From positions 1 through 47,365 of the forward strand of contig JANWZE010000036.1 in assembly GCA_025054955.1 (NCBI GenBank): 47,365 nucleotides of DNA, written 5' to 3'. This document shows, piece by piece, positions 1 to 47,365 of this stretch. The notes below the pieces were generated by a model that was not told the DNA's origin, ran no database searches, and saw only the letters and a list, made by a program, of their open reading frames with translations. The stretch comes from Blastocatellia bacterium. Lineage in GTDB: Bacteria > Acidobacteriota > Blastocatellia > HR10 > J050. The position numbers and the translations under genes are program-made. Each line of letters opens with the position of its first letter. The first letter of the stretch is position 1.

Positions 1-95
1 CGTCGCCGCTTCGCTCTGCCGGCGCACTCCAAGATAAAGTCAGGAATCGCCCTTATGCTCCGCACACGCCACGAACCATGAAAATGGTTATTCAA
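1..95 (+). repeat. Dispersed repeat R1, copy 1 (left end)
   Basis: Bases 1-50 are the near-perfect reverse complement of 47291-47341, with a single one-base length difference. The similarity continues into the core around 67-87 (CGCCACGAACCATGAAAATG), which recurs at 45061 and near 15078 on this strand and at about 47257-47275 in reverse. No gene is seen here. The copy is cut by the window edge, so its outer boundary is unknown. Confidence 0.85.
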
Positions 96-97
96 GG

Positions 98-178
98 GAA
101 TCGCTCCTATGCAACAGCACGCCACGAAGCAAAAATAGAGCGCAGGCGGGAACGCCTGTGACACATTCCCACAGGAGT
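98..178 (+). repeat. Dispersed repeat R1, copy 2
   Basis: This is a tandem partner of copy 1. It starts with GAATCGCTCCTATGC and continues through CGCCACGAAGCAAAAATAG. It then runs into a hairpin, CAGGCG / loop GGAA / CGCCTG (143-158), and ends in CACAGGAG. The same order, including the GGAA loop and the closing ACAGGAG, is seen at 45037-45120. Confidence 0.75.
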
Positions 179-190
179 GATCTCAGGAAG

Positions 191-283
191 CGGCGTCGTT
201 AGACGCCGCAAGAGGGTAGCCAGACGTGAAACGTCTGGGTCGAATGTCATCCCCCAATTTCCAGGGCGCCTTGGAGAGGCGCC
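191..283 (+). repeat. Three-hairpin module, unit 1 (A-B-C)
   Basis: Three perfect small stems follow one another. A is CGGCGTC, loop GTTA, GACGCCG (191-208). B is CCAGACGT, loop GAA, ACGTCTGG (220-238). C is GGCGCC, loop TTGGAGA, GGCGCC (265-283). The A-B linker contains GGTAGC. Units at 341-428 (reverse) and 29243-29329 (forward) keep the order, linker and loops while the stems of A and C differ. It could be a mobile hairpin element or part of a structured RNA. Confidence 0.8.
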
Positions 284-340
284 AGCAGTGCTCCCATTGA
301 GTCGTTCGTGCTGAATCGCTCGCCGTGAACACTCATCTCT

Positions 341-428
341 TGGCGCGTCTCCAACGCGCCAGGATTGTTTGGTCTGCTGTTCCAGACGTTGCGCGTCTGG
401 CTACCTGCTGTTTGCGCCTCTGGCGCAA
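341..428 (-). repeat. Three-hairpin module, unit 2 (reverse orientation)
   Basis: Read on the minus strand the order is again A-B-C. A is TTGCGCC, loop AGA, GGCGCAA (428-412). The linker contains GGTAG. B is CCAGACG with a five-base loop and CGTCTGG (400-382). C is TGGCGCG, loop TTGGAGA, CGCGCCA (361-341). The C loop is identical to unit 1 although the stem sequence differs. It faces unit 1 as an inverted pair about 57 bases apart. Confidence 0.8.
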
Positions 429-451
429 GCTGACCTTGGGCGTTTTCCGTT

Positions 452-646
452 CCAGATGTTGCACGTCTGGCGACCATCGCGTGTGTGGCCGCCGCTGCTG
501 CTCTCCCAGCTCGCTCAGTTCAAAACGCCAAGTTCAGCAGATTTGTACTCGGGCGATTCATCGCCGTTGTGGCGCGCCATTAATGAGGTTGCTGCGAATC
601 TTATTTTCCGTCGTCTGCCCTCACGTATGGGCAAGCCCTTTGGGCT
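452..646. repeat. Further hairpins downstream of the module pair
   Basis: A third B-type hairpin lies at 452-470 (CCAGATG / CGTCTGG); its sixth pair is G-U on the RNA of this strand. Two more small stems follow at 552-565 (GGCGA, loop TTCA, TCGCC) and 634-646 (AGCCC, loop TTT, GGGCT). No credible gene is visible from 1 to 720: the open frames there have no ribosome site and no recognisable protein. Confidence 0.6.
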
Positions 647-680
647 CACGCTTGCCACAGTTGAACGCTCTCCGCTTCGT

Positions 681-709
681 TTGCCTGATGAATACCCATC
701 ATCTATAAT
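681..709 (+). promoter_or_regulatory. Sigma-70-type promoter for the M1 peptidase
   Basis: TTGCCT (681-686), a 17-base spacer and a consensus TATAAT (704-709). Transcription would start near 716, about 35 bases before the ATG at 751, with the ribosome site AAGGAG at 735-740 in between. Confidence 0.75.
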
Positions 710-750
710 CACGCTCGCTTGAAGAGTTGAGCGCAAGGAGCAAGCAAAGC

Positions 751-2502
751 ATGAAGCGATACGCATTGTGGGTGATGATGCTGTTGGTGAGTGTTGGTGG
801 CGCGCTGGTTTCTTTGTCGGCGCAACCGGAGAGGTCCGTCTTTGACGAGATCAAACGCGCGCATCAGATGCTACAACGGATGCCGCACCTGCATCCCAGA
901 GCAGCCGGCTGGACGGTTGATCAGCCTTCGTTGGTGGTGCCGCAGCCAATCAATATCAGCCATTACAAGATACAACTGCGGCTGCGACCGCCCACGCCGC
1001 TCATCAGCGGTGCCGTTACGATTGAAGGAGAAACGGTCGAGACCATCCACAGCATTCACATTGACGCGCTCAGCAACCTGACGATCGAGAGGGTGACATT
1101 CAACGGGATGCCTCAGTCGTTTGAGCGCACGTCGGACAAAATTCGGCTCAATTTCTCCTCATCGCTGCCGGCGGCGTTCGAGTTCACCATTGTGGTGAGC
1201 TATTCAGGGCGAGCCGTCACAGGCGGTGTTTTAGGCGGAGGGATGTTGGTGGCGCGTCATAACAATTTCCCTGTCATTGGCACGCTCAGTCAGCCATATT
1301 CGGCGCCGAGCTGGTGGCCGTGCATAGACAATCCTGCCGATAAGACAACTGCCGAGATTGAAGTCAATGTGCCTGAAGGCTACGTAGTCGCATCGAACGG
1401 TTTGCTCGAAGCGACGCAGCGCCAAGCAGACCGTACCGTCACGTACACCTGGCGCGAGCGCTACCCCATCGCCAATTACCTGATTGCCGTCACGACGACT
1501 AACTTTGTCACCTTTGAAGATAGCTACACGGCGCTCGATGGCACGACCATGCCGCTCGTTTATTACGTCTATCCTGAGCATTTGACTCAGGCGCAACGAA
1601 AATTCCCCGTGACGCGCCGAGCAATGGAACTGTTCGCTCCGCTCTTTGGTGAGTATCCGTTCCTGCAAGAGAAATATGGGATGGTGGAATTTCCGTGGAG
1701 CGGCGCGATGGAACATCAAACATTGACTAGTTTGGGCGATATTATTGTGAACTTTTCTGACTTCGTCGTTCAGGATTTCATCTCTCACGAACTGGCTCAT
1801 CAGTGGTGGGGAAACTGGGTGACCATGAAGACGTGGAATGACATCTGGTTGAACGAAGGGTTTGCCACCTATTCAGAGGTCTTGTTCTTCGAGCGTTTTC
1901 TGCCGGTCCACCCTGGCGAGCTGATGGCGCGCAGTTATGGAGGTGCACTGGTCGGGACCGTATACGCTGAGAACGCGGCAAATCCCTGGGATGATCCTGC
2001 GGCTATTTATACCAAAGGCGCATGGGTGCTTCACATGCTCCGGCGCGTGCTGGGCGAAGAGCGATTCTTTGCCGCGTTGAAGGATTATGGGAGACGGTTT
2101 GCCTTTGGCAATGCGTCTACGGCCGATTTTCAGCATGTCTGTGAAGCGCATTATGGAGCGTCGCTGCAATGGTTCTTTGAGCAGTGGGTGTATACGCCAG
2201 CCCGGCCCATCTACCGCGCTTCGTACGTGGTCAGTCCGTCAAGCGCACAAGGCCGGTATACAGTGACGCTGAACATCGAGCAGCAACAAACGCATCCGAT
2301 TGCCGGACGTGTGGGCGAGGCGGCAATGGTCTACATCATGCCGATAGACGTCACTTTGTACTACGCTGACGGTAGCAGCGAGACGCGCACCGTCTGGAAT
2401 GATGCTCGCCGTCAGTCATTCACTTTGACGGCAACGCAACCTGTCACGCGTATTGGCATTGATGAGCAGAATTGGATTCTCAAAGAGTTGATCCAGAACT
2501 GA
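751..2502 (+). CDS. Secreted M1-family zinc aminopeptidase
   Basis: A 583-residue metallopeptidase predicted to remove N-terminal amino acids from peptides outside the cytoplasm. Residues 1 to about 25 form a signal peptide ending in ...LVSLSAQ. The zinc site is complete: HELAH at 346-350 and the third ligand E369 in NEGFATY, the gluzincin spacing of this family. The substrate loop GAMEH (usually GxMEN) lies upstream. The ATG at 751 was chosen over a TTG at 727 because AAGGAG sits 10 bases before it and the signal peptide starts there. A promoter at 681-709 suggests it is transcribed from its own start. The size fits short bacterial M1 enzymes without the large C-terminal helical domain. The family is clear; the substrate is unknown. 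Confidence 0.92.
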   Translation: MKRYALWVMMLLVSVGGALVSLSAQPERSVFDEIKRAHQMLQRMPHLHPRAAGWTVDQPSLVVPQPINISHYKIQLRLRPPTPLISGAVTIEGETVETIHSIHIDALSNLTIERVTFNGMPQSFERTSDKIRLNFSSSLPAAFEFTIVVSYSGRAVTGGVLGGGMLVARHNNFPVIGTLSQPYSAPSWWPCIDNPADKTTAEIEVNVPEGYVVASNGLLEATQRQADRTVTYTWRERYPIANYLIAVTTTNFVTFEDSYTALDGTTMPLVYYVYPEHLTQAQRKFPVTRRAMELFAPLFGEYPFLQEKYGMVEFPWSGAMEHQTLTSLGDIIVNFSDFVVQDFISHELAHQWWGNWVTMKTWNDIWLNEGFATYSEVLFFERFLPVHPGELMARSYGGALVGTVYAENAANPWDDPAAIYTKGAWVLHMLRRVLGEERFFAALKDYGRRFAFGNASTADFQHVCEAHYGASLQWFFEQWVYTPARPIYRASYVVSPSSAQGRYTVTLNIEQQQTHPIAGRVGEAAMVYIMPIDVTLYYADGSSETRTVWNDARRQSFTLTATQPVTRIGIDEQNWILKELIQN

Positions 2503-2839
2503 GACGCTGCCGCCGGCCAAGCATCAACATGAAAGGGACGTGGATGCCCCCGGCCAAGCATCAACATGAAGGAAACAGGGATGACACAGGTTGAACAGAT
2601 GCTCGCTGATTCTCTTTGCATGGCGTCAGCGTTGAATTTATCATACCAAATGCCGAATGAAGATCGCACATGGCCGCTCAGTCAGTTGAAGTCCAGCCAT
2701 GTTTTTGGTTCCATGAACGCGGTCTTTCCCTCCGCAATTGGTGTCACATCCACGTCATCTGCTCTCTTGAGGGTGGCTCAATCTTTTGCTCCTGCCTTCT
2801 GGCTTGTGACTCCTGACTTCTGTAGTGGAGGAAACACAC
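2503..2839. repeat. Intergenic region with a short direct repeat
   Basis: The 20-base word CGGCCAAGCATCAACATGAA occurs at 2514-2533 and again at 2551-2570, a period of 37. Further right, 2788-2822 is a run of related CCTTCTGGCTTGTGACTCCTG-like words. No gene is supported. The end of the region (GGAGG, 2827-2831) is the ribosome site of the aldehyde dehydrogenase. Confidence 0.6.
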
Positions 2840-4294
2840 ATGCAAGTAGAGATCAAACCGCAGAAATTATTCATCAACGGTGAGTGGCGTGATGCGCTCT
2901 CCGGTCAAACGTTCGATACCATCAATCCGGCAACTGGCAAGCCGATCACCCAAGTGGCGCTGGCCGACAGCCACGACGTAGACTTGGCGGTGCAATCGGC
3001 TCGTCAGGCGTTTGACGACGGACGCTGGACTGGATTGAGCGCGGCAGACCGTGGCAAAATCCTATGGAAGATCGCTGATCTGGTTCATCAGCAGGCCGAC
3101 GAGTTGGCCTATCTGGAGACAATAGACAGCGGCAAGCCAATTTCTGAATCGCGCCATATTGACATGGCCATGGTGGCCGAGTTGTTCGAGTATTATGCCG
3201 GTTGGGCAACCAAAATTCATGGGGAAACGATTCCTGTCAAAGGGCCGTTTCTCACCTATACATTGCGCGAGCCGGTCGGTGTTGTAGGTGCTATCACGCC
3301 TTGGAATTTTCCGTTGCTGCTGGCTACCTACAAGATCGCGCCGGCGCTGGCTGCCGGCAATACAGTCATCCTTAAGCCGTCCGAGCATACACCGCTCACA
3401 GCCCTGCGATTGGCTGAGATCATGCAGCAAGCGGGGCTGCCGCCGGGCGTATTCAACGTCGTGACGGGCGCCGGTGAAACCGGTATGGCGCTGGTCAAGC
3501 ATCCTGGCGTAGATAAAATTGCGTTCACAGGCTCAACGGCGACGGGACAAAAGATTATGGCGGCTGCCGCGTATACGCTGAAGCAGGTGACGCTCGAACT
3601 GGGCGGTAAATCGCCCAATATCGTCCTGGCCGATGCCGACCTGGAACAGGCCGCGCGCGGGGCGTTTTTAGGAATTTTCTACAACAATGGTCAAGTGTGC
3701 ACTGCTGGCTCGCGGTTGTTTGTCGAAGAAGCCGTTCACGATCAGCTCCTGGAGCAACTGGTCGCCAGAACGCGCAAGACAGCGCCGGGCGATCCGCTCA
3801 ACCCGAAGACGCGGCTCGGCCCGATTGCGTCTCAGCCACAACTGGAGAAAATCATGCGGTACGTGGAAGCCGGCCAAGCTGAAGGCGCCACACTCCTGAT
3901 CGGTGGCGACCGCCCACAGATTGGCGACGGGCAAGGGTATTACTTCAATCCGACCATCTTCGATAATGTCACCAACTCAATGACCATCGCGCGAGAAGAG
4001 ATTTTTGGGCCCGTGCTCTCCACGATCCGCGTCAAAGATGTGGAGGACGCCATCCGACAAGCGAACGAAACGATTTATGGGCTGGCCGCAGGCGTCTGGA
4101 CGCGCGACGTGAAGAAAGCTCATCGGATTGCTCGCGCGCTCAAGGCGGGAACGGTCTGGGTGAACACCTATAACATGTACGATGTCGCTTCGCCTTTTGG
4201 CGGCTATAAGCAGAGCGGTTTTGGTCGTGAGCTGGGCCTGCATGCCTTGCAGCATTACACGCAGGTTAAAAGCGTGTGGGTAGATTTGAGTTAA
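2840..4294 (+). CDS. NAD(P)-dependent aldehyde dehydrogenase
   Basis: A 484-residue member of the ALDH superfamily, oxidising an aldehyde to a carboxylic acid in the cytoplasm. The general base is E253 in LELGGKSPN and the catalytic cysteine is C287 in GQVCTAGSR. The cofactor-side motif PWNFP and the C-terminal PFGGYKQSGFGRE are also present. Length is normal for the family. ATG 2840 was chosen over GTG 2825 because GGAGG ends eight bases before it. It heads a tight cluster with the hydrolase (gap 10 bases) and the nitrilase-family gene (gap 6), which suggests one transcript and a shared catabolic or detoxification role (inference). Overall similarity is to the betaine/phenylacetaldehyde group; the exact substrate cannot be fixed. 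Confidence 0.93.
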   Translation: MQVEIKPQKLFINGEWRDALSGQTFDTINPATGKPITQVALADSHDVDLAVQSARQAFDDGRWTGLSAADRGKILWKIADLVHQQADELAYLETIDSGKPISESRHIDMAMVAELFEYYAGWATKIHGETIPVKGPFLTYTLREPVGVVGAITPWNFPLLLATYKIAPALAAGNTVILKPSEHTPLTALRLAEIMQQAGLPPGVFNVVTGAGETGMALVKHPGVDKIAFTGSTATGQKIMAAAAYTLKQVTLELGGKSPNIVLADADLEQAARGAFLGIFYNNGQVCTAGSRLFVEEAVHDQLLEQLVARTRKTAPGDPLNPKTRLGPIASQPQLEKIMRYVEAGQAEGATLLIGGDRPQIGDGQGYYFNPTIFDNVTNSMTIAREEIFGPVLSTIRVKDVEDAIRQANETIYGLAAGVWTRDVKKAHRIARALKAGTVWVNTYNMYDVASPFGGYKQSGFGRELGLHALQHYTQVKSVWVDLS

Positions 4295-4304
4295 TTGAGC
4301 CGGA

Positions 4305-5228
4305 TTGTTTCTCGTGAATCTCACACAGTGGAAGAGCGCCGGTCTGATTTTTTCATATCGGGGCCATGCCGTTTTTTATCGGGACGAAGGGGCGGGCGAT
4401 GTGCTTGTGTGCATTCATGGCTTTCCGACGGCGTCATGGGACTGGCATCGCCTATGGCCGGCGTTGATCGAGCGATTCCGCGTGATCGCGCCGGATATGC
4501 TCGGCTTCGGGTTTTCAGATAAGCCGAAGACCTACGCTTATTCGTTGCTCGATCAGGCGACGCTACACGAGGTGTTGCTGGATTCGTTAGGAATTCGCCA
4601 GGTTCATATCCTCGCTCATGATTACGGCGATACGGTTGCGCAAGAGCTGCTCGCGCGATATGAAGATCGGTTGAGTTGGAACGGACGCGGCATTGAGATC
4701 AAATCGGTCTGTTTGCTCAATGGCGGCATTTTTCCGGAAAGTCACCGGCCACGTCTGATGCAGAAGATGCTGCTGAGCCCGCTGGGTCCGCTCGTTGCGC
4801 GGCTGGCTTCGGAGCGAATGTTTCGTCGGAGCTTCTCGGCAATCTTCGCTCCTGAAACCCGGCCCTCGGAAGACGAATTGCATGAGTTCTGGGCGCTGAT
4901 CCAGCATAATGACGGTATGCGAGTCATGCACCGCATCATTGACTACATGCGCGAGCGCCGCATCTATCGGCAACGTTGGGTTGGCGTCTTACAACAGACA
5001 CGTGTGCCGCTGCGAATGATCAACGGCGCGGTTGATCCGGTCTCTGGGGCTCACGTTGTCGCGCGTTATCGTCAACTGATTCCGAACCCGGACGTCATCG
5101 TGCTCGACACAGTTGGCCACTATCCACAGCTTGAAGCGCCACAAGCCGTGCTGGCAGCCTTTTTCGAGTTTGTTGATCGGGTCCGCCTGGGGCAAGGTTG
5201 CGTTTCGAGTCGTTCTCTGCTTGAATGA
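4305..5228 (+). CDS. Alpha/beta-hydrolase resembling MEST/PEG1
   Basis: A 307-residue alpha/beta-hydrolase. The oxyanion motif HGFPTASWDW is followed by a nucleophile elbow AHDYGDT with Asp106, as in the haloalkane dehalogenase / epoxide hydrolase branch. The catalytic His would be in VGHYPQLE near the C-terminus. HDYGDTVAQELL, NGGIFPESHRP, TRPSE and RRWVG recall the vertebrate imprinted gene product MEST/PEG1 more than ordinary epoxide hydrolases (comparison from memory). The start is uncertain: TTG 4305, or GTG 4314, which would shorten it by three residues. There is no signal peptide. It sits between the aldehyde dehydrogenase and the nitrilase-family gene, so a product of hydrolysis may feed one of them (inference). 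Confidence 0.85.
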   Translation: MFLVNLTQWKSAGLIFSYRGHAVFYRDEGAGDVLVCIHGFPTASWDWHRLWPALIERFRVIAPDMLGFGFSDKPKTYAYSLLDQATLHEVLLDSLGIRQVHILAHDYGDTVAQELLARYEDRLSWNGRGIEIKSVCLLNGGIFPESHRPRLMQKMLLSPLGPLVARLASERMFRRSFSAIFAPETRPSEDELHEFWALIQHNDGMRVMHRIIDYMRERRIYRQRWVGVLQQTRVPLRMINGAVDPVSGAHVVARYRQLIPNPDVIVLDTVGHYPQLEAPQAVLAAFFEFVDRVRLGQGCVSSRSLLE

Positions 5229-5234
5229 CTGCTC

Positions 5235-6035
5235 ATGCGCGTTGGGTTTTATCAGTTCTGGCCGACGTTTGGCGATGTCAAGGGTAACCTCGAGCAAATC
5301 GCTGTCGCGCTCAACGGGATCGAGGCTGAGCTCATCGTGTTGCCCGAATTGGCCAGCAGCGGGTACCTCTTTCTTGAGCAAGACGAAGTCAATGCCATCG
5401 CCGAACCGGTGCCGGGGCCGACGACTGAATTTGTGCAAACGCTGGCCCGGCGGCATGGTTGTCATATCGTCATCGGTCTGGCTGAACGCGCCGGCCATCA
5501 CATTTATAACAGCGCCGTCTTGATTGGCCCGGACGGCGTGGTAGGGACTTACCGGAAAGTCCACTTGTTTTATGAGGAAAAGAATTTCTTCCATCCAGGA
5601 GATGCGGGGTTTCCGCTGTTTGAGATTGGGGAAGTGAAAATTGGATTGTTGGTCTGTTTTGATCATCTGTTTCCTGAAGCGGCGCGCACGCTGGCAGTGC
5701 AAGGAGCGCAGGTGATCTGCCATCCGTCGAATCTGGTGTTGCCTGAGATCGGGCAATTGACCACGCGCGTGCGGGCGATCGAAAATCGAGTGTTTTGGGT
5801 TCTGGCCAATCGCTTCGGCACAGAAGAACGAGGCGGCAAGAAGCTGAGCTACACCGGATGCAGTCAAATCATCGCGCCTGACGGCACGGTGTTGGCCACT
5901 GCGCCGGCACAAGAAGCGGCGGTCCGCATTGTGGAGATTGATCCAGCGCAAGCCGTGTGCAAGCGCATCACGCCGCTCAATGACATTTTTGCTGATCGTC
6001 GTCCCGAGTTGTATAGACTGACGGCGCCGAGCTGA
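5235..6035 (+). CDS. Nitrilase-superfamily C-N hydrolase
   Basis: A 266-residue cytoplasmic carbon-nitrogen hydrolase. The Glu-Lys-Cys triad is intact: E38 in LPELASSGY, K108 in YRKVHLF and C141 in LLVCFDHLFPEA. The family cleaves amides, carbamoyl compounds or nitriles. Length is typical of single-domain members such as omega-amidase-like proteins. It begins six bases after the MEST-like hydrolase and probably shares its transcript. The conserved Glu-Lys-Cys core does not reveal the substrate. A second, different member lies at 42519-43517. Confidence 0.9.
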   Translation: MRVGFYQFWPTFGDVKGNLEQIAVALNGIEAELIVLPELASSGYLFLEQDEVNAIAEPVPGPTTEFVQTLARRHGCHIVIGLAERAGHHIYNSAVLIGPDGVVGTYRKVHLFYEEKNFFHPGDAGFPLFEIGEVKIGLLVCFDHLFPEAARTLAVQGAQVICHPSNLVLPEIGQLTTRVRAIENRVFWVLANRFGTEERGGKKLSYTGCSQIIAPDGTVLATAPAQEAAVRIVEIDPAQAVCKRITPLNDIFADRRPELYRLTAPS

Positions 6036-6171
6036 AATCTTTTGAGGAGTCTTGATGGGCCACGGGCTGCCGCCCTAAAACGATGAAAAACAAGAAAGGC
6101 TTGACCGGTTGACTGATTGAAACTCTGTTCGTCAGTGAATCTGTGCCTGCCTTTTCAGAGGAGTTTCTGGC

Positions 6172-7299
6172 ATGACGAAATCGGTTCTGTACAGCATCGC
6201 GTTTGTCTGTGGAGTGTTGTTGGTGATGCTCAATTGTTCTCCTGCCGCGAGCAGTTTACAAGAGCTGCCGCTGGAGAAGATCAAGTTGCCGCCGGGATTT
6301 CGTATCAGCGTGTATGCTGGCAATGTGCCGAATGCGCGCGCGATGGCGTTGGGCAAAAATGGGACGTTATTTGTCGGCTCCCGTTCGGCTGGAAAAGTCT
6401 ATGCTGTTATTGATCGCGACAAGGATCAAAAAGCGGATGAAGTGATCACGCTGGCAAGAGGATTGAACATGCCGAGCGGTGTCGCGTTCCGCGATGAATC
6501 GCTTTATGTAGCCGAGGTCAATCGGGTGTTACGGTTTGACCAGATCGAGTCGAAGCTGAGCAATCCGGGTGCGCCCGTTGTCGTCAACGATAGCTTCCCT
6601 AAAGATCGGCATCATGGCTGGAAGTTCATTGGCTTTGGTCCGGATGGAATGCTCTATGTCCCAGTCGGCGCGCCCTGCAATATCTGCGAGCGCGATGATC
6701 CGCGTTACGCCTCAATCATGCGAATGAAGCCCGATGGCACAGGGTTGGAAATTTTCGCTCGCGGCGTCCGTAACACTGTCGGGTTTGATTGGCACCCGCA
6801 GACGAACGAGCTGTGGTTCACTGACAATGGGCGTGACATGCTTGGCGATGACATCCCGCCTGATGAATTGAATCGCGCCCCGCAACCGGGACTCCACTTT
6901 GGCTACCCGTATTGTCATGGCGGTACAATCCCGGATCCGGAATTTGGCAGCAAGCGCCGGTGTGATGAGTTCGTTGCCCCGGCAATCAACCTCGGTCCAC
7001 ACGTGGCGGCGATCGGCATGCGCTTTTATACAGGTTCCATGTTTCCTGAAGAGTATCGCCAACAAATTTTCATTGCCGAACACGGCTCGTGGAATCGCAG
7101 CACGCCGATCGGTTATCGCGTCACGCTCGTGCGCCTGAAAGACAATCGCGCCATCAGCTACGAGCCATTTGCTGAAGGCTGGTTGCAAGGCGGACGCGCG
7201 TGGGGGCGTCCTGCCGATGTGCTCGTTATGCCGGATGGCGCGTTACTGGTGTCCGATGATTCGGCAGGCGTGATCTATCGGATCAGTTATCAACGGTAG
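6172..7299 (+). CDS. Exported PQQ-dependent sugar dehydrogenase-like beta-propeller
   Basis: A 375-residue protein of the soluble glucose / L-sorbosone dehydrogenase family, which oxidises sugars or related aldoses in the periplasm using PQQ. The N-terminus is a hydrophobic export signal (about residues 5-22, ending near VMLNCSPAAS); the LNC is a poor lipobox, so a soluble periplasmic protein is as likely as a lipoprotein. Family motifs include RNTVGFDWHP, LWFTDNGRD, GDDIPPDELN and AEHGSWNRS. GAGGAG lies nine bases before the ATG. A 136-base gap separates it from the upstream operon, so it may have its own promoter. No PQQ biosynthesis gene is in the window. The family is clear; the substrate is not. 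Confidence 0.88.
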   Translation: MTKSVLYSIAFVCGVLLVMLNCSPAASSLQELPLEKIKLPPGFRISVYAGNVPNARAMALGKNGTLFVGSRSAGKVYAVIDRDKDQKADEVITLARGLNMPSGVAFRDESLYVAEVNRVLRFDQIESKLSNPGAPVVVNDSFPKDRHHGWKFIGFGPDGMLYVPVGAPCNICERDDPRYASIMRMKPDGTGLEIFARGVRNTVGFDWHPQTNELWFTDNGRDMLGDDIPPDELNRAPQPGLHFGYPYCHGGTIPDPEFGSKRRCDEFVAPAINLGPHVAAIGMRFYTGSMFPEEYRQQIFIAEHGSWNRSTPIGYRVTLVRLKDNRAISYEPFAEGWLQGGRAWGRPADVLVMPDGALLVSDDSAGVIYRISYQR

Positions 7300-7760
7300 A
7301 TCGCATCGCTGATTCAAATAGCTCAAATAGCTCCATATTTAATGATGCTGCTTTTCGCGGAAAGATTACTGCTTCTTCCAAATACTCGCTACTGATCCAA
7401 CCATGTAACATCAGTTTCATCATCGGAACATTAGGTTCGATAACGAAACGATTCAAAGTTCTACAGCCTGCTGATAAGTTTTAGCTCCGCAATTGATTAC
7501 CGACGAGCCCCTGAACAGGTATTCGTTGGCACGTCGCTTGCTCCTTGATGGCTCTACAGTAAGTAAGGGGTACCGGTTATTGGCCGCTAGAAAAATAAAA
7601 CTATGGAGACCCTGATTCGTGGAACGAGTGAAAGCCTGCTTCTGGGGTTGCTGGGTGATCAAAGCCTTCTCAGGGCAAGGACTGCGCCATTGCGTCATCA
7701 CTCTCCTTAAATTTCCAAGCAAGATCGTAAAAAACATAAAGACCTTCATAGGGGGAAAGA
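7300..7760. other. Non-coding spacer before the giant surface protein
   Basis: A 461-base stretch with no recognisable gene. Near its start is a short direct repeat, TCAAATAGC twice (7314-7334). The open frames on either strand have no ribosome site and composition unlike the neighbours. The last bases, GGGGGAAAG, are the ribosome site for the gene at 7761. It may hold a long leader, but no clear promoter was found. Confidence 0.5.
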
Positions 7761-10700
7761 ATGAAGAATACGCGTTCAACTGCATTGGTCTGTCTAATGG
7801 TTGTAGTGACCTTGACTCTGCTCAGTGTAGCCGATCCGTCATTTGGCGCGCGCCCGGTGGCAGTTCCTCTTCAGTCAAATTCTTCGTGTTTTGAAGACAT
7901 CCCTGCGGACGAGAGCACTGACTTGCCTGGCCCGCTCTCGAATCAGAGAAACATTCCAGCAGGTTCGTTGATCATTCCCATGGACAATAGCAAGCAAGCG
8001 ATCGTTGCCCCGTTCAACCTTAAGGCCTATGGATTGGTCAATCACTTGCTTCACAATAATGTTCCTGTGCTATGGGCCATCAGGGCTGGCAAAGCCAAAG
8101 ACGGTGTAGATTTCACCGCGACGGCCCAACGTCTTTATCCTTCAGCTCAGGCAGCAGCCAATTTAAGTTTCAGCGGGGGGCCATTTATCGTACATCGAGA
8201 CTATGCTGCCGTGGCCAAGCCGCTAATGACGGCCTTTGGCAACAACGTGGCTGTTTACGAAATGACAGCGGACGCCACGATTGACATTCGCTACCAACTA
8301 ACACACAAACCGAGGATCGCATTATTAAACAATGGGGGAAATGCATCTATTCATCAAACGATTCTGGATCTTGCCGGCATCCCCAATTACCAGATCGTAG
8401 CCAGCGCCGCCTCGCTCGGCACAAGTTCATGCTACACCCTCGCTAGTGAGGCGCACTGGCTCGATCTTACGGCGACAGCCACAGTGGCGGCGGTGAGGCA
8501 ATTCATTCAATCCGGTGGTAACTTCTTCGCCCAGTGTGAGGGGGTTGATACCTATGAAAATGTCGGCCTTCTACAGACAACGGCTGGGATTACCAAGTCG
8601 AATGTGTCCGGCGGTTTTACCTATCCCAACGCCGACCTCTCTTACAGTCAATTCGTGGGTGAGCTCGCCGACGAAGGTGGCTCATTTCGCGATTGGTTGC
8701 TCTCTCCGGGCTCCAGTTTCCAGAACGGGGGGCACATCCATGTTCGAAATACGGGCGGTTCACAGCAAATGGTGGCTACCGCTGCCAAATTGAGAACAGG
8801 TACCGGGGGCATGGTCTTCATGTTGGGCTCACATAATTACGCAAACACACAGGATTTGCCGCATTACAACGGCCTCCGGATGTATTTGAACGCTGTCATG
8901 ACGCCCGCCGATAGACCGCTGGGGTGTGGACTTGAGCTCACAGTGAACCGAGTTGAATTGATCTTGACCATGACGGTCAATAATCCAACGCCGAGTGTGG
9001 GAGATACGGTTGTCTATACTCTGACGTTGACTAACAACGGCCCGGATGTAGCTACCAACGTCACTGTAACCGATCAGTTACCATCCGGTTTGACTTTTTC
9101 TTCCTATACGGCCAGCCAGGGAACCTATAACAGCAGCACCGGCGTCTGGACTGTCGGCAATTTACCCGTGAATGCAACAGTCACCTTGGTCCTGCGCGCG
9201 ACAGTCAATGCCGGCACAACCGGCCGGACTTTGAACAACAGCGCAACTGCGACTGCCTCCGGACAATGTGAATTAAATCTCACCAACAACACGGACAGTG
9301 AACCTATCACGATCACAGCTCCAAATAGGCCGCCAGATGCCGTGAATGACAGTTACGGCGCGACTGAAGACACCACACTGGTTGTAGGCGCAATGAGTGG
9401 TGTTCTGTCTAATGATACTGATCCTGACGGTGATCTGCTAACAGTCACCAGCACCGGTGCTATCAACACGGCTCGCGGTGGGACGGTGATGATGAACGCT
9501 AATGGCAGCTTCAGTTATTCGCCGCCGGCCAATTATTGTGGGCAAGACTCATTTGCTTACACGATCAGCGATGGTCGAGGTGGGACAGACACGGCCACGG
9601 TGACGGTGAACGTGACGTGTGTCAACGATCCGCCTGATGCAGTGAACGATAACGCGAGCACGAACGAGGACACGCCCGTGACGATCAACGTGTTGAGCAA
9701 TGACACGGATGTGGATGGGAATCCGTTGAGCGTGACGGGTGCGAGTGATCCGCCGCGTGGGAGTGTGACGATCAACGGCAATGGGACGATCACGTACACG
9801 CCGGATGCGAACTTGTGCGGACAGGATAGTTTCACCTACACGATCAGCGATGGTCGAGGTGGAACTGACACGGCCACGGTGACGGTGAACGTCGTCTGCG
9901 TCAACGATCCACCTGTGGCCAATGATGATACAACGGGCACCAACGAAGGCACGCCGGTGGTCATCCACGTGCTGAGTAATGATTCCGATGTGGACGGTAA
10001 TCTTGATCCGACGTCGGTGAGCATTACGGTTAATCCGAGGCATGGCACGGTCACGGTCAACCCGGTCACCGGCGCTGTGACGTACACGCCGAATCCGGGC
10101 TTCAACGGCATTGACACATTCACGTATCGAGTGTGCGACAACGGTGGAGCATGCGATACGGCTGTGGTGACGATCGGCGTGAATTCCGTTGACGATCCGC
10201 CTGTGGCCAATGATGACAGCGCCGTAACCAATGAAGACACGCCGGTCATGATTAACGTGGCGTTGAACGACACCGACCTGGATGGCAATTTGAATGTGGG
10301 CAGTGTAACGGTCACGGTCAATCCAGGCCGTGGTACGGTGTCAGTCAACCCAGCAACCGGCGTGGTAACGTATACGCCGAACCCAAACTTCCACGGCGTG
10401 GATACGTTCACCTATCGCATCTGCGACACAACGTCGTTGTGCGATACAGCCGTTGTCACGGTCACGATCAGGCCTGTGAATGATCCGCCGGACGCAGTCA
10501 ATGACAGTTACAATGCGACGGAGGACACGACGCTGACGGTGAGCGCGGCGCAGGGCGTGTTGGCCAATGACGTTGACGTAGATGGTAATCCGTTGACAGT
10601 GACCAGCACAGGATTCATCACGACGACTCGCGGTGGAACGGTGAGCATGAACGCCAACGGCAGTTTCAGTTACGATCCGCCGGCGAACTTCTGCGGGCAG

Positions 10701-12794
10701 GATAGTTTCACCTACACGATCAGCGATGGGCAGGGTGGGACGGACACGGCGACAGTGACCTTGAATGTGGCTTGTGTCAATGATCCGCCTGTCGCGAACG
10801 ATGATACAAGAGGCACGAGTGAAAACACGCCGGTGGTCATCAACGTGCTGAGTAATGATTCCGATGTGGACGGTAATCTTGATCCGACATCGGTGAGCAT
10901 TACGGTTAATCCGAGGCATGGCACGGTCACGGTCAACCCGGTCACCGGCGCCGTGACTTATACGCCGAACGCGGGCTTCAACGGCACGGATACATTCACG
11001 TATCGCGTGTGTGATACAAACGGCGCATGTGACACTGCCCTGGTGACGGTCATCGTGGATTCCACGAATGATCCGCCTGTGGCCAACAATGACAGCGCGA
11101 CCACCCCGCAGGGCACACCGGTGACAATCAACGTGCTGGCCAATGACACAGATGTTGACGGCGTTCTTGTCCCGGCCTCCGTGACGATTGTCAGTGGTCC
11201 GGCTCATGGCACGGTGTCGGTCAATCCGGTCACAGGTCAAATCACATACACACCCAATCCAAATTTCTATGGCACGGACACGTTTGTCTATCGAGTGTGC
11301 GACAACGAGGGAGCCTGCGATACAGCGACGGTGCAGGTCACTGTAACCCAATTGCCGGCCGACCTCGTGGTCACCAAGGTGGTTGATAATCCCGCTCCAG
11401 ATCTTGGTGAGACGATCACCTATACGATCACTGTTACAAACCTTGGTCCGGGTTTTGCCAGCGGTGTAGAGGTCACAGAGCGACTGCCATCAGGCGTCAC
11501 ATTCATTTCGGCTGAAGCAAGCCAGGGCAGTTATGATCAGACCACCCACGTATGGCTGGTGGGACGTCTGGCCAATGGCGAGAGCGCCGTCCTGCGCATC
11601 ACGGTGAGAGTGAATCTGAATGCCACCAGCGCCACTATCACGAACACCGTCGTCGCCAGCGCCAATCAACCAGACCCAGCCCCGGCAAACAACACCAGCA
11701 GCGTGGATATTGGCATCGAGGCGATCACGCCGCCGAAGGAGCGCGCCACGCATGTTCACATCGTGTTTCAGACGCCGATGGCGCCGAGGAACGGGCCTCA
11801 GCCGCCGTACCCGGATAACCAGGGACTGCTGATCGCCGATTACCGCAACGATCAAGTGCGTGTGCTGCTGAGCAACGGCAACGGCACGTTCCGCGTTGGC
11901 CAGCAGGTCTCGGTGGGCGATGGTCCATGCGCGATCGCCGTGGGTGACTTCAACAACGATGGTTACACTGATGCAGTCACGGCAAACCAATTGTCGGGCG
12001 ATCTGAGCATTTTGCTGGGCAGGGGTGATGGCACGTTCCGGGTCCAGCGCGTGCTCGCGGCAGGCAAACAACCGAGCGCTGTGGTCGTCGGCGATTTCAA
12101 CGGCGATGACAACCTTGACATTGCCGTGACGAATGCCGGTGAGGATAACATCGTGTTGTGGCTCGGCCAGGGCAATGGCGCATTCAGGGCTGGCCGCAGC
12201 TATAATACCGGCAAGCAGCCCTTCGGCCTCGTCGTAGGCGATCTGGATCAGGATGGCACACTGGACCTGGCTACCAGCAATTTCGGATCAGAGAATGTCA
12301 CCGTCTTGCGGGGCACAGGCCGAGGCACGTTTACTCGAATCACAAACTACCTCACAGGAAAAGGGCCACTGGCTATTGTCGCTGGTGATCTGGATCAGGA
12401 TGGCCGGCTTGATCTGGTGACAGCCGACTTCATATCCAACGAAGTGTCCATCCTTCACAATAATGGTCGCAGCGGGTTCAGCGTGATGCGCCGGTTGCCC
12501 GGTGGGTCACAGCGAGGCCCGATTGCTATGGCCACGGATCGTTTCGTTGGCCCGATGTTGGGCATCGCCACTGCCAATATCGCCACGGGCGAGATCGCCG
12601 TCTACATAGGCCCCATTGATCGGTCAAATCCGATGAGGCCACAAACCTATCGCGCATTCGACGGTCCGGCTTCTATCGCCACGGGTGATTTCAACAATGA
12701 TGGACGGCAGGATATTTCCATCCTCGATGCCGATGGGATCACATTAGGCGTTCTGTTGAGCACGAGCGACAACAAGTTCAAACTGACCCAGTAA
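7761..12794 (+). CDS. Giant secreted surface protein: GATase-like head, DUF11, seven tandem repeats, FG-GAP propeller
   Basis: A 1677-residue exported protein. Residues 1 to about 30 form a signal peptide (...SVADPSFGA). Residues about 60-390 form a domain with a cysteine in GGNFFAQCEG (C259), resembling the nucleophile elbow of class I glutamine-amidotransferase-like folds. A DUF11 repeat follows (about 400-520). Seven cadherin/tandem-95-type repeats of 93-100 residues come next (genomic starts 9324, 9624, 9903, 10191, 10479, 10779, 11067), each opening with NDPPDAVND or NDPPVANDD. A second DUF11 lies at about 1201-1320. The C-terminus is an FG-GAP/VCBS beta-propeller with calcium-type motifs such as DFNNDG and DLDQDG. 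No LPXTG, PEP-CTERM or type IX tail is evident. Probable role: adhesion or matrix structure (inference). Confidence 0.88.
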   Translation: MKNTRSTALVCLMVVVTLTLLSVADPSFGARPVAVPLQSNSSCFEDIPADESTDLPGPLSNQRNIPAGSLIIPMDNSKQAIVAPFNLKAYGLVNHLLHNNVPVLWAIRAGKAKDGVDFTATAQRLYPSAQAAANLSFSGGPFIVHRDYAAVAKPLMTAFGNNVAVYEMTADATIDIRYQLTHKPRIALLNNGGNASIHQTILDLAGIPNYQIVASAASLGTSSCYTLASEAHWLDLTATATVAAVRQFIQSGGNFFAQCEGVDTYENVGLLQTTAGITKSNVSGGFTYPNADLSYSQFVGELADEGGSFRDWLLSPGSSFQNGGHIHVRNTGGSQQMVATAAKLRTGTGGMVFMLGSHNYANTQDLPHYNGLRMYLNAVMTPADRPLGCGLELTVNRVELILTMTVNNPTPSVGDTVVYTLTLTNNGPDVATNVTVTDQLPSGLTFSSYTASQGTYNSSTGVWTVGNLPVNATVTLVLRATVNAGTTGRTLNNSATATASGQCELNLTNNTDSEPITITAPNRPPDAVNDSYGATEDTTLVVGAMSGVLSNDTDPDGDLLTVTSTGAINTARGGTVMMNANGSFSYSPPANYCGQDSFAYTISDGRGGTDTATVTVNVTCVNDPPDAVNDNASTNEDTPVTINVLSNDTDVDGNPLSVTGASDPPRGSVTINGNGTITYTPDANLCGQDSFTYTISDGRGGTDTATVTVNVVCVNDPPVANDDTTGTNEGTPVVIHVLSNDSDVDGNLDPTSVSITVNPRHGTVTVNPVTGAVTYTPNPGFNGIDTFTYRVCDNGGACDTAVVTIGVNSVDDPPVANDDSAVTNEDTPVMINVALNDTDLDGNLNVGSVTVTVNPGRGTVSVNPATGVVTYTPNPNFHGVDTFTYRICDTTSLCDTAVVTVTIRPVNDPPDAVNDSYNATEDTTLTVSAAQGVLANDVDVDGNPLTVTSTGFITTTRGGTVSMNANGSFSYDPPANFCGQDSFTYTISDGQGGTDTATVTLNVACVNDPPVANDDTRGTSENTPVVINVLSNDSDVDGNLDPTSVSITVNPRHGTVTVNPVTGAVTYTPNAGFNGTDTFTYRVCDTNGACDTALVTVIVDSTNDPPVANNDSATTPQGTPVTINVLANDTDVDGVLVPASVTIVSGPAHGTVSVNPVTGQITYTPNPNFYGTDTFVYRVCDNEGACDTATVQVTVTQLPADLVVTKVVDNPAPDLGETITYTITVTNLGPGFASGVEVTERLPSGVTFISAEASQGSYDQTTHVWLVGRLANGESAVLRITVRVNLNATSATITNTVVASANQPDPAPANNTSSVDIGIEAITPPKERATHVHIVFQTPMAPRNGPQPPYPDNQGLLIADYRNDQVRVLLSNGNGTFRVGQQVSVGDGPCAIAVGDFNNDGYTDAVTANQLSGDLSILLGRGDGTFRVQRVLAAGKQPSAVVVGDFNGDDNLDIAVTNAGEDNIVLWLGQGNGAFRAGRSYNTGKQPFGLVVGDLDQDGTLDLATSNFGSENVTVLRGTGRGTFTRITNYLTGKGPLAIVAGDLDQDGRLDLVTADFISNEVSILHNNGRSGFSVMRRLPGGSQRGPIAMATDRFVGPMLGIATANIATGEIAVYIGPIDRSNPMRPQTYRAFDGPASIATGDFNNDGRQDISILDADGITLGVLLSTSDNKFKLTQ
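9324..11354 (+). repeat. Seven in-frame tandem repeats inside the surface protein gene
   Basis: Unit spacing is 300, 279, 288, 288, 300 and 288 bases, always a multiple of three. Units 3 and 6 are almost identical over about 109 bases (9966-10074 against 10842-10950, offset 876, one mismatch). This points to recent recombination between non-adjacent units. Units 1, 2 and 5 share a second near-identical stretch encoding YTISDG. Confidence 0.85.
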
Positions 12795-12840
12795 GCCCGT
12801 TCCAGAGGGCACAACGGGGCCATGAACTTGCATTGATGGA

Positions 12841-12878
12841 AGAGCAACCAGATTGAAGTTTGACGAGCTGGTTGCTCT
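12841..12878. terminator. Hairpin between convergent genes
   Basis: AGAGCAACCAG (12841-12851) and CTGGTTGCTCT (12868-12878) form a perfect 11-base stem with a 16-base loop. It lies 46 bases after the stop of the surface protein and 60 bases beyond the stop of the opposing membrane protein. Position suggests a two-way transcription stop, although there is no T-run on either side. Confidence 0.55.
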
Positions 12879-12938
12879 CCATCACATCACTGGCGCGCTT
12901 AGCGAGCCTGAGCGAAGCGTTGAGCGATGATTATCCCG

Positions 12939-14090
12939 CTAATGTTGTTTGGTGAAAAACCTCAGCAACAGATAACAACCCGTCGCATACGTGGCAAGGC
13001 GAGCGAAGGCGAACGAGTGCTGCTTGATACGGCCCCACAGCAGCGCCGCCAAAGACATAACCGTCATCAGCGCCAGCATAGCTAATAGACATTGGCTTGG
13101 ATCGAGCCGGTTGCCGTACAGGCGCACGAGGCTGGTTCCGCCCCATACGTTTTTGTAAAGCATGATTAGATGAGTGACGTAAACGAGCAACGATTCCCGT
13201 CCGATTTGCACGAGCAATGATGCTTCCGATAGGAATTTGCTGGAGAGATGCCAGCCCGCTGTCAGCAGGAGCAACACGAAGCCAAGACGCTTGATGAAGA
13301 AAATCGGGCTGGCCCGCAAGCTGCTTGTGCCGTAGCTCAGGTTGACAGGAAGGAGTGCGACAACATAGCTCATGGCAAGCAAACCGGCGCCGATGAGCGC
13401 CATATTTTTCATGAACGCGCGCTCGCGCCCGGCGGCCACGGCGTCCAGGTAGGCTGCACCCCAGACGGCGCCAAACAAGAGAAAACCGAGCCAGGGAAAC
13501 AGAGGGAAAATCGAGTAGTGTTGTTCATTGAGATAGGCCGCTAGCGGCGCCGGCATCATCTGGGTGAAATCAACGTCCCACAGCAACGGTGTTACCAGAA
13601 CAATCATAATGCCAGAGCCGATCAACCAGCGCCGAAAGTTTGGCTCCGAAGTGATCGCAATCAAGCTGGTGAGCAAAAACAACCAGCCAGCAGCGATACA
13701 GTGCAAGGCGTTGGCTTGATAGAAGCGTAACCAACCGTCCGGGGTCGTCGCATGCAACATTTTGTTGAGCGAGTGAAACGGCAGATGTAATGCGTAGGCG
13801 ATAATCCAGATGAATCCGATTCTTCTCAGGAGCTTCCATAAGGCCGGACCGAAAGAGCGAATATCGTCTTGCTTATTCCGGGTCGCAATGGTGAACACGA
13901 GACCGGCCAGGAAGATGAACAACGGTGACATGAGGCCGTTGGCAAAATCCAAGAGGTTGTACCATGAGGTGGCCTTCAGCGTCGGGATGAGCATTTCGTT
14001 GAAAACATGCGCTTCCAGCATGAACAGTACGGCGATGCCGCGCATGAAGTCTATGAAAATGAGCCGTTGGTGCGCTGAGGAAGAGGTCAT
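12939..14090 (-). CDS. Membrane acyltransferase-like protein (DUF1624/HGSNAT-type)
   Basis: A 383-residue polytopic membrane protein with about ten hydrophobic segments. It opens with RLIFIDFMRGIAVLFMLEAH, the signature of the heparan-alpha-glucosaminide N-acetyltransferase catalytic family (DUF1624), which moves acetyl groups across membranes onto sugars. The conserved acidic/arginine pair DxxRG and a nearby histidine (EAHVFNE) are present. The gene starts one base after the endonuclease IV stop and may be co-transcribed with it. The acceptor is unknown. The related acyltransferase-3 family is an alternative, but the N-terminal pattern fits DUF1624 better. Confidence 0.7.
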   Translation of the reverse strand: MTSSSAHQRLIFIDFMRGIAVLFMLEAHVFNEMLIPTLKATSWYNLLDFANGLMSPLFIFLAGLVFTIATRNKQDDIRSFGPALWKLLRRIGFIWIIAYALHLPFHSLNKMLHATTPDGWLRFYQANALHCIAAGWLFLLTSLIAITSEPNFRRWLIGSGIMIVLVTPLLWDVDFTQMMPAPLAAYLNEQHYSIFPLFPWLGFLLFGAVWGAAYLDAVAAGRERAFMKNMALIGAGLLAMSYVVALLPVNLSYGTSSLRASPIFFIKRLGFVLLLLTAGWHLSSKFLSEASLLVQIGRESLLVYVTHLIMLYKNVWGGTSLVRLYGNRLDPSQCLLAMLALMTVMSLAALLWGRIKQHSFAFARLATYATGCYLLLRFFTKQH

Positions 14091-14091
14091 A

Positions 14092-14937
14092 CTATGGCGC
14101 TTGCGTTAGCCGTCGCAGTGTGGTCATGTTTTTGTGGTCGTCTTCACGAGTGTGTCGTGGTGTCTCCAAGATGAAGGGCAGCTGCTTGAGTGCTGGATGT
14201 CGGACCAGTCGCCGGAATCCTGCGCATCCGATGTTGCCTTGACCGATGTGCCAGTGCCGATCCACGGCGCCGCCCAGCGCAATCCGGGTGTCGTTGGCGT
14301 GTATCAGATAGATGCGCTCCCAACCAATGGATGCTGAAATGCTGGCCATCGTGTGTTTGAATCCGGTCGGTGTGGCGATGTCATAGCCGGCGGCATACAG
14401 ATGAGCTGTGTCCAAGCAACATCCTACAGGCAGCTCATCAAGCCCGTTGAGAATGGCAGCAAGTTGTTCAAAGGTCCGGCCGATTTGCCCGCCTTGCCCG
14501 GCTGTATTTTCGATGAGAATGCGCAATCCCTTCAACTGTAATCCACGCGCTGCTGTCTTGATGCCGGCAATGCAACGCGCGATGGCTTGCTCCGCTGAGT
14601 CCTGTTTGGCGCTGCCCGGATGAATCACCACATAATCCGCCTCCAGTGCCGCGGCGCGTCGCAGTTCGTCGCGGAAAGCGGAAACCGACAATTGTCGCGT
14701 CTCTGCCTCTGCTGAGGCCAGATTGATCAAATAAACGCCATGCACGACGACCGGTGCGATACCTGTTCGCTCACGAGCAGCAATGAAATCGTTCACGTCC
14801 TGCTTGGAGAGCGGTCGGCTCGCCCAGCCGCGCGGATTACGCGAGAAGATTTGTACGGCCTCGCAACCGAGCTGGTGCGCTTCGGCGATTGCGTTGGCCA
14901 GAGACCCAGCAATGGAAGCATGTACACCGATTCGCAT
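14092..14937 (-). CDS. nfo: Endonuclease IV (AP endonuclease)
   Basis: A 281-residue DNA-repair enzyme that cuts the backbone 5' to abasic sites. All nine trinuclear zinc ligands of the TIM-barrel family can be read: H66, H106, E143, D176, H179, H213, D226, H228 and E258, close to the E. coli numbering (H69 to E261). Length matches the family. The start ATG at 14937 opens directly on MRIGVHASI, the usual N-terminus; no strong ribosome site precedes it. The DUF1624-like gene follows with a one-base gap, which suggests shared transcription without a functional link. Confidence 0.95.
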   Translation of the reverse strand: MRIGVHASIAGSLANAIAEAHQLGCEAVQIFSRNPRGWASRPLSKQDVNDFIAARERTGIAPVVVHGVYLINLASAEAETRQLSVSAFRDELRRAAALEADYVVIHPGSAKQDSAEQAIARCIAGIKTAARGLQLKGLRILIENTAGQGGQIGRTFEQLAAILNGLDELPVGCCLDTAHLYAAGYDIATPTGFKHTMASISASIGWERIYLIHANDTRIALGGAVDRHWHIGQGNIGCAGFRRLVRHPALKQLPFILETPRHTREDDHKNMTTLRRLTQAP

Positions 14938-15448
14938 GACTTTTTAAAAAGCCAAGAGGCTACAGTCGGTCTGTGAATTTGTCCAGCGGTTCTGGTCAGT
15001 CAGCCAAAAGATCGTGCCCGAGCCAGCAACTGAAAGTGATTGATGGGTTGATGGGAAATCACCCATGAGCGACCGCTCGCCACGAACGCTGAAAATGAAG
15101 CGACCGAGGTCGCAAAGTCCACTGAGAGCCCTCTGCCCTCTCTGTGGTCTCTGTGGCTATTCTCGGGAGAGAGGCAAGCAACCCCAGAATGCCGTCGCGC
15201 TGGACGTGAGCCGGAGGGGGCGGCTCATCAAGCCTCGACGATACGAAGACCATCAGGAGCGACGGCCAACTCAGTCGCTCTAAATAGCCCAAGAAACAAG
15301 CCTACGACGCGAAAGAATTTCTGTTTCATCATTCGTGGCGTGGCTGGGCACAGGGGGCAATTCTCATGGAAACAGAGTTTTCTTCATGGATCGTTGTGAG
15401 CTGATGCTCCATGAGCGACGGTGTTGTTAAACACCCTTGCCTCAAGTC
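14938..15448. repeat. Intergenic block with two R1 repeat copies in inverted orientation
   Basis: This 511-base gap contains no supported gene. An R1 copy runs on the plus strand at about 15053-15116 (core GCCACGAACGCTGAAAATGA). A reverse-strand copy runs at about 15287-15345 (TTTCATCATTCGTGGCG at its right side). The latter matches 47220-47275, including AGCCCA, AGAAACA-like words and CGAAAGAATT. Between them is a CTCTGCCCTCTCTGTGG simple-word stretch. Confidence 0.7.
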
Positions 15449-16174
15449 CTATTCCTGGTCTGGGTCGTGACCTAACTGCCGCAGGCGTTCGGCCAAGCGA
15501 GCGGCGCGTTGCCGCTCCTGCTCCAGTTGCCGGAGCGCCGCTTCCTTCTCCATTCGTTCCCGTTCGGCGCGTTCTTTGCCGGTCGGGATGATTTGACCGT
15601 GCTCATCTGTCCAACGCAGCCACGTGTCGTGTTTACCTTCGTACTCTCCCTCCCACAGCGTCAATCCCAGCTTCAGTTCGGGAAATCGTGGCTCTGGTTG
15701 CAGCACATACGAATACCCGCGCAACTGATAGACGGTCAATGGCTCCTTCATTACCTGCCGCAACGGATCATAGATCACGTAATACTGCACTCTCATCCGC
15801 TCGTATTTTCGCTTCTTCTCGTCATCTTCGCCGCCTTCCGTGTTGGAGACGATCTCGATGACCACGTCCGGTGATTTGCCAAACTCCCAGAGAAAGTACG
15901 ACCGATGCTCCTTCTTCCACCAGTCCGGCGCGACCTCCACGTCCACACTGAGGAAAACGTCCGGCACAATTGCCGGTGATCGCACCATGTAGAAAATCCC
16001 CACATTGGCCGCTACCAGGAAAGGCCGTCCTTCTCCAGGGCCGCTCCATGAGCTATAGAGCGGCTCGGTTAAAAGTCGTTGATGTTTCTCGGAAGGCAGA
16101 TTATCCACAGGCGTATCATCCTCCGTGATCAGGTGGCTAATATCTGGCTTGACGTCAATCAACGGTTGAGACAT
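15449..16174 (-). CDS. Uma2-family (DUF820) putative endonuclease
   Basis: A 241-residue protein of the Uma2/DUF820 group, which has a PD-(D/E)xK nuclease-like fold. The core is GKSPDVVIEIVSN followed by DEKKRKYERM and VQYYVIYDP, the usual order. Residues from about 200 to the end are a charged coiled coil (RAERERMEKEAALRQLEQER), common in this family. ATG 16174 was preferred over GTG 16186 because GAGG lies eight bases upstream and MSQPLID is a natural start. Such genes are often multi-copy and orphan; the true function is not established. Confidence 0.8.
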   Translation of the reverse strand: MSQPLIDVKPDISHLITEDDTPVDNLPSEKHQRLLTEPLYSSWSGPGEGRPFLVAANVGIFYMVRSPAIVPDVFLSVDVEVAPDWWKKEHRSYFLWEFGKSPDVVIEIVSNTEGGEDDEKKRKYERMRVQYYVIYDPLRQVMKEPLTVYQLRGYSYVLQPEPRFPELKLGLTLWEGEYEGKHDTWLRWTDEHGQIIPTGKERAERERMEKEAALRQLEQERQRAARLAERLRQLGHDPDQE

Positions 16175-16241
16175 AACCGACCTCACTTAAATTGATTTGC
16201 TGCGCAGCAGCATTGTAACACGGGCGGCCAGCTTCGCACAG

Positions 16242-18392
16242 TCACGGCGCGAGCCCGACACGGCGCGCCAACGTGACGAACCGAGGGTCAGACCGCCAAC
16301 GGTCCCACAGCGGATGAACCTTGAAAAACGACGGCGGGAGGGTGCGTTGCTCATAAGCCTTTTTGAGCCAGATGAACATCTTCTCTTGATCGTCGAGCCC
16401 GGCATAGACGAGCGCAATGGCATAGGCTGAGGCGTAGGTCTGTTGAGCCGAAGCGAGCAGGTTGCTCAGAATTTTCCTGGCCTCCTCTTTGTTTCCCGAT
16501 ACAGCATAGGCATGAGCGAGTAAGGCTGCTGTGGTTTTGTGGCCAGTGTATTCGACAGCGCGTTGTAATTCTGAGATGGCGTCACGAACGCGGCCGGTTT
16601 GCAAGTAGACTAGTGCCAAGTCACGGCGTGCCGAAGCTGACGTTGCATCGAGTTCAAGCGCGTGGCGGAAGGCTTCGACGGCTTGATCATACTGACGGGC
16701 GAAGTAGTGTCGCAATCCGAGTTGAGCGGCAATGCTCGGTGATGCTCGGTCGAGCGCTTGTGCTTGCCGAATATGCTCGATGGCTTGCTCATGGCGTCCC
16801 ATGGCCGATAGAAATTCGCTATACCATTGATGAGCTATCAGCAGGGAAGGGTCAAGCGCGAGAGCGCGACGAAAAGCTATTTCGGCGTTATTCCAGTCCC
16901 ACTCGTATCGCAGGTGAATGTAGCCCAACTGCGCATGCGCGTCGGCCATCGTATCATCGAGCCTCAATGCTTTGGTCAAGGCTTGTTTGGCTTTGGGAAA
17001 AAAGTCCTGGGGCGGTCGCGTTTCGTAGTGGCTCTGGATGAGGTAACAGTCGGCCAGGTCAACATAAGCGACGGCCAGGTTAGGGTCAAGCCGGATAGCT
17101 CGTTGGAATGAGGCGATGGCGTGATCAAGGGCTTGTCCTGTGCGGCGCTCGTATTGTTCTCGGCCTTGCAAATAAGCTTGTAACGCGGCAGCGTTGCTGG
17201 TCTGACGTTTGGCAAGCTCCCGTTTGGCATCTTGACGTATTGCGGTCGGCGTTGGTGTTTGATGGGTCGTCTCAGCGGACGATGGTGACTGTATGGGCGC
17301 CTGTGGTTCTGCACAACAGATCATGAAGCCGGTGATGAGCAGCCCCATGAGCATGCTGAGCAGACGAATATCCGGGCGACGCAGGCTGTTGGACAAGAGG
17401 TTGGCCAGTTGCCTGTCAGAGCGTTGCACGGCGCGGCGTTCACGCTCTCGCTGCTCCAGAATTGCTGCTCGTCGTTGCCAAGCAGCCCAGAAGGCTCGCC
17501 AAAATGAGAAGTTCGCTGTGAGCGGCGCGGCGAACAATAAGAGCAGAACGACGACGATGTGTTCAATCAGGAAGCGCCGATCATGGAGATTGATCCAGTG
17601 CGTGATGAGCCGGTTGCGTTGAGCAATCTCTTGAACCTGGCGTTGCTCAAAGTGTGAGCCAATGGTGGAGCTCGTCGCATGATAAACGACTGCCTGCGGT
17701 TCGTAGAGAATTTTCCAGCCGCGCTTCCAGGCTCTCCAACTCAGGTCTACATCCTCCCAGTAGAAGGGGGCGAGCAAGCAGTTGAATCCGCCAAGCGCTC
17801 GCAGCTTATCAGCAGAGAACGCGGAAAACCCGCCGCTCGCCAGCATGGAATAGTAGTCGCCGGTTACTGGTTGCTGGTGGCCGGTTTCTGGCAACTGTCC
17901 ACGGGTCACTGTGCACTGTTGACTGTTCACATCGTAGTTGGCATGAACGCGCCAGAAGCCGCGTTTGAATTGACCAACTTTGCCGGCTGTGGCCACCGTG
18001 TTGGTGTGCATATCGAGCGCCTTACAGCAGACGGCGAAGACGGACGGGTCAGCGAAGTGAGGGACGAGATACAACAGCACATCTGCATTCACAGAGACAT
18101 CATTGTTCAAGAGGAAGATAATTGGATATCGAGCCTGCGCCAATCCCACGTTGCAAGCAGGGCCGAAGCCTTCGTTGCGTTCCTTTCTAGCAACGACGAT
18201 GTGAGGATGGGCGTCGCGTAACCAGTCGGCTGTTGCATCTGTGCTACCGTCATCAACCACGATCACTTCGACATCATAGCCAGTTTGGCTCACATAGGTT
18301 TGACCAGCGCGGTGAACTGAACCGAGAAATCGCTCCAGCAAGTGGCGACCATTCCAGGTCGGAATAATGATGGTGACGTCCCAGTCGCTCAT
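16242..18392 (-). CDS. Family 2 glycosyltransferase fused to a TPR protein
   Basis: A 716-residue fusion. Residues 1 to about 270 are a GT-A family 2 glycosyltransferase: IIIPTWNG, IVVDDGSTD, NNDV at 96-99 as the metal motif, and FYWEDVDLSWR. A membrane helix follows at about 275-297. A second hydrophobic run starts at M347 (MLMGLLITGFMICCAEP) and looks like the lipoprotein signal of a separate protein. TPR repeats fill about 395-690. The end (PLWDRWRSDPRFVTLARRVG) is a terminus common in acidobacterial TPR proteins. Residues about 156-177 are encoded by a repeat-like insert (17860-17932). No ribosome site precedes the start; a duplicated 36-base repeat lies just upstream. Confidence 0.82.
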   Translation of the reverse strand: MSDWDVTIIIPTWNGRHLLERFLGSVHRAGQTYVSQTGYDVEVIVVDDGSTDATADWLRDAHPHIVVARKERNEGFGPACNVGLAQARYPIIFLLNNDVSVNADVLLYLVPHFADPSVFAVCCKALDMHTNTVATAGKVGQFKRGFWRVHANYDVNSQQCTVTRGQLPETGHQQPVTGDYYSMLASGGFSAFSADKLRALGGFNCLLAPFYWEDVDLSWRAWKRGWKILYEPQAVVYHATSSTIGSHFEQRQVQEIAQRNRLITHWINLHDRRFLIEHIVVVLLLLFAAPLTANFSFWRAFWAAWQRRAAILEQRERERRAVQRSDRQLANLLSNSLRRPDIRLLSMLMGLLITGFMICCAEPQAPIQSPSSAETTHQTPTPTAIRQDAKRELAKRQTSNAAALQAYLQGREQYERRTGQALDHAIASFQRAIRLDPNLAVAYVDLADCYLIQSHYETRPPQDFFPKAKQALTKALRLDDTMADAHAQLGYIHLRYEWDWNNAEIAFRRALALDPSLLIAHQWYSEFLSAMGRHEQAIEHIRQAQALDRASPSIAAQLGLRHYFARQYDQAVEAFRHALELDATSASARRDLALVYLQTGRVRDAISELQRAVEYTGHKTTAALLAHAYAVSGNKEEARKILSNLLASAQQTYASAYAIALVYAGLDDQEKMFIWLKKAYEQRTLPPSFFKVHPLWDRWRSDPRFVTLARRVGLAP
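17860..17932. repeat. Short repeat-rich insert inside the glycosyltransferase frame
   Basis: The stretch is made of related words: CCGGTTACTGGTTGCTGG, CCGGTTTCTGGCAACTG, GGTCACTGTGCACTG and TTGACTGTTCAC. It encodes about 22 residues (NSQQCTVTRGQLPETG then HQQPVT) between the conserved blocks HANYDV and GDYYSMLASGGF. Family members as I recall them need only a short linker there. The reading frame is preserved. It resembles an intergenic repeat that landed in a loop. Confidence 0.6.
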
Positions 18393-18403
18393 GAAGGATG
18401 GAC

Positions 18404-18510
18404 GGTCGAAGATCGGGAGTGGTTCGGCACGGTCTTCTTCGCGTGCATCATGTTGTGCAACAAGCGCACTGGCTGGTCGAAGATCGGGAGTGGTTCGGCA
18501 CGGTCTCCTT
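18404..18510. repeat. 36-base direct repeat pair between nuoN and the glycosyltransferase
   Basis: Copies at 18404-18439 and 18475-18510 differ at one base and share GGTCGAAGATCGGGAGTGG. The period is 71 bases. The left copy begins 12 bases upstream of the glycosyltransferase start codon, so it lies in its leader. Confidence 0.85.
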
Positions 18511-18531
18511 CACCCATCCACGCTGTTCAGC

Positions 18532-20082
18532 TCACAATCCGAGCAGTTGGCGGGCGGCTGTTTCCGTGAACGTGATGAACGGTTTGGGATACACGCCGAT
18601 GAGCAGCACCAGCACGGTGGCGGCCACCAACGCCGTATGCAAGCTGGTAGAAAGCGCCAGCGGTTCCTTCTCGGTGGCTTGCCCCATGAACATGGCTTTG
18701 ATAAACCGGGCGTAGTAGTAAAGCGAGACGGCCGTATTCAGCACGGCGATCACAGCCAGAATGACCAACCAACGATTGCCCGTTTCGATCAATCCGGCAA
18801 ACAGATAGTATTTTCCGATGAAGCCGGCCGTCGGCGGAATGCCGGTAAGACTCAGCAGGAAGATGGTCATCATCACGGCCATGGCCGGATGTCGGTGGAT
18901 CAGCCCATTGAAGTTATCAACGAGTTCGCCCGGAATGTCAGCGCGTCGCTGTGCGATGATCACGCCCCACGCGCCCAGATTCATGAAGACATAAACGAGC
19001 AGGTAGATGACCAAGCCTGTATAGCCAGTTCGATTGCCGGCAATGAGGCCCAGCAGCAAGTAACCGGCGTGTGAGATTGAGGAGTAGGCCATCAGCCGCT
19101 TGGCATTGGTTTGTGTGAGCGCCGCCAAGTTGCCCCACGTCATGGTGAGGGCAGAAATGACCACTAGCAAGCCAATCCAGCCAGGAGTGCCTCCGGTAAG
19201 GTCGCCACGCAGCCCGCCAAGGCCATCATGGAAAATCCGCGCGAAGATAGCAAACGTCGCTGCCTTCGGCCCGACCGACATGAATGCCGTGACAGAGCTG
19301 GGAGCGCCTTCGTAGGCGTCAGGGCACCACATGTGAAACGGCACAGCCGCAATCTTGAACAACAATCCGGCAGCGATGAAGATCATGCCGGCTGTCGCCA
19401 CGAATCCGCTCAGCAATTCGGCAGGCAATTTGCTAATGGCCGCTGCGATCTTTTCCAGGTTGGTTTCACCGGTCAGGCCATAGATTAACGACATGCCGTA
19501 GAGAAAGACGCCGGAGGAGAAGATGCCCAACAGGAAGTACTTCATCGCTGCTTCATTGGAACGCCGGTCGCTCTTGAAGTAGGCGACTAACACATAAGTG
19601 GTCACGGCCATCAATTCAAAGCTGATGAAGATCGTGAGCAGGCTGGTACTGGATGCCATCAGCATCATGCCAGAGGTGGCGAATAAGACCAGCGCATAGT
19701 ATTCGCCGCGCTGCTCCCGTTCGACATCAAGGAACTTGATTGACAAGGCCACGGTGAAGAGCGCGACCAGCAGGAAGATTGCCTTAAACACCAGCGAGAA
19801 CTCGTCCACAACATAGGTGTCGTAGAATCCCGGCACGGCCGAGCCGGTGGTTCTCAGAAGCCGGAACAGTTGAATCAATGAGACGGCGCCGGCCAGCAGT
19901 CCGGCCAAGCTCACATAAGCAGACCATCGCCGTTGCCGCTCCGTCAGCCAGAGTTCCAGCACCAGCAGAAAGCAGGCCACAGCGATGATAATCATTTCTG
20001 GCATCAGCAGCGTGATGGCTTGTTCGACCAACGCTCGCCAATCAGGCCCTGTCGTGAGCATCAACAACAATGGCGTCATCAT
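18532..20082 (-). CDS. nuoN: NADH-quinone oxidoreductase subunit N
   Basis: A 516-residue antiporter-like membrane subunit of complex I, with about 14 transmembrane helices; it helps translocate protons across the cytoplasmic membrane. Conserved blocks include AAMKYFLLGIFSSG, LFKIAAVPFHMWCPDAYEG and KRLMAYSSISHAGY. The start at ATG 20082 (MMTPLLL) was chosen because the 27 codons upstream come from the repeat-bearing spacer. It is the last gene of the nuoC-N operon, in the usual L-M-N order. Confidence 0.95.
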   Translation of the reverse strand: MMTPLLLMLTTGPDWRALVEQAITLLMPEMIIIAVACFLLVLELWLTERQRRWSAYVSLAGLLAGAVSLIQLFRLLRTTGSAVPGFYDTYVVDEFSLVFKAIFLLVALFTVALSIKFLDVEREQRGEYYALVLFATSGMMLMASSTSLLTIFISFELMAVTTYVLVAYFKSDRRSNEAAMKYFLLGIFSSGVFLYGMSLIYGLTGETNLEKIAAAISKLPAELLSGFVATAGMIFIAAGLLFKIAAVPFHMWCPDAYEGAPSSVTAFMSVGPKAATFAIFARIFHDGLGGLRGDLTGGTPGWIGLLVVISALTMTWGNLAALTQTNAKRLMAYSSISHAGYLLLGLIAGNRTGYTGLVIYLLVYVFMNLGAWGVIIAQRRADIPGELVDNFNGLIHRHPAMAVMMTIFLLSLTGIPPTAGFIGKYYLFAGLIETGNRWLVILAVIAVLNTAVSLYYYARFIKAMFMGQATEKEPLALSTSLHTALVAATVLVLLIGVYPKPFITFTETAARQLLGL

Positions 20083-20233
20083 AGGTCTCTTCTCACCGAG
20101 CGGATTGCAGATGGCGGATTGCAGACGTGAAGAAGCATCTGACGCACTGGTTGAACAGGACACCAGATACTGGATTCTGGAGTTGCAAAAATTTTTTGAC
20201 CCTCAGTCCGCAATCCGCCATCTGCAATCGTCC
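20083..20233. repeat. Inverted repeat in the nuoM-nuoN spacer
   Basis: GATTGCAGATGGCGGATTGC at 20103-20122 is perfectly repeated in reverse complement at 20210-20229. This gives a 20-base stem around an 87-base interior. Each arm itself contains the word GATTGCAG or GGATTGC twice. The rest of the operon has gaps of under 90 bases, so this 151-base spacer is the exception. Confidence 0.85.
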
Positions 20234-21898
20234 TCATTTTTGAGCCTGCACCGGCAGACTGCTTGCGGCATAACCGGGCTGAACCTGTTGCACAATCGTT
20301 TGCACCGGTTTGCCGAAGTAGCTCAAAAACGGCTTGGGATAAATCCCGATCCAGAACGCGAGGATAATCAGCGGCATGAAATAGGCCCATTCACGCGCAT
20401 ACAGATCGGGCAAATTCTTATTCTTCTCGTTAGTGACCGGCCCATACATCGTTCGTTGATACAACCAGAGCATATAAGCCGCGCCGAGCACGATGCCAGA
20501 AGCAGCAAATGCTGCCCAAATCTTGTTAGCTTCAAAGACGCCGCGCAGGATCAGGAATTCGCCGATGAACCCATTGAGCATCGGCAAGCCAATCGAAGAC
20601 ATCGTCATGATCATGAAGACAGCAGCAAAGCCCGGCATCACGTGGCTCAGACCGCCATAATCGCTGATCATGCGTGTGTGCCGCCGCTCGTAAACGACGC
20701 CGACGAGCAAGAACAATGCCCCGGTCGAGATGCCATGATTGATCATCTGCAAGACTGCGCCGTTCAAGCCATTTTCGTTGAGCGCAAAGATGCCCAGCAT
20801 GATCATGCCCATGTGACTGACCGATGAATAGGCGACCAGCCGCTTCCAATCCTTTTGCGCCATCGCCACCAACGCGCCGTAGACGATACCGATGATAGAC
20901 AGCCAAACCATCGCCATGAGGATGGACGGGTGTTTGGTGGCATCAGGAAACATCGGCAGGTTGAAGCGAACGAATCCGTAGGTTCCCAGTTTCAGCAAAA
21001 TTCCAGCCAGCACGACCGATCCAGCCGTCGGCGCTTCCGTATGCGCGTCAGGTAGCCAAGTGTGAAACGGGAACATCGGCACTTTGATGGCAAAGCTGAT
21101 GAAGAAGCCGAGGAATAACCAGATTTGCAAGCCGAGCGGGATGATGCTCTGGCCGTCCAGTCGCGCCGTCCCCAGCGCTTGCAGCGCCATGATGTTAAAC
21201 GTGCCACGACCGTTGGCTGCCAGATCAATGCCGTGACGCATCATTTCGAGCATCGGGCCGTTGGAGCCGGCGATCATCTCTGCTGCCCGCGTCACTGCCT
21301 CGCGCACTTGGTTGGCTTGCGAGCCGGTCATGTATTCCGGGAAGATGAAGTAGAGCTTCAAAATGGCCAGCAACATGACAACCGATCCCAGCAGCGTGTA
21401 GAGGAAGAATTTGATCGCCGCGTACAACCGGTTCTCACTGCCCCACACGCCGATGACGAAGTACATCGGCACGAGCATCACTTCCCAGAAGACGTAAAAC
21501 AGAAACAAATCCATCGAAACGAACACGCCGATGATGCCCGTTTGCAGCAGCAGCATGACCACGTAGTATTCTTTGACTCGCTCCTGAATGTAGTCCCACG
21601 AACAGTAGATGGCGATCACGCCGGTCAGCGCCGCCAGTATCACCAGCATAATGGCGATGCCGTCCACGCCCATTTGGTAACGCGCGCCGATTTGTGGAAT
21701 CCAGTTGTAATCCTCGATGAACTGAATGCCGCCCATCTGACGGTCGTACCGCAGCAACCAGAGCGAAGGCAGGAAGCATACGACTGCCCAGAGATTGGCA
21801 AATAAGCGAATCCCGCGTTTGTTCTCGCGGTTAAAAAACAGCAGGACGATAGCTCCTACGACCGGTAACCAGGTCACGATGCTGAGAATGTTTGGCAT
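20234..21898 (-). CDS. nuoM: NADH-quinone oxidoreductase subunit M
   Basis: A 554-residue antiporter-like membrane subunit of complex I. Family blocks: YYVVMLLLQTGIIGVFVSMDLFLFYVFWE in pieces (conserved Glu in FWEVMLVP), AIKVPMFPFHTWLPDAHTEAP and KRLVAYSSVSHMG. Somewhat longer than E. coli NuoM (about 509) because of a soluble insert around residues 170-220 that contains EAVTRAAEMIAG. A GGGGGAG ribosome-like site precedes the start, and the gap to nuoL is six bases. Confidence 0.95.
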   Translation of the reverse strand: MPNILSIVTWLPVVGAIVLLFFNRENKRGIRLFANLWAVVCFLPSLWLLRYDRQMGGIQFIEDYNWIPQIGARYQMGVDGIAIMLVILAALTGVIAIYCSWDYIQERVKEYYVVMLLLQTGIIGVFVSMDLFLFYVFWEVMLVPMYFVIGVWGSENRLYAAIKFFLYTLLGSVVMLLAILKLYFIFPEYMTGSQANQVREAVTRAAEMIAGSNGPMLEMMRHGIDLAANGRGTFNIMALQALGTARLDGQSIIPLGLQIWLFLGFFISFAIKVPMFPFHTWLPDAHTEAPTAGSVVLAGILLKLGTYGFVRFNLPMFPDATKHPSILMAMVWLSIIGIVYGALVAMAQKDWKRLVAYSSVSHMGMIMLGIFALNENGLNGAVLQMINHGISTGALFLLVGVVYERRHTRMISDYGGLSHVMPGFAAVFMIMTMSSIGLPMLNGFIGEFLILRGVFEANKIWAAFAASGIVLGAAYMLWLYQRTMYGPVTNEKNKNLPDLYAREWAYFMPLIILAFWIGIYPKPFLSYFGKPVQTIVQQVQPGYAASSLPVQAQK

Positions 21899-21904
21899 GG
21901 AACT

Positions 21905-24064
21905 CTAACTCCCCCAGAAGAAATAGGCCGCCGTTGCGATCAGCAGGCCAGCGACAATGACCAGCGCGTAGTTCTGTGCCAGTCCCGTTTGGGCCGCGCG
22001 AAACACCACCGAGAAAATTCGCATGAAGAAGCCAAGAGCATTAACAAGTAGGTCTACGACATACGTGTCAAACCAGCCACTAACGGCGCTGGACATGCGC
22101 GTGAACCACGCTGATCCGTTGACGCCCCCATCCACAACGCTCACATCGGTTTTCCATAAGAGTTTGCTTGAGCCAAGCGTGACGCTACGCACAAAGACGG
22201 CTTCATAGAAATCATCTACCCACAGCTTGTTTACACTGGCCGCATAGAGAGGTTTGAGTGATTCGACCAGCGCTTCTTGTTGCTGTCGGCGATGAATGTA
22301 CAACGTATAGGCCATGTACATGACACCAGCCGCCGCCAGGACCGACACTGCCATCAGCACATATTCCATCGGATCGTGGCCATGAGTGGCCGCGTGCACA
22401 GCGCCGTGTGTGGCATTTGCCTTGTAGATGATGGGGTCCAACCAATGTTCAAACCGATTGCTGCCGCCCAGCGCCGCTGGCACGCCAAGGAAGCCGGCCA
22501 ACGCCGAGCCGGCTGCCAGAATGATCAGCGGAATGGTCATCACACGCGGCGATTCGGTTGGCGGACCGTGATGCTGGTCGTGTTCACCGCTCAGGCCATG
22601 ATGATGATGCCCTGCGGCAGTGGCAAATCGAGGCTCGCCCCAGAACGTCATAGCCATCAGCCGGGTCATGTAAAATGCCGTCATCATTGCTCCGATCAAG
22701 GCAAACAACCACAACACGGGCCCGCCAGGAATCGCGTGAGTCGAATAGGTGCGCCAGAGGATTTCGTCTTTGCTGAAGAAGCCGGCAAACGGAATGATGC
22801 CACAGATGGCCAGCCAGCCGATGAGGAAGGTTTTATAGGTCGTCGGCATGTACTTGGCCAGGCCGCCCATCTGGCGCATATCTTGCTGGTGATGCAACGC
22901 CACGATCACGCTGCCGGCTCCCAGAAACATCAGCGCCTTGAAGAAGGCATGGGTGAACACATGGAAGATGCCCGCCGTGAAAGCGCCGACGCCACAGCCC
23001 AGAAACATGTAACCAAGTTGTGAGATGGTCGAGTAGGCCAAAACTTTCTTGATGTCATTTTGGGCAAAGGCAATGAACGCCGCCAGCAACGCTGTGGCCA
23101 GTCCGATCACGGCGACGATGAACATCATCGTCGGCGACTTCTGAAAGATGACATTGGTGCGAGCCACCATGTAAACGCCTGCTGTGACCATTGTGGCCGC
23201 GTGAATCAACGCAGAAACCGGCGTCGGGCCAGCCATCGCGTCCGGCAACCAGACATAGAGCGGAATCTGAGCGCTCTTGCCCGTCGCGCCAATGAACAAA
23301 CCAAGCGCCAGCCACGATGCAAGCCCCCAGCCCCACATCTGCTCCATGGGCAGGTACGCGTCGTCAGCGGCTTTCTGGAAAACTTCGGAAAATTGCCACG
23401 TGCCGAACAGCGAGAAAATGCCAAACATGGCTAACATGAAGCCAAAATCGCCAATGCGATTAACGATGAACGCCTTGGTGCTGGCGTACTGGGCATCGTC
23501 CCGCGCGAAGAAATATCCGATCAGCAAGTAAGAACACAGCCCGACGCCTTCCCACCCGACAAACATCATCACGAAATTAGAGCCCATCACCAGCGTCAGC
23601 ATCATGAACATGAAGAGATTCAGTTCGGCGAAAAACCGGTAGTACCCGCCATCCCCGCGCATGTAGCCGACAGCAAACACATGGATCAAGAAGCCGACGA
23701 AGGTGACGATGAACATCATGACGCATGAGAGCGGATCAACCTGATAAGACCATTCAACGTACAGTGGCGCCGGCTGGCCGGCCTCCGGCCCATACGTTAT
23801 CTGGCCTTGTCCGCCGAGCATCCAGGTGAACGAGTGGGGAAATCCACCGGCTTCCGACGAAATGTATGGCTGGCCCGTTTCTGCGCGTCCGCTGGTAGCA
23901 TAGTCCCAGATTACGCCCAGCGTGATGATCAAGGACAACAACACCGAGCCGCAGGCGATCAGCGAGACCGCCGACTCGGACAGCTTCCATCGCCGACCCA
24001 ACACGAACAAGAGGAACGAGCTGATCAGAGGAAGCGTTGGAATGAGCCACACCAGTCTCAGCAT
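21905..24064 (-). CDS. nuoL: NADH-quinone oxidoreductase subunit L
   Basis: A 719-residue subunit, the largest antiporter-like protein of complex I, with the long lateral C-terminal helix expected from its length. Diagnostic stretches: MFVGWEGVGLCSYLLIGYF, PLYVWLPDAMAGPTPVSALIH and KVLAYSTISQLGYM. A histidine-rich loop (AAGHHHHGLSGEHDQHHG) sits about 490-507, between late helices; its role is unknown, possibly just variable loop sequence. It starts three bases after nuoK. Confidence 0.95.
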   Translation of the reverse strand: MLRLVWLIPTLPLISSFLLFVLGRRWKLSESAVSLIACGSVLLSLIITLGVIWDYATSGRAETGQPYISSEAGGFPHSFTWMLGGQGQITYGPEAGQPAPLYVEWSYQVDPLSCVMMFIVTFVGFLIHVFAVGYMRGDGGYYRFFAELNLFMFMMLTLVMGSNFVMMFVGWEGVGLCSYLLIGYFFARDDAQYASTKAFIVNRIGDFGFMLAMFGIFSLFGTWQFSEVFQKAADDAYLPMEQMWGWGLASWLALGLFIGATGKSAQIPLYVWLPDAMAGPTPVSALIHAATMVTAGVYMVARTNVIFQKSPTMMFIVAVIGLATALLAAFIAFAQNDIKKVLAYSTISQLGYMFLGCGVGAFTAGIFHVFTHAFFKALMFLGAGSVIVALHHQQDMRQMGGLAKYMPTTYKTFLIGWLAICGIIPFAGFFSKDEILWRTYSTHAIPGGPVLWLFALIGAMMTAFYMTRLMAMTFWGEPRFATAAGHHHHGLSGEHDQHHGPPTESPRVMTIPLIILAAGSALAGFLGVPAALGGSNRFEHWLDPIIYKANATHGAVHAATHGHDPMEYVLMAVSVLAAAGVMYMAYTLYIHRRQQQEALVESLKPLYAASVNKLWVDDFYEAVFVRSVTLGSSKLLWKTDVSVVDGGVNGSAWFTRMSSAVSGWFDTYVVDLLVNALGFFMRIFSVVFRAAQTGLAQNYALVIVAGLLIATAAYFFWGS

Positions 24065-24067
24065 ACG

Positions 24068-24469
24068 TCACCACTTCAGCAGATCAATCTCATCAATCGC
24101 CACCGTCTGGCGATTGCGGTAGAGGGCAATGACAATCCCCAAACCGATCACCGCTTCAGCCGCGGCAACAACGATGATGAATATCGTGAATACATGTCCC
24201 ATGTGCTCGGTGATACGGCCCGATAATTGCCAATAGCGAGTGAACGCAATGAAATTCAAATTGGCGGCGTTCAAGATGAGCTCGATGGACATGAAGATGA
24301 TCAGAATGTTGCGCCGCATCAGCACGCCGGCGACGCCAATTGAAAACAGCAGAAAGCTGAGCAAGATGAAATCAGCCGGCCCTTTCCTGAGCGCCGCTTC
24401 CAAAAAGCCGCTGGCCTGCGGCGCTGCCGTCGGCGCCTGTTGTATCAACCACCATACTGCCGCTACCAC
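24068..24469 (-). CDS. nuoK: NADH-quinone oxidoreductase subunit K
   Basis: A 133-residue small three-helix subunit of complex I. The conserved glutamate lies in SIELILNAANLNF. The second conserved glutamate is in AAAEAVIGLGIVIAL. The protein is about 30 residues longer at the N-terminus than the usual 100. The GTG start at 24469 is nevertheless supported by AGGAGG about six bases upstream. The extension (VAAVWWLIQQAPTAAPQ) is partly hydrophobic. Confidence 0.93.
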   Translation of the reverse strand: MVAAVWWLIQQAPTAAPQASGFLEAALRKGPADFILLSFLLFSIGVAGVLMRRNILIIFMSIELILNAANLNFIAFTRYWQLSGRITEHMGHVFTIFIIVVAAAEAVIGLGIVIALYRNRQTVAIDEIDLLKW

Positions 24470-24549
24470 GAGACCTCCTCTAAGTGCACAATAAACTCAG
24501 CATGTCGAACGAGGATGAACAGCTTCGCGAGTCGTTTATCGTTCATCGT

Positions 24550-25149
24550 TCAATCAAATGTCTCCTCCTGTCGTCGCGTGCGCGCTAGGACGACGGAGCC
24601 GACGATCGCGACAAGCAGCAGCACGGATGCAATCTCAAACGGCAGAGCCGCATCCTGATATAAGGTCATGCCGACTTCTTGCGTGTCTTCGGAGACCCGC
24701 CCAGCGATCGTCGGTTCTTCAGCGGTTTCCGGCGGTGATGCCGGCGCCGGCAACAACGGCGCTGGCGGCTTTTTCCGCACCAATTGGAACGGGTCCTGAC
24801 GAATCCCGAAGTACATCACGCTGGCCACCATCAGAAAGACGAGCACGCCGGCGACATATCGCTGTCGCGTGTATGTCTGAATCGTCTCGGTCAGCTCCTC
24901 ACGCACATTGACAAGCATAATGACAAAGATGAACAACACGACCACACCGCCGACGTAGATCAGAATCTGCGCGCCAGCCACGAATTCAGCATGCAACAGA
25001 AGAAACAACCCGGCCACGCCAATCAACGCGCCCATCAGAAACAAGGCGCCGCGCACCGCCGTGGGCGCCGTGATCAGCGAGAGCGCCATCAGCAGCGTGA
25101 ACAACGCCAACACGTAAAAGAAAATCGCTTGTACGCCCGTCAGTTCCAC
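24550..25149 (-). CDS. nuoJ: NADH-quinone oxidoreductase subunit J
   Basis: A 199-residue membrane subunit of complex I. The N-terminal helices carry the family pattern ALFLMGALIGVAGLFLLLHAEF and QILIYVGGVVVLFIFVIML, whose glycine-rich helix contains the pi-bulge in known structures. A proline-rich loop (about 128-145) precedes the last helix. The GTG start is preceded by AGGGGGA. It sits between nuoI and nuoK in standard order. Confidence 0.93.
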   Translation of the reverse strand: MELTGVQAIFFYVLALFTLLMALSLITAPTAVRGALFLMGALIGVAGLFLLLHAEFVAGAQILIYVGGVVVLFIFVIMLVNVREELTETIQTYTRQRYVAGVLVFLMVASVMYFGIRQDPFQLVRKKPPAPLLPAPASPPETAEEPTIAGRVSEDTQEVGMTLYQDAALPFEIASVLLLVAIVGSVVLARTRRQEETFD

Positions 25150-25235
25150 AAATCCCCCTTTTCATTGACCGCGCCATCAAGCGGCCACTTGGTCGGATGA
25201 ACCGTTCGGTACAGCTCAATCATTGTGTCACCGGC

Positions 25236-25736
25236 TCATTTCACGTACATCGGCTGATCAACCCCGTTTTCCAACATCGTCCACGTCCAGGCAAAGTCCT
25301 TACGTCGGTAGATCGCCATCTCAAAATTTTGCGTCAACTCAATCGCGTAGGTTGGGCAGACATCCTGACAGTAACCGCAAAACATGCAGCGCGAGGTGTC
25401 ATATAGATAATCGGCCAGAAATCGTTTCTTCTTGATCTTGCCATGCTCGTCGCCGATTTCGCGCACTTCTTCGGTCACCGTGATCAAATTTTCCGGGCAG
25501 GCGACAGCGCACAGATTGCAAGCGATGCACAACGATTCGCCCGTTTCCGGATCAAGGTTCAGTCGCGGCGCGCCACGGAATCGTTCGCCGATCTTCGGCC
25601 GGACTTTAGGATATTGCTCAGTCACGTTGCGACTCGGCGCCTGCCACTTAAATGTGATGGCCATGCCTTTCAGAAGATCAATCAGTAGGAACCGGGAAAT
25701 GATCTGCTTCCAATTGCGCTTCGGTGTGAGTGCCAT
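25236..25736 (-). CDS. nuoI: NADH-quinone oxidoreductase subunit I (2x[4Fe-4S])
   Basis: A 166-residue ferredoxin-like subunit of the peripheral arm that carries clusters N6a and N6b and passes electrons towards NuoB. Both motifs are intact: CIACNLCAVACP and CMFCGYCQDVCP. The N-terminus has the amphipathic segment expected to contact NuoH. It lies directly after nuoH with an 17-base gap and a GAGG site 12 bases before ATG. Confidence 0.95.
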   Translation of the reverse strand: MALTPKRNWKQIISRFLLIDLLKGMAITFKWQAPSRNVTEQYPKVRPKIGERFRGAPRLNLDPETGESLCIACNLCAVACPENLITVTEEVREIGDEHGKIKKKRFLADYLYDTSRCMFCGYCQDVCPTYAIELTQNFEMAIYRRKDFAWTWTMLENGVDQPMYVK

Positions 25737-25753
25737 AGCTTGATCTACCTCGC

Positions 25754-27010
25754 TTAAACTTGCTCGAAAAGATCAGAAGTCCGCTGTTGCTCCAGGCGAA
25801 TCTGGCGTTGCACACGCAGGTTGAAATCAGCCGAGCGCCGATTGATGATCGCCAGCGTGATCCACGTGATGGGAATGGCAACGAGGAAAGCGGTCAGCAC
25901 GAAATAGAGCTTGCCTGTTGGCCATACGGTTATCAATCGTTCGCCCAGCGTCGTGGAAACCGTCCGTGCAAAGCCGAGGTGCTGGCCGATGACCAGCAGC
26001 ACGCCTGTCACCACGATGTTCAACAGCATCGCCGGAATCATCCACTTCCATCCTAAGTCCATCAGTTGGTCATAGCGATACCGCGGCAGCGTCCATCTGA
26101 CCCACATGAACACGTAGAGAAAGAAGAGAACTTTGGCAGCGAATACCATCGTGCTGAGCAAGGTGAACAACGATGGACTAACCGATTCCAACCGACCCAG
26201 AAACGGCGCATGCCAGCCGCCCAAAAAGACCGTCACCGCAATGGCCGAAGAAACAACCATGTTGGTGTACTCAGCGACGAAAAACAATCCCCAACGAAAC
26301 CCGCTATATTCGGTATGAAAGCCAGCCACTAGTTCGGCTTCAGCTTCCGGCAGGTCGAACGGCGCGCGATTCGTTTCGGCCAGCATCGCTACGACGAAGA
26401 TGATAAACGCGACCGGTTGGTAGAGCACGTACCAGATGTGATCGAAACGTTGCGCTTCAATCATGCCGGTCATGGAGAGCGTTTTGCCAAACATCAGCGG
26501 GCCGATCAATGCCAACCCAATGGCGACTTCATAACTGACCATCTGCGCCGACGAACGCAGCGCCCCCAGCAGCGGATACTTGCTGTTAGACGCCCAGCCG
26601 CCCAGGATAATGCCCAACACACCGACTGATGAAACGGACAAGATAAACAGCAGCCCGATGTTGATGTCGGTGATCGTCGCGCGACCTGGCCCGAACGGGA
26701 CCACCGCCAGAACAACCAGCGCGCAAACCAATGACAGCAATGGAGCCATCTTGAAGATCGTCTGGTCGCCGCGCGCCGGTACCAGGTCTTCCTTCAACAG
26801 CAACTTGATGCCGTCAGCCAACGGTTGCAACAAGCCCCACGGGCCGACGCGCATCGGACCCAATCGCGCTTGCATGAACGCGCTCACTTTCCGTTCCGCG
26901 TAGGTCAGATATGCCGCCAGCGTCAGAATCACGAAGATCACCACCACCATGACCAGCAGCGGCTGCCAGACATACTGCACGACAATCGGGTTGTTGAGCA
27001 ATTGTTCCAT
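25754..27010 (-). CDS. nuoH: NADH-quinone oxidoreductase subunit H
   Basis: A 418-residue membrane subunit that forms the quinone-access channel of complex I. The signature LAETNRAPFDLPEAEAELV is present, with FHTEYSGFRWGLFFVAEY after it. The start at 27010 was chosen because GAGGG lies five bases before it and it begins just after the nuoD stop; an upstream start at 27058 would overlap nuoD. The C-terminus after about residue 395 is polar and basic and faces the cytoplasm. Confidence 0.95.
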   Translation of the reverse strand: MEQLLNNPIVVQYVWQPLLVMVVVIFVILTLAAYLTYAERKVSAFMQARLGPMRVGPWGLLQPLADGIKLLLKEDLVPARGDQTIFKMAPLLSLVCALVVLAVVPFGPGRATITDINIGLLFILSVSSVGVLGIILGGWASNSKYPLLGALRSSAQMVSYEVAIGLALIGPLMFGKTLSMTGMIEAQRFDHIWYVLYQPVAFIIFVVAMLAETNRAPFDLPEAEAELVAGFHTEYSGFRWGLFFVAEYTNMVVSSAIAVTVFLGGWHAPFLGRLESVSPSLFTLLSTMVFAAKVLFFLYVFMWVRWTLPRYRYDQLMDLGWKWMIPAMLLNIVVTGVLLVIGQHLGFARTVSTTLGERLITVWPTGKLYFVLTAFLVAIPITWITLAIINRRSADFNLRVQRQIRLEQQRTSDLFEQV

Positions 27011-27017
27011 CAAGCCC

Positions 27018-28148
27018 TCACCGGTCAACTTCACCCAGAACAATATCAATCGAACCAATCAGCGCAATCACGTCGGCGACCAGATGGCCAATCGAGAGTT
27101 TTTTCAGCGCTTGCAGATTGATGAGCGACGGCGGACGGATGCGGAGTCGTTCGGGAAATGTCGTCCCATTACTGACAATGTAGACGCCCAGTTCGCCTTT
27201 GGGCGATTCAATCGAATGATACACTTCGCCCACTGGCGGTTTGATCACTTTGGGCACTTTGCCCAGTATCGGCCCATCAGGCAGCCGCTCGACGGCTTGC
27301 AGAATGATGTGGCGACTTTGCTTCATCTCCTCCATCCGCACCAGGTAGCGATCGTAGGTGTCGCCGTTTTCCCCGACCGGCACTTCCCAATCCAGTTGGT
27401 CATAGACTTCGTAAGGGAATGCCTTGCGAATATCCCACTTGACGCCGGAGCCGCGCAGCGTCGGCCCGGTGACCCCAAGGTCTTTGGCATCTTCAGCAGT
27501 GAGCACGCCGATGCCAACGGTGCGCCCCAACCAGATGCGATTCTCGTTCAGAATCGTCTCGTATTCAGCCACCCGCTCAGGAAAGACGCGACAGAACGCT
27601 TTGACTTCCTCTTCAAAGCCGGGGTAGGTGTCGTAAAAGAGCCCGCCGATGCGCAGCGCATTGGTAGTCAGCCGCGCGCCGAAGTAATTCTCGAAGATGT
27701 TCAGGATTTGCTCGCGTTCACGGAACGCATAGAGGAAGATGGTGACCGCGCCAATATCCATCGCATGGGTCCCCAACCAGAGCAAGTGACTGGCGATGCG
27801 CTGCAGTTCGGTCAGGATGACGCGCACATATTTGGCGCGTGGCGTGACTTCGATATTGGCCAGCTTTTCGACCGCTTCGATATAAGCCAGATTGTTGGAG
27901 ACGCCGGCCACGTAATCCAGCCGATCAAAATATGGCTCGATGTGGGTGTATGGGCGATTTTCGCAAATTTTCTCCACACCGCGATGCAGATACCCAATAT
28001 CACAGTCCAGGTCCACGACCGTTTCGCCATCCAGCTTCAAGATAACGCGCAGCACGCCGTGTGTGGCCGGATGTTGCGGTCCCATGTTGAGCACCATCTC
28101 GCGGGCGCCCATCAAACGTTCAGGTGTGGCGACCTCTGGTTTGTGCAT
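27018..28148 (-). CDS. nuoD: NADH-quinone oxidoreductase subunit D
   Basis: A 376-residue 49-kDa-type subunit of the quinone-reducing module, related to the large subunit of [NiFe] hydrogenases but without the metal-binding cysteines. Family blocks: [13 protein letters not shown] near the N-terminus (quinone-binding loop with the conserved histidines), RGVEKICE and [12 protein letters not shown], ending in IVLGEVDR. Translation is coupled to nuoC by a TAATG overlap. NuoB, its partner for quinone reduction, is not in this window. Confidence 0.95.
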
Positions 28149-28789
28149 TACTCGAATTTCCCCGTGTATTCTCCGTCAGGACGAAACGGTATCATCTGCA
28201 GGTGCTCTGCCGTCCAACGATTGTATTGGAACAGTAAGGGGTATTCCTTGCGCAATGGATGACCCTCCCAATCAGGAGGCAGCAGCAGCCGTCGCAAGTC
28301 CGGATGATTCTCAAACTGTATTCCGAACATGTCATAGACTTCCCGCTCCAGCCAATTGGCCGTGCTCCAGACGTGCGAGACACTGGGAACGGACTGGCCA
28401 TCGGCCAGATCAACTTTCAGTCGCCAGCGCACATTGCGCGGGAATGAGTATAGATGATAGATCGTCTGAAACGGCTTTTCGGCATCGGGCAAATGCCGTC
28501 CTGTAACGTCGGTCAGGAAGTCAAACTGTGCATCTGGATCATCCCGAAGGAAGCGGCATACATGAGCCAGCTCGTCGCGCGAGATGTACAACGTCGGCAT
28601 GTCGAGCTGAACAGCTTGCAGCACGGCATGAGGGAAGCGTTGACGCAGCTTCTCGACCAACGGGTCGTCGGTAATATCCGGCGGCGGAGCCGGAGCCGCT
28701 GCCTTCTTCTCAGGCGTTGCCCGGGGCGGTGGCGTCGGCTTTGCTGCTGGTGTTGCTTGATCGGTATCTTTTTTTACCTCTTCACTCAT
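28148..28789 (-). CDS. nuoC: NADH-quinone oxidoreductase subunit C
   Basis: A 213-residue 30-kDa-type subunit of the peripheral arm. The family signature is in [18 protein letters not shown] and [16 protein letters not shown]. Residues about 1-45 are an added Lys/Pro/Ala-rich stretch ([18 protein letters not shown]), unlike the compact E. coli domain and probably disordered. It is the first gene of the operon in this window; a promoter candidate lies 40-68 bases upstream and there is no nuoA or nuoB before it. It is a separate gene and not fused to nuoD. Confidence 0.93.
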
Positions 28790-28828
28790 AGCAGGTTATA
28801 TGATTGAACGCCGTTGCAACGAGGGGGC

Positions 28829-28857
28829 TTTTTACCATACGCACATAGGGTTGTCAA
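28829..28857 (-). promoter_or_regulatory. Candidate promoter of the nuo operon
   Basis: On the minus strand a consensus TTGACA (28857-28852) is followed after 17 bases by TAAAAA (28834-28829). The start would be near 28822, giving a leader of about 33 bases before nuoC. The -35 box is perfect and the -10 box is weak. Confidence 0.5.
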
Positions 28858-29242
28858 CATGCGCTCATCGCGCACCGCGCCGGTCATTGCCTCTTGGCAA
28901 GCAGTTGCAGAGAAGCAATTTCCTAAAGCTTGTTTTCGTTGCCTCTGGGATGAGTGAGCCGCGGCAATGAGACGCCCGCGCCAGCTCACAGCGCCTGTTC
29001 AAAACGCGCGGATTCGAGGATGATGCTCAAGCCTCACATCAGATACCAATAGTCCGGCAAAACGCCGTGTTTGATGAAGCGATATGGAGAGCAAACGTCC
29101 AAAGCAGTAGTCTACGAGCTTGCGTGGCCATTTGGTATTACTTCGTCATGCTACGCTCGTTTCTGCTGAGCCGCGTCAGCGGCCGGCAAGTTCCGGAGGG
29201 TGCGCCTTCCTGGCGCTTTCTGTGGTGGCTTTGCATCTAGAG
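28858..29242. other. Non-coding region left of the second hairpin locus
   Basis: No gene is supported between the nuo promoter and 29242. A hairpin of the A type (GCCGC, loop GTCA, GCGGC) is at 29170-29183. The 21-base word that contains it is repeated exactly at 29243-29263, a period of 73. No relic of nuoA or nuoB could be read in any frame. Confidence 0.5.
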
Positions 29243-29329
29243 GCCGCGTCAGCGGCCGGCAAGAAGGTAGCCAGCCGTGAAACGTCTGGGACAGCAGAGC
29301 AAGCCAGAACGGCGCGTTGGAGACGTGCA
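29243..29329 (+). repeat. Three-hairpin module, unit 3
   Basis: A is GGCCGC, loop GTCA, GCGGCC (29242-29257). The linker is GGCAAGAAGGTAG. B is CCAGCCGT, loop GAA, ACGTCTGG (29271-29289, one mismatch). The next linker contains ACAGCAGAGCAA. C is GCGCG, loop TTGGAGA, CGTGC (29312-29328, one G-U pair). This is the same order, linkers and loops as units 1 and 2. Confidence 0.78.
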
Positions 29330-29441
29330 CGAGACGCGCGCGTTCGCAGCCACGGGTTGGACAGCATGAACGAGCTAATGGGAAAGCGCGTGGCGTTCCA
29401 TCAGGGCGCGAAGGATTGTGGAATGACGGCCATCGAGGGCG

Positions 29442-29482
29442 TTTCACGTCTGGCTACCCGCTGGTGGGCGGCTCCCGCCGCC
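29442..29482 (-). repeat. Three-hairpin module, unit 4 (partial, reverse)
   Basis: On the minus strand A is GGCGGC, loop GGGA, GCCGCC (29482-29467). The linker contains GGGTAGC. B starts as CCAGACGT GAA and then stops; its second arm and hairpin C are missing. It faces unit 3 in inverted orientation, as unit 2 faces unit 1. Confidence 0.7.
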
Positions 29483-29800
29483 GCACTGCTCCGAGCACGC
29501 TCGGTTTGAAACACTACACGTCAGCAGGCTGTCACACAACGACGCTCCCACAAAGAACCCGGTCTTTCCCTCCGCATTTGGTTGACTACATGCTCCAGGC
29601 CCCTCTGCGACCGCCTATAGGATTTTGTCTGTGAGGTCAGTTCGACCAGGATGATGTTACCGGCGAGATCAATGGTTCGCGCTCTTTGCCGCTTCAGAAG
29701 GAAACCAATGCGCGGACTCTTCGTGTACTGAAGGGGAACCAGTGGATGGAATCGCTGAAGGCTTTTGTTGATGATGGATGAGCAAGCGTGCCGGCGCCGG
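29483..29800. other. Non-coding spacer before the 296-residue protein
   Basis: A 318-base stretch downstream of the gene at 29801-30691. No hairpin module, promoter or recognisable protein was found. One minus-strand open frame (29521-29895) overlaps the neighbouring gene and has no ribosome site. Confidence 0.4.
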
Positions 29801-30691
29801 TCATACAGGCACCCAGAGCAGCGCGCGACGAATAACTTTAATGTCGGTCGGTTGCAGCCGCACGGGGTATTCGTGACAGTCATTGACTTTGGCATGGTAC
29901 TCAGCGTGAATCGCGTGCAGGTCCTGCATGAAATCTTGTTCGATGTGGCGTAATTCTTCTTGGAGATTCTTCAATTCATCGGGAATTTCAAGAATGTCGG
30001 CGGTGTCCAGCAACGGTGTTGTCGGCGCTTGCGGGTGGCTCATGATGGCTGCCTCCATACGATTTTCCAGCAGGCTGATCATCCGTCGTCGCACGACCTC
30101 TAACTCGTCGCTCACGTCCTGGGCGTAGTCGCCTTGTAGGGACAGTTCGCGCAACTGCTCAAGTCGGAATTTGAGTCGTTGCGCTAACATTTTTAATTGC
30201 GGTTGCATTTGCGTCAGCACTTCGTCAGCAACGCGGTTGAGGAATTCCTGCCGGTCTTCTCCGAGCTTGGAGTACCATTGAAGGCTGGGATTATGATAGA
30301 GCGTTAAATTGGCTTGACGAATCAAGTAGCTCATCAAGTCAGATTGGGCTTGATCCATGCGTCGTTTGGTCAGTCGGACTTTGCCGGGGTAGGGGCAGAT
30401 ACTTGAACGCGGCTCCCATTCCAGGCGATCGGGCGAGATTTCAGGGACTGCCGGCTCGCTCCAGTCTATGACGAGATCTTCGCCCCCGTCAGGGAGCCAG
30501 GCTGAGTAGTATGCCTCTTTGGCATGGATCAGTTCAGCCCGGATGTCGCGGAACTCGATCTGACATTCAAACATCAATGCTGGACGATACCGCAAAAGGT
30601 GCGGCAATTCAGCTTGAGCCTGATCAGCCGGCGCCAGCCAAAGATGGAGTTCGCCGCGAGCTGATCGCTTTTTCTCTTGCTGCTTGAGCAT
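29801..30691 (-). CDS. Protein resembling the C-terminal module of HerA-like ATPases
   Basis: A 296-residue protein of uncertain function. The block LTLYHNPSLQWYSKLGEDRQEFLNRVADE (about 142-170, given here in its key parts LTLYHNPSL and GEDRQEF) matches, from memory, a block near the C-terminus of large HerA/DUF87-type ATP-binding proteins. That block is followed there, as here, by a long charged coiled coil (about 170-265). No Walker motif is present, so the ATPase part is absent. The gene starts 15 bases after the RqcH-like gene and probably shares its transcript. It could be a free-standing partner subunit or a split remnant. The similarity is recalled, not computed. Confidence 0.6.
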   Translation of the reverse strand: MLKQQEKKRSARGELHLWLAPADQAQAELPHLLRYRPALMFECQIEFRDIRAELIHAKEAYYSAWLPDGGEDLVIDWSEPAVPEISPDRLEWEPRSSICPYPGKVRLTKRRMDQAQSDLMSYLIRQANLTLYHNPSLQWYSKLGEDRQEFLNRVADEVLTQMQPQLKMLAQRLKFRLEQLRELSLQGDYAQDVSDELEVVRRRMISLLENRMEAAIMSHPQAPTTPLLDTADILEIPDELKNLQEELRHIEQDFMQDLHAIHAEYHAKVNDCHEYPVRLQPTDIKVIRRALLWVPV

Positions 30692-30706
30692 ACTGACCCT
30701 TCCGCA

Positions 30707-32425
30707 TCATATATCCACGCGCGTGGCTTGCACGCGCGGTTCAACGGTGATTGATTTGACATTGACGAGCCGCACCCGGCCTGGGGCTGCGCCCGGTATC
30801 TTGTGAACGTGTTTTCGCTCCGTATAGTGAACGACCACGGCTGTCGAACCTCGCGCCTGACTGTAAAACGCCGCCAGTTGCGCGGCTTCGATCAACGATT
30901 GAAACGGGACCGAGACGCCTTTTTTGCAGCGCAACACGACGTGCGAACCAGGATAATCAGCCGCATGTAACCAGATGTCATGCGGCCGGGCGATCTGAAA
31001 TGTCAATCGCTGGTTGGCTTCAGCCGTTCGGCCCACCAGGATGTGGTGTTGTTCGGAGGAGAGAAATTGTGCGACGCCTGGAATCTTCTTGAACAACGGG
31101 CGGCCACCCAGTGACGCGGGCAACGCTGAAGCAGGACCAAGCAGCTCGTCTGCGTATGACGACAAGGCTTCCAGCGTAGTGGCTGACTGCACGGCTTGAT
31201 CGAGCGTTGAGAGCTTCAATAGTTCTTGTTCGAGTTGACCGATCTGTTGCTCAAGTGAGTCGGCCTTGCGTTTCTGTTTTCGATAAATTTCAAAATAATC
31301 GGTGGCCGTTTGCTGAATAGAGGCGCGCGGCTGGGCTGGAATTTCGACGCTGGGTTGGTCAGGGGCGTAATAATCGGTCACCACGAAGCCCCGCTCACTG
31401 CGCGTGGCATGATGAACGTGAGCCAGAAGCAATTCGCCCCACTGCCGGTACTGTTCGTAGTTGCCTAATCGCTCCCTCTCCTGTTTCATGCGTTCCAGCC
31501 GTTTCTCGACTTTCTTTCGTTTTTGAAATATCGCTGTAGCCAGCGTTCGTCGCCGTTCCTGAATGAGCCGGCTGGCACTGACCAACTCCTCATAGATTTC
31601 AACCGCTTCCAACATAGTGGCAAATGGCGTGACCGTCAAGCCCGCCTGTTCAGAGAGCCAGTGAAGTTGGATAGGAGCAACAATAAGCTCGCGCTCCCAC
31701 TGAAGCGTCGCTGGTTGAACCAGTGCTAAGGCGGTCGGCGCATACAGGCACGGTTGTGGGTGGTTCGACAGTTGATCCAGTACTTCGCTGAATGCCTGAT
31801 AAGCCGTGCTGTGACGCGCGCGCCAAACCACTTCCTCGGCCAGTCGCGGGCCGAACCCTTTGATATGTTGGATCAGCGCTTGACGCAATGAGCCTGTTGA
31901 TTCGCAAAGCGTGTTCAGCTCGGTTTCCGTTACCCGCCACGGGTCCAATTTGCCCGGTTGCTGCGGCAGCACATACTCCATAGCCAGCTCGGATGAAGCA
32001 GGCGATCTGGTTTTGAATCGCCCGATGATCCGATCATCAGCGTTCAACAGGTAGAGGTTGGCTCGCCGGTCAATCAGCTCGATGACGAGCGAATATTGGT
32101 CAACCACATCTTGATCCGCTTGCCTGCTGAGACGCAGACGAACGATGCGATCATACTCAGCCTGTTCGATACCGCCCAAACGGCATCCAACAAGATGCTT
32201 GCGCAGCAGCAACAGCAGTGGAGTGACATGCTCGGTAGCCGATTTTTTTGTGCGTCGCAACAGCCAGAGCGCAGGGTGGCGATCATCAACTGAAACGACT
32301 AACGCGCCGGACCTGAACTTCAATAAAAATTGGTTCGACCCAGTTGCTTGAACCCGTTCTAACCTGGCGTGGCCTAAGGCAGCTCGCAGCTCTTGCACCA
32401 GTAGGCTCAGGCTGAAGCTGTCCAT
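30707..32425 (-). CDS. rqcH: NFACT-family protein (RqcH/Rqc2/FbpA type)
   Basis: A 572-residue NFACT protein. In bacteria the family binds stalled 50S subunits carrying peptidyl-tRNA and adds C-terminal alanine tails that mark the chain for degradation. Domains in order: NFACT-N (1 to about 210), helix-hairpin region (about 150-250), a coiled coil (about 290-330 and 375-410), then the NFACT-R domain (about 450-560) with RPHDIWLHAADYPGSHVVLR, the most conserved block. Length matches the family. There is no clear ribosome site; it lies 15 bases after the RDD gene and likely depends on the same transcript. Older names call it fibronectin-binding protein. Confidence 0.88.
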   Translation of the reverse strand: MDSFSLSLLVQELRAALGHARLERVQATGSNQFLLKFRSGALVVSVDDRHPALWLLRRTKKSATEHVTPLLLLLRKHLVGCRLGGIEQAEYDRIVRLRLSRQADQDVVDQYSLVIELIDRRANLYLLNADDRIIGRFKTRSPASSELAMEYVLPQQPGKLDPWRVTETELNTLCESTGSLRQALIQHIKGFGPRLAEEVVWRARHSTAYQAFSEVLDQLSNHPQPCLYAPTALALVQPATLQWERELIVAPIQLHWLSEQAGLTVTPFATMLEAVEIYEELVSASRLIQERRRTLATAIFQKRKKVEKRLERMKQERERLGNYEQYRQWGELLLAHVHHATRSERGFVVTDYYAPDQPSVEIPAQPRASIQQTATDYFEIYRKQKRKADSLEQQIGQLEQELLKLSTLDQAVQSATTLEALSSYADELLGPASALPASLGGRPLFKKIPGVAQFLSSEQHHILVGRTAEANQRLTFQIARPHDIWLHAADYPGSHVVLRCKKGVSVPFQSLIEAAQLAAFYSQARGSTAVVVHYTERKHVHKIPGAAPGRVRLVNVKSITVEPRVQATRVDI

Positions 32426-32440
32426 AATGGGCGAACGCCG

Positions 32441-33712
32441 TCAAGGTCGGCAGTGATGATAGAGCCAAGGCGCCTGTACGGCTGGAAGCTCTTCATACGT
32501 TTGATGCACTGTGGTACGCGAAGCCATGTCTGAGAAGCTCCGTCCCCGTGTGTCGAACCTGGGCGATAAGAAGCTAAGGCCATAGCCGATTGGCGCGACC
32601 ATAAGCGCACAGGCGCGGCGGATCGCTTGGCCGAATGACGGTTGATTCAAACTTACGGCATCAACCGCGATGATCCCCACCTTATGCATCCCGATGGTTT
32701 GCCCCATCGCCATGAGCATGAGGCTCATGTAGAGAAAGTAGAGGATGAGGGCAATCAGCGCATGAATGCACAACACACGAATGTCGGAGAAATTGGCCCG
32801 ACTGAATTCCGACATGGCAAGAAAGGGCACATTCGCCATAACCATCACACCAAGGTCAATCAACCCGGCAGCGACGCGCTGCGACATATTGGCTTGTTGA
32901 AGCGGAAACTCACCGGCATGAGTGGTGTTGGCCGAAGCCGGCGTCCTGGCTTGCCTCTCAGGTGAGTGGTTTGAGTTGAGTATGTGTTCATCTTCACGTG
33001 AGTCCAAGGTGGCCAGACTGTCATCAGTGAAGCGGCAACGGGCCTGCTGATCCATACGTTCAATCCAGCTTTCGATGCTTGTCTCTGTTTGGTGCCCGTC
33101 GAGTTCAGCTTGAGTAGCCAATGTCTCAAGTACATCTTCGGTAGGACCGGGTTGGGCGGCCATAGCAACTGCCTTGCAGTCTGAGGTGGGGTTGGTCGCG
33201 CTCGGTTTTTTCTGAGCGAGTTCAGTAGCCGCCTGAGCCGTCGCAGATGGCTTTCCGTCTTGGGGTGAGCCGGTCGTCAAGGAGGCAGTTGAGTTACCCA
33301 TTGAGCAATCAGCATTCGCTGAGGCACGCCCCGGACGCAGCTCAGCATCCGGCAACGTTGGTGAATCGTTGCTCAGGTGATGCTGGACATGCTGCGCAAA
33401 CCGTCTGTGCACGGCTGCGATGGCCGGATGCACCGCCTTACCTTGCGACGTCTCAAGCAGGAGAGGCGGGTAAGCCGGATGTTCAGCCGCTTGGTGAAGT
33501 GCCGTCAGGAGTTTTCGACGCGCCCGAATCGCGTTGATTCGTTCCTGTAATTCAACTTTCCACGCTGGTGGCGAAGCCGGCTCCAGATTTTGAGCCACCG
33601 AGGCTGCAACGGGGAAAGGAATCAGGACGGGATGGGGTGCAATACGACCACAACCTTTACACATTCGACTATCCGCATGATCCACGTATCCGCATGTTCC
33701 GCATTTCATCAT
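32441..33712 (-). CDS. Zinc-ribbon RDD-family membrane protein
   Basis: A 423-residue protein. An N-terminal zinc ribbon (CGTCGYVDHADSRMCKGCG, residues 3-21) is followed by a long, low-complexity cytoplasmic stretch rich in Ala, Thr, Ser and Gln (about 40-285). The C-terminal RDD domain begins with QRVAAGLIDLG and has hydrophobic segments around 300 and 335 and GQTIGMHKVGI. ATG 33712 was chosen over one 22 codons upstream because AAGGAG sits nine bases before it. RDD proteins are membrane proteins of mixed, mostly unknown function. It is the first gene of a likely operon with the RqcH-like protein. Confidence 0.82.
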   Translation of the reverse strand: MMKCGTCGYVDHADSRMCKGCGRIAPHPVLIPFPVAASVAQNLEPASPPAWKVELQERINAIRARRKLLTALHQAAEHPAYPPLLLETSQGKAVHPAIAAVHRRFAQHVQHHLSNDSPTLPDAELRPGRASANADCSMGNSTASLTTGSPQDGKPSATAQAATELAQKKPSATNPTSDCKAVAMAAQPGPTEDVLETLATQAELDGHQTETSIESWIERMDQQARCRFTDDSLATLDSREDEHILNSNHSPERQARTPASANTTHAGEFPLQQANMSQRVAAGLIDLGVMVMANVPFLAMSEFSRANFSDIRVLCIHALIALILYFLYMSLMLMAMGQTIGMHKVGIIAVDAVSLNQPSFGQAIRRACALMVAPIGYGLSFLSPRFDTRGRSFSDMASRTTVHQTYEELPAVQAPWLYHHCRP

Positions 33713-33862
33713 TCGCCTGTGCTCCTTACAATGTGTTGATGGTTGTAATGACGGCGCTATGGTAACAGAAAACATCAATCAGATCAATACTTTTTTAACA
33801 TGTGCTTAAGAAAATACTCGAATAGCATTAAAACCTGTGAATGACTGAGGATATTTTTGACT

Positions 33863-33887
33863 CAAGCCCGAATGGGAACCGGGCTTG
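33863..33887. terminator. Hairpin between the DHS-like and RDD genes
   Basis: CAAGCCCG (33863-33870) and CGGGCTTG (33880-33887) form a perfect eight-base stem with a nine-base loop. It lies downstream of the DHS-like gene on the minus strand. There is no T-run, so its function as a stop is uncertain. Confidence 0.45.
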
Positions 33888-33935
33888 GTCCTAATTATCT
33901 GTGTTATTTCAACTGGCTGATGAGGCTCAGCCGGT

Positions 33936-34031
33936 GAGAGAGGCCGCTAATAAGTGACTTTCAGTTCGCCCGTGTCGCGTTGCTATGTCGCGCATATAAG
34001 AGAGGCGGCTAATAGGTGACTTTCAGTTCGC
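33936..34031. repeat. Duplication of the 3' end of the DHS-like gene
   Basis: About 32 bases at 33936-33968 and 34000-34031 share GAGAGGC, GCTAATA and GTGACTTTCAGTTCGC, with two or three differences. The period is 64 bases. The right copy contains the stop codon and the last residues of the DHS-like protein; the left copy is a downstream duplicate. Confidence 0.8.
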
Positions 34032-35061
34032 GAGTGATGTTAAAGTTGGGCCGACGGCGATTTTTCGCCTCTTTGGTGGCGCTTTGAGCGAGAGCCGTTA
34101 CCAGGATAGGCATGGCAATCGTTCCATCACAAAAGACGGTGACTTTCTGGGCGTTTTTGGCGACCTTGCCCCAGCTTTGTGATTCCTCCAGGGTCAGCTC
34201 GGCTGACGAACCAAAGTGAGGCGGTTCAGTGACAATTTGAACGGCATACTGGTGCCCGCGAGCGGTGAGTTTGAGCATGTTAGCCGTAGCGTAAGCTTGC
34301 TCCAGGAAATCTTTGGGCGAACCGCCACCGAAGCAGACCAAACCCGTCTTAGGCGACTTGGCCGCCAGGTAGGCAACTTCTTCAACGTCTTGCACGATGT
34401 CAAAGGTCAGCTCACGCTTACGTTCGACACGGCTCATCGCCAAGCCTGTGCCCATGGCTGAATCTGCGATGCTCGGACAGTAGACCGGTATCTTGGATTT
34501 ATAAGCCGCCGTCAAGACGCCGTCTTCGGCAGCAATTTCCGACAGCTCGCGCCCTAGCAGGTAGAGGAACTCCCGAGTCGAGTAGGGACGAGAGACATCC
34601 AGTTGGGCGACGAAGTTGGCGATCCATTCATGCGCCTCGCGGAATTCGATGTCGCTGCCTAAGGTGTCGTAGGTGCGGTCTACGAGGGCATCACGCAATT
34701 CAGCGTCATTCAAATCGGGGCTGCCAATGTAATGGTAGCGTCCGAGTGTTTCGTGCAAGTCGTGGAACAAATTGCCGCCGGTGACAACCAATAGATCAAT
34801 GAAACGATTTTTGATCAGATAGACCACCAACCGCCGCATGCCTGCTGGAATGAGTAGACCGGACATGCCCATCATGATCAGAGCGCCGTCAGCCAACATG
34901 CGCTTCCAGATATGGCGCGCCAGCGCCAGGTTGCGACCTTGATAAGAAATACCTTCCATCTTGTCCAACACACCAGCCACGCTGCGGTCGCGATCAATCT
35001 GAAGCGGGCGGGTCGGTGTTGTGAGGAATTTGGAACTTTTCGTTTTTCTTATCACCATCAT
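34009..35061 (-). CDS. Deoxyhypusine synthase-like protein (probable homospermidine synthase)
   Basis: A 350-residue member of the deoxyhypusine synthase family, which transfers an aminobutyl group from spermidine using NAD. The catalytic lysine of the family is retained at K250 in FGGGSPKDF, and the ESQSWGKV block near the C-terminus matches the DHS motif. Bacteria lack eIF5A, and in Anabaena a DHS homologue (SpeY) makes homospermidine; with speA five bases upstream, a polyamine role is the best inference. ATG 35061 or 35058 would both work. There is no separate promoter. The 3' end is duplicated just downstream. Confidence 0.82.
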   Translation of the reverse strand: MMVIRKTKSSKFLTTPTRPLQIDRDRSVAGVLDKMEGISYQGRNLALARHIWKRMLADGALIMMGMSGLLIPAGMRRLVVYLIKNRFIDLLVVTGGNLFHDLHETLGRYHYIGSPDLNDAELRDALVDRTYDTLGSDIEFREAHEWIANFVAQLDVSRPYSTREFLYLLGRELSEIAAEDGVLTAAYKSKIPVYCPSIADSAMGTGLAMSRVERKRELTFDIVQDVEEVAYLAAKSPKTGLVCFGGGSPKDFLEQAYATANMLKLTARGHQYAVQIVTEPPHFGSSAELTLEESQSWGKVAKNAQKVTVFCDGTIAMPILVTALAQSATKEAKNRRRPNFNITRELKVTY

Positions 35062-35066
35062 AGCGG

Positions 35067-36968
35067 TTATTCCAGATAGGTGTAGTTATGATAGCATTGC
35101 TCGTAAAAATTGATCATCTGAGCGCGGGCCTGCTCGCTGAGTTGAAACCGCTTGGTGGCCAGTGCCAGGTTGCGACGGAAGCCATCTTGCAAACTCGGCT
35201 TGTCGAATCTGACCAGTTCGAGAACGGACCCAATGTGATGTCCGGGGATGACTTTGTGAACATGGAAGGTGCCTTGCTGATCAATCACGATGTTCGCCTC
35301 GTTCACGATACCAAACAGGTTATGGAAACTCCCCATCGCCTCCTGGTAAGCCCCGACCAGCAAGATCGCCAGGTAGTATGGATCGCGGTTGAACGGGTGG
35401 ACTTCAAGCACTTCTTTCACGTCGCGTAGGTCAACGAACTTGTCAATGATGCCATCCGAATCGCAGGTCAAGTCCACCAGCGTGGCAAACTCCGATGCCG
35501 ATTCCAGCAACCGATGAATCGGCATGATCGGAAATAAATAATCCAGTCCCCACGCGTCGGGAACCGAGCGAAAGACTGAGAAATTACACAGGTACTTCGC
35601 GGCCAACAGTTTCTTCAAGTCTTCCAGCTCTTCGGGAAAGAACTTGGTCTCGCGGGCGAATTTCTCGACCTTTTCCAATAACTGCCAAAATAGGACTTCG
35701 CCTTTGGCGCGATCTTCCAGATCAATGTAGCCAAGGTTGAAGAGGGTGAACAGCTCGTCCTTGTGTTCGAGGGCGTCGTGATAGTATTCGAGATAGTTCT
35801 TGGCGTTGATATTGTTGCGCAGATCGCGCAGCTCGATCACCACCTGTGGATCATCTTCGTCCACGTCGGGCAGAGCAATTTCGTCAATGACCGTTTCAAT
35901 TTCATCCTGCACGTTCATGACGATCATGGCGTGATGAGCTGTCAAGATGCGTCCTGATTCACTGATCAAGGTTGGCTCAGGAACGTTCTCATCCTCGCAG
36001 ATGCTGGCGACGGTATAGATGACATCATTGGCGAATTCCTGCATGGTGTAGTTGGCGCTGGCTTCATACGAGGTTTTGCTACCATCGTAATCAACGGCCA
36101 TGCCGCCGCCCAAGTCCAGATATTCGATATCCACGTCCAGCTTTCGCACTTTGGCATAGACGCGCGCGGCTTCCTTGACGGCGTTCTTGACCCGTTTAAT
36201 GTCGGTCATTTGCGATCCCAGATGACAGTGCAAGAGCTTCAGCTCGTCCAGTCGGTTGACTTCTCGCAATCGCCGAATGACTTCGAGCATCTCCGTGGCG
36301 GTGAGCCCGAATTTCGCCGTTTCGCCGCCCGATTTCTCCCAACGTCCGCTGCCGCGCGAATAGAGTTTGAGCCGCGCGCCAAGCATCGGCCGGGGCGTGA
36401 CGTTTTCAGAGAGCCGCAGAAACGTCATCAATTCATTGAGCTTCTCGATGACTACGATGACCCGCTTGCCCAACGAGCTGCCCAAAATGGCCAGGTTGAT
36501 GAAGGCTTCGTCTTTGAAGCCATTGCAGATGAGCAATGAGTCCGGCGTTTGTTCAAGCGATAAAGCAGCATATAGTTCCGCTTTGCTTCCCGCCTCCAAT
36601 CCAAAATCATATCGTCGGCCTTCTTGCAAGAAGGCTTCGATGACTTCTCGTCGGGAATTGACCTTCATCGGATAGACGGCCATGTGAGCGCCTTTGTAGC
36701 CGAATTCCTGACTTGCGCTTTTGAATGAGTTGTGTAGCGCGCGGACCTGGCTGGCCACGATTTGTGGGAATCGTAGCAAGATGGGAAACTTGAGCTTGTA
36801 ATCACGGATCAGTTTATCAACGATCTCTTTGATGTCTGCTGTGGCCGAGTCATTCAGTGTCGGTCGAACAATCAGATTGCCTTGTTTGTTAATCCCGAAA
36901 TAACCTGCGCCCCAATTTTCTACTCCATAAGTTTGTAAAGCTTGTTCCAGGGAAGTCGCTTTGGTCAA
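35067..36968 (-). CDS. speA: Biosynthetic arginine decarboxylase
   Basis: A 633-residue PLP enzyme of fold III that converts arginine to agmatine, the first step of polyamine synthesis by the agmatine route. The PLP lysine is K102 in VYPMKVNSRREV. The glycine-rich phosphate loop region reads EYLDLGGGMAVDYDGS, the C-terminal active-site region includes CDSDG, and the end matches the SpeA family. The TTG start at 36968 is supported by AGGAG about nine bases upstream; no suitable ATG lies nearby. A good promoter is at 37015-37044. It is followed after five bases by the DHS-like gene. An agmatinase or agmatine deiminase, needed to reach putrescine, was not found in the window. Confidence 0.95.
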   Translation of the reverse strand: MTKATSLEQALQTYGVENWGAGYFGINKQGNLIVRPTLNDSATADIKEIVDKLIRDYKLKFPILLRFPQIVASQVRALHNSFKSASQEFGYKGAHMAVYPMKVNSRREVIEAFLQEGRRYDFGLEAGSKAELYAALSLEQTPDSLLICNGFKDEAFINLAILGSSLGKRVIVVIEKLNELMTFLRLSENVTPRPMLGARLKLYSRGSGRWEKSGGETAKFGLTATEMLEVIRRLREVNRLDELKLLHCHLGSQMTDIKRVKNAVKEAARVYAKVRKLDVDIEYLDLGGGMAVDYDGSKTSYEASANYTMQEFANDVIYTVASICEDENVPEPTLISESGRILTAHHAMIVMNVQDEIETVIDEIALPDVDEDDPQVVIELRDLRNNINAKNYLEYYHDALEHKDELFTLFNLGYIDLEDRAKGEVLFWQLLEKVEKFARETKFFPEELEDLKKLLAAKYLCNFSVFRSVPDAWGLDYLFPIMPIHRLLESASEFATLVDLTCDSDGIIDKFVDLRDVKEVLEVHPFNRDPYYLAILLVGAYQEAMGSFHNLFGIVNEANIVIDQQGTFHVHKVIPGHHIGSVLELVRFDKPSLQDGFRRNLALATKRFQLSEQARAQMINFYEQCYHNYTYLE

Positions 36969-37014
36969 TTCTGTGACTCCTACGCTTGTTTTAGACTCAG
37001 TTTAATGCTGCACA

Positions 37015-37044
37015 AATGTAGCAGATTGAAACCCATCCTGTCAA
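37015..37044 (-). promoter_or_regulatory. Promoter of the speA/DHS-like operon
   Basis: On the minus strand TTGACA (37044-37039) is followed after 18 bases by TACATT (37020-37015). The start would be near 37008, about 40 bases before the TTG start codon of speA. Confidence 0.65.
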
Positions 37045-37160
37045 AAACTTCTTTTGATAGGATTACTCGTTGAAAATAGAGGGATTGAATGGTTGAGCAT
37101 GGGCTCAAGTTTGCCTTGGAACGAGCCACTTATGAGGACTTTGACGAGCCGTGTTCGCGT

Positions 37161-37886
37161 TTATTTGTTTGGACGACGACAACGACGTGAAGCGATTCGT
37201 TCCACCCATTGTTGAGCTTGCTCATAGTATCTGAACCGCCGCTCGTCCTGCTGAAACTCTGGCGTATGGTTGTAGCAACGGTTCCCCTTATAGCGTGGGG
37301 CGTGTTTCAGATGAAGCATTTCATGGAACATGATGTATTCATAGAAGAATTCCGGAATGCGAGCGTCGTCCAGCAAACGGCTGATCACCAGCGTGCGGTG
37401 GATACGATCTAAATAGCCGAGAATGCGCACCGAGCGGCGGGCGCTCCATGTTAGTCGCGGCATTTTCAATGAGCCACCGAAGTACTGCTTATTGAGTTTG
37501 TGAAATGTCTTCTCCAGGTCGCGCACGCGCCCGCGCGGCCCGACAAACTGCTTGTGTCCGCGTTGGCGGTGAATTCGTTCAATCGCGCGCCGGATGGGCG
37601 GAGATGTTGTATAAGTTTGGTAGACAAGTTCTGATTGGGGATTCGGCGGTTTGTTGAACAGCTTAGCGACCAGAATATCGGCCAGCGCGCGGTGCACCGA
37701 GCGGGGTGCATTGTCAAGTAGGTCGGAGAGCTTGACCGTGGCTTTTCCATCCTTGACCTGAATGTAACTATTGAGGCTCGCAAATGGATAAAATCCAATT
37801 TCAATATGCGGCGGTGTACGGCGGTGGCCGATGTGTTGAAACGCCTCAGCAAAAATTTTTTGTAATTCACTATGACTCAGTCCCAT
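37161..37886 (-). CDS. SprT-like zinc metallopeptidase domain protein
   Basis: A 241-residue protein. The zinc site is HEMLH (188-192) with a third histidine at H207 in YNHTPEFQ, the SprT/WLM arrangement. The residues before it (LEKTFHKLNKQYFGGSLKMP) match the usual SprT opening, in which substrate-facing residues follow a helix. The N-terminal 120 residues are not recognised. There is no signal peptide, so it is cytoplasmic. Relatives act on DNA-protein crosslinks in eukaryotes (Spartan); in bacteria the role is unknown. It is monocistronic here. Confidence 0.75.
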   Translation of the reverse strand: MGLSHSELQKIFAEAFQHIGHRRTPPHIEIGFYPFASLNSYIQVKDGKATVKLSDLLDNAPRSVHRALADILVAKLFNKPPNPQSELVYQTYTTSPPIRRAIERIHRQRGHKQFVGPRGRVRDLEKTFHKLNKQYFGGSLKMPRLTWSARRSVRILGYLDRIHRTLVISRLLDDARIPEFFYEYIMFHEMLHLKHAPRYKGNRCYNHTPEFQQDERRFRYYEQAQQWVERIASRRCRRPNK

Positions 37887-38251
37887 GATTGTTACCGATT
37901 AGGTCAAGGGTGGCTGATGGTAGCTCAGCATCCTCATTCGATGCAAGCGGGATTCGGACAGGTGAAAACGGCCAGGACGGCGAGCAGGCAGCTCACCTGG
38001 ACTGCCGGAAGCAGGTCATCGAAGGCGTCAGCGTTGATCTATGGCAACGGCGCACCATAGCCCCCCACGTCCCCGCGCGGTGCAGCTCATGGAAGGCGTC
38101 GGCGTTGATCTATGGCAACGGCCATCGCAACGGCCTCATCGGCGTGCTGTGTTATCAGCAGGATCATTGTTTGGCGTTCTTGAGCCGGCGCGCACGATGA
38201 TATTATTTCGATCGGTTCATGAGTCTTTTGCCGGCGTCAAACAAAGGGGCT
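37887..38251. repeat. Intergenic region with a 30-base direct repeat
   Basis: The word starting GAAGGCGTC and ending GTTGATCTATGGCAACGG occurs at 38021-38050 and 38092-38121 with one mismatch. The period is 71, the same as the pair at 18.4 kb, although the sequences are unrelated. No gene is supported in this 365-base gap. Confidence 0.7.
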
Positions 38252-39940
38252 CTAGCAGACGTCGCTTGGTGGTGGCAGGGCGCTGCTTGGCTGGCGTCTG
38301 CCGGCGCGTTGCCAGAAGGCGCTCCATGCCATGTTCAACTCACCGACATGGAGCAGCCGACACGCCAGGATAAAAATCAGAACGCCGACACTTATCGGCA
38401 TGAAGACATTGATCAGTTGAACCCACAGTCCGCCGTATCCCCACCGTCCGACAAGCCAGTGATAGCTCCACCAACACGCCACAGACATCACAACCGAAGC
38501 TGCTGAAATCTTGATGAGTGAGCGCAAAATCGCGCGGCCTTCGATGCGTTGTAGCCGCCGGCGCATCAGCAGAAATAGAGCGAGGAAATTGGTCAGCGCC
38601 ACGAGCGACGTGGAGAGCGCCAGCCCACGATGGCCGAGCCGCGTCACCAGCAACGAGTTCAGGAGATAATTGGTGAGAATCGAAGCCAAGCTGATCATCA
38701 TCGGCGTGCGAGCGTCATTGAGGGCAACGAATGCCGGCGCTAGAACGCGAATGGCAGCATAGCCAGCCAGTCCCACGGCATAGAAAGCCAGCGCGCCTGC
38801 GGTTTGATGGGTGTCGAATGTGGAGAATTTCCCTTGCTCATAGATCAAACGGATGATCGGCTCGCCCAGAATGATCAAGCCGCAGGCCGAAGGAATGCAG
38901 AGAAAGAAGACAAGGCCCAATGCTGAGGCCAGCGTCTGGCGGAACTCCTGTTGATCGTGGCGTGCTGCCGCGCGGGCGATGTTAGGCAGAGCGGCTGTGC
39001 CGATGGCAACGCCAAATAGCCCAATGGGTAGATACATCAATCGAAACGCATAGTTGAGCCAGGAGACGGCTCCTTCCATAGGCGAAGCGAAATTGTTGTT
39101 GACCAGCACGTTGATCTGAACCGCCGAGGCGCCGATGATGGCCGGGCCCATCAAGCTCATGACGTGGCGCACGCCAGCATCGGAAAAACTGATGATCGGC
39201 TGATAGCGAAATCCAACTCGATAGAGCGATGGCACCTGCACCAGAAATTGCAGCGCGCCGCCAATGAGCGTGCCCAGTGCCATGCCGACCATCGCTTGTG
39301 GCCCGAATGTTGGATCGAGCCAGTAGGCAAGCGTCAGTCCGGCTAGAATCGAACCAATGTTGAAGAAGGTGGAGGCCGACGCCGGGATAGCGAACCGATC
39401 CTTAGTGTTGAGAATGCCCATAGCGACAGCGGCCATCGCCACCAGAATGATGAAGGGATACATGATGCGAGTCAGGTGAGTGGTCAGTTCGACTTTGCCG
39501 GGGAAGGCGGCAAATCCGGGCGCAATCAGATGGACCAACTGCGGAGCAAGCCAGATGCCGATCAGGGTGATGAACGATAGGATGACGATCAGGCCGTTCA
39601 AAACAAGGTTGGCCAGTCGCCAGGCGGCTGCCTCGTTCTTAGTGGTCAGATATTGAGAAAACGTGGTGACGAATGCGTGACTCAAGGCGCCTTCGGCGAA
39701 CAGGTCGCGGAGCATGTTGGGAATGCGAAACGCTGTTTGGAAAGCGTCGTATGCGCGACTGGCGCCAAAGAAGTAGGCAAAAACCTGTTCGCGGACCAAT
39801 CCCATCACGCGGCTTCCCAACACCGCCAGGCTGACAATACCGGCTGAGCGCGTCACGTGATGCTGAATGGTGGTTGCCTCAGGGGTGGCCTTCAGGCGCG
39901 ATGTGGGCGAGTTGGCGACGGGGTCTGAAGGACTGCTCAT
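38252..39940 (-). CDS. murJ: Lipid II flippase MurJ (MviN)
   Basis: A 562-residue MATE-like membrane protein with about 14 helices that moves lipid II to the outer face of the cytoplasmic membrane for peptidoglycan synthesis. The N-terminal family signature is VLGSRVMGLVREQVFAYFFG followed by AFRIPNMLRDLFAEGALSHAF, which is diagnostic. A 30-residue polar N-terminal extension precedes it. There is no ribosome site; the start lies six bases after the rpiB-like stop, so it is the third gene of the HD/RpiB-like/MurJ operon. Confidence 0.95.
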   Translation of the reverse strand: MSSPSDPVANSPTSRLKATPEATTIQHHVTRSAGIVSLAVLGSRVMGLVREQVFAYFFGASRAYDAFQTAFRIPNMLRDLFAEGALSHAFVTTFSQYLTTKNEAAAWRLANLVLNGLIVILSFITLIGIWLAPQLVHLIAPGFAAFPGKVELTTHLTRIMYPFIILVAMAAVAMGILNTKDRFAIPASASTFFNIGSILAGLTLAYWLDPTFGPQAMVGMALGTLIGGALQFLVQVPSLYRVGFRYQPIISFSDAGVRHVMSLMGPAIIGASAVQINVLVNNNFASPMEGAVSWLNYAFRLMYLPIGLFGVAIGTAALPNIARAAARHDQQEFRQTLASALGLVFFLCIPSACGLIILGEPIIRLIYEQGKFSTFDTHQTAGALAFYAVGLAGYAAIRVLAPAFVALNDARTPMMISLASILTNYLLNSLLVTRLGHRGLALSTSLVALTNFLALFLLMRRRLQRIEGRAILRSLIKISAASVVMSVACWWSYHWLVGRWGYGGLWVQLINVFMPISVGVLIFILACRLLHVGELNMAWSAFWQRAGRRQPSSALPPPSDVC

Positions 39941-39946
39941 GTCATG

Positions 39947-40555
39947 TTAAGTCCGGCCGAGGAATTTTCGTTCAATCTCCATGATTTTTTCCACCCGGCG
40001 GCGGTGTCGTTCGGCTCCAACTTCGGTAGAGAGCCAGACAGTCACGATCTGACGCATGGCTTCCAGCGAAATGGTATTCGCGCCCAGCGTCAACACATTG
40101 GCGTCGTTATGTTCACGACTATTGCGGGCCGTATAGACGTCATGACAGCAAGCGGCTCGCACGCCCGGCACTTTATTGGCCGCCATACACGAGCCGATGC
40201 CGGCGCCATCAATCACAATGCCTCGCCAGCAACGCCGGCTGGATATGGCTTCGGCAACTTTGTAGGCGAAATCAGGATAATCTACCGGCTGTGTGTCGTG
40301 TGTGCCGAAATCGTGAACGGTGTAACCCAGTTCGGTCAACAGCTCTATCACCGCTTGTTTCATCGTGAACCCGCCATGATCGGCGGCCACTGCGACAACG
40401 CGGCCAGCCGACCCTGGCTGTTGATAGCAAATTTCTATCTGTTTGCTCGTGGCCAGATCGCGCGCTGCCGGTGTCACGATGGCATCCGCAGGAACATGGA
40501 GGCGGCTGCCGGCAGCCACGTGCATCAGATCGCGCTCGGTCAGCACCTGTTTCAT
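39947..40555 (-). CDS. rpiB: RpiB/LacA/LacB-family sugar-phosphate isomerase with added N-terminal domain
   Basis: A 202-residue protein. Residues 53 to about 195 are an RpiB fold: VAVAADHGGF, NKVPGVRAA and SREHNDANVLTLGA. The family catalytic cysteine before GTG is replaced by Asp116 (IVIDGAGIG), with a cysteine two residues further at C123. The first 50 residues (LTERDLMH, RLHVPADAIVTPAARDL) resemble N-terminal segments of bacterial-microcompartment-associated proteins such as EutT (from memory). No microcompartment gene is nearby. The start overlaps the HD gene by ATGA. It may isomerise ribose-5-phosphate or a related sugar phosphate; the changed active site leaves this open. Confidence 0.8.
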   Translation of the reverse strand: MKQVLTERDLMHVAAGSRLHVPADAIVTPAARDLATSKQIEICYQQPGSAGRVVAVAADHGGFTMKQAVIELLTELGYTVHDFGTHDTQPVDYPDFAYKVAEAISSRRCWRGIVIDGAGIGSCMAANKVPGVRAACCHDVYTARNSREHNDANVLTLGANTISLEAMRQIVTVWLSTEVGAERHRRRVEKIMEIERKFLGRT

Positions 40556-41853
40556 CGTGACGATGCCTCGGCCATAGGAAATTGCTGAATCAGAGCGGTG
40601 ATAGCGTCGGCGACCTGTTCGGGGAAACAGAGCCGGTTTATCTGAAACGGCTGCATGCCGGCCACGACCGGCGACACCGAGGCAATCTCGTGAAGCTGGC
40701 CGTGATCGCCAGCAATGTAGATGCCTGATTCAGGGCTTGCCTGCTGCGGCGAGTAAGGACCCCAGTAGGGAATGTCGGAAGCGCGGTCCTCGCCCAGATA
40801 GTAACGAGGATCAAATCCAGCGGCGCTGACCAGTCGCTCAGCCTGTTCCATGAATTCGGGCTTCAGATCATCAGGTATCTTGAGGTCAATTGATTTGAGC
40901 AGTCGCCGATGCAAAAACCGGTTGGCTAAATCGCTGAGAATCGCGTCGGGTTCGCGCGTCCATTGTTTGATGTAGAACATCATGTCGTGATCGTCCAGTT
41001 GCAGGTATTCATCGGTGGTGAGCGGTTGCTGTCCGAGTAGTTTTCCCATCGCTGTGCCGGGAAGCTTAAACCGCAGTTGGTCATCGGCGCTCAATTCCAT
41101 CGCGCGTTGAAAGATGCTCTTGAGCACGACGCGGGTTGTGCGCAACGCGCGATGGAAGTAGACCTGCCGGAACATGTAGTAACGTGCCTGCAGATATTCT
41201 TCGACAGCGTACAAGCCTTTAGACGACACGAACAAGAAATCGTGCACAGGGTCGAGTTCGAGCGCGTGGACGATCCACTCCATGTCATAGACGCCGTATT
41301 TGGCGCCCGTCATCAAGCTGTCCCGGAGCAGGTAATCGAATCGGTCAACGTCCAGTTGACTGGAGACAAGTTGGTTGATGAATTTGGGCTGGTATCGGTG
41401 CTCAATCACAGCGACGATCTGAGCCGGCAGCTCGGCGTCAGCCTCAACCAGCACCTGGTGCAGCGTCGTGGTCGGGTCCATGATGATCCGGACAGACCAG
41501 TCCTCGTGGCGATAACCGAGCAACGATTCGATCACGTGAGAGAACGGGCCGTGGCCAATGTCGTGTAACAAAGCGGCGCAACAGCCAGCGCGTCTGTGCT
41601 GCTGGTCAATGTGATGTTTTTGGCCGAGTCGTGTCAGAATACGACGCATCAGGTGCATGACGCCAAGACTGTGAACGAAGCGGCTGTGTTCAGCCCCTTG
41701 ATAGACGTAGAGCGCCAATCCCAATTGTCGGATGCGACGGAGCCGTTGAAATTCCGGCGTGTCAATCAAGGCGATCAGCAGCCGATCCAATTCGTTGTCT
41801 TGGTCAAGCGCGATGATGTTGTGTACCGGGTCTCGGTAAATTCGTTCGGCCAT
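40552..41853 (-). CDS. HD-domain phosphohydrolase (SAMHD1/dGTPase-like)
   Basis: A 433-residue HD-superfamily protein, probably cytoplasmic. The metal ligands can be read: H61 (RFVHSLGV), H97-D98 (LLHDIGHGPFSH) and D168 (SQLDVDRFDYLL). The N-terminus IYRDPVHNII and the later RDSLMTGAKYGVYD block are typical of the dGTPase/SAMHD1-like group that hydrolyses dNTPs. Length agrees. A good promoter lies at 41868-41896, with the start codon close to the transcript 5' end. It is the first gene of the operon with the RpiB-like gene and murJ. Confidence 0.88.
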   Translation of the reverse strand: MAERIYRDPVHNIIALDQDNELDRLLIALIDTPEFQRLRRIRQLGLALYVYQGAEHSRFVHSLGVMHLMRRILTRLGQKHHIDQQHRRAGCCAALLHDIGHGPFSHVIESLLGYRHEDWSVRIIMDPTTTLHQVLVEADAELPAQIVAVIEHRYQPKFINQLVSSQLDVDRFDYLLRDSLMTGAKYGVYDMEWIVHALELDPVHDFLFVSSKGLYAVEEYLQARYYMFRQVYFHRALRTTRVVLKSIFQRAMELSADDQLRFKLPGTAMGKLLGQQPLTTDEYLQLDDHDMMFYIKQWTREPDAILSDLANRFLHRRLLKSIDLKIPDDLKPEFMEQAERLVSAAGFDPRYYLGEDRASDIPYWGPYSPQQASPESGIYIAGDHGQLHEIASVSPVVAGMQPFQINRLCFPEQVADAITALIQQFPMAEASSR

Positions 41854-41867
41854 GATCGTGGGGGTTC

Positions 41868-41896
41868 ATTATAGCCGGTTGCATGGGAAGCGCCAA
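41868..41896 (-). promoter_or_regulatory. Promoter of the HD/RpiB-like/murJ operon
   Basis: TTGGCG (41896-41891), a 17-base spacer and a consensus TATAAT (41873-41868) on the minus strand. The start would be near 41861, leaving a leader of about eight bases before the ATG at 41853 and no room for a normal ribosome site. Confidence 0.7.
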
Positions 41897-41987
41897 TCCG
41901 CCTGCTCGCTGCTTGCCAAGACCACAATGGAATCCCGACAGTCGCTTCAGTTGAACCAGAAGCGTCAATCCGCTTGGTCTTCGCTTA

Positions 41988-41996
41988 TGCTATAAT
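41988..41996 (+). promoter_or_regulatory. Extended -10 promoter, probably giving a leaderless mRNA
   Basis: TGCTATAAT at 41988-41996 is an extended -10 with no good -35. The start would fall at about 42002-42004, at or next to the ATG at 42004. No ribosome site is present between them. Confidence 0.65.
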
Positions 41997-42003
41997 CACG
42001 GCC

Positions 42004-42342
42004 ATGTCGGGCAGAGCAGAACAACTCGACCTGAAACTTGACCGCGTTCCTGGTTCGCCGCTCATGGATGACGCAGAGTTGCGTCGGAGGACGGAGCTGG
42101 GCATCGGTGAGTATCTGCATCGCGGACGTCGCACGTGGCCAGATATGCCGATCGCTCGCATCTTGCGGGCGTTGCAGCGGCAAGGGATTCCTGCTGAACT
42201 CGCGCCTAAGGGGCTCGAACTGATCGGCGCACACGTTTATCGCATTCCCGAATATGTGGCCAAGTTTAATTATAAGGTGACGTTCCCACAGGCCGTGCTT
42301 GAGCGCTGCCGTCAGGTTTACCAACAAGCGAAACAGGAATGA
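42004..42342 (+). CDS. Small protein of unknown function (112 residues)
   Basis: A 112-residue protein that I do not recognise. It is polar and partly basic in its first half (RRRTELGIGEYLHRGRRTW) and mixed later (RIPEYVAKFNYKVTFPQ). It has no signal peptide, membrane helix or cysteine motif. ATG 42004 was chosen because TATAAT ends only seven bases earlier, so an upstream start at 41974 would lie inside the promoter. Opposite and divergent is the HD gene. It could bind nucleic acid, but that is a guess. The gap to the next gene (176 bases) holds nothing recognised. Confidence 0.6.
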   Translation: MSGRAEQLDLKLDRVPGSPLMDDAELRRRTELGIGEYLHRGRRTWPDMPIARILRALQRQGIPAELAPKGLELIGAHVYRIPEYVAKFNYKVTFPQAVLERCRQVYQQAKQE

Positions 42343-42518
42343 GAAGTAGGGCTGCCATCGGCACACCTCGTGGATGGGGTTGCAGGTGATCGGCTCAGAG
42401 GGTTTGATGTCTGCGGCCTCGTCTGGGGGCGTTGCTGTCAGAAGTTGCTGGTGGTAGATTGCCGCACTTCAGAACCTCGCGCGTTCAGTGTCGAGTTAGT
42501 CATGCACACGTTATGACG

Positions 42519-43517
42519 CTAGCCGTTGTCGCATTTGGCCTGCTCGATCAGTGCAACGTTGCGTTCATACGAAGGCACTGTCTCACCCTGCGGCACAGGC
42601 GGCGGATACCGATGCGAGCGATAGACCGGATAAGCTTCGGTTCGCAGATGAGCCAGCATGTGATGACCGAGTCGCGTGCGTCGTTCATGTCGCAATGCCG
42701 ATAGATCAATCGTTGCCACAACAATCCGCTCACCTGGTCCGGGAGACGCTTGCGCCAAGATGCGTCCGTCGAAATCCACCACCATGCTGCCGCCCGGCCA
42801 CGAATACGGCGGGTAATGTTTCAAACTCGCGCCTTGATTGGCCGCTACCACGTAGGCGATGTTTTCGATCGCTCGGCAGCGATTGACGATCGTCCACCAA
42901 TCCATCGGTTCGGTCGCGCCCCACGGGTCCATGTAGGCAGAGACCCGCAGCAGAACCTCAGCGCCATTGGCAGCCAATTGTCGGATTGCTTCGGGAAACA
43001 GCCAGTCATAACAAATGGCGCACCCAAGCCTGCCAATTGGCGTGTCAGCCACAGGGAAGAGAGGCTCATCGTAATTGTCCAGATCATGGGGACTGGTGTG
43101 CACCTCATAGGGAATCCACGTATTGACTTTGCGGTATTTGTAGCAAATTCCTTCCGGGCCGATCAAACACGTTGTGTTAAACACATGCCCCGGCCAACGC
43201 GGATCGGCTTCCAACATTGTGCCACTTTGAATGTAGAGATTGTGCTCTCGCGCCTTCCGCACCAGCCGGTCTGTATGCTCGTTTGGGATCGGCACAGCAA
43301 GTTTGTCAAGCAATTCCTTGACCGTAGGAAACACCGGCGCAGCGTGCGCGAATTCTGGAAAGACAACCAACCGAACCGGCATAAAGGGCGCCGCTCCGGC
43401 CACTGCCGAATCAATCATGGACAGCATCCGCTCGGTGTTCGCCCGCATCTGGCTACGGTCAAGCGGGTTGGCAAAGTCAGTTTGACAAACGGCTACGGCG
43501 TATCGAATGTGTTCCAT
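42519..43517 (-). CDS. Nitrilase-superfamily amidohydrolase
   Basis: A 332-residue C-N hydrolase. The triad is E55 (VFPEFAH), K130 (KYRKVNTW) and C169 (CAICYDWLFPEA). The active-site cysteine neighbourhood and the long segment after it (DPWGATEPMDWWTIVNRCRA) place it nearer the aliphatic amidase/nitrilase-related branches than the short enzyme at 5235. The start at ATG 43517 has AAGGGAG eight bases upstream; a longer frame starting at 43730 lacks one. A TTGTCA/TAGAGT pair with a 17-base spacer (43632-43604) could be its promoter. The substrate is not clear. Confidence 0.88.
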   Translation of the reverse strand: MEHIRYAVAVCQTDFANPLDRSQMRANTERMLSMIDSAVAGAAPFMPVRLVVFPEFAHAAPVFPTVKELLDKLAVPIPNEHTDRLVRKAREHNLYIQSGTMLEADPRWPGHVFNTTCLIGPEGICYKYRKVNTWIPYEVHTSPHDLDNYDEPLFPVADTPIGRLGCAICYDWLFPEAIRQLAANGAEVLLRVSAYMDPWGATEPMDWWTIVNRCRAIENIAYVVAANQGASLKHYPPYSWPGGSMVVDFDGRILAQASPGPGERIVVATIDLSALRHERRTRLGHHMLAHLRTEAYPVYRSHRYPPPVPQGETVPSYERNVALIEQAKCDNG

Positions 43518-43941
43518 GGTGTACTCCCTTCCGGTGGTTCTTGATGCAATTTTGCCTCGACCGAGGCCAGCATTGACCGCGCAGCGTCGAGGAAAGCTAG
43601 CGTACTCTACAATGGATACACCCCGTTGACAACGGCACATCCATCGCTCACGCGTGTGCTGCGTCTTGTTTTTGCTTTTCACAGAGCAACCGGTGGTCGC
43701 CATGAGTGGCCTCTGATCACAAAAGATCATTCGTGCGTGTATGAGCAGCGGTCTATTCTGGGCTCTGGCGCAGGTTGTGTCTTGCTAGTTGCTGTGCTGC
43801 TCAGGCCTCGGTAAAATCCCCCCTCCATCCTTGGGATGGCAAAGTCAACATCAACGGGCATTGGGATACGCAGAAGAGCTGCCATCAATCCGCTCATACG
43901 CGGACCTGTGTGATCCCGATGACCCGGCTGAGGAGGCGATG
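43518..43941. other. Divergent intergenic region
   Basis: This 424-base region separates the nitrilase-family gene (-) and the dehydrogenase gene (+). A TTGTCA and TAGAGT pair for the minus gene is at 43604-43632. No repeat copy, RNA gene or supported coding frame was found. AGGAGG at 43931-43936 is the ribosome site of the plus-strand gene. Confidence 0.5.
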
Positions 43942-44970
43942 ATGAAAGCACTCGTGTTCTACGATCATGGGGACCTGGATGTGTTGAGGTATGAGGACGT
44001 CCCTACGCCCGAGCCGGCTGAAACAGAAGTATTGGTTAAGATCGAAGCTGCTGCGTTAAACCACCTGGACATTTGGGTGCGCCGCGGTTTGCCTGGATTG
44101 AAGTTACCTAAACCCCACATTGGCGGCGCCGATGGCGCTGGCGTAGTGGTCAAGCTGGGCGCGGGTGTCACCGGCATTGAGCTGGGCACGCGTGTCGCGA
44201 TCAATCCTGGCCTCAATCCGGTTGAGGATGAGTTCACGCGGCGAGGCGAGCATCCGATGAGTCCGGCCTACGGCATATTGGGCGAGTCACGAGCCGGTAC
44301 GCTGGCTGAATACGTGGTTGTACCGGCAAGCTCGCTGCTGCCCATGCCCGATGGAGCGACATTTGAAGAAACAGCCGCAGCGCAATTGGTCTTCTTGACA
44401 GCGTGGCGCATGCTGATCACGCGCGGTCAGTTGCGCGCCGGCGAGACCGTGTTGATCATTGGCGCTGGTGGCGGCGTGAATACGGCAGCCTTGCAAATTG
44501 CCAAACTGGCTGGCGCAGAAGTTATCGCGCTAACCAGCACGGAGCAGAAAATGGAGAAAGCGCGCCAGTGCGGCGCTGATCACGTGATCAATTACAAAAC
44601 GGAGGACTGGGTCAAACGCGTTCAAGAGCTGACTCATCGTCGGGGCGTGGATGTGGTGGTGGATAACGTCGGGCGAGCCACCTGGCAGCAGAGCATTTTG
44701 GCGGCCCGGCGGGGTGGTCGAATCATCACCGTTGGCAATACCAGTGGCCCGCTGGTGGAAATGAACATGCGCTATGTCTTCTGGAAACAACTGACGATCC
44801 TCGGCTCGACGATGGGAACCCCAGAAGAGTTTCGTGAGGTGATGAACTTGGTCTGGAAGGGCCGTCTGCGACCGATCATTGATCGGGTCATGCCGCTGGC
44901 TGAGGGAAAGGAGGCGCAGGCCATCATGGAGCGGGGTGAGCAGTTCGGCAAGATCGTCTTGAAGCCGTGA
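43942..44970 (+). CDS. MDR-family dehydrogenase/quinone oxidoreductase
   Basis: A 342-residue medium-chain dehydrogenase/reductase, cytoplasmic and NAD(P)-dependent. The GroES-like half has NHLDIWVRRG and PHIGGADGAGVV. The Rossmann half has the cofactor motif VLIIGAGGGVNTAALQ (170-185) and CGADHVINY. The catalytic-site cysteine position reads Asn40 and the structural zinc cysteines, usually in a NPG...C..C..C block, are replaced by NPGLNPVEDEFTRRGEH, so this copy probably lacks both zincs. AGGAGG lies five bases before ATG 43942. It is monocistronic and could be a quinone or enone reductase. Confidence 0.87.
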   Translation: MKALVFYDHGDLDVLRYEDVPTPEPAETEVLVKIEAAALNHLDIWVRRGLPGLKLPKPHIGGADGAGVVVKLGAGVTGIELGTRVAINPGLNPVEDEFTRRGEHPMSPAYGILGESRAGTLAEYVVVPASSLLPMPDGATFEETAAAQLVFLTAWRMLITRGQLRAGETVLIIGAGGGVNTAALQIAKLAGAEVIALTSTEQKMEKARQCGADHVINYKTEDWVKRVQELTHRRGVDVVVDNVGRATWQQSILAARRGGRIITVGNTSGPLVEMNMRYVFWKQLTILGSTMGTPEEFREVMNLVWKGRLRPIIDRVMPLAEGKEAQAIMERGEQFGKIVLKP

Positions 44971-45036
44971 CAGGCTGATAGGCGAGCGTCACCAAGCGAA
45001 TGGCTTAGGCGTTGACCCAATTCAACTGCACAACAA

Positions 45037-45120
45037 GGAAATCGCCCCTATGCTATGGCACGCCACGAACGATGAAAATGGAGCACGAGCAGGAATGCCT
45101 GTGCCACAGTCTTACAGGAG
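45037..45120 (+). repeat. Dispersed repeat R1, copy near the rhodanese gene
   Basis: GAAATCGCCCCTATGCTATGG is followed by the core CGCCACGAACGATGAAAATG (45061-45080), then a GCA/GGAA/TGC hairpin and CTTACAGGAG. The order matches 98-178. The final AGGAGG (45116-45121) also serves as the ribosome site of the next gene. Confidence 0.8.
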
Positions 45121-45126
45121 GATCGC

Positions 45127-45507
45127 ATGAAGCATGCTGAAGGCTTTTTAGCGATTGTCAACGATGCTAAGACCCGCATTCGGGAAATATCACCGCAAGA
45201 AGTACTGGCCAAATGGCGCCATGGTGAGTCATTTCATTTCATTGATGTGCGCGAGGACCACGAGTGGAGTCGGGGTCACTGTCAGGGCGCTGTGCATCTG
45301 GGTCGCGGCATTATCGAGCGCGACATTGAAGCGAGAATCCCCGACCGTGACGCTCAGATTGTGGTCTATTGCGGCGGTGGCTACCGGTCGGCGCTGGTCG
45401 CCGATAACTTACAGAAGATGGGCTACCGGAATGTCTATTCGATGGCGGGCGGCATCCGGTTGTGGCAGGAGCTGGGCTATCCGATGGTTGTGCCGCCCGG
45501 CTCCTGA
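45127..45507 (+). CDS. Rhodanese-domain sulfurtransferase
   Basis: A 126-residue single-domain rhodanese, cytoplasmic. The active-site loop is CGGGYR with Cys82, a form expected for sulfur transfer. The domain motifs FIDVREDHEW and MAGGIRLWQELGYP are present. The start codon has AGGAGG five bases upstream, and that site is the end of an R1 repeat. The last 31 bases overlap the end of the convergent gene on the other strand. The physiological sulfur acceptor is unknown. Confidence 0.9.
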   Translation: MKHAEGFLAIVNDAKTRIREISPQEVLAKWRHGESFHFIDVREDHEWSRGHCQGAVHLGRGIIERDIEARIPDRDAQIVVYCGGGYRSALVADNLQKMGYRNVYSMAGGIRLWQELGYPMVVPPGS

Positions 45508-45890
45508 TCAGGCGGCAGCAATTGCTCTAACGCTCGACGCAAGCCGACATATTCCTCCAAGAGTTTATTCAAGGTGATGATGAAAGGAATTTGTTTGGCA
45601 GCCGCCGCATCGGCGCGACGACGCAGCTTGCGTTTGGCCATTGGCGTCAAATTGGGTTGGTCGAGCGCCTGCATGACTTCGTAGTAGTTCTCGCCACGTG
45701 GATGCTGGTGATAGCAATAGGTGATGAAGGCCAACGTCAATCCGTCAATACAGTATCTGATTTGTTCGGGATCATCGAAGGAGATGGGCTGAAGCAGAAA
45801 GGAATCGTCCTCGACATTCGTCTGAATCGCAAATTGAAAGATGCGGTCTTGCAGTTGAGCGAGGTTCTGATCATGTTGCGTCTTAGTCAT
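45477..45890 (-). CDS. Hypothetical protein, 137 residues
   Basis: Not recognised. The protein is mainly helical by composition, with a mixed N-terminal half (FDDPEQIRYCIDGLTLAFITYCYHQ in part) and a basic middle (KRKLRRRADAAAA). It has no export signal or membrane helix. ATG 45890 has GAGGAG 14 bases upstream, further than ideal. Its 3' end overlaps the rhodanese gene by 31 bases tail to tail. No role is assigned. Confidence 0.6.
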   Translation of the reverse strand: MTKTQHDQNLAQLQDRIFQFAIQTNVEDDSFLLQPISFDDPEQIRYCIDGLTLAFITYCYHQHPRGENYYEVMQALDQPNLTPMAKRKLRRRADAAAAKQIPFIITLNKLLEEYVGLRRALEQLLPPDQEPGGTTIG

Positions 45891-45945
45891 GTCTGACGTT
45901 TCGACTCCTCAGGTTCAAAGGCGCCTCTGCTGGAAGCTGATTGAG

Positions 45946-46188
45946 CTATGCCGCGGCCGGGTCTTCATAGAGATACTTGATGTCGTGGTAAAAAATGAAA
46001 AATCGAGACCCGTCAGAGCCGGTGATACGGATGAAACTTTTGTCATAGTATTGGATGTAACCACGCATCTCCTGATTGTTCGTCAGCTTCACTACGATCG
46101 GTGTTCTTTCTCGAGCCAGTTGGCTGATGTACTCAATCTGCTTGAACGTTTTCTCCGGCGGAGGCCCTTTTTTCTGAGATGATGGCAT
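45946..46188 (-). CDS. hfq: Hfq-like (Sm-fold) RNA-binding protein
   Basis: An 80-residue protein with the Sm fold. Sm1 reads TPIVVKLTNNQEMRGYIQYYDKSFIRIT and Sm2 reads FIFYHDIKYL, where Hfq usually has YKHAIST. The N-terminal helix is KTFKQIEYISQLARER. Hfq hexamers help small RNAs pair with mRNAs. A promoter (TATAAT, 46213-46208) ends eight bases upstream of a short leader, which rules out a longer N-terminus. Neither miaA nor hflX, the common neighbours, is present. The family is likely; the true orthology is less sure. Confidence 0.72.
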   Translation of the reverse strand: MPSSQKKGPPPEKTFKQIEYISQLARERTPIVVKLTNNQEMRGYIQYYDKSFIRITGSDGSRFFIFYHDIKYLYEDPAAA

Positions 46189-46207
46189 AACTTCACTCCA
46201 CGGCTGG

Positions 46208-46236
46208 ATTATATGGCCTGGCCTAAGATTGCACAA
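46208..46236 (-). promoter_or_regulatory. Promoter of the Hfq-like gene
   Basis: TTGTGC (46236-46231), 17 bases, then TATAAT (46213-46208) on the minus strand. The start would be near 46201, 13 bases before the ATG at 46188. GGAG follows in the leader. Confidence 0.65.
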
Positions 46237-46381
46237 TAGCCGTTGTCAGATTCACCTGCTTGCTGAACGCGCTCCCGGAGGGTGGCCCGTCTTGTTCATC
46301 GCACACCGATTCAGAGCGGCATCAAACCTTCCGGTTTCAACGCGCGTATGCTAAACTGCAACGCCTTTGATGAGGCACAGT

Positions 46382-47086
46382 ATGAGGTTCGTTGTTATTC
46401 TCCTTGCCGTGAGTTGGACGCTGACCGCCAGCGTGCATGCGCAAGACCTGGCCGCGCAGGCCAAAGCCGAATTGGAATTAGCGCAGACTAACCACCTCTA
46501 CATCACCACCGAGCTGGAGCAGATGGAGAGCCTGCTGAAAGAGGCACAAGCGCATCTGGACCGCCAACGCGATCTTTTTGAACGCGGATTGATTCCCCGG
46601 CAAAAGATGGAGCAGGCGGAGCGACTCGTCCGCGAGCGGCAAACATTGGTGGACCTGCTGAGTCAACAAAAGAAGCTCGCCGAGCAATCGGTCGCTTATG
46701 CAGAGGAGGCGGTGCGACTGGTCGAGCGACAACAGACCTTACAACGATCCACGCCAGTCTCATCTTCGATCAAGCGCGTCACCAAGAGTTACGGACGAGG
46801 CACGTGGAGCGCCACCGATTTTCAGGAGCTGGCACGCGCCTTCCGAGAAACCTTCGGTCGCCCTTTGCCGATCACCGCTCTGGGGCAAACACAAACCCAC
46901 GATCGCCTTGGCTATAATCATCAACACCGCATGGATGTGGGCGTTCATCCAGATGGACCTGAAGGCCAGTGGATTATTCAGTACCTGGAAAAGCGTGGTA
47001 TCCCCTACATTGCCTTTCGTAGCGGCGTCCCCGGTCATGCCACAGGCCCACATATTCATATAGGACTGCCATCGCCGCGATTTTAG
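46382..47086 (+). CDS. Exported coiled-coil protein with metallopeptidase-like C-terminus
   Basis: A 234-residue protein. Residues 1-20 form a signal peptide (MRFVVILLAVSWTLTASVHA). Residues about 25-125 are a long charged coiled coil (QMESLLKEAQAHLDRQRDLF). The C-terminus has NHQHRMDVGVHPDG and then GHATGPHIHIG, a His/Asp ... HxH pattern recalling LAS-type peptidases (M15/M23), which cut peptidoglycan peptides. It could tie the cell wall to an outer process, or be a non-catalytic relative. ATG 46382 has GAGG six bases upstream; TTG 46367 and ATG 46370 are less likely. Confidence 0.7.
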   Translation: MRFVVILLAVSWTLTASVHAQDLAAQAKAELELAQTNHLYITTELEQMESLLKEAQAHLDRQRDLFERGLIPRQKMEQAERLVRERQTLVDLLSQQKKLAEQSVAYAEEAVRLVERQQTLQRSTPVSSSIKRVTKSYGRGTWSATDFQELARAFRETFGRPLPITALGQTQTHDRLGYNHQHRMDVGVHPDGPEGQWIIQYLEKRGIPYIAFRSGVPGHATGPHIHIGLPSPRF

Positions 47087-47365
47087 CCACGTTGCTTCGT
47101 TCTCACGAGAGCAGTTTGTGAACGAGTTTATCGCGGGGGCGCACGCTTGCAACGTGCATGAGCCGGCAAGATGTGGGACCCTCAGCCCAAAGGCAATTGA
47201 AAATCGCTCCTCTGACAATAGCCCACGAAACACACGAATCTCACGAAAGAATTGTATTTTCATCGTTCGTGGCGGACGCGGAGCTCATGCGCGATTCCTG
47301 ACTTTATCTTTGGAGTGCGCCGGCAGAGCGAAGCGGCGACGGCGCTTTTGGTTCCAATACTCCGC
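47087..47365 (-). repeat. Dispersed repeat R1, right-end copy
   Basis: Bases 47201-47341 match R1 on the minus strand. They carry the core ATTTTCATCGTTCGTGGCG at 47257-47275 and the 50-base word inverted relative to 1-50. The stretch 47220-47256 also matches 15287-15320. Another small stem, GCACG...CGTGC, lies at about 47142-47157. Only the last 24 bases are beyond the recognisable repeat. No gene is seen. Confidence 0.8.

Follow-up and report, generated by a model that had tools for sequence, protein, structure and literature searches.

The window, i.e. the entire stretch of 47,365 nucleotides that was analysed, is one contig (C36) of a 4.69 Mb Blastocatellia genome. It contains four copies of a modular repeat made up of three successive hairpins, here termed A, B and C, with a GTAG foot immediately 5' of B (Table 1). 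The initial annotation had described such units from the letters alone, and direct reading, folding z-scores and counts of the B core against controls all indicate that they are real. Folded as DNA, units 1 and 2 each form the three hairpins with z-scores of -5.9 to -6.6 relative to dinucleotide shuffles, none of 200 of which folded equally well, and the window holds four matches to the B core where shuffled sequence holds none. All four units are present at corrected coordinates, and a B-only copy beyond unit 2 had been overlooked. The units face one another at both loci, as had been proposed, unit 4 of the second couple being decayed. On direct reading, the B core of unit 3 contains one mismatch and its hairpin C one G.T pair, while the B core of unit 4 contains four mismatches and is eroded in its far half. 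When the pair of units 1 and 2 is folded as a whole, B pairs with B' and C with C', and A and A' form separately. The C loop had originally been read as an invariant TTGGAGA; TGGAG does lie within it, but the outer T and A pair with each other, leaving TGGAG as the loop, and many other copies in the genome carry TGAAG or TGCAG instead.

Table 1. Hairpin units, cores and pairs in the window
Feature	Position	Strand	Description
Unit 1, hairpin A	190-209	+	Stem GCGGCGTC/GACGCCGC, loop GTTA; direct reading and DNA folding
Unit 1, GTAG foot and hairpin B	216-238	+	Foot 216-219, hairpin 220-238; REP core, loop GAA
Unit 1, hairpin C	265-283	+	GGCGCCT-TGGAG-AGGCGCC, loop TGGAG; direct reading and DNA folding
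Unit 2, hairpin C	341-361	-	Loop TGGAG; direct reading and DNA folding
Unit 2, hairpin B and GTAG foot	382-404	-	Hairpin 382-400, foot 401-404; core with one change
Unit 2, hairpin A	412-428	-	Stem TTGCGCC, loop AGA; direct reading and DNA folding
Head-to-head pair (REPIN-like element)	190-428	.	Units 1 (190-283, +) and 2 (341-428, -); BLAST, couple table and pair folding
Extra B core (B-only copy)	452-475	-	Two mismatches; in tandem with unit 2, 70 bp farther out
Unit 3	29242-29328	+	Complete; A 29242-29257 (loop GTCA), B core 29266-29289, C 29312-29328
Unit 4, decayed	29435-29482	-	B core 29435-29458, A 29467-29482, C decayed

The consensus of the B hairpin, GGTAG-CCAGACGT-GNA-ACGTCTGG, is found perfectly at 59 places in the genome, and at least 124 copies of the core are present if a single mismatch is allowed. 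Allowing up to three mismatches raises this to 100 + 102 raw matches, as against none for a reversed control, although this figure is in part a double count because the core is nearly palindromic. The loci gathered from the genome yielded 148 distinct cores at 65 sites, among which 42 neighbouring couples are arranged head-to-head, with core starts 150-173 bp apart, and only one is tail-to-tail; several tandem arrays have a step of about 70 bp, and single units also occur. BLAST recovers whole facing pairs at about 40 sites in the genome, the copies being about 73-89% identical. Taking open reading frames (ORFs) of at least 250 aa as a crude approximation to genes, 8% of cores lie within one, as against 43% of positions drawn at random from the same loci. 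A search of plasmid DNA with the unit found no match. One contig of the collection (C139, L010/L056; record 10119-10496) carries an array of six units with a step of 70-71 bp, the last of which is inverted, and the units therefore expand in tandem too.

Comparison of the flanks of the collected loci revealed no clean empty site; such sites are not discernible because the flanks carry another repeat family. This second dispersed family, marked by motifs such as CACGCCACGAAGC, occupies positions 20-185 of the window, recurs in part near 45040-45082 and 47207-47299, and has 75 matching places in the genome. It adjoins a number of the hairpin pairs, whose outer limits are blurred as a result.

Two matches to the Y1_Tnp family can be found in the genome. 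One lies at C75:22380-22652 (41 bits), where no matching ORF of 150 aa is listed, while the other is a full, single-copy gene of 148 aa at positions 2515-2961 of contig C135, here called TnpA. Seven cores lie upstream of it in one orientation and three lie downstream in the inverse orientation. Its product matches PF01797 (81 bits) and NF033573 (63.5 bits), and its motifs DHVH (HuH), WQKGY (WQ) and YVLNQENHH (Y---Q--HH) are intact; the last recurs in all 26 relatives aligned, with single substitutions at the final H as the sole exceptions. A profile of these relatives detected the ISDra2 and IS608 transposases among PDB entries and did not detect the E. coli RAYT. Likewise, a Foldseek search with the AlphaFold model (mean pLDDT 90.9) returned ISDra2 and IS608 at about 1e-8, as against 2e-4 for the E. 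coli RAYT (4er8). The nearest solved relatives of the enzyme are of the IS200 type, and it does not qualify as a classical RAYT. The class 2 RAYTs (TnpAREP) are characterised by the tyrosine motif YxxxNP (PMC6006769), in place of which this protein, HuH motif included, has YVLNQENHH; it fits the signature of TnpAY1 subclass 1.2 (Y---Q--HH, WQ, DH[IV]H and a length of about 148 aa), which places the element as a whole outside the RAYT/REP group in its current definition. It shares the HuH/Y1 fold and Y---Q motif of IS200/IS605 elements, but is present as one copy rather than as several near-identical mobile ones. The gene and its repeat arrays (C135 238-4287, L053) are situated between two genes of the RAMP superfamily (PF03787) and appear to lie within a cluster of type III CRISPR-Cas genes.

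It is very probable that the units are REPs arranged in REPIN-like inverted pairs, non-autonomous and spread by this single-copy HuH/Y1 transposase. Among the options raised initially was a REP-like mobile hairpin, and this is borne out by dispersed copies lying mostly outside long ORFs, a GTAG foot, inverted pairing and the IS200-like transposase gene flanked by them. The B hairpin is a palindrome with a GTAG-type 5' foot, its many copies are largely extragenic, and the head-to-head couples, together with the whole pairs recovered by BLAST, have two inverted REPs as the unit of dispersal; the one usual attribute of REPs that is absent is association with a class 2 RAYT, which the flanking enzyme is not. 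By form, this is a REP/REPIN family, and it presumably functions as one, with repeats that have been mobile.

The distribution of repeat and enzyme between genomes was also studied. When 84,980 species genomes were scanned for the exact core, 71 stretches were returned, almost all from Acidobacteriota and, within these, mostly bearing Pyrinomonadaceae and Chloracidobacterium titles. The top-scoring relatives of TnpA, from other Blastocatellia, have the core beside the gene, several of them on both sides. Across two samples totalling 98 genomes, the core is present in all five that encode a member of this TnpA clade (a match of at least 281 bits) and in three of the 93 others. In a quick tree, the transposases flanked by the CCAGACGT stem group together with an SH-aLRT of 90; their clade has just one further member, whose imperfect stem, CCGGATGT/ACGTCTGG, is nearly identical. 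B stems differ in other clades, examples being CCGGTGGT, CCTGTGG and CCAGTGG; each stem tested is multicopy in the genome it comes from and does not occur in the genome containing the window. The sequence of the stem follows the TnpA tree.

Several individual cases stand out in this survey. One genome (G029) encodes two such transposases, one flanked by CCAGACGT cores and the other by CCGGTGG (on contigs C66, L118, and C79, L083/L125), and so constitutes a natural specificity experiment in which each enzyme is flanked by its own B stem. Another (G006; e.g. L058, L059 and L060) contains 32 or more cores but lacks any Y1_Tnp match, these orphan repeats reflecting either gene loss or an assembly gap. 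In a third (G011:C23:1082868-1083264, L064), two facing cores lie at a distance of 374 bp, and no TnpA gene is listed in the interval, which might represent a decayed copy of the enzyme. A single exact core, with a GAA-loop hairpin upstream, is found on a Planctomycetota contig (L129, 6116-6138), and may be due to chance, transfer or mis-binning of the contig.

The arrangement of the three hairpins extends beyond this clade. The 180 bases outside each TnpA gene were scanned for an A hairpin with a GNA/GNNA or TGNAG loop, a TAG/AAG foot, and then B and C. The full order is found in 31% of 70 flanks, compared with 6% on the wrong strand and none of 2100 shuffles, the wrong-strand count being the better control. 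In this test, and in those for TAG feet and for retention of A and C, the shuffles kept base composition and not dinucleotides. Hairpins with a TAG foot adjoin 17 of 33 TnpA genes (1.3% in shuffles), the foot varying in relatives as (G/T/A)TAG. About half of the 70 flanks fail the architecture scan, some of them owing to imperfect stems that are visible in an inverted-repeat search. Around exact cores in other species, A and C are both retained in 70 of 94 cases, with stems that vary and loops that obey the same rule. Of two relatives from Bacteroidota, that of Bernardetia fails the scan, while that of Persicobacter, plasmid-borne and 42% identical, shows the A-TAG-B-C order, its foot being TTAG, its B stem CGATGGGT and its C loop TGAAG.

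These data bear on the alternative that B alone is the substrate of the transposase, A and C being unrelated neighbours copied along with it in this lineage. B is the nearly invariant part of the unit, and both B-only copies and tandem steps of 70 bp exist, which favours this alternative. Nevertheless, the recurrence of A and C around cores in other species, with different stems and the same loop rule, as well as around TnpA genes with different B stems and at the one Bacteroidota locus, makes it unlikely that they are passengers.

The stems other than that of B, which hardly varies within this genome, show how strongly the folded form has been preserved. Pairs were counted directly, rather than through a covariance model, because the triloop and tetraloop classes of hairpin A share no common columns. 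Across 54 aligned units, the A stem is paired in 95.6% of cells, the maximum for shuffled alignments being 81.5%. In the C stem, one pair is C-G in 24 units and G-C in 24, another is T-A in 39 and C-G in 11, and the covariation score was reached by none of 500 shuffles. Hence the changes that keep pairing, which were initially noted from a handful of stems, are confirmed across the genome. The loops are equally constrained: 51 of the 54 A loops are GNNA or GNA, those of B are mostly GCA or GAA, and those of C are mostly TGGAG, TGAAG or TGCAG, i.e. T(GNA)G. In DNA, mini-hairpins of the types C(GNA)G and C(GNNA)G have exceptional stability.

The stability of the hairpins and their compensatory changes would also suit a role in RNA, and REPs of E. 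coli can function in mRNA; the units could thus be transcribed and act as a small RNA, an mRNA stabiliser or an attenuator. Departures from pairing, however, are as often A.C (16) as G.T (18), so that no strand-specific tolerance of G-U is apparent, and just 9 of the 37 A tetraloops are GNRA, most being GNNA of other kinds. These two features favour a single-stranded DNA structure over RNA. Furthermore, the curated covariance models of Rfam give no match at the gathering threshold, and the units flank, and follow, a DNA transposase. The structured RNA suggested in the initial annotation is accordingly improbable as the main explanation, while a secondary RNA role for some copies is possible.

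It is similarly improbable that the repeats are immobile protein-binding or terminator elements, maintained by the host for chromosome organisation or transcript ends, with TnpA a neighbour by chance. The single copy of the gene, the age and divergence of the repeat copies, their intergenic position and the view that RAYTs are domesticated (PMC8266576) could all be read in this way. Against this, the repeat and the TnpA clade co-occur across genomes, the stem follows the TnpA tree, and on direct reading no T-run follows the hairpins; use by the host after spreading is possible. That the units are a MITE of an ordinary DDE transposase, with long inverted repeats that fold by chance, is most improbable despite their intergenic position and inverted-repeat layout of about 250 bp, given that the gene they bound is of the HuH/Y1 type and that single units and tandem arrays exist besides pairs. 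Some observations count against the preferred reading itself: no clean empty site among the collected loci, the divergence of the copies, the orphan repeats of G006, and the failure of about half of the TnpA flanks and of one of the two Bacteroidota relatives in the architecture scan.

For repeats spread by TnpA, a mechanism can be modelled on the IS608/ISDra2 transposases and the E. coli TnpAREP, and by this analogy binding, cleavage, strand choice and the roles of A and C may be outlined. When one strand becomes single-stranded, for instance at a replication fork, A, B and C would fold into hairpins with GNA/GNNA-type loops. TnpA would then recognise hairpin B and its 5' (G/T/A)TAG foot, the latter acting as the guide to the cleavage site, and the catalytic tyrosine, putatively Y114, would cut and rejoin the strand, so moving the pair of facing units. 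Hairpins A and C would belong to the end structure as constant components; they might clamp the strand in its folded state or, through the TGNAG loop, offer the enzyme a second contact.

REPs have so far been associated with class 2 RAYTs, while for the nearest group on the IS200 side their absence is on record (PMC6006769). The data suggest, with somewhat better than even probability, that the TnpAY1 with the subclass 1.2 signature constitute a separate REP-making lineage, in which a three-hairpin end (A, TAG foot, B and C, with GNA-type loops) is shared across phyla while the B stem changes with the enzyme. If so, RAYTs are not the only enzymes with REP systems, and an intermediate stage between IS200 insertion sequences and RAYT/REP systems may survive in this lineage. 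GTAG REP/REPIN families on the IS200 side bear on the origin of REPs from insertion sequences, a question left open previously (PMC8266576). In addition, the many natural pairs of enzyme and repeat, two of them in one genome, provide material for establishing what TnpA reads in the folded strand.

The initial annotation could name no described family of this layout. REPs and REPINs as a kind are well known, but searches of open-licence PubMed Central papers turned up no account of the three-hairpin unit or of REPs tied to this subclass of enzyme. The nearest precedents found there are those of Di Nocera et al. (2013, PMC3733652). These include the TIRtrons of Acidobacteria such as Koribacter, in which tyrosine transposases are accompanied by long terminal inverted repeats, some of them multicopy, that are described as unrelated to GTAG REPs. 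The same study reports degenerate GTAG units in Pseudomonas, present in hundreds of copies, in which the REP is joined to one other hairpin and no A-TAG-B-C plan is described. Class 3 TnpAY1 enzymes are likewise associated with REP-like dispersed hairpins in Acidobacteria, about 600 in Solibacter, but with a CnGA foot and a Y----Q motif instead of the TAG foot and Y---Q--HH found here (PMC6006769). A 2025 survey of REPs reports thousands of palindromes in Chloracidobacterium and other Acidobacteriota, its main text naming no RAYT or transposase (PMC12306157).

With IS200/IS605 elements such as IS608 and ISDra2, whose end hairpins are recognised as single strands, the system shares the catalytic domain and the Y---Q motif. 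It differs in having more than 120 hairpin units for a single TnpA gene, whereas those elements carry a single small hairpin at each end and lack a GTAG REP family. The resemblance to TnpAY1 subclass 1.2, assigned by motif only, comprises Y---Q--HH, WQ, a length of about 148 aa and low copy number. That subclass is recorded mostly from Cyanobacteria and Bacteroidetes and as having no REPs (Quentin et al. 2018, PMC6006769), in contrast to the Acidobacteriota host and the REPs on the gene flanks described here, where TAG-foot hairpins adjoin 17 of 33 genes and 31% of flanks have the full plan. Finally, as in the RAYT-associated REP, REPIN and BIME systems (the E. coli REPtron and Pseudomonas REPINs; PMC3116915, PMC8266576, PMC2817692), a short palindrome with a GTAG foot occurs in many intergenic copies and in inverted pairs, and a single-copy Y1 gene has repeats of its own on its flanks, with a stem that varies with the enzyme. 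The difference lies in an enzyme with YxxxQxxHH rather than YxxxNP, closer to the IS608/ISDra2 transposases than to the E. coli RAYT, and in repeats that have three hairpins in each half rather than one and a foot that varies among relatives as (G/T/A)TAG.
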